From positions 1-46,065 of the forward strand of contig JAJKJM010000070.1 in NCBI GenBank assembly GCA_021153985.1: DNA of 46,065 nucleotides. Direction: 5' to 3'. This document shows, one piece after another, positions 1 to 46,065 of the stretch (position 1 is its first letter; the number at the start of each line of letters is the position of its first letter). Both the position numbers and the translations under genes were made by a program. Under the pieces are notes generated by a model that had not been told where the DNA came from, did no database searches, and saw only the letters and a program-made list of their open reading frames with translations. The DNA is from Polaromonas sp. (GTDB taxonomy: Bacteria; Pseudomonadota; Gammaproteobacteria; Burkholderiales; Burkholderiaceae_C).

Positions 1-945
1 CAGTACCTCACACCGCTGGTGCTGGGCCAGGACCCCTGGGACTACGAATACCTGTGGCAGCGCATGTACCGCAGCACCCACGCCTGGGGCCGCAAGGGCG
101 TCACCATGGCGGCGATCTCGGCAGTCGACCTGGCGATCTGGGACATCCTGGGCAAGTCGGTGAACAAGCCGGTGTTCAAGCTGCTCGGCGGCCGCACCAA
201 GGAAAAGATTCCCTGCTACTACTCCAAGCTCTACCGCACCGACATCAAGGCCATGCAGGACGAGGCGCAAAAATACCTGGACCAAGGCTTCACCATGTTC
301 AAGTCGCGCTTTGGCTATGGCCCCGCGCATGGCACCAAGGGCGTTTCTGAAAACCTCAAGGCTGTCGAAGCGATTCGCGAAGTCATCGGCTACGACAACG
401 ACCTGATGATGGAGTGCTACATGGGCTGGAACCTGGAGTACGCCAAACGCATGCTGCCCAAGCTGGAGAAATTCCAGCCGCGTTGGGTCGAAGAACCGGT
501 GATTGCCGACGACATCGACGGCTACGCCGAACTCAATCAGCTCACCAGCATCCCGATCTCTGGCGGCGAGCATGAGTTCAGCCTCTATGGCTTCAAGCAG
601 CTGCTCGACAAAAAAGCCGTGTCCGTCGTGCAGTACGACACCAACCGCGTGGGCGGCATCACGGCGGCGCACAAGATCAATGCACTGTGCGAGGCCTACA
701 GCGTGCCGGTAATTCCGCATGCCGGGCAGATGCACAACTACCACCTGACCATGAGCACCCTCGCCTCGCCCATGAGCGAATACTTCCCCATGTTTGACGT
801 GGAAGTCGGCAACGAACTGTTCTATTACATCTTTGACGGTGAGCCTGTGGCTGAAAACGGTTTCCTGCAACTCGACGACAACAAGCCCGGCCTGGGCCTG
901 ACGATGAAGACCGAGTTCCTCAAAGACTTCAACATCGTCGAGTAA
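1..945 (+). CDS. Mandelate racemase/muconate-lactonizing family dehydratase, L-rhamnonate dehydratase-like (5' partial)
   Basis: The reading frame is open from the first base, so the N-terminal domain start lies outside the window. The visible part is the enolase-superfamily barrel: [10 protein letters not shown] with LLGG early, an acidic metal-ligand strand (MMECYMGWN), [22 protein letters not shown] and [10 protein letters not shown] near the end. The SGGEH and PHxxxxxxH blocks resemble L-rhamnonate dehydratase more than mandelate racemase. The family removes water from sugar acids to give 2-keto-3-deoxy acids, using a magnesium ion. The next gene starts 5 bp after the stop, and the downstream aldolase, lactonase and aldehyde dehydrogenase support a sugar-acid catabolic operon. 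The exact substrate cannot be read from sequence. Confidence 0.85.
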
Positions 946-950
946 GCAGC

Positions 951-1868
951 ATGGCAGCCAGATACCAGGGCGTGTTTCCGGTGGTGCCCACCACCTTCAC
1001 CGACGCGGGCGAATTGGACCTGGAAAGCCAGAAGCGCTGCGTTGATTTCATGATCGATGCGGGCTCGACGGGCTTGTGCATCCTGGCCAACTTCTCGGAG
1101 CAGTTTGTGCTGTCCGATGATGAGCGTGAAGTGCTCACGGCCGCCATCCTCAAGCACGTGGCTGGCCGTGTGCCGGTGATCGTGACGACCACGCACTTCG
1201 GCACCAGGGTGTGTGCCGAGCGCAGCCGCCGCGCGCAAGACCTGGGTGCGGCCATGGTGATGGTGATGCCGCCTTATCACGGCGCCACCATCCGCGTGAC
1301 GGAAGAAAAGATCTACGAATTCTTCGCCACGCTGTCGGCGGCGATTGACATTCCCATCATGATCCAGGACGCACCTGTCAGCGGCACCACGCTGTCGGCG
1401 CTTTTTCTGGCGCGCATGGCCAAAGAGATCCGCAATGTTGCCTATTTCAAGATAGAGACGCCAGGCGCGGCCTCCAAGCTGCGTGAGCTGATCCGCCTGG
1501 GCGGCGATGCGATTGAGGGCCCCTGGGATGGTGAAGAAGCCATTACCCTGCTGCCCGACCTGGAAGCCGGCGCAACCGGTGCGATGACGGGCGGCGGCTA
1601 TCCGGATGGCATACGCAAGATCATGGATGCGTGGGTGGCCGGCAAGCGCGACGACGCCGTTGCCGAGTACACGCGCTGGCTGCCGCTGATCAATTACGAG
1701 AACCGCCAAGGGGGAATCCTCACGGCCAAGGCACTGATGAAAGAAGGCGGCGTGATCGCCTGTGAGGCGCCGCGCCACCCATTTCCGGCCATGCACCCCG
1801 AGGTGCGCAAGGGCTTGATCGCCACCGCGCGGCGGCTAGACCCGATGGTGCTACGCTGGGGAAAGTAG
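951..1868 (+). CDS. Dihydrodipicolinate synthase/N-acetylneuraminate lyase family aldolase or dehydratase
   Basis: This is a 305-residue class I (Schiff-base) barrel enzyme, the usual family length. The N-terminus YQGVFPVVPTTF is typical; the tyrosine of VMPPYHGATI and the lysine of VAYFKIE match the catalytic Tyr and Schiff-base Lys. Such enzymes in sugar-acid operons either cleave 2-keto-3-deoxy acids to pyruvate plus an aldehyde or dehydrate them to alpha-ketoglutaric semialdehyde. The start is 5 bp after the upstream dehydratase stop, so the two are almost certainly co-transcribed. The downstream aldehyde dehydrogenase could act on the product of either reaction. True lysine-biosynthetic DapA is unlikely given the context. 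Confidence 0.85.
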   Translation: MAARYQGVFPVVPTTFTDAGELDLESQKRCVDFMIDAGSTGLCILANFSEQFVLSDDEREVLTAAILKHVAGRVPVIVTTTHFGTRVCAERSRRAQDLGAAMVMVMPPYHGATIRVTEEKIYEFFATLSAAIDIPIMIQDAPVSGTTLSALFLARMAKEIRNVAYFKIETPGAASKLRELIRLGGDAIEGPWDGEEAITLLPDLEAGATGAMTGGGYPDGIRKIMDAWVAGKRDDAVAEYTRWLPLINYENRQGGILTAKALMKEGGVIACEAPRHPFPAMHPEVRKGLIATARRLDPMVLRWGK

Positions 1869-1923
1869 GCGGCATGGGCGGCGGTCCCTACACCCCTCTG
1901 TTCTAACCGCTCTGCTCCGCCAG

Positions 1924-1996
1924 TTCTATCCCTTCTTCTCCCTCGTTCTCTCTCCCTCTCTCTCCTTATCCCTTCCCTTCCAGGCTCTCCCCTTTT
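1924..1996 (+). repeat. Long polypyrimidine tract in the leader of the beta-propeller gene
   Basis: The spacer between the aldolase and propeller genes contains about 73 bases that are almost all C or T, broken by only a handful of purines, with short TCTC runs. The tract ends just before a CAGGA ribosome-binding site for the ATG at 2007. Such tracts can form triplex or slipped structures or serve as an unstructured leader with Rho access; which applies here is unknown. Confidence 0.6.
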
Positions 1997-2006
1997 CAGG
2001 ACAATC

Positions 2007-2951
2007 ATGCCCCTCAGGGAAACACTCTTGCTGGTGCAGAAATGCGCCCATACCTTCAGCTTTTACGACCTCGCCACCGGCCGGGCGGAAAAGCACATCG
2101 TGCTGCCCAACTTTCCGCACGAGTTCACCGTGGACCCGGTGCGCGGGCTGGCGTATGTGGGCCACTACGGGATAGAGACCGCCAGCCATCTCGGCGACAT
2201 GGGCGGGCACTCGGTGTTTGTCATTGACCTGGCGCAGCAACAGCATGTGGCCACGCTGAACCTGTGGCCGTATTACCGGCCGCATGGCCTGACGGTGGAC
2301 AGCCTGGGCCGCCTCTTCGTGATGTCGGAGGCGCACAACGTACTGTTGCGCTTTTCAGACCCGGCGAAGGTGCATGTGCCGGACCTGGCGGTGCCCTCAG
2401 GCGGCTACAAAACCCATCTGTTCGCGCTGACGAAAGACGCGCAGACGGCTTACGCGCTGAACCTGTTGTCCAACACCGTCACCAAAATCAAGCCCAACGA
2501 CCCGACGTTCGCACCGGTGGCCATGGTGCCGGGCCCCGTGCCCGAAGGCAATGTGCTGTCGGCGGATGAGTCGCTTCTCTACGTCGCCAACCGCGGCGAC
2601 GACACCATCGTGGCGGTCGACACGGCCAGCATGAAAGTCGTCGCCTCCGGCAAAACGCGGCGCGACCCCAACCGTGTCTACCGCTTCCAAGGTGCACAGG
2701 GGCAAGACCTGCTGCTCACCACCAACTCGGGCGAACACTCGCTGTCGGTGTTCGGCACCGACCTGCAGGAGCAGCGCTGCTTTGCCTTGCCCAGCAACCC
2801 GCTGGCACTGTCCTTCCACCCGGTGGACAGGGCCGTTTACATCTCGTTCCAGGACGACACGGTGCGCCGCCTCAGCCTCGATACTTTTGAATTCGGGCAG
2901 GAGATCAAGACCTTGCGCGAGCCCGATTCTTCTTACGTCTGGCGGCGTTAA
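2007..2951 (+). CDS. YncE/SMP-30-like beta-propeller protein
   Basis: A 314-residue protein made of propeller-type repeats: motifs such as FTVDPVRGLAYVGHYG, GLTVDSLGRLFVMSE, SADESLLYVANRGDDTIVAVD and FHPVDRAVYISFQDDT recur about every 45 residues. No signal peptide is evident, so it is probably cytoplasmic. In sugar-acid operons such propellers can be lactonases (SMP-30/gluconolactonase or YkgB type), which would fit the pathway, but I cannot identify the metal-binding residues of a true SMP-30 lactonase. Start ATG follows CAGGA by six bases. The next gene begins 30 bp downstream on the same strand. Confidence 0.6.
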   Translation: MPLRETLLLVQKCAHTFSFYDLATGRAEKHIVLPNFPHEFTVDPVRGLAYVGHYGIETASHLGDMGGHSVFVIDLAQQQHVATLNLWPYYRPHGLTVDSLGRLFVMSEAHNVLLRFSDPAKVHVPDLAVPSGGYKTHLFALTKDAQTAYALNLLSNTVTKIKPNDPTFAPVAMVPGPVPEGNVLSADESLLYVANRGDDTIVAVDTASMKVVASGKTRRDPNRVYRFQGAQGQDLLLTTNSGEHSLSVFGTDLQEQRCFALPSNPLALSFHPVDRAVYISFQDDTVRRLSLDTFEFGQEIKTLREPDSSYVWRR

Positions 2952-2981
2952 GCTAACCCAGGCACGGCCCCTCCATCCGCC

Positions 2982-3893
2982 ATGAAGCTTGTCGACGCCC
3001 ATCACCATCTGTGGGACCTGTCGCGGGGACATTACCCCTGGCTGCAGGAAGCCTACGACCCGCAGGCCTTTTTTCTGGGCGATTACAGCCCGATCTGCCA
3101 GGACTTCCTGGCGCCCGATTACCGCGCCGCGGCGGGGCCCTGCGAGGTGGTCGCGACCGTGCATGTAGAGGCCGAACGCAACCGCCATGAGCAGCTCGCC
3201 GAAACCGCCTGGCTGCATGAAGTGCATGCGGTGCATGGCTTTCCCAACGCCGTGGTCGCCCATGCATGGTTTGACAGGCCTGACAGCGAAGAATGCCTGT
3301 TGGCGCAGTCGCGCTTTCCGCTGGTCCGGGGCATACGCAGCAAGCCGGTGACCTCCGCCTCGCCGGCGCACAGCGTGAAGGGCCAGGCCGGCACCATGCA
3401 GGACGAGGCCTGGCTGCGCGGCTTCTCGCTGCTCGAGAAATACCAGCTGCGCTGGGACCTGCGCGTGCCGGCCTGGCACCTGCCTGAGGCGGCCGAGGTG
3501 GCGGCCCTGTTTCCCAAGGTGCCCATCGTCCTCAACCACCACGGCTTTGCCTGGGACCGCAGCGAGGAAGGCCTTCAACGCTGGCGCGGCTGGATGGAAA
3601 CGCTGGCCCGGCAGGACAACGTGCACGTCAAGCTTTCGGAGTTCGGCCTGCGCGACCGGCCTTGGGATCTCCAGCAAAACGCGCGAATTGTGTATGAAAC
3701 GATTGCAATTTTTGGATGGCAACGCTGCATGTTCGCCAGCAACTTTCCGGTGGCCGGCCTGCGCATCAGTTACCCGGACCTGGTTGGCAGTGTGGCCGGT
3801 ATGCTGACCCACCTGCCGGGTCACCAGCAACATGCGATGATGTGCGATAACGCCCTGCGTTTTTATGCGATGGATGTGACGCCGCCCTTGTGA
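2982..3893 (+). CDS. Amidohydrolase family 2 protein, probable sugar lactonase
   Basis: The 303-residue protein starts MKLVDAHHHLWDL with the His-x-His metal signature of the amidohydrolase-2 (COG3618) group, followed by YPWL, the hallmark of L-fuconolactonase, L-rhamnono-lactonase and related enzymes. Further conserved blocks are VVATVHVEAE, PIVLNHHGFAWD and MFASNFPVAGL near the C-terminus. Members hydrolyse sugar lactones to the open acid, supplying the substrate for the dehydratase encoded upstream. It lies between the propeller and the aldehyde dehydrogenase on the same strand. Substrate assignment is inference; the family call is firm. Confidence 0.8.
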   Translation: MKLVDAHHHLWDLSRGHYPWLQEAYDPQAFFLGDYSPICQDFLAPDYRAAAGPCEVVATVHVEAERNRHEQLAETAWLHEVHAVHGFPNAVVAHAWFDRPDSEECLLAQSRFPLVRGIRSKPVTSASPAHSVKGQAGTMQDEAWLRGFSLLEKYQLRWDLRVPAWHLPEAAEVAALFPKVPIVLNHHGFAWDRSEEGLQRWRGWMETLARQDNVHVKLSEFGLRDRPWDLQQNARIVYETIAIFGWQRCMFASNFPVAGLRISYPDLVGSVAGMLTHLPGHQQHAMMCDNALRFYAMDVTPPL

Positions 3894-3975
3894 GACCGCT
3901 TTTGTGAAACGGCCTGCGCGCCCACCTCGTCCTTTCGTCATTCATGAATCAAGTTCAACTCCTGGAAGCACACCC

Positions 3976-5427
3976 ATGACCACAAAACACGACAACCTCA
4001 TCAACGGCCAATGGCTGGCCGGCAACAGCTACAGCCCCAACCTGAACCCCAGCAACCTGGCCGACGTGATCGGTGAGTACACGCAGGCCGATGCGGCCGG
4101 CCTGGATGCGGCAGTGCAGGCAGCGCAGGCGGCCTTCCCGGCCTGGTCCACCTCGGGCATCCAGGCGCGCTCGGACGCGCTCGACAAGATCGGCACCGAA
4201 ATCCTCGCTCGCCGCGAAGAGCTGGGCACCCTGCTCTCGCGCGAAGAAGGCAAAACCAAACCTGAAGGCATTGGCGAAGCCACGCGCGCCGGCCACATCT
4301 TCAAGTTCTTCGCGGGTGAATGCCTGCGCCTGTCGGGCGAGACCATGCCTTCGGTGCGGCCCGGCATCGGCGTGGAAATCACGCGTGAGCCCGTGGGCGT
4401 GGTCGGGCTGATCACACCGTGGAACTTCCCGATTGCCATCCCGGCCTGGAAGATCGCGCCGGCACTGGCATTCGGCAACTGCGTGGTGCTGAAGCCCGCC
4501 GACCTGGTGCCCGGCAGCGCCTGGGCACTGGCTGAAATCATCTCGCGCTCCGGCATTCCGGCCGGCGTGTTCAACCTGGTCATGGGCCCCGGCCGCGTGA
4601 TCGGCGATGCACTGGTCAACCACCCCGGCGTGAACGCCATCAGTTTTACCGGCTCGGTCGGTGTGGGCGGCCGCATTGCCGAGGCCTGCGCGAAGAACCT
4701 CAAGAAGGTACAGCTTGAGATGGGCGGCAAGAACCCGCAGGTCATCCTGGACGACGCCGACCTGACGCAGGCCGTGGAGCTGAGCGCGCAAAGCGCCTTT
4801 TATTCGACCGGCCAGCGCTGTACGGCGTCGAGCCGCCTCATCGTCACCGACGGCATCTACCCGGCCTTCGTCAAAGCCCTGCAAGAGCGCATGGCCCGCA
4901 TCAAGGTCGGCGACGCCCTCACCGCCGGCACCGACGTGGGCCCGGTATCGTCGCAGGCGCAGCTCGAGCAGGACTTGAGCTACATCGAAATCGGCAAGGC
5001 CGAGGGCGCGACCATGGCGTTTGGCGGTGCGCGCATCCCTTGCCATACCGGCAGCGGCGCCGAAGGTTATTACATGCAGCCTGCCCTCTTCAGCGAAAGC
5101 ACGGCCGGCATGCGCATCAACCGCGAAGAAATCTTCGGCCCGGTTGCCAGCATCATCCGCGTGAAAGACTACGAAGCCGCCCTGGCCGCCGCCAACGACA
5201 CGCCCTTCGGCCTGTCAGCCGGCATCGCCACCACCAGCCTTAAATACGCCACCCACTTCAAGCGCCACAGCCAGGCCGGCATGGTGATGGTGAATTTGCC
5301 GACGGCGGGTGTCGACTACCACGTGCCCTTTGGCGGCCGCAAGGGCTCCAGCTACGGCCCGCGCGAGCAGGGCAAGTACGCGCAGGAGTTTTTCACGACG
5401 GTGAAGACGGCCTATACGCTGGCCTGA
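3976..5427 (+). CDS. NAD(P)-dependent aldehyde dehydrogenase, alpha-ketoglutaric semialdehyde dehydrogenase-like
   Basis: The ATG at 3976, preceded by TGGAAG, gives a 483-residue protein, the normal ALDH length; earlier in-frame codons would add 24 residues of non-conserved sequence. Catalytic elements are in order: PWNFPIAIP with Asn150, the cofactor loop FTGSVGVG (224-231), the general base Glu248 in LEMGGKNP and the nucleophile Cys282 in GQRCTA. The C-terminus VPFGGRKGSSYGPREQG is typical. The family includes alpha-ketoglutaric semialdehyde and lactaldehyde dehydrogenases; either would finish the non-phosphorylating sugar-acid route encoded upstream. Its 3' end overlaps the convergent glycosyltransferase by 16 bp. 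Confidence 0.9.
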   Translation: MTTKHDNLINGQWLAGNSYSPNLNPSNLADVIGEYTQADAAGLDAAVQAAQAAFPAWSTSGIQARSDALDKIGTEILARREELGTLLSREEGKTKPEGIGEATRAGHIFKFFAGECLRLSGETMPSVRPGIGVEITREPVGVVGLITPWNFPIAIPAWKIAPALAFGNCVVLKPADLVPGSAWALAEIISRSGIPAGVFNLVMGPGRVIGDALVNHPGVNAISFTGSVGVGGRIAEACAKNLKKVQLEMGGKNPQVILDDADLTQAVELSAQSAFYSTGQRCTASSRLIVTDGIYPAFVKALQERMARIKVGDALTAGTDVGPVSSQAQLEQDLSYIEIGKAEGATMAFGGARIPCHTGSGAEGYYMQPALFSESTAGMRINREEIFGPVASIIRVKDYEAALAAANDTPFGLSAGIATTSLKYATHFKRHSQAGMVMVNLPTAGVDYHVPFGGRKGSSYGPREQGKYAQEFFTTVKTAYTLA

Positions 5428-6695
5428 TCGACCAGCGCCAGCAGCTCAGGCAGGCAGCGGGTGGCGAGATCAAAGCGCGCCAGCATGGCCTGGCGCGCAG
5501 CCTCACCCAAGTGCGCATGGGCGGCCGGGTTGGCAAGGACGCACGCGGCAGTATCGGCCAGCGCCTGCACGTCAAAGAAGTCAAACAGCAGCCCGTTAAC
5601 CCCATGCTCAATGACTTCCTCGACAGGCGCGGTGCGGCTGGCGACCACCACGCAGCCCGCGCTCATGGCTTCCAGGCAACTCCATGACAGGACAAAAGGG
5701 TAAGTCAGGTAAACGTGGCACCGGGAAACCTGCAGCAGCTGGAGATAGCTGGCATAGGGCAGCTTCCCCACAAAATGAACGCGCTCTGCCGGCAGTTGAT
5801 CACCCGCTTCGCGGAGCATCGCGTCTCGCCATGTTCCACCGCCCACCGGTTTGGCGCCGTAGCTCACGTCGTCGCCACCCACCAGCACACAGTGCGCATG
5901 CGGACGGGCCCGCAGAATGGCAGGCAAGGCCCGCATAAAGATGTGAAAACCGCGGTAGGGCTCCAGGTTGCGGTTGACGAAAGTCAGGACTTCGTCGCCA
6001 GGCCTGAATTGCCGGCCATCCGGCAGGGCAAACCGGGCTTCGGGTTCGGGCCTGGCAAGCGTTGTATCAATGCCGTCGTGAATGACCTGTATCCTGGCGC
6101 GATATTCCTTGGGCACTTGGTCACGCTGCCATTGCGTGGGTGCGTAAGCCGTATCCGCGACGCTGAGTGCGTGCATCAAGGCCGTGTTCTTCAAGCGCAG
6201 TGCCGAGCGCGCGGCCAGGCTTGCCGCGTAAAACTCCGGATCAAAATCGTAGTCACTGCCTTGTGCAGCGTAGTAGAACTCGGAGAAAACCATGAGCCTG
6301 GCTTGTGGCCAGACATCTTTGCAAAAAAGCGCCTCACCCCAACCAGGGTGGGCAATGATGAGGTCAGGAACAAAGCCTTTGCCGGCAAGTTGCTGCATCG
6401 CCTGCGCACATGCCATGCCGCGGAGCAGCTTGACTTCAAAATCCCGGGCCATCGGCAATTGGCTGGCGGCTTTCAAGGGGGCCGGCTGGTAGCGAACCAC
6501 CTGAACACCCTCAACTGGCCGGGGAGTGATGCCAAGGCCCAAAACCTCGTGTCCCTGCGCCGCCAATGCCCTGGCCACATGAACGAATTGCCCGGGAAAA
6601 TTCTGATGGATAAAAAGATAGCGCCGCCGCGAGGGAGTGGCCGGCTGCAATGAGGGGGTGCCAGTGCCTTGAGGGGATGGGATCTTGGACTTCAT
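5412..6695 (-). CDS. Glycosyltransferase family 4 protein
   Basis: A 427-residue GT-B type glycosyltransferase. The N-terminal Rossmann half begins with YLFIHQNFPGQFVHVARALAAQGHEV, and the C-terminal half carries VNRNLEPYRGFHIFMRALP, VLVGGDDVSYG, HFVGKLPYASYLQLLQVS and the donor-binding block LSWSCLEAMSAGCVVVAS...VEEVIEHGVNGLL typical of GT4. It probably transfers a sugar from a nucleotide-sugar to a surface polysaccharide or similar acceptor at the inner membrane. The acceptor is unknown and no other polysaccharide genes are adjacent. No clear Shine-Dalgarno precedes the ATG; the first 24 residues are not conserved-looking, so a later start is possible. Confidence 0.85.
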   Translation of the reverse strand: MKSKIPSPQGTGTPSLQPATPSRRRYLFIHQNFPGQFVHVARALAAQGHEVLGLGITPRPVEGVQVVRYQPAPLKAASQLPMARDFEVKLLRGMACAQAMQQLAGKGFVPDLIIAHPGWGEALFCKDVWPQARLMVFSEFYYAAQGSDYDFDPEFYAASLAARSALRLKNTALMHALSVADTAYAPTQWQRDQVPKEYRARIQVIHDGIDTTLARPEPEARFALPDGRQFRPGDEVLTFVNRNLEPYRGFHIFMRALPAILRARPHAHCVLVGGDDVSYGAKPVGGGTWRDAMLREAGDQLPAERVHFVGKLPYASYLQLLQVSRCHVYLTYPFVLSWSCLEAMSAGCVVVASRTAPVEEVIEHGVNGLLFDFFDVQALADTAACVLANPAAHAHLGEAARQAMLARFDLATRCLPELLALVDQASV

Positions 6696-6909
6696 GGGAG
6701 AGATTACGGATTACGGCAGTAGCTTGGTCAAAGAAAAAGGTTTCACATGATGGCGAGTTAATCCTTAGAGGGCAAGGACCCGCTACTCGCTTGTGATCGG
6801 CGCGCAACCAGCAGAACGCAGGTGTTCTGCCTCCGGCTGGCCTGACCAGCGCGGAGTTAGACTGCCCATGACGCCGGCATCTCCTGGCTCGCTCACATCA
6901 ATCAGAACG
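6696..6909. other. Intergenic region with a small hairpin
   Basis: This divergent spacer separates the glycosyltransferase from the small membrane protein gene. It contains a perfect 7-bp inverted repeat, GCAGAAC and GTTCTGC (6811-6817 and 6824-6830), with a 6-base loop and no T-tract. No convincing coding sequence or promoter was recognised. In-frame start codons exist upstream of 6910, but the sequence they would add does not look like protein. Confidence 0.35.
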
Positions 6910-7347
6910 ATGCACACCCTGCTTTCTATCCGCAATGCCCCGAAAATATTCTCCGCGCTGACCGCCGCGTATTTCATCACCAGCCTCGGCCACTTCAGCC
7001 ACAACGCCGAGTTCATCTGCGAGTACCCCAACCTACCGGCTTGGCTGACCCGCGCGCAGGTCTATGCGGTGTGGGCGGGCATCACTTCGGTGGGCGTGGT
7101 CGGCCTGCTGCTGATGCGCAAGAAATTCATGGCGACCGGCCTGCTGCTGATGGCTGTGTACGCGGCGATGGGCTTTGACGGCCTGGGCCACTATGCACTG
7201 GCTCCCATCGAGTTTCACCCTCTGGTCGCCAACGTCACCATTCTTTCGGAAGTGGTTGCTGCCGCGCTTTTGTTACCGGTGGTGTTGTGGTTCCTGGCGT
7301 TGCATATGCTTCGTCACGTCAGAACCTTTCGCAAAGAATGCCCATGA
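6910..7347 (+). CDS. Small integral membrane protein of unknown function
   Basis: From the ATG at 6910 the product is 145 residues with about four hydrophobic segments: around IFSALTAAYFITSLG, VYAVWAGITSVGVVGLLL, FMATGLLLMAVYAAMGF and VTILSEVVAAALLLPVVLWFLAL, ending in a basic tail. It is likely an inner-membrane protein. I do not recognise a named family. A longer ORF could start at 6793 or 6868, but those residues (ERRCSASGWPDQRG) look untranslated. Its stop codon overlaps the start of the next gene (ATGA arrangement), suggesting translational coupling. Confidence 0.6.
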   Translation: MHTLLSIRNAPKIFSALTAAYFITSLGHFSHNAEFICEYPNLPAWLTRAQVYAVWAGITSVGVVGLLLMRKKFMATGLLLMAVYAAMGFDGLGHYALAPIEFHPLVANVTILSEVVAAALLLPVVLWFLALHMLRHVRTFRKECP

Positions 7348-7688
7348 GATCCATCACTGAGCAGGAACGCCCGTTGGTGGAATTTTTGACAACGCTTGCG
7401 GGTCTCAGCGTGCCTGTCTCAAGCCTCAAGGTGCAGTCAATGAACGATGGAGGTATGGGAAGCCTTTTGATCGGTCCCGGCTTGGTCTCGCAAAAATACG
7501 GCTCCACGGCAGGGACATGCCACTTTCAAGATGCGGATGGCAGTCTGGTTGAAGCCTGCCTGAATCTCGACCAACACGGGCAGGCTTTTGAAATTGACGT
7601 CTGGAAAGTTAATTTCGAACAGCTGCTTCGGTGGCCTCAAAAGCGCGAGATTGTGGCAGGGCTGTCAAGCGGTTCAAGCAAATCCTGA
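7344..7688 (+). CDS. Small soluble protein of unknown function (possibly DUF6984-like)
   Basis: A 114-residue protein starting at the ATG that overlaps the upstream stop. It reads MRSITEQERPLVEFLTTLAG, then NDGGMGSLLIGP, ending with a serine-rich tail. The pattern 'RxLTxxERxLxxFL ... DGGMGSL' reminds me of the uncharacterised DUF6984 group; this is from memory and not certain. The protein is acidic, with no signal peptide or membrane segment. Overlap with the membrane-protein gene suggests co-expression. An alternative start two codons earlier (7338) is possible. Confidence 0.5.
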   Translation: MRSITEQERPLVEFLTTLAGLSVPVSSLKVQSMNDGGMGSLLIGPGLVSQKYGSTAGTCHFQDADGSLVEACLNLDQHGQAFEIDVWKVNFEQLLRWPQKREIVAGLSSGSSKS

Positions 7689-7771
7689 ACTCAAAGGCCC
7701 AAAGTGCTCACGCCGGATGAGCGAGCCCGCCTGATGCAGGCCGTCGAGGTTTCTTAGCCAGTTTTACGGAA

Positions 7772-7820
7772 TGCTATCGATTTAGTAGCTACTCGTCCAC
7801 GTCGGTAAAGGGCTACAGCC
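7772..7820 (+). repeat. Dispersed Comamonadaceae-type intergenic repeat, copy A
   Basis: Begins TGCTAT, then an AT-rich centre and AGTAGCT, and ends GGGCTACAGCC, followed by a T-run at 7823-7829. It shares this layout with five other copies in the window (18527, 19842, 22797, 30839, 38014). It lies in the spacer between the 3' end of the forward small gene and the 3' end of glmM; no gene is seen in 7689-7838. Confidence 0.65.
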
Positions 7821-7838
7821 ACTTTTTTCTTAAAAATC

Positions 7839-9170
7839 TCAGGAGCGCACCGTGTCGGCCACGCGCTCGGCGCAGCGCTTGGCCTGGCCCGCATCGCGCG
7901 CCTCGACCATCACTCGCAGCAGCGGCTCGGTGCCGCTGGCGCGTATCAGAATGCGGCCTGAGTCACCCAGTTCACCTTCAACGATCTTGGTCATGTCGGC
8001 AAGCTGCTTGCTGCTCTTCCAGTCCTGGCCGGGCTTGAGGCGCACGTTGATCAGCGTCTGCGGGAACAACACCACCTCGGCGAGCAATTGCGCAATGGTC
8101 TTGCCGCTGCGCACGCAAGCCTGCAGCACCTGCAGGGCGCTGATGAGGCCGTCGCCGGTGGTGTGTTTGTCGAGCGCCAGCAAATGGCCGGAGCCCTCGC
8201 CGCCCAGCAGCCAGCCGCGCTTGTCGAGCTCTTCGAGCACATAGCGGTCGCCGACCTTGGCGCGAACGAACTCCACGCCTTTTTTCTTGAGGGCCACTTC
8301 CACGGCCATATTGGTCATCAGCGTGCCGACGGTGCCGGGCACTTTCTCGCCGCGCGCCAGGCGCTCGTTGACCATAAGGAACAGCACTTCGTCGCCGTTG
8401 AAGAGGCGGCCGTCGGCATCTACCATTTGCAGGCGGTCGGCATCACCGTCGAGTGCGATGCCGTAGTGGGCCTTGTTGGCCCTGACGGCCTTGATCAGCG
8501 CATCGGGATGCGTGGCGCCGACCTCGTGGTTGATGTTCAGGCCGTCGGGCGAGCAGCCGATGGCGATGACCTCGGCGCCGAGCTCATGGAACACCAGGGG
8601 CGCGATGTGATACGCCGCGCCGTGGGCGCCATCGACCACGATCTTCAAGCCCTTGAGGGTGAGGTCATTGGCGAATGTGCTTTTGCAAAACTCGATGTAG
8701 CGGCCTGCGGCGTCGTCCAGGCGGCGGGCTTTGCCCAGGCTGGGTGAATCGGCCCATACAGGCGGCTCTTCTAGCGCGGCTTCGACGGCCAGTTCCCAGG
8801 CATCGTCGAGCTTGGTGCCTTGGGCGCTGAAAAACTTGATGCCGTTGTCGGGGTAGGCGTTGTGGCTGGCGCTGATGACCACGCCCAGGCTGGCACGCTG
8901 TGCCCTCGTGAGGTAGGCCACGCCCGGCGTAGGTAGGGGGCCGAGCAGCACCACATCGACGCCGGCGGAGTTAAAGCCCGACTCCAGCGCGCTTTCGAGC
9001 ATGTAGCCGGAAATGCGGGTGTCTTTGCCGATCAGCACGGTGGGGCGGGATTCGGTGCGGCGCAGCACGCGGCCCACGGCGTGCGCCAGGCGCAACACGA
9101 AGTCGGGTGTGATGGGCGCCTGGCCCACCGTGCCGCGAATGCCGTCGGTGCCGAAGTATTTTCTGGTCAT
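7839..9170 (-). CDS. glmM: Phosphoglucosamine mutase GlmM
   Basis: Converts glucosamine-6-phosphate to glucosamine-1-phosphate for UDP-GlcNAc, hence peptidoglycan and LPS. The 443-residue product starts [13 protein letters not shown]; the phosphorylated serine is Ser102 in [10 protein letters not shown], the metal loop is DGDADR, and the sugar- and phosphate-binding blocks GEGSGH and [12 protein letters not shown] are present. The ATG at 9170 is preceded by AAGGGA; the longer frame adds 21 non-family residues. It is last in the conserved rlmE-ftsH-folP-glmM order, 101 bp after folP. Confidence 0.97.
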
Positions 9171-9271
9171 GGTTTGTCCCTTTGGAGCTTGTTGTTCTGG
9201 AAAATGTGGGGCTATTTTAGGTGGGCGCGCCATGCCCCCGTGTCAGTCAAAGCCTCTGAACCTTTAGACCT

Positions 9272-10141
9272 CTAAACAACGTCCTGGCGTGCAGCGGACC
9301 AGACCTTCAGCGCCTGCACCGTTTCTTTCACGTCATGCACCCGCACGATACGGGCACCGCGGTCCACCGCCAGCAAGGCCGCCGCCACACTGGGCACCAT
9401 GCGGTCAGCCACATCGAGCTGGGCTACGGCCGCAAGCGAGGTGCCAGTCACGGCGGCCAACGAGGACTTGCGCGACCAGGCGGCCAGCAGCGGGTAGCCG
9501 GCGGCCAGAAACTCCCGTTGGCGGGCCAGCAGCGCGAAGTTTTGCGCCACGGTTTTACCGAAACCCACGCCTACGTCCAGCACTATGCGGGACTTGTCGA
9601 CACCCACCGCCTGCAGTCCGGCAGCAGCCGCTTTCAGGAAGGCCTGCACCTGCGGCACCACGTCACCCTCCATGGGCGCGACCTGCATGGTCTGAGGCTC
9701 GCGGTGCATGTGCATCAGGCAAACGCCGCAGCTGGGGTGGCTAGCCACGGCTTCGACAGCACCCGGCTTGCGCAGGGCCCAGATGTCGTTGATGATGTCG
9801 GCGCCCAGGTCCAGCACTGCCTGCATGACTTCCGGTTTGTAGGTGTCTATCGAAAGCGGCACGCCCAGCTTGACCGCATGGCGCACCACCGGCAGCACGC
9901 GCGCGAGTTCCTCTTCCAGCGGCACGGGCGGCGCGCCGGGGCGGCTGGACTCTCCGCCAACATCCAGCATGTCGGCGCCGTCACGCAGCAGCCTGTCGCA
10001 GTGCTTCAAGACGCTGGCGAAACTGCCGTCCTGGGTGAAGTACTTGCCGCCGTCCGAAAACGAATCCGGCGTGACATTCACGATGCCCATGACGCGGGGC
10101 TGCGACAGGTCAATTTGGAAGCGGGAGGTTTGCCAGATCAT
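9272..10141 (-). CDS. folP: Dihydropteroate synthase FolP
   Basis: Condenses p-aminobenzoate with dihydropterin pyrophosphate in folate synthesis; the target of sulfonamides. With the ATG at 10141 the product is 289 residues. Signatures are VMGIVNVTPDSFSDGG near the N-terminus, DVGGESSRPGA, SIDTYKPEVMQAVLDLGADIINDI, DVGVGFGKTVAQN and the terminal RVHDVKETVQALKVW. The upstream extension to 10357 has no family resemblance and would run through the ftsH terminator. It sits between ftsH and glmM as in many proteobacteria. Confidence 0.96.
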   Translation of the reverse strand: MIWQTSRFQIDLSQPRVMGIVNVTPDSFSDGGKYFTQDGSFASVLKHCDRLLRDGADMLDVGGESSRPGAPPVPLEEELARVLPVVRHAVKLGVPLSIDTYKPEVMQAVLDLGADIINDIWALRKPGAVEAVASHPSCGVCLMHMHREPQTMQVAPMEGDVVPQVQAFLKAAAAGLQAVGVDKSRIVLDVGVGFGKTVAQNFALLARQREFLAAGYPLLAAWSRKSSLAAVTGTSLAAVAQLDVADRMVPSVAAALLAVDRGARIVRVHDVKETVQALKVWSAARQDVV

Positions 10142-10162
10142 TAGCTGTCTTCGGAAATAAAA

Positions 10163-10183
10163 AACCGGGGACTGGCCCCGGTT
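10163..10183 (-). terminator. Rho-independent terminator downstream of ftsH
   Basis: A perfect 8-bp GC-rich stem (AACCGGGG / CCCCGGTT) with a 5-base loop. Read on the minus strand it is followed by a run of T (TTTTTTATTT). It lies 38 bp after the ftsH stop and 22 bp before the folP start, so folP-glmM are expected to depend on partial read-through or their own promoter. Confidence 0.85.
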
Positions 10184-10220
10184 ATATACGACTGACTGGC
10201 AGCCACTGCTTGTATGTTCC

Positions 10221-12143
10221 TCAGGCCACTGTCGGCGATGGATCAGTGCTGACAGCCGGTGTGCCGCCTGTAGGTCCGCCGCCACCGCCCACCGACGAAT
10301 TACGCGGTGTCCAGTCCTTGGGCGGGCGCGGCTCCTTGCCGGCCATGATGTCGTCAAGCTGGTCCATATCGATGGTCTCCCATTCGAGCAGGGCCTTGGC
10401 CATGGCGTGCATCTTGTCCTGGTTGTCTTCGATCAGCTTGCGCGCCAGGGCGTATTGCTGGTCGATGATGCGGCGCACTTCGGCGTCTACCTTTTGCAGG
10501 GTCGACTCGCTCATGTTGTTGGTTTTGGTGACCGAACGGCCCAGGAAGACTTCGCCCTCGTTTTCGGCATAGACCATGGGGCCCAAGGCTTCCGTCATGC
10601 CATAGCGGGTGACCATGTCTCGGGCCAACGCGGTGGCGCGCTCGAAGTCGTTGCTGGCGCCGGTCGTCATCTGGTTCATGAAGACTTCTTCGGCGATGCG
10701 GCCACCGAACAGCATGCTGATCTGGCTGAGCATGTATTCGCGGTCATAGCTATAGCGGTCTTGCGCCGGCAGGCTCATCGTCACGCCCAGTGCACGGCCG
10801 CGCGGGATGATGGTGACCTTGTGGACCGGGTCGCACTTGGGCAGCATCTTGCCGATCAGGGCGTGGCCGGACTCGTGATACGCCGTATTGCGGCGCTCTT
10901 CTTCGGGCATGACCATGCTCTTGCGCTCGGGGCCCATGAGGATCTTGTCCTTGGCCTTTTCGAAATCCTGCATCTCGACGGTACGCGCGTTGCGGCGTGC
11001 GGCCATCAGGGCGGCTTCATTGCAAAGATTGGCCAGATCGGCGCCGGACATGCCGGGCGTGCCGCGGGCGATCACGCCGGGGCTGACGTCCTGGCCGAGC
11101 GGCACCTTGCGCATGTGCACATTCAGGATCTGCTCACGGCCGCGGATGTCAGGCAGCGTGACGTAGACCTGGCGGTCAAAACGGCCGGGGCGCAGCAAAG
11201 CTGCGTCCAGGATGTCAGGGCGGTTGGTGGCAGCCACCACGATCACGCCGACATTGGTTTCAAAGCCGTCCATCTCGACCAGCATCTGGTTGAGGGTTTG
11301 TTCGCGCTCGTCATTGCCGCCGCCCAGGCCGGCACCGCGCTGGCGGCCGACCGCGTCGATTTCATCGATGAAGATGATGCAGGGCGCGTTCTTCTTGGCG
11401 TTGTCGAACATGTCACGCACACGTGATGCGCCCACACCGACAAACATTTCGACAAAGTCGGAGCCGGAAATCGAGAAGAAAGGTACTTTGGCTTCGCCCG
11501 CAATGCTCTTGGCCAGCAGGGTTTTACCGGTGCCCGGGGGACCTACGAGCAGCAGGCCGCGCGGAATGCGCCCGCCCAGTTTCTGGAATTTCTGCGGGTC
11601 TTTCAGGAAGTCGACCACTTCCTTGACTTCTTCCTTGGCTTCATCGCAACCGGCGACGTCGGCAAAGGTAACCGGGTTGGTGGACTCGTCGAGCAAGCGC
11701 GCCTTGGACTTGCCGAAGCTGAAGGCTCCGCCCTTGCCGCCGCCCTGCATCTGGCGCATGAAATAAATCCACACGCCGATCAGCAGCAGCATGGGGCCCC
11801 AGCTGATCAGCAGGGAGGTGAGCAATGAGGTTTCTTCGCGGGGCTTGACGTCGAACTTGACGTCGTTGGCGATCAGGTCGCCGACCAGGCCGCGGTCGAG
11901 GTAGGTGGCGGTAGTGCGGACTTTCCGGTCATCGACAGTGGTAGCCGAGATTTCGGTGCCGCCCTGGCCTTCGGCGATGGTCGCCTGCTTGATGCGCTTG
12001 CCGCGCACCTCTTCGAGGAATTCGGAGTAACCCAGGTAGTTGGAACCGGCGCCACCACGTGTATCAAATTGCTTGAAGACGGTGAACAGCACCATGGCGA
12101 TAACCAGCCAGATTGCAATTTTGGAAAACCACTGATTGTTCAA
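10221..12143 (-). CDS. ftsH: ATP-dependent membrane zinc metalloprotease FtsH
   Basis: Membrane-bound AAA+ protease that degrades misfolded membrane proteins and regulators such as LpxC. The 640-residue protein has two N-terminal membrane segments (about 8-24 and 108-128) around a periplasmic domain, Walker A GPPGTGKT (201-208), Walker [10 protein letters not shown] (255-263), the second-region-of-homology arginines (RPGRFDR) and the zinc motif HESGH (423-427). The start is a TTG (LNNQWFSK) preceded by GGAG, matching the N-terminus known from related proteins. The C-terminus is a Gly/Pro/Thr-rich tail. Its own terminator follows. Confidence 0.98.
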
Positions 12144-12283
12144 GGACTACTCCGGTATAAGAACAAAAGTCACATGCGCCTGATTTTAGGCGTTTCAAGG
12201 GCAAAAACCGCGTATTGAGGCTCCGGCCCTTGGTTTGAAGCGGGTTTAGGTGATATTTGCCGCTCTGATGTCTCAGGATGCAC

Positions 12284-13054
12284 TCATTGTGGCTCTTCTA
12301 CGCGCTTTTTCAGCCCTCGCCCGATCAGAAAGGTTTCTGATGAGCCCGGCCGCGACGCCTTGGGCTTAAGGGGTTTCACCACCTTGAAGGTATCCCGGAA
12401 CAGCTTGACCAGCTGGTCATAGCCACTGCCGTGGAACAGCTTCACCACCAGCGTGCCGTCCGGCTTCATGCGGTTCTGGGCAAATTCCACCGCCAGCTCG
12501 ATCAGGTGGGCAATACGCGCCGCATCGGCCGACTCAATACCTGACAAGTTGGGCGCCATGTCGGAGATGACAAGGTCCACCCGGATCTGCCCTTCAGGCG
12601 TGGCCAGGGCCGCTTCAAGCTGCTGCAGCACCTCGGCTTCGCGGAAGTCGCCCTGGATAAAGGTCACGCCCTCAATCGGCTCCATCGGCAGCAAATCGAG
12701 CCCGATGATGCGGCCATTCAGCGTGCCCGCCGCCGCGCCTGTGGGCGATAGCCGGCGCCGCACATACTGGCTCCAGGCGCCCGGCGTGCTGCCCAGGTCG
12801 ACCACGCAATCGCCCGGTTTGACCAGGCCAAAGGTTTCGTCGATTTCCTTGAGTTTGTAGGCGGCGCGGGCCCGGTAGCCCTCTTTCTGGGCGAGCTTCA
12901 CGTAGGGATCGTTGATGTGGTCGTGCAGCCACGCTTTGTTGACCTTTTTCCCCTTGCCGCCAGCCTTTGCGGCGGCTTTCCCGGCCGCTTTGGCTGCGGC
13001 TTTGGCGTCGGTCTGGACGCCGGGCTTGAAATCGGTCTTGGCATTTACTTTCAT
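12284..13054 (-). CDS. rlmE: 23S rRNA 2'-O-methyltransferase RlmE (FtsJ/RrmJ)
   Basis: Methylates the 2'-O of U2552 in the 23S A-loop, using SAM. The 256-residue product has the catalytic K-D-K-E set: Lys in [12 protein letters not shown], Asp in LVISDMAPN, Lys in LVVKLFHG and Glu in SSETFLIG; the SAM loop is [13 protein letters not shown]. An Ala/Lys-rich N-terminal extension of about 45 residues precedes the family start. The ATG at 13054 is chosen because the open frame upstream to 13630 is antisense to yhbY. It is divergent from yhbY and 140 bp upstream of ftsH. Confidence 0.95.
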
Positions 13055-13096
13055 GGGGCCTATTGTCCTCTTCCGGACTCGCCCGATAATTGGGGC
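13055..13096. promoter_or_regulatory. Compact divergent control region between rlmE and yhbY
   Basis: Only 42 bp separate the two start codons, and both genes act on the ribosome or its RNA. Promoter elements for both directions would have to overlap here or lie inside the opposing genes. No confident -35/-10 pair was recognised. Confidence 0.4.
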
Positions 13097-13573
13097 ATGG
13101 CTCAAATACAACTTACCCCCGCCCAGCGCAAGGATCACCGCGCCGATGCCCACCACCTCAACGCCGTGGTGATGATCGGCTCCGACGGCCTCACCGCTGC
13201 CGTCAAGAAAGAAACCGACGCGGCGCTCAACGCCCACGGGCTGATCAAGGTGCGGGTGCAATCCGACGACCGCGCCGGCCGTGAGGAGATCTTCCAGGCC
13301 CTGGCCGACGAACTCAATGCCGCGCCCATCCAGCACATCGGCAAGCTGCTGGTGCTGTGGCGGCCCATGCCGCCCAAGGAAAAAAAGGTCAACGAAGACC
13401 GCATGCCCGGCCCTCGCGACGTCAAGGTTTTGAAGAACAGTTCCCGCTATGGCCAGCGCCCCGAGGTGAAAACCCTGCGCGTGCTGGGCAACCAGCGCCT
13501 CACGCCCGGCGGCACCGTCAAGCGCGCCAAAAAGCCGCAACTGAAAAGCGCCAAGAAAAGCGCACAAGGCTGA
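13097..13573 (+). CDS. yhbY: YhbY family RNA-binding (CRM-domain) protein
   Basis: A small CRM-domain protein associated with pre-50S ribosomal particles. The domain occupies roughly residues 1-100: [78 protein letters not shown]. The 158-residue product is longer than the usual roughly 100 residues because of a basic C-terminal tail ending [17 protein letters not shown], which may add RNA binding. Start ATG at 13097; the open frame further upstream is antisense to rlmE. Divergent placement next to rlmE is conserved in proteobacteria. Confidence 0.93.
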
Positions 13574-13690
13574 TGCGCCCTGCCCTGCGGCCCGCAAAAA
13601 GGCCGGGGGCAATCGCTTCGATAGCGACATTCTTCTGGCCGCACGGCCGCCAGGCCTTAGATTCGAGACTTTCGCCCACAGCTACACGTC

Positions 13691-15751
13691 ATGACCAATC
13701 CCCTTCTCGATTTTTCCGACCTCCCGCTGTTTGACCGCATTCAGCCCGAACACGTGGCCCCTGCCCTTGACGAATTGCTGGCCAAGGCCGAAACGGCGCT
13801 GGAAGAAGTCACGGCGGCGGACTTTCCGGCCACTTGGGCCGGCATCGCCCGGGTGCTGGACGTTGCCACCGAAAACCTGGGCCGCGCGTGGGGCGCCGTG
13901 AGCCACCTCAACAGCGTGGCCGATACGCCCGAACTGCGCGCCGCCTACAACGCCGCCCTGCCGCGCGTAACCGAGTTCTGGACGCGCCTGGGCGCCGACG
14001 AGCGCCTCTATGCCAAATACAAGGCCATCGACGTCAGCACGCTGAACGCCGAGCAGCGCCAGGCCCACAAGAATGCGATCCGCAACTTTGTGCTCTCAGG
14101 CGCCGAACTGCAGGGCGCCGACCGCGACCGCTTCGCGAAAATCCAGGAGCGCCAGGCCGAACTGAGCCAGAAATTCAGTGAAAACGCGCTCGACGCGACC
14201 GACGCTTTTGCCTATTACGCCACCGAAGCAGAAATCGCCGGCATCCCGGCCGATGTGCTGCAGACCGCCCGTGCGCAGGCCGAAGCCGAAGGCAAAACCG
14301 GCTACCGCCTCAGCCTGAAGATGCCCAGCTACCTGCCCGTCATGCAGTTTGCCGTCAGCAGCAAACTGCGTGAGACCCTGTACAAGGCCTACACCACCCG
14401 CGCCAGCGACCAGGCCGCGCCCGAGTTCAGCAAGTTCGACAACAGCGCGATCATGCAAGAGATCCTCGCGCTGCGGCTTGAGGAAGCCAAGCTGCTGGGC
14501 TACAACAATTTCGGTGAAGTGTCAGTCGTGGCCAAAATGGCCAAGTCACCCGAAGAAGTGGTGGCATTCCTGCGTGACCTTGCCCGCCGCGCCCGCCCCT
14601 ATGCCGAAAAAGACGTCGCCGACCTACGCGCCTTTGCCACCAGCCAGCTCGGCCTGCCAGATCCCAACCCCTGGGACTACGCCTACATCGGTGAAAAGCT
14701 CAAGGAAGCGCGCTATGCCTTCAGCGAGCAGGAAGTCAAACAGTACTTCACCGCCCCCAAGGTGCTGGCCGGCCTTTTCAAGATTGTCGAGACCCTGTTC
14801 GAGGTCGCCATCCGCAAGGACTCGGCCCCGGTGTGGAAGCCCGGCGTGGAGTTCTACCGCATTGAGCGCAATGGGCAACTGGTCGGCCAGTTCTACCTCG
14901 ACCAGCCGGCCCGCACCGGCAAACGCGGCGGCGCCTGGATGGACGACGTGCGCGCCCGCTGGCTGCGCCCCGACACCGGCAAGCTGCAAACCCCGGTGGC
15001 GCACCTGGTCTGCAACTTCGCCGACGGCGTGGGCGGCAAACCTGCGCTGCTCACCCACGACGACGTGACCACGCTGTTCCACGAGTTTGGCCACGGCCTG
15101 CACCACATGCTCACGCAGGTCAACGAACGCGATGTCTCCGGCATCAGCGGCGTCGAGTGGGACGCGGTCGAGCTGCCCAGCCAGTTCATGGAAAACTTCT
15201 GCTGGGAGTGGGACGTGCTCAAGCACATGACGGCGCACGTCGACACTGGCGCGCCGCTGCCCCGCGCACTGTTCGACAAAATGCTGGCCGCCAAGAACTT
15301 CCAGAGCGGCATGCAGACGCTGCGCCAGGTCGAGTTCTCACTGTTCGACATGCTGCTGCACACCTCGCACAACCCCGCCGACGACCTGATGGGCCTGCTG
15401 AGCGACGTGCGCAAGGAAGTTGCCGTGATCCCCACACCGGCCTACAGCCGCACGGCGCATACATTCAGTCACATTTTTTCGGGCGGATACGCCGCCGGCT
15501 ACTACAGCTACAAGTGGGCGGAAGTCCTGTCGGCCGACGCTTACGCGGCCTTCGAAGAAACGGCGGCAGCGTCGCCTTCGGCTTCAGCAGACGATGCCGG
15601 CAAGACGACCGTCACGGTGGAAACCGGCCGAAAGTACCGGCAAGCCATTCTGGAAGCCGGCGGAAGCCGGCCGGCGATGGAGTCGTTCAAGGCCTTTCGA
15701 GGCCGGGAACCCTCGATTGATGCCTTGTTGCGTCATCAGGGAATGGCTTGA
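13691..15751 (+). CDS. prlC: Oligopeptidase A (M3 family zinc metallopeptidase)
   Basis: A 686-residue cytosolic oligopeptidase that degrades peptides, including cleaved signal peptides. The zinc motif is HEFGHGLHH (from residue 464), with the downstream glutamate region ELPSQFMENFCWEWDVL. The N-terminus NPLLDFSDLPLFDRIQPEHVAPALDELL and the C-terminal FSHIFSGGYAAGYYSYKWAEVLSADAYAAFEE are characteristic of the PrlC/OpdA group. Length matches the family. It appears to be monocistronic; the gap to the next gene holds an AT-rich heptamer repeat. Confidence 0.96.
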   Translation: MTNPLLDFSDLPLFDRIQPEHVAPALDELLAKAETALEEVTAADFPATWAGIARVLDVATENLGRAWGAVSHLNSVADTPELRAAYNAALPRVTEFWTRLGADERLYAKYKAIDVSTLNAEQRQAHKNAIRNFVLSGAELQGADRDRFAKIQERQAELSQKFSENALDATDAFAYYATEAEIAGIPADVLQTARAQAEAEGKTGYRLSLKMPSYLPVMQFAVSSKLRETLYKAYTTRASDQAAPEFSKFDNSAIMQEILALRLEEAKLLGYNNFGEVSVVAKMAKSPEEVVAFLRDLARRARPYAEKDVADLRAFATSQLGLPDPNPWDYAYIGEKLKEARYAFSEQEVKQYFTAPKVLAGLFKIVETLFEVAIRKDSAPVWKPGVEFYRIERNGQLVGQFYLDQPARTGKRGGAWMDDVRARWLRPDTGKLQTPVAHLVCNFADGVGGKPALLTHDDVTTLFHEFGHGLHHMLTQVNERDVSGISGVEWDAVELPSQFMENFCWEWDVLKHMTAHVDTGAPLPRALFDKMLAAKNFQSGMQTLRQVEFSLFDMLLHTSHNPADDLMGLLSDVRKEVAVIPTPAYSRTAHTFSHIFSGGYAAGYYSYKWAEVLSADAYAAFEETAAASPSASADDAGKTTVTVETGRKYRQAILEAGGSRPAMESFKAFRGREPSIDALLRHQGMA

Positions 15752-15800
15752 GAGCGTTAAAACGCGATCAGAGTGATTAGACTTCCAACCTTGCCGTTGA

Positions 15801-15849
15801 AATTTGTAGTTCGTAATTTGTAATTTGTAATTTGTCATTTGTCATTTAT
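15801..15849. repeat. AT-rich short tandem repeat (roughly 7-bp units)
   Basis: Seven-base units of the type GTAATTT / GTCATTT are repeated about six times with small changes between the oligopeptidase and the DUF4124 gene. The low GC stands out sharply from the surroundings. It could act as an UP-like or bent promoter element for the gene starting at 15885, or be simple slippage DNA. Confidence 0.6.
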
Positions 15850-15884
15850 CCCTGCAACCCGTACCTGAGACCGACTGGAACACC

Positions 15885-16553
15885 ATGACATCCAATGCCG
15901 TGACATCTGTGGCCCCCAAAGCCCTGTTGGCCCTGACTCTTCTTGCAGCCAGCTTTTATTCCCCCCTCTCGCAAGCCCAACAGGTGTACCGCATCGTCGG
16001 GCCTGACGGCAAGGTCACGTTTTCCGACCAGCCGCCGCCAGCGGCCAGTAACGCCAAGGTCAATGCCGCGACGCCCGGCGGTGGGGGCGCTGCAGCATCA
16101 GCCGGGCTGCCTTTTGAGCTCCGGCAGGTCGCCGCCAAGTACCCGGTCACGCTGTACACAGGTAATAACTGCGGTCCTTGCGGCGCCGCACGCAATCTGC
16201 TCACCAGTCGCGGCATTCCCTTTTCCGAGAGAACCATCACCACCAACGACGACATCCAGGCGCTCCAGCGTTTGAGCGGCGACGCCTCGGTGCCATTCGC
16301 CACGGTTGGCAGCCAGCAGCTCAAGGGCTTTTCAGACTCAGAGTGGACCCAGTTCCTGAACGCCGCCGGTTATCCCGCAACCTCGGTTTTGCCTGCGAGC
16401 TATCGCGCCCCTGCACCCACTCCGCTGGTCGCTGTCAACGCCCCTCCTGCAGCAGCAGGCGGCAATGGGGCCGGCCCGGCGGCACGCCCCAGCGTGCCCG
16501 CGCCGCCACCGATTGAAGCCCCCGTCAGCAATCCGTCGGGGATCAAGTTTTAA
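15885..16553 (+). CDS. Exported DUF4124 / glutaredoxin-like protein
   Basis: A 222-residue protein with a hydrophobic N-terminal signal (ALLALTLLAASFYSPLSQAQ, about 13-32), a DUF4124 segment (VYRIVGPDGKVTFSDQPPP, about 34-52), a Gly/Ala linker, and a glutaredoxin-type domain with the CGPC redox motif (Cys96, Cys99) followed by LLTSRGIPFSERTI and VPFATVGSQQLKGF. The last roughly 60 residues are Pro/Ala-rich. It is probably periplasmic and may take part in thiol-disulfide chemistry, but the partner is unknown. It stands alone, convergent with rpiA across a shared terminator. Confidence 0.8.
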   Translation: MTSNAVTSVAPKALLALTLLAASFYSPLSQAQQVYRIVGPDGKVTFSDQPPPAASNAKVNAATPGGGGAAASAGLPFELRQVAAKYPVTLYTGNNCGPCGAARNLLTSRGIPFSERTITTNDDIQALQRLSGDASVPFATVGSQQLKGFSDSEWTQFLNAAGYPATSVLPASYRAPAPTPLVAVNAPPAAAGGNGAGPAARPSVPAPPPIEAPVSNPSGIKF

Positions 16554-16597
16554 GCGTTCAGCCGTCTTCTTTCTCCTTCTGTCTTCTGACATACAAA

Positions 16598-16621
16598 AAC
16601 GCCGGGTACAAGCCCGGCGTT
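16598..16621. terminator. Bidirectional rho-independent terminator
   Basis: A perfect 9-bp stem AACGCCGGG / CCCGGCGTT with a 6-base loop, flanked by an A-run on the left and a T-run on the right. It can stop transcripts from the DUF4124 gene (plus strand) and from rpiA (minus strand), which converge here. Confidence 0.85.
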
Positions 16622-16661
16622 TTGCATTGGCAGCCCGAAAACCGGGCGTGCGGAAAAGGGC

Positions 16662-17345
16662 TTAAAACACCAGCGTCTTCACGCCGCCCGGCGCGCCCAG
16701 CAGGCACACATGGGCTTTCTGGAAGGCAAACACCCCCACTGTCACCACGCCCGGCCACTGGCTCACTTGTGACTCGAAGGCCAATGGGTCGGCGATTTTC
16801 AGGCCCGTCACGTCCAGGATGTACTGGCCGTTGTCTGTCACCAGCGGCTTGCCGTCTTTCAGGCGCAGCGCCGCTTTGCCGCCCAATTCCGCAAACTGCC
16901 GCGCAATGCGTTTGGCCGCCATCGGAATCACCTCGACCGGCAGCGGGAAGTTGCCCAGCACCGGCACCAGCTTGGACTCGTCGGCGATGCAGACAAACTT
17001 GCGGGACTGGGCCGCGACGATTTTCTCGCGCGTGAGCGCCGCGCCGCCGCCCTTGACCATGTAGCCCGCGTTGTCGATCTCGTCGGCGCCGTCGATGTAG
17101 ACCGCCAGTTCGTCCACCTCGGTGGCGTCAAACACCTTGATGCCCAGCGCCTGCAGGCGTTCGGTCGAGGCGACCGAGCTGGACACCGCGCCGGCGATCT
17201 TGTCCTTCATGGTGGCCAGCGCGTCGATGAATTTGTTGACGGTTGAGCCGGTGCCGACGCCGACAATGCTGCCGGCTTCGACATACTGCAGGGCCGCCTG
17301 GCCGACCAGGGTTTTGAGTTCGTCTTGGGTCATGGCTTGGGTCAT
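16662..17345 (-). CDS. rpiA: Ribose-5-phosphate isomerase A
   Basis: Interconverts ribose-5-phosphate and ribulose-5-phosphate in the pentose phosphate pathway. Signatures: [16 protein letters not shown] (phosphate loop), [35 protein letters not shown] and CIADESKLV. From the ATG at 17345 the product is 227 residues; a start four codons later (17333) is equally possible, as neither has a clear Shine-Dalgarno. The further open frame upstream is a translated tandem repeat, not protein. It is divergent from pyrD. Confidence 0.95.
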
Positions 17346-17371
17346 GGTGTGTTGGGGATGAGTCGGGATGA

Positions 17372-17407
17372 ATCGGGAGGATGATCGGGAGGATGATCGG
17401 GAGGATG
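17372..17407. repeat. 12-bp tandem repeat in the rpiA-pyrD divergent region
   Basis: Three perfect copies of ATCGGGAGGATG, with degenerate partial copies on either side (GAGTCGGGATGA before and AAACGGG after). It lies between the rpiA start and the pyrD start, so a copy-number change would alter spacing in the rpiA leader or promoter. Confidence 0.8.
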
Positions 17408-17470
17408 AAACGGGTTTGCGACAATAAGGGCTCTTACGCCCATCAATAGCCACTTGCACTGAATTATCCA

Positions 17471-18529
17471 ATGTCCCTGCTTCCCTACGCCCTGGCCCGT
17501 CCGTTTTTATTCGGGCTTGACCCTGAAACCGCCCACGAGTTGACGATGGCTTCGCTGGCGCGCACCCAGGGCACGCCGCTGTCGCTGGCGTATTTGTCCA
17601 GCCGCGTGAGCGACCCGATCGAGCTGGCAGGCCTGAAGTTTCCCAACCGTGTGGGCCTGGCCGCCGGGCTCGACAAAAACGCCCGCTGCATTGACGGCCT
17701 GGCCGCCATGGGCTTCGGGTTTGTCGAAGTCGGCACTGTCACGCCGAAAGGCCAGCCGGGCAACCCCAAGCCGCGCATGTTCCGCCTGACAGAGGCCAAC
17801 GCGCTGATCAACCGCCTGGGCTTTAACAACGAAGGGCTGGACGCTTTTCTGGCGAACGTGCAGAAATCCAGCGTGCGCAAGCAAGCCGCGCAAGGCAAGG
17901 GCCAGCTGCTGCTGGGCCTGAACATCGGCAAGAACGCCGCCACACCGATTGAAAACGCGGTCGACGATTACCTGATCTGCCTGGACGGCGTCTACCCGCA
18001 TGCCGACTACGTGACCGTCAACATCTCCAGCCCCAACACCAAAAACCTGCGTGCGCTGCAAAGCGACGAAGCGCTTGACGCCTTGCTCGGCCGCATCGCC
18101 GAACGCCGCGAAACCCTGGCGGCGCAGCACGGCAAGCGCGTGCCCATCTTCGTGAAAATTGCGCCCGACCTCGACGAAGCCCAGGTCGACGTGATCGCCG
18201 CGACGCTTAAACGACACGCCATGGACGGCGTGGTCGCCACCAACACCACGCTCAACCGCGACGCCGTCAAAGGCATGCGCCACGCGGAAGAAACCGGCGG
18301 CCTGAGCGGCGCGCCCGTGCTGGAGGCCAGCAACCGCGTCATCGGCCAGCTGCGCGCCGCGCTGGGCAAAGGCTTTCCCATCATCGGCGTGGGTGGCATC
18401 CTGAGCGGCGCCGACGCCGTGTCCAAGATCAAGGCTGGCGCCGACGTGGTGCAGATCTACACAGGGCTGATTTACAAAGGCCCCGAGCTCGTCACCAGCG
18501 CCGCGATTGCGATCAAAAAGAGCCGCTAG
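17471..18529 (+). CDS. pyrD: Dihydroorotate dehydrogenase (quinone), class 2
   Basis: Oxidises dihydroorotate to orotate in pyrimidine synthesis, passing electrons to quinone; a peripheral inner-membrane flavoprotein. The 352-residue protein has the class 2 N-terminal helix region ([23 protein letters not shown]), [45 protein letters not shown], the serine-bearing loop [24 protein letters not shown] and [30 protein letters not shown]. Length matches the family. Its stop codon overlaps the edge of an intergenic repeat. Confidence 0.97.
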
Positions 18530-18570
18530 CCTAATACGCACCTTGGCGGGTAGCTATTGAATTAATAGCA
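18527..18570 (-). repeat. Dispersed intergenic repeat, copy B
   Basis: Read on the minus strand: TGCTATTAATTCAATAGCTA, then a variable middle, then TTAGGCTAG. It begins at the pyrD stop codon and ends just before the xthA stop, filling the whole convergent gap. The core TGCTAT-(AT-rich)-ATAGCT is nearly palindromic, so it could form a hairpin at the ends of both transcripts. Confidence 0.65.
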
Positions 18571-18573
18571 ACG

Positions 18574-19482
18574 TCAGGAAGCCTTTTTACGGGGTGCAGG
18601 TTTGGCGGCTTTGGCAGCCTTGGCGGTTTTAACGGCTTTAGCTGTTTTAGCCGGCTTAACCGGTTTAGCCGTTTTAGCGGCCTTCACTGCCTTGGCCGCT
18701 GCGCCCTTCCCCGCTCCCAGCTCCACCCACACCGGCGCATGGTCGCTGGCGTGCTCCTCTCCGCGCACCCAGCTGTCGACGCCTGCCGCCTTCAGCCGCG
18801 GCGCCAGCGCGGCGTTGAGCAGGATGTGGTCGATGCGCAAACCCGCGTTGCGCTGCCAGTGTTGCCTGAAGTAGTCCCAGAAGGTGTAGATGCGCTCATC
18901 CGGGTGCAGGTGGCGCAGGCTGTCCACCCAGCCTTGCGCCAGCAGCTTTTCATAAGCGGCGCGGCTTTCCGGTTGCAGCAGCGCGTCTTTGCGCCACGAT
19001 TTGGGGTTGTAAATATCAAAATCCGTGGGCACCACATTGAAGTCACCCGCCAGCGCCACCGGGTGTTCAGACGCATACAAGCCCGCTGCGTGCTGCTGCA
19101 GCCGCTCAAACCAGGCCAGTTTGTAGTCGAACTTAGGCCCAGGCTGCGGATTGCCGTTGGGCAGGTACAGGCAAGCCACGATGATGCCGTCCACCGCCGC
19201 TTCCAGGTAGCGGCTCTGGTCGTCGGCCGCGTCGCCCGGCAACTCGCGGCGGATCTCCAGCGGTGCTTCGCCCTTGGCCAGAATTGCCACGCCGTTCCAT
19301 GAACGCTGGCCTTTAAACAGCGCTGCGTACCCTGCGGCCTCCAGTTCAGCACGCGGGAAGACGCCGTCCAGCGCTTTCAGCTCCTGCAGGCACACCACGT
19401 CGGGCGACTCTTTGGCCAGCCAGTCCAGCAGTTGCGGCAGCCGCGTCTTGATGCCGTTGACGTTAAAGGTCGCGAGTTTCAT
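18574..19482 (-). CDS. xthA: Exodeoxyribonuclease III (Xth family)
   Basis: AP endonuclease and 3'-5' exonuclease for base-excision repair. The 302-residue product begins MKLATFNVNGIKTRLPQLLDWL; key blocks are CLQELKA (metal-binding Glu), ALAGDFNVVP, RIDHILLN and GEEHASDHAPVWVEL with the catalytic Asp-His pair. The catalytic domain ends near residue 256; residues 257-302 are a Lys/Ala/Pro-rich tail of AK(T/A)AK-type repeats, unlike the compact E. coli enzyme and probably DNA-binding. The ATG at 19482 overlaps the stop of the upstream small gene (TGATG). Confidence 0.95.
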   Translation of the reverse strand: MKLATFNVNGIKTRLPQLLDWLAKESPDVVCLQELKALDGVFPRAELEAAGYAALFKGQRSWNGVAILAKGEAPLEIRRELPGDAADDQSRYLEAAVDGIIVACLYLPNGNPQPGPKFDYKLAWFERLQQHAAGLYASEHPVALAGDFNVVPTDFDIYNPKSWRKDALLQPESRAAYEKLLAQGWVDSLRHLHPDERIYTFWDYFRQHWQRNAGLRIDHILLNAALAPRLKAAGVDSWVRGEEHASDHAPVWVELGAGKGAAAKAVKAAKTAKPVKPAKTAKAVKTAKAAKAAKPAPRKKAS

Positions 19483-19733
19483 CAAACACCCGGTGAAGGC
19501 TTGCCCCGCGGGCCGCGCCGGAAGGCCTCGGCGCCGCCACTACCACCACCATCGGGAAAGCTGTGCTGTTTAAGCTTGCCGCCTTCCCCTGGTTTCGCCG
19601 GTTTTTCAATCAGGGTGCTGGCATCGTTACCGTCGGCTTCGTCATCCGGATCGGGGTGAGGGGGATCAAGATGCGGGGCGGCCGCGCCTTCGCCGGTTTT
19701 GGCGCGTGTGGGGCTGGTGCTGGGTCTGGACAT
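19482..19733 (-). CDS. Small hypothetical protein upstream of xthA
   Basis: From the ATG at 19733 the product is 83 residues, hydrophilic and low in complexity: MSRPSTSPTRAKTGEGAAAP, then a His/Pro/Asp stretch, ending GGGSGGAEAFRRGPRGKPSPGV. No signal, membrane segment or known domain is visible, and it is probably disordered. The stop overlaps the xthA start as TGATG, which favours a real, translationally coupled gene. The longer open frame to 19994 runs through an intergenic repeat and is not likely coding. Confidence 0.5.
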   Translation of the reverse strand: MSRPSTSPTRAKTGEGAAAPHLDPPHPDPDDEADGNDASTLIEKPAKPGEGGKLKQHSFPDGGGSGGAEAFRRGPRGKPSPGV

Positions 19734-19841
19734 GGTGGCTCCGAAGTGTTGAGCCCAAGTTACCCCTGCCTGCGGCGTGCTGGTGTCAGACAACGCCGCA
19801 AGGCTTTCCGCGACGACGCCCCGGAATTTAAGTAAAAAGTG

Positions 19842-19889
19842 TCTGTAGCCCAATACCCATCTTGGCTGGCAGCTCCTGAATTCATAGCA
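19842..19889 (-). repeat. Dispersed intergenic repeat, copy C
   Basis: Read on the minus strand it starts TGCTATGAATTCAGGAGCTG and ends TTGGGCTACAGAC, followed by ACTTTTT, the same layout as copy A. It sits in the 288-bp divergent spacer between the small gene upstream of xthA and the dienoyl-CoA reductase-like gene. Apart from this repeat nothing clear is seen in 19734-20021. Confidence 0.65.
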
Positions 19890-19937
19890 AGCCCAAAGCA
19901 CCGGGACCACCCAAGGGTAAGCCCCAACACCCGGTAG

Positions 19938-22142
<2,205 letters not shown>

Positions 22143-22150
22143 CCGCGGGT

Positions 22151-22684
22151 TCAGGCGACGGGTACGGGCTCGGGCGCGGGTTGCGCAACAAGCGCCTCCC
22201 AGCGCACAGGCTGCGCCAGGCCGTTGTCCATCACCGGGCCCCGTTGGTGCACGGCCTCGCCCGACAACACGTTTTCGCGCAGGTCCCTGATCAGCTCGGC
22301 CGCGCCGCCAAAGGGCGTGAACACATCCACCAGCCAGACCTGCTCGCCCGACTGCCAGTCAGCCTGCGCCAGCCGGTGCGGCGGCGTGCGAAAGCGCAAG
22401 GCCGTGTCGTCGGAAAGCCTGGCCCACGAGACAAACGCCAGCGGCATGCCTTCGCGCATGAAGAGCTTGGCCTGCTCCAGCACCAGCGCGGGCATCACGC
22501 GAGATTCCAGGTCGACCATGGAAAGGTGCCGGGTGTTGGGGTGCCGCATCATCAGCCAGGCCACGGGGCCGAGCAGGGGAAGTTGGCCGATCGCGGATTT
22601 CGCCTGGGTCTTCACCAGGTCGGCGAGATGCCTGAGTTCGTCTTCGCTGAGGCTGGCGTCCGTTGGGTCGGCTTCTTGGGTCAT
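22151..22684 (-). CDS. Toxin-activating lysine acyltransferase (HlyC/RtxC family), orphan
   Basis: HlyC-type enzymes transfer a fatty acyl group from acyl-ACP to lysines of RTX protoxins. The 177-residue product (ATG at 22684) has the family core: LLGPVAWLMMRHPNTRHLSM, PALVLEQAKLFMREGMPLAFVSWARLSDD, ADWQSGEQVWLVDVFTPFGG. Both residues shown to be essential in HlyC appear conserved, as His53 and Asp120. No RTX toxin or type I secretion gene lies in the window, so the substrate is unknown. It starts 9 bp from the convergent flavoenzyme stop. The C-terminal tail is Pro/Val/Ala-rich. Confidence 0.82.
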   Translation of the reverse strand: MTQEADPTDASLSEDELRHLADLVKTQAKSAIGQLPLLGPVAWLMMRHPNTRHLSMVDLESRVMPALVLEQAKLFMREGMPLAFVSWARLSDDTALRFRTPPHRLAQADWQSGEQVWLVDVFTPFGGAAELIRDLRENVLSGEAVHQRGPVMDNGLAQPVRWEALVAQPAPEPVPVA

Positions 22685-22796
22685 GGGGCGGCTGCTGGTT
22701 GTTGTAGTTGGTGGCCAGAGGAAAACTGTAAGTTCGCCCAGGGGCCTTTTCTGCATGTAGCGTAGCACGGGCTTGAACCTGGACGCGTGTTCTTGT

Positions 22797-22846
22797 TGCT
22801 ATGCTTTTAGTAGCTGCTTGCAAGCATGAATAAAGGACTGTAGCCC
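22797..22846 (+). repeat. Dispersed intergenic repeat, copy D
   Basis: Starts TTGCTATGCTTTTAGTAGCT and ends AAAGGACTGTAGCCC. It lies in the 236-bp spacer 22685-22920 upstream of the HlyC-like gene, between it and the DUF3820 stop. The rest of that spacer shows no recognisable gene. Confidence 0.65.
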
Positions 22847-22920
22847 GATTTCGCTTACAGATAAGTTTCCAGGAGATCCCAAAAGGAGTGCGGATTCACG
22901 CCCTGTTTGGTGGCATGGCC

Positions 22921-23130
22921 TCAGCGCCGAAGTGGATCCAGCAGCGGCTTGAGGCCGTTGTGGTCGATCTCCTGCATCAGCGCCAGCAGGCGCCCGATCT
23001 CGCCTTTGGGAAAGCCCTCGCGGGCAAACCAGTTGAGGTAGTTGCCGGGCAGGTCCGCGATGAGGGTGCCCTTGTGTTTGCCAAAAGGCATTTCGCGGGT
23101 CACTAACAAGAGAAGGTCTTCGGGGTTCAT
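22921..23130 (-). CDS. DUF3820 family protein
   Basis: A 69-residue protein with the compact DUF3820 signature: MPFGKHKGTLIADLPGNYLNWFAREGFPKGEIGRLL followed by a short C-terminal helix. The family is widespread; members have been linked to putative quorum-sensing-regulated factors, but biochemical function is not established. It starts 20 bp downstream of the Sui1/YciH gene on the same strand, suggesting an operon. Confidence 0.8.
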   Translation of the reverse strand: MNPEDLLLLVTREMPFGKHKGTLIADLPGNYLNWFAREGFPKGEIGRLLALMQEIDHNGLKPLLDPLRR

Positions 23131-23150
23131 GGCTGATCCAGATTCATGGC

Positions 23151-23513
23151 TCAGCCCCCCGCCCGCTTGGCGGCATGGCCCAGCTTTTGCAGCATCTGCA
23201 CCACCAGCTCGCAGTGGTCGCCCTGCACTTCAATCACGCCGTCTTTCACTGTGCCGCCCGAGCCGCAGGCGGCCTTGACCTGTTTGCCCAGCTGCGCCAG
23301 CGCCAGGGCGTCCAGCGGCAGGCCCTTGATGACCGTGACGGTTTTGCCGCCGCGGCCTTTGCTTTCACGGCTGACACGCACGGCGCCGCCAGCGCTTGGC
23401 GCGGCTTGTGCCTGCTTGCAGGTGCAGGAATCCACCGGCTGGCGGCAGCCCGGGCACATGCGTCCTGCATCGGTTGAATAGACCAGGCCACCGCCTGAGG
23501 AGATTTTTTTCAT
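23151..23513 (-). CDS. yciH: Translation initiation factor Sui1 (YciH) family protein
   Basis: A 120-residue bacterial SUI1/eIF1-like protein. The N-terminal zinc-ribbon-like part has CPGC and CTC (DAGRMCPGCRQPVDSCTC); the SUI1 domain follows: VRVSRESKGRGGKTVTVIKGL, LGKQVKAACGSGGTVKDGVIEVQGDH and LVVQMLQKLGHAAKRAGG. In E. coli YciH can influence start-codon fidelity and is not essential. It is first in a likely two-gene operon with the DUF3820 gene; upstream lies a large inverted repeat. Confidence 0.92.
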   Translation of the reverse strand: MKKISSGGGLVYSTDAGRMCPGCRQPVDSCTCKQAQAAPSAGGAVRVSRESKGRGGKTVTVIKGLPLDALALAQLGKQVKAACGSGGTVKDGVIEVQGDHCELVVQMLQKLGHAAKRAGG

Positions 23514-23532
23514 TGGGGGATTGTGAAGACCT

Positions 23533-23677
23533 TTATCCGCAGATTTCGCAGATTTACGCAGATTGAAGACAAGAAAGCTTCACTCGCTCCTGCTCCTGCT
23601 CCTGCTCCTGCTCCTACCTCACGGTTTTCACATCAGGATTTTCCTAATCTGTGTAAATCTGCGAAATCTGCGGATAA
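23533..23677. repeat. Large inverted repeat with hexanucleotide tandem repeat in the loop
   Basis: The arms at 23533-23564 and 23646-23677 are 32 nt long and complementary with a single mismatch. Each arm is built of short direct repeats of the CGCAGATTT type. The 81-nt loop carries five exact copies of GCTCCT (23586-23615). The GC content is clearly lower than the neighbours. It lies between the starts of yciH and the DUF2726-like gene (23514-23863); no gene is assigned to the open frame across it. Confidence 0.85.
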
Positions 23678-23863
23678 CTGTATTCACTCCCCAGAAGCTG
23701 TAGCTTTAGAACGACCGTTCGCAAAAAAACGTGACGTAGTTCACAAAAAATTGAAAATGTCCTTTATAAACACGGCAGTAATACAGGGATAGCCGTCGCG
23801 CCCGGGCTCGCAGCAGACACAACAACCACCGCAGCCATGGGACGACGACCAGAGGACAAAAAA

Positions 23864-24613
23864 ATGACGGGTACCAGCGTTTTGATCGGCTTTTTTATTT
23901 TTGTGGGCAGCATTGCCTTGGGCGCACTGGGCTACGAACGCTGGTTGTCCCATGTGGTGTCGGCCCGCAAGAAAGTGGCGCGCAACCACACCCTGCGCCG
24001 CAAACCGATCACCAGCCGGGACGAATTGGCGGTCTGGCGCTGGCTCGAAGAAGTCTTTCCCGACCACCACGTGCTGGTGAAAGTGCCTTTTACCGGTTTT
24101 ATCGAGCCCAACCAGCGTGGCGGCGACGCCCACTGGCAGGCCCTTTTGAGTACGGTGAGCTTTTCTTGCGCCGTGGCTGACCGCTCGGGCACCGTGCTGG
24201 GCTGCGTCGACGTGCTGGGGCGCGGCGAAGTGACGGACCGAAAACACGCCTTCAAACGCGAGCTGCTGGCCCGCGCCGGCATTCCCTACTGGATCGTCGA
24301 AAGCCAGCGCAGGCCCAGCGCGGCGCTGCTGCGTGAAAAGTTCATCGCGCCGGCCAACACTGAAGCCGTCAAGCCCGGCGTGGCGAAACCCGCCCCCCGG
24401 CCGGCGCCTGTGAAGCTGGAGCAACCGCAGCTGTCGCGCGTGTCCAGCAACGCATCGAACCTGACCAAAACCGGCCTGACGCCGCTGCACCTGAAGTCAA
24501 CCCTCAAGCTGCAGGCGCTGGCCAGGGCTTTTGCCTTGCGCCTGGCCGGTGAAGGGCCGCCGCGCCGGCATATGGGTTATCCGAGTACGAGCACCAGCAG
24601 CTCGATCATCTGA
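23864..24613 (+). CDS. Membrane-anchored DUF2726-like protein
   Basis: From the ATG at 23864, preceded by AGAGGA, the product is 249 residues. An N-terminal membrane segment (TSVLIGFFIFVGSIALGALGY) is followed by a soluble domain of about 130 residues: ITSRDELAVWRWLEEVFPDHHVLVKVPF, VSFSCAVADRSGTVLGCVDVLG and FKRELLARAGIPYWIVE. This pattern resembles DUF2726, a domain related to restriction-endonuclease-like folds; the assignment is from memory. The C-terminal 90 residues are basic and probably disordered. An alternative start at 23837 adds nine residues. Confidence 0.6.
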   Translation: MTGTSVLIGFFIFVGSIALGALGYERWLSHVVSARKKVARNHTLRRKPITSRDELAVWRWLEEVFPDHHVLVKVPFTGFIEPNQRGGDAHWQALLSTVSFSCAVADRSGTVLGCVDVLGRGEVTDRKHAFKRELLARAGIPYWIVESQRRPSAALLREKFIAPANTEAVKPGVAKPAPRPAPVKLEQPQLSRVSSNASNLTKTGLTPLHLKSTLKLQALARAFALRLAGEGPPRRHMGYPSTSTSSSII

Positions 24614-24622
24614 TTTGGGTTT

Positions 24623-24649
24623 ACTCCCTCTCCCAGGGGGAGAGGGAGT
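24623..24649. terminator. Palindromic REP-like hairpin, likely bidirectional terminator
   Basis: A perfect 12-bp stem ACTCCCTCTCCC / GGGAGAGGGAGT with a 3-base loop, in the 43-bp convergent gap between the DUF2726-like and FHA genes. The same CTCCCTCTCCC arm recurs at 27703-27827. Confidence 0.65.
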
Positions 24650-24656
24650 TGAAAAC

Positions 24657-25301
24657 CTAACCCCCCTTCAGCAAAAACTCCATCTCCGTCCCAGCCAGGT
24701 TCAGCACATCATGGTGCGCCAGCGGCATGGCCTTGGGCCCTATGGGTTTGCCATTGCAAGTTGATGGGGTCGATCCGTCCATGTGGGCCACGTAATAGCC
24801 GTCGCGCCGGTGCGAGATCGACACCACGGCAACGCCCGGCTGGCCAAAGGTGGTGACAGCCTTGACCACCGGCACTTCAAGGCCGGCTGACGAGCCTGAC
24901 AGCACCTTCAGGCTGGCCTGCAAGGCACCGGTGGTGCCGGGCAGGCCGATCGCGTCCAGCGACATGGCAGTGGTTTCCTGGTTTGCCTCGGATTCTTCTT
25001 CATGCTCGGACTTCGCCAGGTACACGATGCGGAAGTTGCCGATGTTGATGACGTCGTTGTCATGCAGCAGCTCGCGCGACTTGACCATGTGGCCGTTCAG
25101 GTAGGTGCCGTTGGTGCTGCCAAGGTCCTCCAGGTACACGTCCGCAATGCCCTTCATCAAAAATGCGCAGTGCTCGCCGCTGACGATCAGGTTGTCAAAG
25201 ATGATGTCGTTGTAGGGCCGGCGGCCCAGCGTGGTCCGGTCGCTCTTGAGATACACATGTTTGATCTCAACACCTTCGACCGATGCAATGAGTTGCGGCA
25301 T
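24657..25301 (-). CDS. FHA domain protein
   Basis: A 214-residue cytoplasmic protein with an N-terminal forkhead-associated domain that binds phosphothreonine: TTLGRRPYNDIIFDNLIVSGEHC (Arg and Ser of the GR...S..H signature) and LEDLGSTNGTYLNGHMV. The second half, from about residue 120, repeats a weaker FHA-like pattern (GQPGVAVVSISHRRDGYYVAHMDG), so it may be a tandem or degenerate second FHA domain. Start MPQLIASVEG at 25301. It presumably works with a Ser/Thr kinase elsewhere, as none is in the window. Confidence 0.88.
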   Translation of the reverse strand: MPQLIASVEGVEIKHVYLKSDRTTLGRRPYNDIIFDNLIVSGEHCAFLMKGIADVYLEDLGSTNGTYLNGHMVKSRELLHDNDVINIGNFRIVYLAKSEHEEESEANQETTAMSLDAIGLPGTTGALQASLKVLSGSSAGLEVPVVKAVTTFGQPGVAVVSISHRRDGYYVAHMDGSTPSTCNGKPIGPKAMPLAHHDVLNLAGTEMEFLLKGG

Positions 25302-25404
25302 GAGGGCCTTTCTGCGGAGTGAGTCGCCAGACACGCCCTATGCGGCAGGCGACAAGCCATCGTAGCGCCGGCGCCGCGATGGCACAAGGGCGCCCCGGCC
25401 TGCC

Positions 25405-25866
25405 CTATTTCCTGGCGACGGCAGTCCGGCAGGCGGCGCGCACCAGCCGCTGCGTCGGGTTGGGCGTCACGTCGCGAAACTCCATGGGCCGCTTCACGTC
25501 GGGCGGGTAGGTCGACGTCTTGTGCGAAGTCCCCTGCCACGCCGGCTCCATATAGAAGTCGAGCGACAGGTACCGGGCCGTTTTGCTGGCACAGTCAAAC
25601 AGCACCGTGGACGTGTAGGAGCGGTAAGGCACACCGTCCCAGCTGGTGCGCTGCACAGAGCGGCTGACGCGGATTTTCATGGTCCGCAAATCGCCGTTGA
25701 CGGCGACAGGAATCGGGTCGACTTCAATGGTGTTGACAGCCACATCCTTCGGGTCGCCCAGCACATTGAGCCAGGTGGTCTGGGCCGGCTGCGCGTGCAG
25801 CGAACCCGCTCCACCCAGGCCGCCCAGGCTGCTGAACAAACTGCAAACGACAATCGCTTTTTTCAT
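25405..25866 (-). CDS. Exported surface-adhesin-E-like protein
   Basis: A 153-residue protein with a signal peptide (MKKAIVVCSLFSSLGGLGGAGSLHA), then WLNVLGDPKDVAVNTIEVDPI, MKIRVSRSVQRTSWDGVPYRSYTSTVLFDCASKTARYLSLDFY and a C-terminal Cys-containing segment. The pattern of a tryptophan near the start, a 'YxS...FDC' centre and a late cysteine matches exported proteins of the adhesin-E-like type; I am only moderately sure of the family. The two Cys could form a disulfide in the periplasm. The start has a good AAGGGAG site. Confidence 0.65.
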   Translation of the reverse strand: MKKAIVVCSLFSSLGGLGGAGSLHAQPAQTTWLNVLGDPKDVAVNTIEVDPIPVAVNGDLRTMKIRVSRSVQRTSWDGVPYRSYTSTVLFDCASKTARYLSLDFYMEPAWQGTSHKTSTYPPDVKRPMEFRDVTPNPTQRLVRAACRTAVARK

Positions 25867-26115
25867 ATGCTCCCTTGCTGGGTGTTGCCTGATGTCCGCC
25901 AGATCACTGCGCGCCTTCCATGGCGCGTCTACGATGTTTTACGCGGCACTACAAGGCGTCACATCTGTATCAGTCTAGCGGGATGCCGTTGATTCTGCTA
26001 AGGAAAATAACTCTCATGCTCTGAAAGCCGCGTCCGCACGGGCTTGTAGGCGCCCGCCGACAACAAGCAGCGCTGCACCCCTGCGCCGGCGCACCAAGCT
26101 GAGCAATAACTTGAA

Positions 26116-26140
26116 GGAATGGAATTTTCCATGCCATTCC
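26116..26140 (+). promoter_or_regulatory. Hairpin in the 5' leader of the CsbD gene
   Basis: Inverted repeat GGAATGG / CCATTCC enclosing a smaller palindrome TGGAATTTTCCA, ending 15 bp before the CsbD start codon. It could be an operator or an mRNA structure affecting translation. The rest of 25867-26155 shows no recognisable gene. Confidence 0.45.
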
Positions 26141-26155
26141 CGAAAGGTACATCCC

Positions 26156-26374
26156 ATGAACAAAGACCAGGTCAAAGGCAAGATCAAGGAAGTCGCCGGT
26201 GAAGTGCAGGAGCACACAGGCCGTATGGTCGGCAGCACCGAACAGGAAGCCAAGGGCCACGCCCGCGAAATGGAGGGCAAAGTCCAGAAGGGCTACGGCG
26301 ACGTGAAAGAAAACGTCAAGGATGCCGCCAAGGACGTGAAGCGGGATCTGAACCGCGATCCGCTGAAGCCTTGA
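26156..26374 (+). CDS. CsbD family stress-response protein
   Basis: A 72-residue, highly charged helical protein: MNKDQVKGKIKEVAGEVQEHTGRMVG, EAKGHAREMEGKVQKGYGDVKENVKDAAKDVKRDL. This is the CsbD signature, a general-stress family whose mechanism is unknown. The start at 26156 is chosen because the family always begins MNKDQVKGK; a further 15 codons upstream run through the hairpin. A strong terminator lies about 50 bp downstream, so the gene is monocistronic. Confidence 0.92.
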   Translation: MNKDQVKGKIKEVAGEVQEHTGRMVGSTEQEAKGHAREMEGKVQKGYGDVKENVKDAAKDVKRDLNRDPLKP

Positions 26375-26427
26375 TAAAGCTTTAGCTTCTTTGACGCTTT
26401 GACGGCGAAAGATTTCGCCTTCGATAA

Positions 26428-26457
26428 AAACGGCCGCTCTTCAAAGCGGCCGTTTTG
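26428..26457 (+). terminator. Rho-independent terminator after the CsbD gene
   Basis: A perfect 12-bp stem AAAACGGCCGCT / AGCGGCCGTTTT with a 6-base loop and terminal T-run. A smaller hairpin (GGCGAAA ... TTTCGCC) precedes it at about 26403-26418. Confidence 0.88.
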
Positions 26458-26533
26458 CTTTCCGACGCAGCCACGGGCGCTTTGCCGATACACCCCTTGG
26501 CAACCCGCGTCCATGATGGGTGTCGGGCCACCT

Positions 26534-26573
26534 TTTGGACACCCTTTGGACACCCTTTGGACACCCTTGGACA
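26534..26573. repeat. 11-bp tandem repeat directly upstream of the ROK-like gene
   Basis: Three perfect copies of TTTGGACACCC plus a partial fourth (TTGGACA), ending 5 bp before the ATG at 26579. The repeat occupies the position of the ribosome-binding site, and no canonical Shine-Dalgarno is visible there. Confidence 0.85.
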
Positions 26574-26578
26574 TCTAC

Positions 26579-27736
26579 ATGCCCCCTCAAACATCCCGTA
26601 AAGCGACCCGTCAAGCACCGCGCCCCTCCTTGCCCGACGACCTCACCCACGGCGGCCTGAAGCGCCCTGGGGTCACCATCAACGGCTACAGCCTCGAGCT
26701 GCACGACGGCGACGGCTTTGTGGGCGACAGCGTCAGCCGCGTGGCCTATAGCCAGATGCTCGACGTATGGCGCAAGCTGTACCGCCGCATCAGCGGCCTG
26801 GACCCGCTGGGAACGAAACCCACACGCGAGATCAGCAAGAAGCGGCTGGACGATTTGCTGCGGCGCAACGGCAAAGCGGCTGCGATTATTTCGGCGGCGT
26901 CTGAAGACTACGCTTGGCAACTGGCGCGCGTGGTGCGCCGCTTTCTGGCGCACACGTCGTGGCAAGGCGTGCGGCGCATCGTAGTGGGCGGCGGGTTTCA
27001 GAAAAGCCTGGTGGGAGAGCTAGCCATAGACCGCGCGGCAGAGCTTCTCTACCAGGAGAGCAGCCGCGTGCACCTGATGACCTTGCGCCACCACCCCGAC
27101 GAAGGCGGCCTGATCGGCTGGGTGCACCTGGCGCCGCCTGAGTTGCTGGCGCAGTACGACGCGTTCCTGGCGGTCGACATAGGCGGCACCAACGTGCGCT
27201 GCGGCATCGTGCGGCCGCGGCTGCACAAGGCGCCCGATTTATCAGACGTGAAAGTCATGGGCCTGCAGAAATGGGGCCATGCCGGCGACAGCGACGCGAC
27301 ACGCCGCGAAGACCTGGTGCAGGGCATTGCCGACATGCTCAAAAAATTGATCCGGCAGGCGAAGCGTAAAGACCTGTCGCTGGCCCCCTTTGTGGGCGTG
27401 GCCTGCCCGGGCGTGATCAACGAAGACGGCTCCATCTCGGCCGGCGCACAAAACCTGCCCGGCAACTGGGAGACGCCGCGTTTTAACCTGGCGCATGACT
27501 TGTGCGAGCGCCTGCCCAAGATCAACGGCCAGGCCACACAGGTGCGCCTGCACAACGACGCGGTGGTGCAAGGCTTGTCAGAACTGCCGTTTATGCAGGG
27601 TGTGAAGCGCTGGGCGGTGCTGACGGTGGGCACCGGGCTGGGCAATGCGAGCTATACCAATATGGGTGGACGGCCGAAGCCGAATGCCAAGCCGCGGGGT
27701 TCTACTCCCTCTCCCTCTGGGAGAGGGCGGGGGTGA
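26579..27736 (+). CDS. ROK-like/ASKHA-fold protein with unusual motif order
   Basis: A 385-residue protein. The actin-like ATPase/sugar-kinase signatures are in the second half: FLAVDIGGTNVRCGIV (phosphate 1, about 200), FVGVACPGVINEDGSI, VRLHNDAVVQGLSEL and WAVLTVGTGLGNASY (phosphate 2). The first half carries a block, WQGVRRIVVGGGFQKSLVGELAIDRAAELLY, that looks like the C-terminal part of a ROK kinase. No zinc-binding GHxxxCxCG segment is seen. The last roughly 15 residues (RGSTPSPSGRGRG) are encoded by a REP-type palindrome. It might be a sugar kinase, or a non-catalytic relative; substrate unknown. Confidence 0.65.
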   Translation: MPPQTSRKATRQAPRPSLPDDLTHGGLKRPGVTINGYSLELHDGDGFVGDSVSRVAYSQMLDVWRKLYRRISGLDPLGTKPTREISKKRLDDLLRRNGKAAAIISAASEDYAWQLARVVRRFLAHTSWQGVRRIVVGGGFQKSLVGELAIDRAAELLYQESSRVHLMTLRHHPDEGGLIGWVHLAPPELLAQYDAFLAVDIGGTNVRCGIVRPRLHKAPDLSDVKVMGLQKWGHAGDSDATRREDLVQGIADMLKKLIRQAKRKDLSLAPFVGVACPGVINEDGSISAGAQNLPGNWETPRFNLAHDLCERLPKINGQATQVRLHNDAVVQGLSELPFMQGVKRWAVLTVGTGLGNASYTNMGGRPKPNAKPRGSTPSPSGRGRG

Positions 27737-27827
27737 GGGTCGGCGGCGGTCAATATTCCACTGCATCATTCACAGGCCGCTAGCCCTCACCCCTGCCCCT
27801 CTCCCAGCGGGAGAGGGAGCAAGAGGG
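27703..27827. repeat. Pair of inverted REP-like elements (BIME-like)
   Basis: Unit 1 (about 27703-27742) and unit 2 (about 27783-27827) are near reverse complements; each contains CTCCCTCTCCC-type arms around a short loop plus a GGGGGTGAGGG extension. They flank about 40 bp of unrelated sequence. Unit 1 holds the ROK-like stop codon; unit 2 ends about 24 bp before the PBP stop. They lie between convergent genes and may also terminate transcription. Confidence 0.75.
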
Positions 27828-27850
27828 ATGGAGAGCATGCCCGAACTGAG

Positions 27851-30427
27851 CTAGCGAGGCGCAATAGGCGCACCCACCACCACGCCCGGAAGCACCTGCA
27901 TGCTGTCCTGCGGCGTATCAGGCAGCACATCAATCCGCTGCGGCCGCCGCGTTTCGACCGGGGGAAGCACCACGCCCGGGCTGCCGCCCTGGCTCGCACC
28001 CTGCCCTACGCCAGCCACGGCACCCGGCACAACAGGCATCGACTGCGCGCCATCTGCAGGCGAATTGACAGACGGATTTATAGGCGGATTGGCAGGCGCG
28101 TTCCCGGGCACATTGATCGTCACGTACTTGATCACCGGCGCGGGCTGCCATACGCGCGGCTCCGGGTTGGCGGGTATCGAATTTCCCCATGCAGGGCCTA
28201 TCGCGCCCGAGTTCGCCACCGAGGCCGGGTTCTCTGCCGGCGGCTCAACGGGCGGCTGCGCCTCAACAGGCGCACCTTGTGCGATCGAAGGGTCAATCAC
28301 GCTGGAGCCTTCAGGCACCGGGAAGCGCGCTTGCGGATCAATCACCTTGCCCTTAAAGGCCTGCTGGAAAAACTCGCCCACCATCGGCAGCGCGCTTTGC
28401 GCTCCCGGCCCCCAGGAGTTGCCCATGGTGACCCGGTTGTCGTTAAAACCCGCCCACGCGCCCGCCACCAGTTGCGGATGCATCAGGATGAACCAGCCGT
28501 CGGTGTTGTCTTGTGTGGTGCCGGTTTTGCCCGCCACGTCGGCGCGTATGCCAAAGCGGCTGCGGATGCCCGCGCCCGTGCCCTGGTCGATCACACCGCG
28601 CATCACGTCCAGCAGCGTCTCGGCCACGCTGGCCGGCATGGCGGTTTCGGCCAGCTTGGGCTGAAACTCTTCCAGCACCTTGCCGTTGCGGTCTTCGACC
28701 TGGGTGACGAGGATGGGCTCGATATAACGGCCGTCGTTGGCAATGGTGCTGTAGGCCGCCACCATTTCTTTCAGCGTGACCGGGCTGGTGCCCAGCGCGA
28801 GCGACGGTACTTCTTCAAGTTTGCTTTGCCGCACGCCCATGGCCTTGGCCAGCTTCGCCACATGCGCGGGGCCCACCACATTCATCACCTGCGCGGTGAT
28901 GGTGTTTTTCGAATACATCAGGCCCTGGCGCAGCGTCATCATCTGGTTGCTGGGGCCGCTGCCGTCGGTGGGCCGCCAGAAGGCGCCATTGCCTAAAGGA
29001 ATTTCCACCGCCTGGTCCATAAAGCCTTCATACGGCTTGGCCCCCGCCTCAAACGCGGCGCCATACACAAAGGGCTTGAAGGTCGAGCCCGGCTGGCGGC
29101 GCGCCTGCGCCACGTGGTCAAACTGGTCATCAGCAAAATGGCGGCTGCCCACCCAGGCCATCACGTGGCCGTTGCTGGGGTCCAGCGCAAGAAAGCCGGC
29201 CTGGATGCGCGTCTTCTCGTCGCGCAGCTTGTCCATAAAGTCCGTGCTGGCCTGCAAGGCCTTGAGCACTTCTTCATCGCTCTTGCCCGCCGTTCGCGCG
29301 GCCCTGTATTCAGCGGTGTCGCGCACCCAGGCCTGCACCAGATCTTTGTTGGGGCCGGCTTTGGCCTGCCAGACATTGCGGCCGCCCCATGCCGCCGTGG
29401 CGATCTTCTGCAGCCTGTCGCCCTGGCGCACGACGGCCGCGTTCGCCGCGGCCTGCAGGCGCGAATCCACCGTGGTGCGCACCACAAGGCCATCGGCGTA
29501 GATGTTGTAGTCGTTGCGGTCTGCCCATTCGATCAGCCAGCGGCGCAGCTGCTGCGCAAGGTGCGGGGCCGCACCCAGCTCGGCCTCTTGCCGCTCAAAG
29601 TCGATCTTCAGCGGCTGTTTTTTCAGCGCGGCAAATTTGTCTTGCGGCAGCTTCTCATGCTTGACCATTTGCGCCAGCACGATGTTGCGGCGCTGCAATG
29701 CGCGGTCGGGGCTGGTCACCGGGTTGTAATAGCTCGCGCCCTTGAGCATGCCCACCAGGGTGGCGCTTTGCAGCACATCCAGCTCCTCGGCCGATTTGTC
29801 AAAGTAGGTGCGCGCTGCCATCTCGATGCCGTAGGCGTTGTACAAGAAAGGCACGGTGTTGAGGTAGCTTTCGAGGATCTCGTCCTTGGTGTAGACCGCC
29901 TCGATCTTGAACGCCGTGATGGCTTCTTTGAGCTTGCGCGTCAGCGTGGCCGCGCGGCCGATGTCTTCAGGGTAGAGGTTGCGCGCCAGCTGCTGCGTGA
30001 TGGTCGAGCCGCCCTGCTTGCGCCCCGTAAGCGTGTGAAACACCGACGACACCGTGCGTTTGACGTCCATGCCGTGGTGGTCGTAAAAGCGGTGGTCTTC
30101 GGTGGCGATGAGCGCGGCCACCACGTTGGGCGAAATATCTTCCAGCTTGACCCATTCGCGGTTGGCGCGTTTGAAGGACGCCAGCTCCTGGCCGTCGACC
30201 GACATCACGACGGAAGGCTTGGCCGTCTTGGCCTTTTGCAGGTCTGAAATGCTGGGCGTGAAAGGGATCAGCAGCAACACATACAGCACCATCAGCGCCG
30301 GAATGGCCGCCAGCCCGATCAGCACCCCGCGCCAGGTCGGGTGGCGCAGGCGGCCCGGAATGGTGACCGCAAATTCACGGAATCGCGTCAGGAGAGTGGC
30401 CAGAAGGCTCAGAAGCTTGTTCATCAT
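27851..30427 (-). CDS. Bifunctional class A penicillin-binding protein (PBP1A-like)
   Basis: An 858-residue inner-membrane peptidoglycan synthase. A membrane anchor at about 36-56 is followed by the GT51 glycosyltransferase domain (Glu110 in ATEDHRFYDHHG, GGSTITQQLARNLYP) and the transpeptidase domain with SxxK at Ser448 (PGSTFKPF), SKN (506-508) and KTG (634-636, AGKTGTTQD). The C-terminus from about 705 is a long Pro/Val/Asn-rich tail, likely disordered in the periplasm. Two ATG codons in tandem start it (30427, 30424). The gene is alone; its upstream region is full of palindromic repeats. Confidence 0.93.
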   Translation of the reverse strand: MMNKLLSLLATLLTRFREFAVTIPGRLRHPTWRGVLIGLAAIPALMVLYVLLLIPFTPSISDLQKAKTAKPSVVMSVDGQELASFKRANREWVKLEDISPNVVAALIATEDHRFYDHHGMDVKRTVSSVFHTLTGRKQGGSTITQQLARNLYPEDIGRAATLTRKLKEAITAFKIEAVYTKDEILESYLNTVPFLYNAYGIEMAARTYFDKSAEELDVLQSATLVGMLKGASYYNPVTSPDRALQRRNIVLAQMVKHEKLPQDKFAALKKQPLKIDFERQEAELGAAPHLAQQLRRWLIEWADRNDYNIYADGLVVRTTVDSRLQAAANAAVVRQGDRLQKIATAAWGGRNVWQAKAGPNKDLVQAWVRDTAEYRAARTAGKSDEEVLKALQASTDFMDKLRDEKTRIQAGFLALDPSNGHVMAWVGSRHFADDQFDHVAQARRQPGSTFKPFVYGAAFEAGAKPYEGFMDQAVEIPLGNGAFWRPTDGSGPSNQMMTLRQGLMYSKNTITAQVMNVVGPAHVAKLAKAMGVRQSKLEEVPSLALGTSPVTLKEMVAAYSTIANDGRYIEPILVTQVEDRNGKVLEEFQPKLAETAMPASVAETLLDVMRGVIDQGTGAGIRSRFGIRADVAGKTGTTQDNTDGWFILMHPQLVAGAWAGFNDNRVTMGNSWGPGAQSALPMVGEFFQQAFKGKVIDPQARFPVPEGSSVIDPSIAQGAPVEAQPPVEPPAENPASVANSGAIGPAWGNSIPANPEPRVWQPAPVIKYVTINVPGNAPANPPINPSVNSPADGAQSMPVVPGAVAGVGQGASQGGSPGVVLPPVETRRPQRIDVLPDTPQDSMQVLPGVVVGAPIAPR

Positions 30428-30516
30428 TGCCCGCTAGTCTAATGGGGCGCCGTAAACCGTCCTGTAGGACTGTAACGCGGCGGAAACACCTGCGATTGCT
30501 CCTTTCTTGGCGGGGT

Positions 30517-30800
30517 ATTACTCCTACCCCCGCTGAGGGAAGGCGGGGATGGGGGCCGCCGGCTTGTGATTCGAAGCCGGTGATGCCATCAGGCGCCGCA
30601 AGCCCCCATCCCAACCTTCCCCCAGCGGGGGAAGGAGCAAGAAGAAAGCAAGCGACCGCAGAAATCCTTGCATTACTCCCTCCCCCGCTGGGGGAAGGCG
30701 GGGATGGGGGCCGTCGGCCTGTGATTCAAAGCAGGTGGTGCCATCAAGCGCCGCGAGCCCCCATCCCAACCTTCCCCCAACGGGGGAAGGAGCAAGAAGG
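30517..30800. repeat. Two tandem 129-bp palindromic repeat units
   Basis: Unit 1 (30517-30645) and unit 2 (30672-30800) are direct repeats, offset by 155 bp, with only scattered differences. Each is itself a large imperfect palindrome: a left arm ACTCC..CCCCCGCTG.GGGAAGG CGGGGATGGGGG and a right arm CCCCCATCCCAACCTTCCCC.GCGGGGGAAGGAG, about 35 nt each, separated by roughly 55 nt. They fill most of the 604-bp gap 30428-31031 between the starts of the PBP and msrA genes. No gene is seen in that gap. Confidence 0.85.
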
Positions 30801-30838
30801 AACAGCCACATCCGGGTTTATGCATCGAATCGGCCTCC

Positions 30839-30882
30839 AGCCCAGATACAGCATTGGCCTATAGCTATATTATTGATAGCAG
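30839..30882 (-). repeat. Dispersed intergenic repeat, copy E
   Basis: Read on the minus strand: TGCTATCAATAATATAGCTA, a variable middle, then TCTGGGCTGG. It lies upstream of msrA, after the two palindromic units. The right end has GGGCTGG where other copies have GGGCTA. Confidence 0.55.
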
Positions 30883-31031
30883 AACCCCTTCCTTCCCCCT
30901 GTGATGTTGCCGAGAGTTGAGGGAACCGAACGGCCCGCCTTTCTATCCAATTTCCCATCCGCGTAAGAAAGCGGCGCCAAAGCCGACCAACAAGCACTAC
31001 CAGCCCCAGGCCCCAACGGCACAACCTCCCC

Positions 31032-31739
31032 ATGAACAAATACCTCCTCTCTTTAGGCGCAATCGCCTTCGCCACCTGGACATTCCTGGGCGGCGGCATC
31101 GGCATCAGCACCGCGCAAGAAAAAGCTGTGAAGCTTCCCGCCCCTGCCGTCGATATGCCGGCAGCGCAAGCCGGCACAGCCACCGCCGTCTTCGCCGGCG
31201 GCTGCTTCTGGGGCGTGCAAGCCGTATTCCAGCACACGCAAGGCGTGCTCAACGCGGTGTCCGGCTACTCAGGCGGCGAGGCCTCTACCGCCACCTACAG
31301 CCAGATCGGCTCAGGCCGCACCGGCCACGCCGAAGCCGTACAGATCACCTACGACCCCAAGCTGATCAGCTACGGCAAGCTGCTGCAGATCTACTTCTCC
31401 GTCGCGCATGACCCCACGACGCTCAACCGCCAGGGACCCGACAGCGGCACGCAATACCGCTCAGCCGTTTTCTACCAAGGCGCAGAACAAAAGAAAGTCA
31501 CCGAGGCCTACATCGCGCAACTGGACGCCGTCAAAGTTTTCCCCCACAAGATCGTTACGCAGCTGACGCCGCTGGCCGCCTTCTACCCCGCCGAGGCCTA
31601 CCACCAGGACTACGCCACGCTGCACCCCAACCAGCCCTACATCGCACACTTTGATTTGCCCAAGATCGCGAACTTGAAGGCGACCATGCCCGAGGTGTGG
31701 CGCGACAAGCCGGCGCTGGTGGCGCAGGCGGGCAAGTAA
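31032..31739 (+). CDS. msrA: Exported peptide-methionine (S)-S-oxide reductase MsrA
   Basis: Repairs oxidised methionine in proteins. The 235-residue protein carries an N-terminal signal or anchor (LLSLGAIAFATWTFLGGGIGIS), so it probably works in the periplasm, unlike the cytosolic E. coli enzyme. The catalytic Cys58 is in AGGCFWGVQAVF, followed by VSGYSGGEA, the GHAEAVQITYDP block, LLQIYFSVAHDPTTLNRQGPDSGTQYRS and YHQDYATLHPNQPYI. No cysteine appears near the C-terminus, so resolving chemistry may use another thiol or thioredoxin. It is monocistronic. Confidence 0.94.
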   Translation: MNKYLLSLGAIAFATWTFLGGGIGISTAQEKAVKLPAPAVDMPAAQAGTATAVFAGGCFWGVQAVFQHTQGVLNAVSGYSGGEASTATYSQIGSGRTGHAEAVQITYDPKLISYGKLLQIYFSVAHDPTTLNRQGPDSGTQYRSAVFYQGAEQKKVTEAYIAQLDAVKVFPHKIVTQLTPLAAFYPAEAYHQDYATLHPNQPYIAHFDLPKIANLKATMPEVWRDKPALVAQAGK

Positions 31740-31791
31740 AAAAGGCAAGAAACAGGCAAAAAGGGGCCGCCCAGCGCAAGGGCGATGGATT

Positions 31792-32682
31792 TCAGACGTT
31801 TCGGCCCGGCCAGCCCACAGCGATCACGCGCTTCTGTTCAAGCCGGTACTGCTCCAGAAATTTCGCTTCCCCGGTTTTCAGCCACTGGCGTTTCAACTCG
31901 TCCAGCAGGGAAGTTTCAAGGCGCAAAGTCTCAAAGGCGCGGCTTACGGGCATAAGCCGCAGCGGATAGCCGATGCTGGAAAATTTCCGCGAACGCGCCA
32001 GCAAATAAGACGCAACGCACTCCATGGCGAAAACTTTGGCCTGGACGATTTTGGTGCTGCCGTCTCCCTTGGTATAGGTGCATTCCGAGTTCAGGAAGTG
32101 CTGGCCGTCTTTGGTGTCTTCATGAAGCTGGTCGCAAATGCGCGACCACTCGCGCCAGAACGCCGGTTTGGCAAAGAAAAAATTGCTGAAGATGGCGTTG
32201 TCTGAGTGGTTCACCAACTGGCGCAAATCAAGCGCCGGGTCGAACTTGGCAAAAAAGCCCGCCACATGGTCAACAAAGCCATTGAAAAAGAAATCCATGT
32301 GCTCGAAAACATTCAGGAACGATGCACCATGACAGGGGAAGGGCGAAAACGAGTACACATCGGCATCTTCAGACGACTGGATAAAGCGGCTTACCTCCGC
32401 AGCCGACAGCCCGGTCTTTTCGTGGAACCGGGGAGAGACAAACCCATACAGGGCGGACTCGTCCAGCGGCATGGTGTGCAGGTAATTGCGTATAGGCCAA
32501 TACTCGAACCAGTCCGGCCGGTCGCTGTTGGCGTTTTCCATCGGCTCAAATCCCGGGTCTTTTTCTGCACGCGTAGCGCCGTCATAGACAATTTGATATC
32601 CCCTGACAAGCCGGGCATTTTTTGCGGAGGGCAGTGAGTCCGGTATTTCTTTTTTCTTGAAGAGTTTGGCGAATACGCTCAC
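31792..32682 (-). CDS. Conserved hypothetical protein, paralogue 1
   Basis: A 296-residue soluble protein starting from GTG, with AAGGAG upstream. No signal or membrane segment. Recognisable blocks: WFEYWPIRNYLH, LYGFVSPRFHEKTGLSAAEVSRFI, DADVYSFSPFPCHGASFLNVFEH, NAIFSNFFFAKPAFWREWSRICDQLH and a C-terminal LDELKRQWLKTGEAKFLEQYRLEQKRVI. A close paralogue lies at 34581-35471. The 'YGFxSPxFxEKTGL ... DVYxFxPF ... FSNFFxAKPxFW' pattern reminds me of uncharacterised domains linked to glycosyltransferases, but I cannot assign a function. The shared upstream segment suggests whole-gene duplication. Confidence 0.75.
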   Translation of the reverse strand: MSVFAKLFKKKEIPDSLPSAKNARLVRGYQIVYDGATRAEKDPGFEPMENANSDRPDWFEYWPIRNYLHTMPLDESALYGFVSPRFHEKTGLSAAEVSRFIQSSEDADVYSFSPFPCHGASFLNVFEHMDFFFNGFVDHVAGFFAKFDPALDLRQLVNHSDNAIFSNFFFAKPAFWREWSRICDQLHEDTKDGQHFLNSECTYTKGDGSTKIVQAKVFAMECVASYLLARSRKFSSIGYPLRLMPVSRAFETLRLETSLLDELKRQWLKTGEAKFLEQYRLEQKRVIAVGWPGRNV

Positions 32683-32962
32683 AAGGCTCCTTGGATTGCT
32701 GTTGGCAAAAGAGAAATGACCGGACGCCGTTCATCTTGAAGCCTTTCGTCCGAAGGCTCGCCTCAAACGGGGCTTAAGACATTTTAGGGGTCCGAGTGAA
32801 ACACCATTGATTGCCGCATCGGTGCAAATCGGAGCGTGGTGGCAAGCCACTGCCTCCATAAGCGCCGCCCAAGATGCGGTAAAGGCCTACACGCGCCGGT
32901 TCCCCGGGGCACTAAAAGTGTTCTTTTAGCTTACCCATCACCTGGGCTGCCAAGGAGTCCCC
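32683..32962. other. Divergent intergenic region upstream of paralogue 1 and the DUF3606 gene
   Basis: The stretch 32759-32802 resembles 35503-35548 upstream of paralogue 2 (shared TCAAAC, GGGCT, CATTTTA, then TGAAAC/GTAAAC), so the duplication included control sequence. A small hairpin CTAAAA / TTTTAG with a 6-base loop lies at 32912-32929. No gene is seen. Confidence 0.5.
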
Positions 32963-33196
32963 ATGCATCACCCGCACACTGCGCCAGGCGTACAACCCGA
33001 GCGCATCAACCTGAACGACAAGGCCACATCAGAAGGATGGACCCGGAAATTCAACGTCACCCATCAACAGCTTCGTGAAGCCGTCGCCGCCGTAGGCGAC
33101 AAGGCTACCGACGTGGAGCTGCACCTCAAAGGCAGCCGCAGCACCACCAATTCCGAGCGGGTGGACTCGACGAAAGACCTGAGCACCAGCCGGTAA
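32963..33196 (+). CDS. DUF3606 domain protein
   Basis: A 77-residue protein. The core INLNDKATSEGWTRKFNVTHQQLREAVAAVGDKATDVELHL matches DUF3606, a short family with the pattern 'W(T/S)..F.V(T/S)..QL..AV..VG'. The function is unknown; members are small and often lie in accessory regions. The ATG has a good AAGGAG site 8 bases upstream. The Ser/Thr-rich tail is not conserved. Confidence 0.8.
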   Translation: MHHPHTAPGVQPERINLNDKATSEGWTRKFNVTHQQLREAVAAVGDKATDVELHLKGSRSTTNSERVDSTKDLSTSR

Positions 33197-33325
33197 GAAC
33201 AAGCCCGGTTGATGGCAAAGCCTGTTGCCGCCAGAATGTCTTGAGTACCTGCATTCGCTGACCTTCGCGGGTTCACGGTTCACAGCATTCACTGCATACG
33301 TCAAAGTGCACAGGAGGTATTACCA

Positions 33326-34429
33326 ATGGCCTTGCATTCGCTCGCTCATCTGAACTCTGAACAGACCGCTGGCTCATCAAGCCCGTTAAGCCCACCCGGC
33401 ATCAGCCGACGCACAGTGCTGGCCGCTGCACCCGCCCTGGGCGTGGCGGGTTTGGCAAGCGTGTCTGCCGCAGCCCTGCTCTTGCCACGCGCCGCACACG
33501 CCCAAACACCCGCCGGCATACGCCTGCAATCCTGGCCCATCAAGGCGCCGGCCTTCACCGGCATCCACGACATCGCCCCCGCACCCGACGGCGGCGTGTG
33601 GTTCTCCGCCCAACGCAGCGGCCATTTAGGCTGGCTGGACCCGACTACCGGCAAGACAGAGCTGGTTGCACTCGGCAAGGGCTCATCGCCCCACGGCGTC
33701 ATCGCCGGGCCAGACGGCGCAGCCTGGCTCACCGACGGCGGGCAAAACGCGATAGTCCGCGTCAGCTGGCCCGCAAGGCAAGTCAAGGTCTACCCGCTGC
33801 CCGCAGGCACGCCCTACGCCAACCTCAACACCTGCGCCTTCGACGGTGATGGAGATTTGTGGTTCACCGGCCAAAGCGGCTACGTCGGCAAAGTAGACGT
33901 GCGCACCGGCGCGGTCACCGTCAAAGAATCCCCCCGCGGCCGCGGCCCCTACGGCATCTGCACCACACCCAAAGGCGACATCTGGTGGTGCTCGCTCGCC
34001 GGCAATTTCATCGCCAACATAGACCGCAAAACAGGCAACTCCCACATCGTCGAGCCACCCACCCAACGCCAAGGCGCCCGCCGCGTCTGGTCAGACAGCA
34101 AAGGCCGCATCTGGGTGTCGGAATGGAACAGCGGAAATTTGTCAATGCACGACCCCGCCTTGGGCCAAGGCACCAATAGCTGGCGCACCTGGAAAGCCCC
34201 AGGCAACGAACCCCACGTCTACGCTGTCTACGTAGACAACAAAGGCATCGTCTGGGCCTCAGAGTGGAGCAACAACGCCATGCTGCGCTTTGACCCGGCG
34301 ACTGAGAAGTTTGATGTGATCCCGCTGCCGCGTGCTGCGGCCAGCGTGCGCCAGATCTTGGGCCGGCCTGGGGAGGTTTGGTTGCCGGAGAGTGGGACGG
34401 AGTTTGTGTCGGTGATTAGGGCGGGGTGA
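33326..34429 (+). CDS. Tat-exported virginiamycin-B-lyase-like beta-propeller protein
   Basis: A 367-residue protein with a twin-arginine signal (SRRTVLAAAPALGVAGLASVSAAALLLPRAAHA, about 28-60), then repeats of the Vgb/streptogramin lyase propeller type: DIAPAPDGGVWFSAQRSGHLGWLDP, SPHGVIAGPDGAAWLTDGGQNAIVRV, TCAFDGDGDLWFTGQSGYVG and VWSDSKGRIWVSEWNSGNLSMHDP. Vgb cleaves streptogramin B, but most relatives have unknown substrates, so resistance should not be assumed. AGGAGG lies 9 bases before the start. Tat export suggests it folds before reaching the periplasm. Confidence 0.82.
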   Translation: MALHSLAHLNSEQTAGSSSPLSPPGISRRTVLAAAPALGVAGLASVSAAALLLPRAAHAQTPAGIRLQSWPIKAPAFTGIHDIAPAPDGGVWFSAQRSGHLGWLDPTTGKTELVALGKGSSPHGVIAGPDGAAWLTDGGQNAIVRVSWPARQVKVYPLPAGTPYANLNTCAFDGDGDLWFTGQSGYVGKVDVRTGAVTVKESPRGRGPYGICTTPKGDIWWCSLAGNFIANIDRKTGNSHIVEPPTQRQGARRVWSDSKGRIWVSEWNSGNLSMHDPALGQGTNSWRTWKAPGNEPHVYAVYVDNKGIVWASEWSNNAMLRFDPATEKFDVIPLPRAAASVRQILGRPGEVWLPESGTEFVSVIRAG

Positions 34430-34580
34430 GCGTGGAAATGAAGTTTCACTTTCCCGACCAATAGGCAAGTCTCTATTTGGTAAATCAACGCGCCGCCAGA
34501 GCCAACCCAAAGACTGGCCCGAAACAGGAACATACACGAATAGCGAAACAGCCATTCCACGATGACCAGGGATAACAGAC

Positions 34581-35471
34581 TTAGAGTTCCCGGCCCGGCC
34601 AGACCGTGGCGATGACACGCTTCTGCTCAAGGCGGTATTGCTCCAGAAATTTCGACTCGCCAGTCTGCAGGTATTGGCGTTTCAACTCGTCCAGCAAACC
34701 GATTTCAAAGCGCAACGGGGGAAAACCAGGCCCTACCGGCAGGAGATGGGGTGGGTAATTGATACTGGAAAATCGATTCGAACTCGCCAGTAAATAGGAG
34801 GCGACGCACTCCATCACAAAAACTTTTGCCTCAACAATTTTCCCATTGCCATCCTCTCTGACGTAAGGGCATTTCGAGTTCAAATAATGCTGACCATCCT
34901 TGGTGTCCTCATGAAGCTGGTCGCAAATTCGCAACCATTCACGCCAGAATTTTGGCTTGGCGAAGAAGAAATTACTGAAAATGGCGTTGCCCGAATGGTT
35001 CACCATTTGGCGCAAATCAACGGATGAGTCAAACTGGGACAAAAAATCGGCCGCATGACCCTGAATACCGCGGAAATAGAAGTCCTGGTTCTCGAAGACA
35101 TTCAAGAACGACGCGCCGTTGCAGGGAAAAGGAGAAAACGAGTACACATCGGCATCTTTGGATGACTGGATGAACCGGTCCACCTCGGCCGCCGACAGCC
35201 TGGTCTTCTCGAAAAACCCGGGCGAGACAAACCCGTACAGGGTGGACTCATCCAGCGGCGTGGTGTGTAAATAAGTACGGATCGGCCAATATTCAAACCA
35301 GCCAGGCTGTTCGCTATCGGCGTTTTCCAATGGTTCAAATCCCGGGTCTCTTTGCTCACGCGTGATCTGGTCATAGACGATTTGATGCCCACTTATACGC
35401 CGGAGAGTCGTTGCCAGTGGCGGTAGATCCGGTATTTTATTTTTTCGAAAAAGTTTGGTGAGTACGCTCAC
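34581..35471 (-). CDS. Conserved hypothetical protein, paralogue 2
   Basis: A 296-residue protein of exactly the same length as the one at 31792, clearly related over its whole length (for example LYGFVSPGFFEKTRLSAAEVDRFI and FSNFFFAKPKFWREWLRICDQLHEDTKDGQH). The start is GTG with AAGGTAC upstream. Changes are spread along the chain rather than clustered, and the frame is intact, so both copies are probably functional. It is convergent with the Vgb-like gene; the 151-bp gap between them shows no gene. Upstream lies an inverted repeat CAGCCCAG / CTGGGCTG (35493-35520). Confidence 0.75.
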   Translation of the reverse strand: MSVLTKLFRKNKIPDLPPLATTLRRISGHQIVYDQITREQRDPGFEPLENADSEQPGWFEYWPIRTYLHTTPLDESTLYGFVSPGFFEKTRLSAAEVDRFIQSSKDADVYSFSPFPCNGASFLNVFENQDFYFRGIQGHAADFLSQFDSSVDLRQMVNHSGNAIFSNFFFAKPKFWREWLRICDQLHEDTKDGQHYLNSKCPYVREDGNGKIVEAKVFVMECVASYLLASSNRFSSINYPPHLLPVGPGFPPLRFEIGLLDELKRQYLQTGESKFLEQYRLEQKRVIATVWPGREL

Positions 35472-35576
35472 AAAGTACCTTTTAAAGTTTTCCAGCCCAG
35501 GCCCCTTTCAAACTGGGCTGAGCCATTTTAAAGTGGACCTAAGTAAACAGTCTGCCTCACCCGTGCGGCTGCAGTC

Positions 35577-36866
35577 TCAGCGCCCACCGCTACCGGCAGA
35601 TGCCTGGTTCACCGTCCCAGCCTGGCGCCGCCCTAACGCCCAGGCAAAGTAAACCCCCTCCACCGCCATAGCCACCCCACCCAGCGCCACCACCGCGCTG
35701 GTCCCAATGCGGTCAATCAAACTGGCCGCCAGCACCACCCCCAGCGACTGGCCCAAAAACAAAAACGACGAGAACAGCGACACCGCCGTACCCCGCGCAT
35801 GCGGTGTCATCTGCGTGGCGTTGGCCTGCATGGTGTTGTGAAAGGCAAAGAAGCCAAAGCCTGCCAACAAACTGGCGGGGATGGCGGGACCCCAGTGGGG
35901 TGTGTAGGCCAGCACCAGGGCGCACACGCCTACGATGGCGCCGCCCATGATGACCAGGCCTTGCTGGCCGAGGCGGCGGATCAAATGCGGGCCGACGGCC
36001 ATGTAGACCATGCCGCCCAGGCCGAAGAGGGCGACGATGGCGCCTGACACTGACAGCGACAAACCCAGTGAGCGATGCAGGTGCGACGCCCAGATGGCCA
36101 GCACGCCAAAGCCGACTGCGCCTTCGACCACCGCCATGAGCAGCACCACGCGCGACCATTTTCCGGTGATGATCTCTAGCGCTTGCGTCACGAAGTGGGC
36201 GCGTTGCACGGGCTGGCTGGGGGCGGCCATGCGCTCTTTGGTTTTTTCGTGCTCCGCGGCTGTCTGTCGGCGCCAGTCGCGCCACAGCAGCGCGCCCACT
36301 ATGGCAAACAGCACCGTCATAAAGGCAAAGGCCCAGCGCCAGCCCAGCAGATCGGTAAACAGGCCGCCCACCAGTTGCCCGCCCACGATGCCCAGCGTGC
36401 TGCCCAGGCCTGTGCGGGTGAGCATTTCTTGCAACTGGTCGGCGGGCACGTTGTCGCCCACCCAGGCCATGGCCAGCGGAATGAGTGCCGCGGCGCCCAG
36501 CGCCATCAGCAACCGGGCAAACACCAGCACGTCCAGGCTTTGCGCAAACACGGCCAGCACGCTGCCGACGCTGCAGCCCAGCGTGGCAAAGGTGACGACG
36601 CGGAACTTTCCCAGCCTGTCGCCCAGCGGGCCGTAAAAGAGCTGTGATGCGCCATAGGTGATGGCAAACACCGACACCACTTGCGCCGCCTGCGCCAGGC
36701 TGACGGCAAACACGCGTGACAGCTCGGGCAGCATCGCGTCGCAGATGCGCTGCGCGCACATGCTGGAAAAGGTGCCGAAAGAAAGAAGGAGGATGGAGCG
36801 GCGGGTGGCCGGGGAGATGCTGGAGTGGCCGGAGAGGGTGGCGCTAGGCGCGGCAGCAGAAGTCAT
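35577..36866 (-). CDS. MFS transporter, drug/metabolite efflux type
   Basis: A 429-residue inner-membrane protein with about 12 hydrophobic segments. The N-terminal half begins ISPATRRSILLLSFGTFSSMCAQRICDAMLPEL, with the loop 2-3 motif YGPLGDRLGKFRVV characteristic of the major facilitator superfamily. It resembles YnfM/Bcr-type exporters. The start ATG at 36866 is preferred; the open frame further upstream to 37040 is antisense to the VOC gene leader. Substrate unknown. Divergent from the VOC/acetyltransferase operon, which is consistent with shared control but not proof of it. Confidence 0.88.
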   Translation of the reverse strand: MTSAAAPSATLSGHSSISPATRRSILLLSFGTFSSMCAQRICDAMLPELSRVFAVSLAQAAQVVSVFAITYGASQLFYGPLGDRLGKFRVVTFATLGCSVGSVLAVFAQSLDVLVFARLLMALGAAALIPLAMAWVGDNVPADQLQEMLTRTGLGSTLGIVGGQLVGGLFTDLLGWRWAFAFMTVLFAIVGALLWRDWRRQTAAEHEKTKERMAAPSQPVQRAHFVTQALEIITGKWSRVVLLMAVVEGAVGFGVLAIWASHLHRSLGLSLSVSGAIVALFGLGGMVYMAVGPHLIRRLGQQGLVIMGGAIVGVCALVLAYTPHWGPAIPASLLAGFGFFAFHNTMQANATQMTPHARGTAVSLFSSFLFLGQSLGVVLAASLIDRIGTSAVVALGGVAMAVEGVYFAWALGRRQAGTVNQASAGSGGR

Positions 36867-37021
36867 GAAGGTGAACAGGCCTGAGTCAAAGTGCCGCAGG
36901 CGACAGGCCGGCGCTCTCTGGATTGTAGGCAGCGCAGGCAAAACACGCGCCGGCCCTGCGGGTATGCCCAAAACCATTGCTCGCCTGTGCAAAATGGTGG
37001 ATTGATTTTTGGAGACACCCC

Positions 37022-37405
37022 ATGGCCAACACGCCCACAACTCCGACAGCGCCCACAGCGCCCGAGAACTGCCGAATCAACTACGTGGAACTGAACGTGC
37101 GCGACCTGGACAAAGCCAAGGCCTTTTACGGCCAGGCCTTTGGCTGGACGTTTACCGACTACGGCCCGCAGTACACCGAGTTTTCAGACGGTGCGATGAA
37201 AGGAGGCTTCACCACGCAGGCAGCGCCCTCGCCCACTGGCGGCCCGCTGGTGATTTTGTACGCCGACAAACTGGAGGCGGCGCGCGCCAGCGTGGTGGCC
37301 GCCGGCGGCGCCATCAAGCTGGAGATATTTGCCTTCCCCGGCGGGCGCCGCTTTCACTTTATTGACACCGACGGGTATGAACTGGCGGTGTGGTCAAAGG
37401 ACTGA
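37022..37405 (+). CDS. VOC (glyoxalase/bleomycin resistance) family protein
   Basis: A 127-residue VOC-fold protein: CRINYVELNVRDLDKAKAFYGQAFGWTFTDYG, FSDGAMKGGF, GPLVILYADKLEAARASVVAAGGAI and FPGGRRFHFIDTDGYELAVWSKD, where Glu in GYELAVW is the usual C-terminal metal ligand. Members include metal-dependent lyases, dioxygenases and drug-binding proteins; the specific role is unknown. Start ATG at 37022 with TTGGAG upstream. The acetyltransferase start is 2 bp after its stop, so the two form an operon. Confidence 0.85.
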   Translation: MANTPTTPTAPTAPENCRINYVELNVRDLDKAKAFYGQAFGWTFTDYGPQYTEFSDGAMKGGFTTQAAPSPTGGPLVILYADKLEAARASVVAAGGAIKLEIFAFPGGRRFHFIDTDGYELAVWSKD

Positions 37406-37407
37406 GC

Positions 37408-37959
37408 ATGGGTGACATCGACGAAATGAAAGTCATCAAGGAAGAAGACAGCCTGGCTGAACGCTTCAGCTTTCGGCCCCTGCAGATGGCTGACCTGCCG
37501 ATGCTGCATGAATGGCTGGCGCGGCCCCACTGGACGGAATGGTGGGGTCCGGCCCCGACCATGGCAGAGGTAGAAGCCGAATACGGTGGCTGGATCAAGA
37601 ATCCAACCCAGGTGCAACCGCACATTGCGCTACTGGACGGTCAGCCCTTCGGTTACATCCAGTCTTATGTGGCGATGGGTTCAGGCGGTGGCTGGTGGGA
37701 GGGTGAAACCGACCCCGGCGTGCGCGGCATCGACCAGTCCATCGCCGACGCGAGCCTGCTAAGCCGAGGCCTGGGCACGGCGATGGTGAAAGCCTGGGTC
37801 GCGAAGCTGTTCACCGACCCGCAAGTCACCCACATCCAGACCGACCCCGACCCGCGCAATGCCCGTGCGATCCGCTGCTATGAAAAGGCCGGGTTTCGCG
37901 CGGTGGGCGAAGTGCAGACGCCTGATGGGACGGCGTTGTTGATGGTTTGCAGGCGATAG
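37408..37959 (+). CDS. AAC(6')-Ib-like aminoglycoside 6'-N-acetyltransferase
   Basis: A 183-residue GNAT protein that by eye is close to AAC(6')-Ib over its length: LPMLHEWLARPHWTEWW, IALLDGQPFGYIQSYVA, GWWEGETDPGVRGIDQ, SRGLGTAMVKAWVAKLF, VTHIQTDPDPRNARAIR, CYEKAGFRAVGEVQTPDG. AAC(6')-Ib enzymes acetylate the 6'-amino group of aminoglycosides with acetyl-CoA. The Trp of GWW and Asp of TPDG, changed in the -cr variant, are the ordinary residues. The residue after GIDQ is Ser, where amikacin-type AAC(6')-Ib has Leu. Start ATG at 37408 follows AAAGGA. No integrase or attC site is nearby. Activity is inferred. Confidence 0.85.
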   Translation: MGDIDEMKVIKEEDSLAERFSFRPLQMADLPMLHEWLARPHWTEWWGPAPTMAEVEAEYGGWIKNPTQVQPHIALLDGQPFGYIQSYVAMGSGGGWWEGETDPGVRGIDQSIADASLLSRGLGTAMVKAWVAKLFTDPQVTHIQTDPDPRNARAIRCYEKAGFRAVGEVQTPDGTALLMVCRR

Positions 37960-38013
37960 CTAAAGCGGATGGCGTGGCAAATAGAGCCCGCACCTTGTGA
38001 ATGAAATCGCCTT

Positions 38014-38058
38014 CTAGCCCAGACAAGACGTGCGCTACCAGCTATCAATTAAATAGCA
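38014..38058 (-). repeat. Dispersed intergenic repeat, copy F
   Basis: Read on the minus strand: TGCTATTTAATTGATAGCTG, a variable middle, then TCTGGGCTAG. It lies in the gap 37960-38071 between the acetyltransferase and the convergent small membrane ORF. Confidence 0.65.
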
Positions 38059-38071
38059 AAGTCGGCGTTTT

Positions 38072-38302
38072 CTAACTTTTCCCTTTAGCCCTGTCGACAT
38101 ACTCACGGGCAATCTGCGCCAGTAAAAGCGCCGCGGAAACCACCAGCACAAAAATGGAGCCCGCCGAGGATGGGCCGTTGCGCTGGTGGTACGCCAGCAA
38201 TGTCTCACGGGAGAACGAGAGGCGGTCGCATTTCAAGCTCCAGACCCGTGGGTTGGTAGGAATAAAGACGTATTGAAGAGAGTCAACCTGAACCTCTGCA
38301 TT
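38072..38302 (-). CDS. Possible small membrane protein ORF without an obvious start
   Basis: The frame directly after the stop of the upstream small gene stays open for 76 codons: it includes YVFIPTNPRVWSLKCDRLSF, then GSIFVLVVSAALLLAQIARE, a clear membrane segment, ending YVDRAKGKS. No ATG is in frame; a TTG before KCDRLSF (about 54 residues) is possible. Because it is in the same frame as the gene above, it could also be the distal part of one larger gene separated by a stop codon. It is too short and atypical to appear in routine ORF lists. Confidence 0.4.
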   Translation of the reverse strand, partial: NAEVQVDSLQYVFIPTNPRVWSLKCDRLSFSRETLLAYHQRNGPSSAGSIFVLVVSAALLLAQIAREYVDRAKGKS

Positions 38303-38621
38303 TCAGCCATTCAGCATTCGTACTTCATCCGGGCCAAGAGCCTGAAAACGAACCCACTTGCCGATATACAAACCCAAGAGATCCTGGGGAAAGTCGAGCG
38401 CCTGCACACTTCCGTCAGGCAGTTGGAGACGCAGATTGGGAGGCGTTTGCCGGGCTCCGACGATCACCCCGCGCAACGATTGAGTAGCGCTCTCCGCGGG
38501 CGGCGGATTCAAAAGCATTGCTATCAAAGGGCCACACAACAAGAATGAAAATTGCGATGCCGCCCAGGAGAGAACCGCGATACGCCCGTAGAAACCCCTT
38601 CTTTTTGACTGCTAAATCCAT
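38303..38621 (-). pseudogene. Small exported or membrane protein gene broken by a frameshift
   Basis: Two overlapping frames together read as one protein of about 105 residues. The first starts MDLAVKKKGF at 38621; deleting one A in the five-A run (38602-38606, T on the plus strand) joins it to KRRGFYGRIAVLSW, a hydrophobic segment SFLLCGPLIAMLLNPPP, then TQSLRGVIVGARQTPPNLRL, PDGSVQALDFPQDLLGL and YIGKWVRFQALGPDEVRMLNG. The second frame alone has no ATG start. So the gene is either a recent frameshift mutant, a phase-variable gene, or carries a homopolymer sequencing error. Product family not recognised. Confidence 0.5.
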
Positions 38622-38669
38622 ACTGTCGTGCGATGGGCGCTGCTGGCGATACTTCAGTTAGCTACCAAG

Positions 38670-39866
38670 TCACAGCGCCTTGCCCAAACGCCCCACACCC
38701 TCTTCAATCTTCGCCACATCCGCCGTCGCAAAACTCAGCCGCAGCGTGGCCAAATCCGGATTGGCCGCATAAAACGGCGCGCCGGGCACAAAGGCGACGA
38801 GCTGCTCAATCGCCTTTTTAGCGAAGTCGCCGGCGTCTTTGCTTTTGCCGTTGGCGCCGGTAAGGCTGGCCCAGAAGAACAAACCGCCTTGCGGCTGGGT
38901 GAAGGCAATCGCGTCGCCCAGTTCGCGCTTGAGGGCTGCCCCCATGGCCAGAGCGCGCTCGCCATACACCTTGCGTACATTTTTCAGCGTGTTGGGCATG
39001 CGGCCGGCTTTGAGGTATTGGGCGGCAGTGGCTTGGGCGAAGGTGCTGGTGTGTGCGTCGCTGAACTGCTTGCACATGGTGGCCTTGGCCAGCAGCTCGG
39101 CGGGGGCGACCATCCAGCCCACGCGCAGGCCGGGGCTCAGCACCTTGCTGAGTGAACCGCAGTGCGCCAGCAGCTCGCGGCTGCCGGGCACGGTGGCGCT
39201 CAGGGCCAGCAATGAGGGTGGCGGCGCTTCGCCGAAGTAGAGGTCGCCGTAGGGGTCGTCTTCAACAATCAAGGTGTTGTGTTTGACGGCCATCTCCAGC
39301 ACCTGCTTGCGGCGCTCCAGGCTCAGAAGTGCACCGCTGGGGTTGCCGAAGGTGGGGATCAGGTAGACAAATTTTGGCTTGTGCTGGGCGATGAGTTTTT
39401 CGAGCTCGTCGGTCTTGACACCGTTGGCATCAATCGGTGCGCTGATAAGTTCTGCGCCGTAGAGACGAAAGCACTGGATGGTGGCAAGGAAAGTCGGGCC
39501 TTCAACAATGACCTTATCGCCGGGCGAGATCATGGTCTTGCCGAGCAAGTCAAGCGCCTGCTGGCTGCCGGTGGTGACGATGAGTTGGTCGGGGGCGACG
39601 TCTTTGGCACCCTTGGTGGCCATGAAGGCGCTGAGCTGTTCGCGCAGCGGGCCGTAGCCTTCAGTGGCGCCGTATTGCAGTGCGCCGCCGGGCTCTTCAG
39701 TCAAGGCCTTGTTGCTGGCCTCTTTGATGCCTTCGACATCAAACATGGCCGGGTCTGGAAAGCCGCCGGCAAAGCTGACGATGCCGGGTTTTCCCAGCAG
39801 CTTGAAGAGTTCGCGAATCGCGGAGGTTTCGACATTGTTGAGGCGGTCGGCAAATTGCAGTGGCAT
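38670..39866 (-). CDS. PLP-dependent class I/II aminotransferase (LysN/2-aminoadipate transaminase type)
   Basis: A 398-residue fold-type I aminotransferase without a GntR domain. Key blocks: SFAGGFPDPAMFDVEGI, LQYGATEGYGPLREQLSAFM, LIVTTGSQQALDLLGK, PTFGNPSG (substrate carboxylate), TLIVEDDPYGDLYF (PLP-binding Asp) and the Schiff-base lysine in CGSLSKVLSPGLRVGW. It resembles enzymes annotated as 2-aminoadipate, kynurenine or branched-chain transaminases; the substrate is not evident. It is monocistronic and divergent from the multicopper oxidase gene by about 200 bp. Confidence 0.9.
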   Translation of the reverse strand: MPLQFADRLNNVETSAIRELFKLLGKPGIVSFAGGFPDPAMFDVEGIKEASNKALTEEPGGALQYGATEGYGPLREQLSAFMATKGAKDVAPDQLIVTTGSQQALDLLGKTMISPGDKVIVEGPTFLATIQCFRLYGAELISAPIDANGVKTDELEKLIAQHKPKFVYLIPTFGNPSGALLSLERRKQVLEMAVKHNTLIVEDDPYGDLYFGEAPPPSLLALSATVPGSRELLAHCGSLSKVLSPGLRVGWMVAPAELLAKATMCKQFSDAHTSTFAQATAAQYLKAGRMPNTLKNVRKVYGERALAMGAALKRELGDAIAFTQPQGGLFFWASLTGANGKSKDAGDFAKKAIEQLVAFVPGAPFYAANPDLATLRLSFATADVAKIEEGVGRLGKAL

Positions 39867-40067
39867 GTTGGGTTTCTCGCTTTCTGGGCAGCATTGTCGT
39901 CAATTTGTGCCGCCTGCCTGTCGGGGCGGCCTGGACGGGTTTTCACTTTATTACAGAAGTATCGTTCAGCTGGCTTGACCTTCCCGCCGTGGCAGGGTCT
40001 AGAGTGGCCCTTCGCCCTCCCCTTCTCCCTGTTGCCGCTGCCAGCTTATCCACCAGAGAGGATTCCC

Positions 40068-41951
40068 ATGATTGTCCAGCCCGTCGACTATTTCCTGATC
40101 GTTTGGTTTGCCCTGGCACTGGCTTGCACGGCCTATGTCGCCTGGGACCAGTTTCAGAACAACCCCGAGCCGGTGGTGATGAAGTGGGGCTTCATTCTTG
40201 TCACGCTGTACATGGGCCCGTTGGGCCTGCTGCTGTATGTCATGGCAGACAAAGAGCCCCACCCCGGCGGGCATGAAGCGTTCATCAAACCCTTATGGAA
40301 GCAGGGTGTCGGTTCCACCATCCATTGTGTGGCGGGCGATGCCACCGGCATCATTCTGGCGGCGGTGATCACAGCCGCTTTGGGTTTGCCCATGTGGGTC
40401 GACCTCATTGTTGAATACCTTGCGGGATTTGCGTTCGGCCTCTTTATCTTTCAGTCACTGTTCATGAAAAACATGATGGGCGGAACTTACCTGGAAAATG
40501 TCAGGAAGTCCTTCATGCCCGAGTTCATCAGCATGAACGCCATGATGGCCGGGATGGCGCCGGTCATGTCGCTGCTGATGATGGGACGTGACATGCGGGC
40601 GATGGACCCGACCGAACTGATTTTCTGGGGCGTGATGTCCCTGGGCGTTATCGCCGGGTTTGCTATTGCCTATCCCGTCAATGTCTGGATGGTCTCCAGA
40701 AAGATGAAGCACGGCCTGATGACCCAGCGCAAGGAGCGCCAGAGCGGCGAGAAGCATCAGGGCAAGGCGCCGTCCGGTCATGAAGGCCATCAGGGCGCTC
40801 AACATGGCGGAGGCGGCGCGGCGCCAGCGAGCCACCACGCCATGCAACCCGACGTCACACGGCCCCAGTTGATCGCGGTATGCATGACCACGTTGTTGAT
40901 GCTGTTGGGTGGCATGACGGCTCCCGCCCTCTACGTCAACATGAACCTGTCTGCGCGCGATGTCGGGGGCGCCATCATGCCGCCCGGGATGATCATGGGC
41001 TGGGACACCCCTGGTGAAGCAATGCGGGACATGGCGGCGGTTGACCCTCGCCGGGTGGCCAGCAAAGCAGAACCCGGCACAAGAGGGGACACGGTGCTCG
41101 AAGCGGGGCAGGAAGGCGGCGTCAAGGTGTTCAACCTGGAGGCTGGCGTAGTGCGCTGGAACATCCTGCCGGACTTGAAGGTCGAAGGCTACGCTTTCAA
41201 TGGCCAGGTGCCCGGGCCCCGGCTTCGCGTGACCGAGGGGGACAGGGTCCGTATCAGGGTGACAAACCGGCTTCCCGAGTCGACCACCGTGCACTGGCAT
41301 GGCCTGATTGTCCCGAACGAAATGGATGGCCCGGCCAAAATCACACAGGAGCCTATCCCCCCGGGCGGGCATTACACCTATGAATTCACGACCGGGCAGG
41401 CAGGCACTTTTTTTTATCACACCCACGATCACGCAGACCGGCAGCAGGCGCTGGGCCTGTACGGCGCGCTGATCATTGATCCCAAAGACCCATCCAGAGA
41501 GCTGGTGGCCGACAAGGAATACGTGATCCAGCTACAAGAGTGGCTCAAGCGTGAGGGCCTGACGTATCCCGCCATGCTGATGGAGGGCGCACTGCCCAAT
41601 TACTTCACCATCAATGGCAAGGCATATCCTGAAACCGAGACGGTCAGCATGCGGGTCGGTGAAACCATCAAGCTCCGCTTCATCGGAACGAACAACAATT
41701 TCGTCCACCCCATGCATGTACATGGCGGGCCATTCACCGTCGTCGCACGCGATGGCTATACGCTGGCGGAAGGCGCCCGCTTTGAAGCTGACACTGTCAA
41801 TGTCGGGCCGGGCCAACGCTACGACGTGATCTGGAAAGCCCGCAAACCCGGCAAATGGCTTGTGCATTGCCACATTCCGCACCATGCCACCAACAACAAT
41901 GTCGAGCACAAAGGGGGTGGCGGGTTGACCATGATTCTGGAGGTCAGCTGA
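40068..41951 (+). CDS. DUF4396 membrane domain fused to a two-domain multicopper oxidase
   Basis: A 627-residue fusion. Residues 1-215 hold about five membrane segments with a DUF4396-like core (STIHCVAGDATGIIL, FMKNMMGGTYLENVRKSFMPEF, MNAMMAGMAPVMSLLMMGRDM). A His-rich linker (229-257) and a further membrane segment (about 266-290) lead to two cupredoxin domains with all copper motifs: HWHG (409-412), HTHDH (451-455), HPMHVHG (547-553) and HCHIPHH (600-606). The only Cys ligand is in the second domain. It likely oxidises a phenolic or metal ion (copper or manganese) on the outer face of the membrane. The ATG at 40068 follows AGAGAGGA; the longer frame upstream is antisense to the aminotransferase. 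Confidence 0.85.
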   Translation: MIVQPVDYFLIVWFALALACTAYVAWDQFQNNPEPVVMKWGFILVTLYMGPLGLLLYVMADKEPHPGGHEAFIKPLWKQGVGSTIHCVAGDATGIILAAVITAALGLPMWVDLIVEYLAGFAFGLFIFQSLFMKNMMGGTYLENVRKSFMPEFISMNAMMAGMAPVMSLLMMGRDMRAMDPTELIFWGVMSLGVIAGFAIAYPVNVWMVSRKMKHGLMTQRKERQSGEKHQGKAPSGHEGHQGAQHGGGGAAPASHHAMQPDVTRPQLIAVCMTTLLMLLGGMTAPALYVNMNLSARDVGGAIMPPGMIMGWDTPGEAMRDMAAVDPRRVASKAEPGTRGDTVLEAGQEGGVKVFNLEAGVVRWNILPDLKVEGYAFNGQVPGPRLRVTEGDRVRIRVTNRLPESTTVHWHGLIVPNEMDGPAKITQEPIPPGGHYTYEFTTGQAGTFFYHTHDHADRQQALGLYGALIIDPKDPSRELVADKEYVIQLQEWLKREGLTYPAMLMEGALPNYFTINGKAYPETETVSMRVGETIKLRFIGTNNNFVHPMHVHGGPFTVVARDGYTLAEGARFEADTVNVGPGQRYDVIWKARKPGKWLVHCHIPHHATNNNVEHKGGGGLTMILEVS

Positions 41952-41998
41952 AGCACCTGAAGGACCGGGCCCTGTGCGGGAACCAAAATCAAAAAACT

Positions 41999-42043
41999 TG
42001 ACGGAGTACTGGTTTAGAGTAATAGTCTAGAGTAAAACTCTAG
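41999..42043 (+). promoter_or_regulatory. Promoter and perfect palindromic operator of the tetR operon
   Basis: TTGACG (41999-42004) is a good -35 box; an acceptable -10 lies about 18 bp on (TAGTCT). Overlapping and just downstream is a perfect 17-bp palindrome, CTAGAGT-AAA-ACTCTAG (42027-42043), ending two bases before the start codon, with a further half-site TTTAGAGT at 42012-42020. It is a strong candidate for autorepression by the TetR protein it precedes. Confidence 0.7.
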
Positions 42044-42045
42044 TC

Positions 42046-42714
42046 ATGAATTCTGCCATTCACCCTGCAACCACGCCCACAACCACGCCCGCACCTGCCG
42101 CTTCTTCTGGCTCTGGTTCTGCTACCCGCAGCCGCCTGCTGGACGCCGCCGCCAAGGTATTTCTGGTCCAGGGTTTCACGGCCGCCTCGATGGACCTGGT
42201 GCGCCAGGAGGCAGGCGTAAGCAACGGCAGCCTGTACCACCACTTCCCCACCAAGGCGCAGCTGGCTGATGCGCTGTACGCCCATATCCTGCGCGACTTT
42301 CATGCCGCACTGCTGCCGCCCATCAGGGGCCGGGCCGTGCAGGCTGAAAAAGGCGTGAAGGGTTTGATCCGTGCGTACATCCAGTGGGTGCTGCAGAACC
42401 CGCAGAGCGCCCGGCTGCTGCATGAGTTACGGCGAAGCGCAGAGATATCCAATGGACCGAATGAGGGCAGTGGACCTGATAAGGCCGAGCGTGATGCGGT
42501 CAATGCCGACGCGTTTGGCGCACTGACGGCCTGGATGGCGCAACGCGTCGAAGCGGGCGAGATGCGCGCCATGCCCTTTCATGTCTGGATGGCGCTGGTG
42601 TTTTCGCCCGCGCTGTCGCTCACGCAGCGATGGGTGAGCCAGCCCACCCCGGCCGTCGCGCCCAAGGTGCGGGCCGCGCTGGAGCATGCGGCCTGGATGG
42701 CGGTGGCGCCCTGA
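42046..42714 (+). CDS. TetR family transcriptional regulator
   Basis: A 222-residue repressor. A Thr/Pro/Ala/Ser-rich leader of about 26 residues precedes the TetR DNA-binding domain: TRSRLLDAAAKVFLVQGFTAASMDLVRQEAGVSNGSLYHHFPTKAQLADALYAHIL. The C-terminal ligand domain is unassigned. The palindrome immediately upstream is its probable operator. The SRPBCC and thioesterase genes follow on the same strand, so it likely controls its own operon in response to a lipid or aromatic acyl compound (inference from neighbours). Confidence 0.92.
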   Translation: MNSAIHPATTPTTTPAPAASSGSGSATRSRLLDAAAKVFLVQGFTAASMDLVRQEAGVSNGSLYHHFPTKAQLADALYAHILRDFHAALLPPIRGRAVQAEKGVKGLIRAYIQWVLQNPQSARLLHELRRSAEISNGPNEGSGPDKAERDAVNADAFGALTAWMAQRVEAGEMRAMPFHVWMALVFSPALSLTQRWVSQPTPAVAPKVRAALEHAAWMAVAP

Positions 42715-42745
42715 AACCCGTTCCCGATTCAACAGGAGTACTTGT

Positions 42746-43273
42746 ATGAAAGTCGTCAATGTTCATCAACGTTTGCTGCACGCCAGCCCGCTGCAGGTAG
42801 GCGCACTGATCGATGCGCTGGGCTCGCCGGCCGATGCGCTGTGGCCTGGCAAGGTATGGCCGCGCATGAAGTTCGACAGGCCGCTGGCTGTGGGCGCCGT
42901 GGGTGGACATGGGCCTATCCGCTATGTAGTCGAAGCGTATACACCGGGCCAGTCGGTGCGGTTTCGCCTTACCGCACCGGCGGGCTTTGACGGCTGGCAC
43001 GGTTTTGAAGTGCTTGAGGCCACGCCTGCGCATTGTGTGCTGGAGCATCGTATCGAGATGAAAGCGCGCGGCACTGGCCTGCTTTTCTGGCCGCTGGTGA
43101 TTGGCCCCCTGCACGATGTCTGCGTGGAAGACGTGCTGTCGCAGGCGCAGCTCTCGCTGGGCAACGAGCCACGGCAGGTGCCCTGGCCGGCCTATATACG
43201 CCTGCTGCGCTGGCTGGTGTCGGGCGGCAAGCGGTTGACCCCGCCGTTTTCGCGGAGGCAGCATGCCCGCTGA
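42746..43273 (+). CDS. SRPBCC (START-like) domain protein
   Basis: A 175-residue protein starting MKVVNVHQRLLHASPLQVGALIDALGSPADALWP, with a hydrophobic-pocket fold: RPLAVGAVGGHGPIRYVVEAYTPGQSVRFRL, GWHGFEVLEATPAHCVLEHRIEM, LLFWPLVIGPLHDVCVEDVLSQAQL. SRPBCC proteins bind lipids, aromatics or polyketides. CAGGAG lies 9 bases before the ATG. Its end overlaps the thioesterase start by 11 bp, so the two are translationally coupled and likely act on the same compound. Confidence 0.75.
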   Translation: MKVVNVHQRLLHASPLQVGALIDALGSPADALWPGKVWPRMKFDRPLAVGAVGGHGPIRYVVEAYTPGQSVRFRLTAPAGFDGWHGFEVLEATPAHCVLEHRIEMKARGTGLLFWPLVIGPLHDVCVEDVLSQAQLSLGNEPRQVPWPAYIRLLRWLVSGGKRLTPPFSRRQHAR

Positions 43274-43673
43274 CCTGCTGGCCTGGGGCCGCCAGGTGCT
43301 GGGGCAGCAGCCCTTCAGCGCGATGCTGAATGCGCAGCTGGATGCTTTTGTGCCCGGCGCCGCGGAACTGTCGGTGCCCGTAGTGCCTGGCCTTTTGCAG
43401 CAACACGGTTTTGTGCACGGCGGTGTGCTGTCTTATCTGGCAGACAACGCGCTCACCTTTGCGGGTGGCTCGGTGCTGGGTGATTCCGTCACCTCTGAAT
43501 TCAAGATCAACTACCTGCGCCCCGCCAAAGACGCCGAGCGCCTGCTGGCGGTGGCCACCGTGGTCGGCAGCGGCAAGACGCAGGCAGTGTGCCGCTGCGA
43601 CATTTTTGTGTTGCGTGGTGCGGAGCGCACGCTGTGCGCCGCCGCGCAGGGGACGATTCGCAAGGCGGGTTAA
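43263..43673 (+). CDS. PaaI-family hotdog thioesterase
   Basis: A 136-residue hotdog-fold acyl-CoA thioesterase: LLQQHGFVHGGVLSYLADNALTFAGGSVLGD contains the HGGxxxxLxD active-site pattern (Asp in LAD), and SEFKINYLRPAKDAERLLAVATVVGSGKTQAVCRCDIFV is the central strand region. PaaI-type enzymes release stalled acyl- or aroyl-CoA. It overlaps the SRPBCC gene and ends the tetR-led operon. Confidence 0.88.
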   Translation: MPADLLAWGRQVLGQQPFSAMLNAQLDAFVPGAAELSVPVVPGLLQQHGFVHGGVLSYLADNALTFAGGSVLGDSVTSEFKINYLRPAKDAERLLAVATVVGSGKTQAVCRCDIFVLRGAERTLCAAAQGTIRKAG

Positions 43674-43730
43674 TCACAACGGCCAGCTGGCATCAAAGTT
43701 AGCGCTTGGTGCATGCCCCTCGCGCCGGAG

Positions 43731-43809
43731 TCAACTACTATTTTAAAGGAGTTATTTGCTTTAACTACGTTTCAGGAGTATTATTGTTTAACTACTTTTG
43801 AGGTGTATT
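43731..43809 (+). repeat. Triple direct repeat in the hipBA control region
   Basis: Three related units, each opening with (T/C)AACTAC and then T-rich sequence and an AGG-containing purine stretch: 43731 (TCAACTACTATTTTAAAGGAG), 43761 (TTAACTACGTTTCAGGAGTA) and 43788 (TTAACTACTTTTGAGGTGTA). The spacing is 30 and 27 bp. The last copy supplies the AGG site for the GTG start at 43810. They may be HipB operators or a duplicated leader. Confidence 0.75.
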
Positions 43810-44085
43810 GTGAGCAACGTAACTTACCCGGTAGACACGCCCCAGCAGCTGCGCACCATGTTGCGAACGCTGCGCCAGGCACGCAAACTGACCCAAACCC
43901 AGCTAGGCGAAATGCTGGGCGTCAGCCAGAAGCGCATCGCGCGCATAGAGGCCGCGCCTGAAGTCACGGCTTACGACCAGATTGCCCGCATGGTTTCGGC
44001 CATGGGCTGCAGCCTTGTGATCGAAGAGGCTCCCCGGCATCGCGTGGCAGAGGACGAGCCCGCCCCTTACACGCCGAAATGGTAA
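43810..44085 (+). CDS. hipB: HipB-like antitoxin, XRE-family helix-turn-helix
   Basis: A 91-residue DNA-binding protein, probably from the GTG at 43810 (AGG seven bases upstream). The HTH is LRTLRQARKLTQTQLGEMLGVSQKRIARIEAAPEVTAYDQIARMVSAMGCSLVIEE. HipB neutralises the HipA kinase and represses the operon. It sits 13 bp upstream of hipA. The charged C-terminal tail (HRVAEDEPAPYTPKW) resembles the flexible degradation-prone tail of known HipB, ending in Trp as in E. coli. Confidence 0.9.
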   Translation: MSNVTYPVDTPQQLRTMLRTLRQARKLTQTQLGEMLGVSQKRIARIEAAPEVTAYDQIARMVSAMGCSLVIEEAPRHRVAEDEPAPYTPKW

Positions 44086-44098
44086 GCAGGCCAATACC

Positions 44099-45457
44099 AT
44101 GGTGACCTTCCGCCGCCCCCGCACCAGCCCGGGGTCCAACATGCTGACGGTGTGGGCCAACGGGGAGCGCGTCGGCATCTGGTCCATCATCGACAGTGAG
44201 CATCGCTTCCAGTACGAGGCAAGCTGGCTGGAGTCTCCCTCTTCACGCCAGTTATCGCTTTCACTGCCTTTTATGCCCGGAAACCTGCCGCATCGCGGCG
44301 AGGTGGTGAACAACTTCTTTGACAACCTGCTGCCCGACAGCGACGCCATACGCCGGCGCCTGCGCGACAGGTTTGCCACCGGCGGCACAGCCGCATTCGA
44401 ATTACTGGCAGCTGTGGGACGCGACTGTGTAGGCGCGGTGCAGCTGATGCCGCCAGGGCTGGAGCCCAAGGGCTTTGACCGCATTGAGGCACAGCCGCTG
44501 GATGAAACAGGCGTCGAACAAGCCATTGATAACGCAGTCACGGCGGGACGGGTGCTGGGCCAGCAGCAGGAAGACGACTTTCGCATCTCGATTGCAGGCG
44601 CGCAGGAGAAGACCGCCCTGCTCTGGCATGAAGGCCAATGGTGCCGGCCACTGGGCGCGACACCCACTACGCACATCATCAAGCTGCCGCTGGGACTGGT
44701 AGGCAACGTGCGAGCCGACATGCATACCTCTGTCGAAAACGAATGGCTGTGCGCACAGATCCTGGGTTTGCTGGGGCTGCCGGTCGCGGCGTGCGACATC
44801 GCGACTTTCGGCCAGCGCAAGGTGTTGGTGGTGGAACGGTTTGATCGCGCTACTGAAAACCCGCCCGGCCGCCCGCCCTGGCTGGCACGGCTGCCGCAAG
44901 AAGATTTTTGCCAGGCGCTGGGCGTGGCGGGCCCCATGAAGTACGAATCGGACGGAGGGCCGGGCATACGGACCATCTTGCGCCAGCTTGACAGGAGCAG
45001 CCAGGCCGCCGCGGACAAGCTAGTGTTCGTCAAGACCGTGCTCGCTTTCTGGATCATGGCGGCCACTGACGGCCATGCCAAGAATTACTCGATCTTTCTC
45101 GAGCGCGGCGGCAGCTTTCGCATGACGCCGCTGTACGACGTGCTGTCGGCCTGGCCCATCATCGGCAATGGGCCCAACCAGATCAGCCCGCGCCGCGCCA
45201 AACTGGCCATGGCCTTGCGCGGCAAAAACGCGCACTACCACCTGCACGAAGTCCGCACCCGCCACTGGGAAGCGCTGGCAAGGCAAAGCGGCGTGCCGGG
45301 CGCCTTCGACCAGATGGTGGCGCTGGTGCTGCAGGTGCCTTACGCCCTGGAGCGTGTGGCCGACCAGCTGCCGCCGGACTTCCCTGAGCCGGTGTTTACC
45401 GCCATACGCCGCGGCATGCTGGCACAGGCTGAAAAGTTCGTAGCCGACCTGCCATGA
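44099..45457 (+). CDS. hipA: HipA-like Ser/Thr kinase toxin
   Basis: A 452-residue kinase of the HipA family. In E. coli HipA phosphorylates glutamyl-tRNA synthetase and promotes persistence. Visible elements: the N-terminal couple domain (LTVWANGERVGIWS, LPFMPGNLPHRGEVVNNFFDNLLPD), the autophosphorylation/P-loop motif with Ser164 (RISIAGAQEKTALL), THIIKLP, VERFDR, the catalytic loop DGHAKNYSIF (Asp324, Asn329) and the metal-binding Asp347 in TPLYDVLS. All catalytic residues look intact, so the toxin should be active. The stop overlaps the next gene start by 4 bp (ATGA). Confidence 0.93.
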   Translation: MVTFRRPRTSPGSNMLTVWANGERVGIWSIIDSEHRFQYEASWLESPSSRQLSLSLPFMPGNLPHRGEVVNNFFDNLLPDSDAIRRRLRDRFATGGTAAFELLAAVGRDCVGAVQLMPPGLEPKGFDRIEAQPLDETGVEQAIDNAVTAGRVLGQQQEDDFRISIAGAQEKTALLWHEGQWCRPLGATPTTHIIKLPLGLVGNVRADMHTSVENEWLCAQILGLLGLPVAACDIATFGQRKVLVVERFDRATENPPGRPPWLARLPQEDFCQALGVAGPMKYESDGGPGIRTILRQLDRSSQAAADKLVFVKTVLAFWIMAATDGHAKNYSIFLERGGSFRMTPLYDVLSAWPIIGNGPNQISPRRAKLAMALRGKNAHYHLHEVRTRHWEALARQSGVPGAFDQMVALVLQVPYALERVADQLPPDFPEPVFTAIRRGMLAQAEKFVADLP

Positions 45458-46065
45458 CAGAGCCCCTTGACTCCACGGCCCGCCGCACTTACGTTGCCCG
45501 CATCAACCGCGTGGTGGACCACATCAGCGCCAACCTGGCCAGCACCCTGGACTTGCAGGCGCTGGCGGACGTCGCCTATTTTTCGCCCTGGCATTTTCAC
45601 CGCGTGTTTCAGGCGATGACGGGCGAGACGCTGGCCGACTGCGTGCGCCGCCTGCGATTGGAGTCGGCGGCCCAGCGCCTGATATTTACGCAGCAGACCG
45701 CATTGCAGGTAGCGCTTGACGTGGGCTTTGCGTCGGCCGAGGTGTTCAGCCGGGCCTTTCGCGCCCACTTCGGCACAACGCCCACGGCCTGGCGGCGCGG
45801 CGGCTGGCGCGACTGGGCAGCGCGCCAGCAGCGTGAACTTAGCAAGATTCATCAAGGCAACCACAAGCCGAATCAAGACTCCATCATGGCCTTGTTCAAA
45901 GATAGAACCCTCTGGCCCGTGGGGCCGGTACCCTCGTCTGAAAGAACCCTTGCCATGGAAATTGAACTCAAAACCCTTCCCCCCATGCGCCTGGCCTATA
46001 TGCGCAACACCGGGCCGTACGGCGACCAGGTGGCGCAGCTGTGGCAGCGCTTTGTTGCCTGGTGC
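45454..46065 (+). CDS. AraC-family regulator with GyrI-like domain (3' partial)
   Basis: The frame is open to the end of the window (204 residues visible). The N-terminal AraC double helix-turn-helix is clear: RINRVVDHISANLASTLDLQALADVAYFSPWHFHRVFQAMTG and ALDVGFASAEVFSRAFRAHFGTTPTAWRR. After a linker, MEIELKTLPPMRLAYMRNTGPYGDQVAQLWQRF is the start of a GyrI-like/SOUL effector-binding domain, as in Rob/SbmC-type proteins. The start ATG shares bases with the hipA stop, so it is probably translated with hipBA. It may sense small molecules. Confidence 0.85.
   Translation, partial: MTEPLDSTARRTYVARINRVVDHISANLASTLDLQALADVAYFSPWHFHRVFQAMTGETLADCVRRLRLESAAQRLIFTQQTALQVALDVGFASAEVFSRAFRAHFGTTPTAWRRGGWRDWAARQQRELSKIHQGNHKPNQDSIMALFKDRTLWPVGPVPSSERTLAMEIELKTLPPMRLAYMRNTGPYGDQVAQLWQRFVAWC

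What the first reader, a model, noticed from the sequence alone, without database searches (positions are those of the whole stretch)
37408..37959. Environmental chromosomal relative of AAC(6')-Ib with the Ser variant at the amikacin/gentamicin position
Seen: long stretches match my memory of AAC(6')-Ib (GWWEGETDPGVRGIDQ, IQTDPDPRN, RAIRCYEKAGF). Known: a Leu to Ser change just after the GIDQ segment switches that enzyme from amikacin toward gentamicin. Here the residue is Ser. Inferred: this may be close to the ancestral, non-mobile source of a clinical integron gene. It sits in a VOC operon with no integrase or attC, divergent from an MFS exporter.
Basis: partly seen in the sequence, partly recalled or inferred. 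Interest (0 to 1): 0.72.

Follow-up and report, generated by a model that had tools for sequence, protein, structure and literature searches.

The report
Polaromonas cousin of AAC(6')-Ib enzyme
An environmental bacterium carries, as an ordinary chromosomal gene, a distant cousin of a widespread hospital antibiotic-resistance enzyme; it is not that gene's source, but checking it turned up a much closer relative in a soil bacterium's gene-cassette array.

Summary

The 'ancestral source' reading fails: in a 73-row tree the Polaromonas clade lies outside the clade that holds the clinical Ib/II cassettes. Ser is the commonest state in the family (40 of 74 rows; Phe 30, Leu 4), probably arose separately in Polaromonas, and Leu in Ib looks derived.

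The lead points elsewhere. The closest relative of Ib found (87% aa) is a cassette in a chromosomal integron of the soil bacterium Piscinibacter gummiphilus, 82.6% identical to the clinical cassette from core site to core site. The clinical attC is 93% identical to one of that array's attC sites, a type that in the genomes sampled is abundant only in that genus and one other. This names a source lineage, not the donor.

The parts
37408..37959 (+). AAC(6')-Ib-like GNAT acetyltransferase gene (183 aa)
37738..37740 (+). Ser codon TCC at the position of L119 of AAC(6')-Ib (AF479774 numbering)
   Evidence: Alignment; codon
37621..37623 (+). His codon at the position of Y80 of AAC(6')-Ib; Tyr in 13 of 13 Ib/II-clade rows compared, His in 9 of 10 Polaromonas
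   Evidence: Y80C is listed with phenotype S in PMC3656343, Table 2 (passages)
37022..37405 (+). VOC-superfamily gene immediately upstream (2 nt between its stop and the AAC start)
   Evidence: PF00903 4.2e-12; within about 600 bp of the AAC gene in all 5 Polaromonas genomes that hold both
37396..37401 (+). Possible ribosome-binding site AAAGGA overlapping the end of the VOC gene
   Evidence: Read from the sequence; not tested
35577..36866 (-). Divergent MFS transporter gene (start taken at the ATG at 36866; the listed ORF begins at a TTG further up)
   Evidence: PF07690 1.8e-54; orthologue 69-73% beside the AAC gene in L002 and L082, 50-53% in L004 and L006
38670..39866 (-). Class I/II aminotransferase gene, downstream neighbour that marks the chromosomal site
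   Evidence: PF00155; 95-98% identical and on the same side of the AAC gene in L002, L004, L006 and L082

Best explanation
The gene encodes a GNAT N-acetyltransferase with the AAC(6')-Ib fold and most of its active site, resident at one chromosomal site in part of the genus Polaromonas and probably translated in coupling with the upstream VOC gene. Most likely it transfers acetyl from acetyl-CoA to the 6'-amino group of aminoglycosides or a similar amino sugar met in soil and water. It is a side branch of the family and not the ancestor of the clinical integron gene. Shown: frame, fold (predicted), residue conservation, synteny, purifying selection, phylogenetic position. Inferred: the reaction, the substrate, the coupling.
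Against: No activity data. Two positions where Ib mutants lose resistance (Y80C, L120A; PMC3656343) differ here: His for Y80 in 9 of 10 and Ile for L120 in 10 of 10 Polaromonas rows. D100 of Ib, which I recall as a drug contact, is Gly in the window and in 6 of 10 Polaromonas rows, the window included. Curated AAC(6') cut-offs are not met. The gene is easily lost: full length in 10 of 87 genomes, with short remnants beside the VOC gene in G014 and G021. The AU group was named after seeing the tree, and the bootstrap had not settled. The loop at residues 91-100 is predicted less surely (mean pLDDT 71).
Confidence: 0.62

Rival explanations
1. A housekeeping or detoxifying GNAT with the AAC(6')-Ib fold but another main substrate (polyamine, cell-wall amino sugar, or a metabolite linked to the VOC partner), with weak or no aminoglycoside activity.
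For: Below curated cut-offs; His at Y80, Ile at L120 and Gly at D100; its nearest F119 relatives (Gemmatimonadota, Ramlibacter and other members of the window's bacterial family) were found here only as sequences, with no drug link shown; tight VOC neighbour.
Against: Most residues compared at the drug and cofactor sites of AAC(6')-Ib are kept, and the predicted fold stands above other GNATs.
Confidence: 0.31
2. One reading: this is close to the ancestral, non-mobile source of the clinical aac(6')-Ib cassette.
For: Same bacterial family (tool code f1) as several closer relatives; non-mobile; Ser at 119.
Against: 57-58% identity, while a cassette at 87% and a chromosomal gene without flagged attC at 82-84% exist; separate clade; no attC flagged.
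Confidence: 0.02
3. A recently acquired or mobile resistance gene in this one strain.
For: Patchy: 10 of 87 genomes.
Against: Same chromosomal neighbours across species, dS 0.47-1.19 between the window gene and 9 orthologues, no integrase, no attC flagged, no phage match.
Confidence: 0.03

Closest known systems
AAC(6')-Ib / aacA4 (PDB 1v0c, 2bue, 2vqy; NCBIfam NF033074, TIGR04431)
   Same: Fold, most drug- and cofactor-site residues compared, length of the core, GIDQ-x segment
   Different: 57-58% identity; no attC flagged; His at Y80, Ile at L120, Gly at D100; outside the Ib/II clade; below the cut-offs
AAC(6')-IIa, -IIc, AAC(6')-31, AacA38 cassettes
   Same: Ser at 119, same family by sequence
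   Different: 55-59% identity to the window protein; cassettes with an attC flagged on at least one side
Chromosomal relatives in Acidovorax kalamii, Xenophilus, Hydrogenophaga, Variovorax
   Same: No attC flagged; loci in named contigs of the same bacterial group
   Different: The five scanned are 68-82% identical to Ib and above the TIGR04431 and NF012165 cut-offs, unlike the window protein
BH2621 (2qml), Rv1347c (1yk3), EryM-type GNATs
   Same: Same GNAT fold
   Different: 23-29% identity; lower Z (20-23)

Membership tests
AAC(6')-Ib (NF033074) in the strict sense | Curated score cut-off (400 bits) | tested here: not met
   206.3 bits
AacA4 family (TIGR04431) / AAC(6') set A (NF012165) | Curated cut-offs (260 / 280 bits) | tested here: not met
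   221.7 / 232.1 bits; Hydrogenophaga palleronii, for comparison, 296.4 / 301.1
AAC(6')-Ib/II clade | Falls inside the clade of the clinical cassettes | tested here: not met
   Separate 25-row clade, 93/88; the cassettes in the tree lie in a 24-row clade, 100/96; AU p 0.024
AAC(6')-Ib/II clade | Carried as an integron cassette with attC | tested here: not met
   No attC-like site near the gene in a test of moderate sensitivity; no IntI in the incomplete genome G000
AAC(6')-Ib-like GNAT (wide sense) | Fold and active-site residues of 1v0c | tested here: met
Aminoglycoside 6'-N-acetyltransferase (function) | 6'-N-acetylation of aminoglycosides | not testable with these tools
   Needs an assay
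AAC(6')-II phenotype (gentamicin rather than amikacin) | Ser at 119 in an Ib background | tested here: inconclusive
   Ser is present, but the background is about 42% different and Ser is common in the family

The most novel reading that the evidence does not exclude
The clinical aac(6')-Ib cassette (and probably AAC(6')-31) was mobilised from a sedentary chromosomal integron of the Piscinibacter type (Sphaerotilaceae, Burkholderiales): non-cassette chromosomal AAC(6') genes of this bacterial group became cassettes there, carrying its endemic attC, and the Leu119 (amikacin) form of Ib arose later from a Ser119 form. Polaromonas reached Ser119 independently from a Phe119 ancestor.
Probability: 0.65. 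Interest if true: 0.75.

Novelty: new member of a known kind. Interest (0 to 1): 0.5.

Why it matters
[quoted passage not shown] The attC-based origin study PMC8352920 assigned 29 of 108 resistance cassettes to a source taxon, and aacA4 is not in its Table 1. The window gene shows that the wider family sits on chromosomes of this group of bacteria and how far the Ib-like core extends. The follow-up gives a concrete, testable source lineage for the cassette and suggests that the gentamicin-type Ser form is the older one.

Tried and rejected
Rejected: the window gene as source of Ib; a recent mobile acquisition; Ser119 as a sign of kinship with AAC(6')-Ib'.

Led nowhere: a defence-system scan (no match); Rfam (no match); sigma-70 promoters (none found near the gene, 0.6 expected by chance); phage records (no match). 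PMC11662351 on dfrB origin in Burkholderiales has none of the words Piscinibacter, Rhizobacter, Rubrivivax or attC. Among the rows listed by paper searches (most of them show only their top rows; one search found none) no title or abstract start places aac(6')-Ib in Piscinibacter or states the Ser-to-Leu direction; the library holds only open-licence papers.

Faulty or weak steps: the first attC scan was too strict, flagged only L100 of the four cassettes given to it (L032, L099, L100 and the Piscinibacter one), and was replaced, which finds an attC on at least one side of all 8 cassette-type copies but the downstream one in only 4 of 8. The downstream attC of the Piscinibacter gene was missed because its core ends in GTTAGAG; it is visible. 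The multicopper-oxidase query was in the wrong frame; its result is not used. In one search the comparison pieces labelled aadA1, VIM-1, IIc and AacA38 were cut wrongly and are not used. L079 was cut to 190 residues. Second, far relatives (27-28% identity) in three Polaromonas genomes were not followed. Near the Acidovorax kalamii gene an ORF start resembles those of cassettes (L135); no attC was flagged there, but a decayed array is not excluded.

Full report

WHERE. The window is contig 70 of a 4.5-Mb, 89%-complete genome. Same-genus handles have contigs of exactly the lengths of named Polaromonas contigs, so the genus is Polaromonas. A full-length orthologue is present in 10 of 87 Polaromonas genomes, the window's own included (80-87% identity for the nine others); 4 more matched only over short stretches and 73 did not match. 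In four other loci (L002, L004, L006, L082) the gene lies between an MFS gene and the aminotransferase gene (95-98% identical), as in the window but without the VOC gene; L082 comes from a single-contig genome. The VOC gene occurs in 11 of 87 genomes: 5 genomes have both genes, always within about 600 bp, 5 have the acetyltransferase without it, and 6 have VOC alone, of which G014 and G021 keep a short acetyltransferase remnant right beside it. So the pairing is real but not obligatory, and the acetyltransferase is an accessory gene. Median dN/dS over 45 pairs of 10 orthologues is 0.148.

IS IT AAC(6')-Ib? By sequence it is 57-58% identical and below the cut-off of every NCBIfam AAC(6') model it matched. 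Most residues checked around drug and cofactor are kept, with three exceptions: His for Y80 (9 of 10 Polaromonas; Tyr in all 13 Ib/II-clade rows compared), Ile for L120 (10 of 10), and Gly for D100 (6 of 10, the window included; Asp in 9 of 13 Ib/II-clade rows). PMC3656343 (passages seen) lists Y80C and L120A in Ib with phenotype S, which I read as susceptible, so activity cannot be assumed. PMC11672645 (abstract, passages and part 1 of 2 of the Discussion seen) states that individual substitutions change the resistance phenotype in the Ib family.

PHYLOGENY. I compared 117 sequences, reduced at 96.5% identity to 74 rows; one with internal stops was dropped, leaving 73 rows and 168 columns, with the 119 column left out. 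The 10 Polaromonas rows form a clade (100/99) within a 25-row group (93/88) with Gemmatimonadota, an Acidobacterium and members of the window's bacterial family. The clinical cassettes included lie in a 24-row clade (100/96) within a 42-row clade (99/94); AacA40 was not among them. Forcing Polaromonas together with the 24-row clade costs 48 log units, p-AU 0.024; the group was chosen after seeing the tree, so the p value is lenient, and the bootstrap had not fully settled. Three long branches sit outside the main groups.

THE SERINE. Over the 74 rows the residue is Ser in 40, Phe in 30 and Leu in 4; three of the Leu rows are Ib-type (L033, L057, L103) and one is a far outgroup. A three-state model on the tree gives Phe for the common ancestor of the Polaromonas and Ib lineages and Ser for the Polaromonas ancestor, for the Ib/II clade and for Ib itself (one column, rooted on two Legionella rows, so only as good as the tree). 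Hence Ser here is probably an independent Phe-to-Ser change, and the Leu of classical Ib is derived. PMC3656343 describes the change as Leu to Ser.

BETTER CANDIDATES FOR THE SOURCE. Ib-like proteins (E<=1e-30) occur in 30 of 399 genomes of the window's family (tool code f1, which spans Polaromonas, Acidovorax and Piscinibacter). Wider draws gave 4 of 399 in the order (E<=1e-40; two of them in f1) and 3 of 398 in the phylum (E<=1e-30; two in f1). Of the 30, four carry copies at least 99% identical to Ib and are evident acquisitions, and one of these (G310) also carries an AAC(6')-IIa cassette 99.7% identical in DNA to a clinical one. Relatives without a flagged attC reach 82-84% in Acidovorax kalamii and 73-76% in Xenophilus and two Hydrogenophaga. 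In the attC test 8 of 39 loci were flagged on at least one side, all cassette-type copies; the 31 unflagged are the window, 8 Polaromonas and 22 other relatives. The test misses some true sites, so this is moderate evidence.

PISCINIBACTER. The closest relative of Ib found is in G426 (87% aa; sister to Ib at 100/97). A 12-kb stretch of its second contig is 100% identical to a plasmid of Piscinibacter gummiphilus SBD 7-3 (soil, South Korea) that has the same length as the contig, 200,976 bases. Its 5.59-Mb contig has an integron integrase at 3905486-3906448, followed by at least 118 attC sites of one type up to 4.005 Mb, where my fetched stretch ends. The aac gene lies within this array. Aligned from core site to core site, its cassette (633 nt) and the clinical Ib4 cassette (639 nt) are 82.6% identical, while 300-nt flanks give only 53-54%: homology stops at the cassette edges. 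The clinical attC is 93.1% identical to the array attC at 3922017 (median over 118 sites 74.3%, minimum 66.7%); clinical attCs of IIa and catB3 give 57%, of OXA-4 70%, of DfrB10 81%. A 15-base stretch of this attC type occurs 144 times in G426 and 243 times in G296 of the same genus, and at least once in 9 of 11 genomes of the genus. Of 399 family genomes 63 have at least one match, so the type is not exclusive (Polaromonas G010 has 4), but only four have ten or more: two of this genus and two of one other genus (G182, G282). In the phylum draw 2 of 195 match, once each, one being a strain with an acquired Ib copy. AAC(6')-31 (L032, named) carries the same attC type; IIa, IIc and AacA38 do not.

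LIMITS. 82.6% is too far for a recent donor, so the actual source is an unsampled relative or a sister array; only 1 of 11 genomes of the genus has the Ib-like cassette, while three others have only 51-54% relatives. That Piscinibacter itself acquired the cassette cannot be excluded, though its attC is of the endemic type. PMC8352920 (passages and section 7 seen) does not assign aacA4 to any taxon in its Table 1. I could not read supplements or subscription papers, so priority is unverified.

VERDICT. The window gene is a new chromosomal member of a known kind, of modest interest in itself.

Noticed in passing
L134, L152-L156 (Piscinibacter gummiphilus chromosome 3.905-4.005 Mb): A sedentary chromosomal integron with at least 118 attC sites holds an 87% relative of AAC(6')-Ib; its attC type matches clinical aac(6')-Ib, AAC(6')-31 and, less closely, DfrB10 cassettes.
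   Followed up: yes
Plasmid NZ_CP043574.1 of Comamonas testosteroni, 75899-75967: The one plasmid record matched by a Piscinibacter array attC (88.4%), under a dfrB (DfrB9) annotation, so a dfrB cassette may share the same source lineage.
   Followed up: no
L141 (G310 chromosome), 5560-8150: A non-class-1 integron integrase (55% to IntI1) next to an AAC(6')-IIa cassette 99.7% identical in DNA to a clinical one; the same genome also carries an Ib copy.
   Followed up: partly
L091 (G014), L092 (G021): Short acetyltransferase remnants directly beside a VOC gene in other Polaromonas, pointing to repeated loss of the acetyltransferase.
   Followed up: partly
31792-32682 (-) and 34581-35471 (-): Two paralogous 296-aa proteins, 71% identical, without any Pfam match at E<=1e-5.
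   Followed up: no
33326-34429 (+): Protein with a virginiamycin B lyase-family domain, a few kb from the acetyltransferase.
   Followed up: no
40152-41951 (+): DUF4396 and multicopper-oxidase domains in one open frame.
   Followed up: no
44099-45457 (+): HipA-like protein (N- and C-terminal domains), a possible toxin-antitoxin part.
   Followed up: no
L129 (G368), 1492-2792: An Ib-like gene (50%) directly followed by an AadA-like gene (54% to AadA1) in an unnamed family member; none of the integrase, resolvase or IS queries matched the locus.
   Followed up: no
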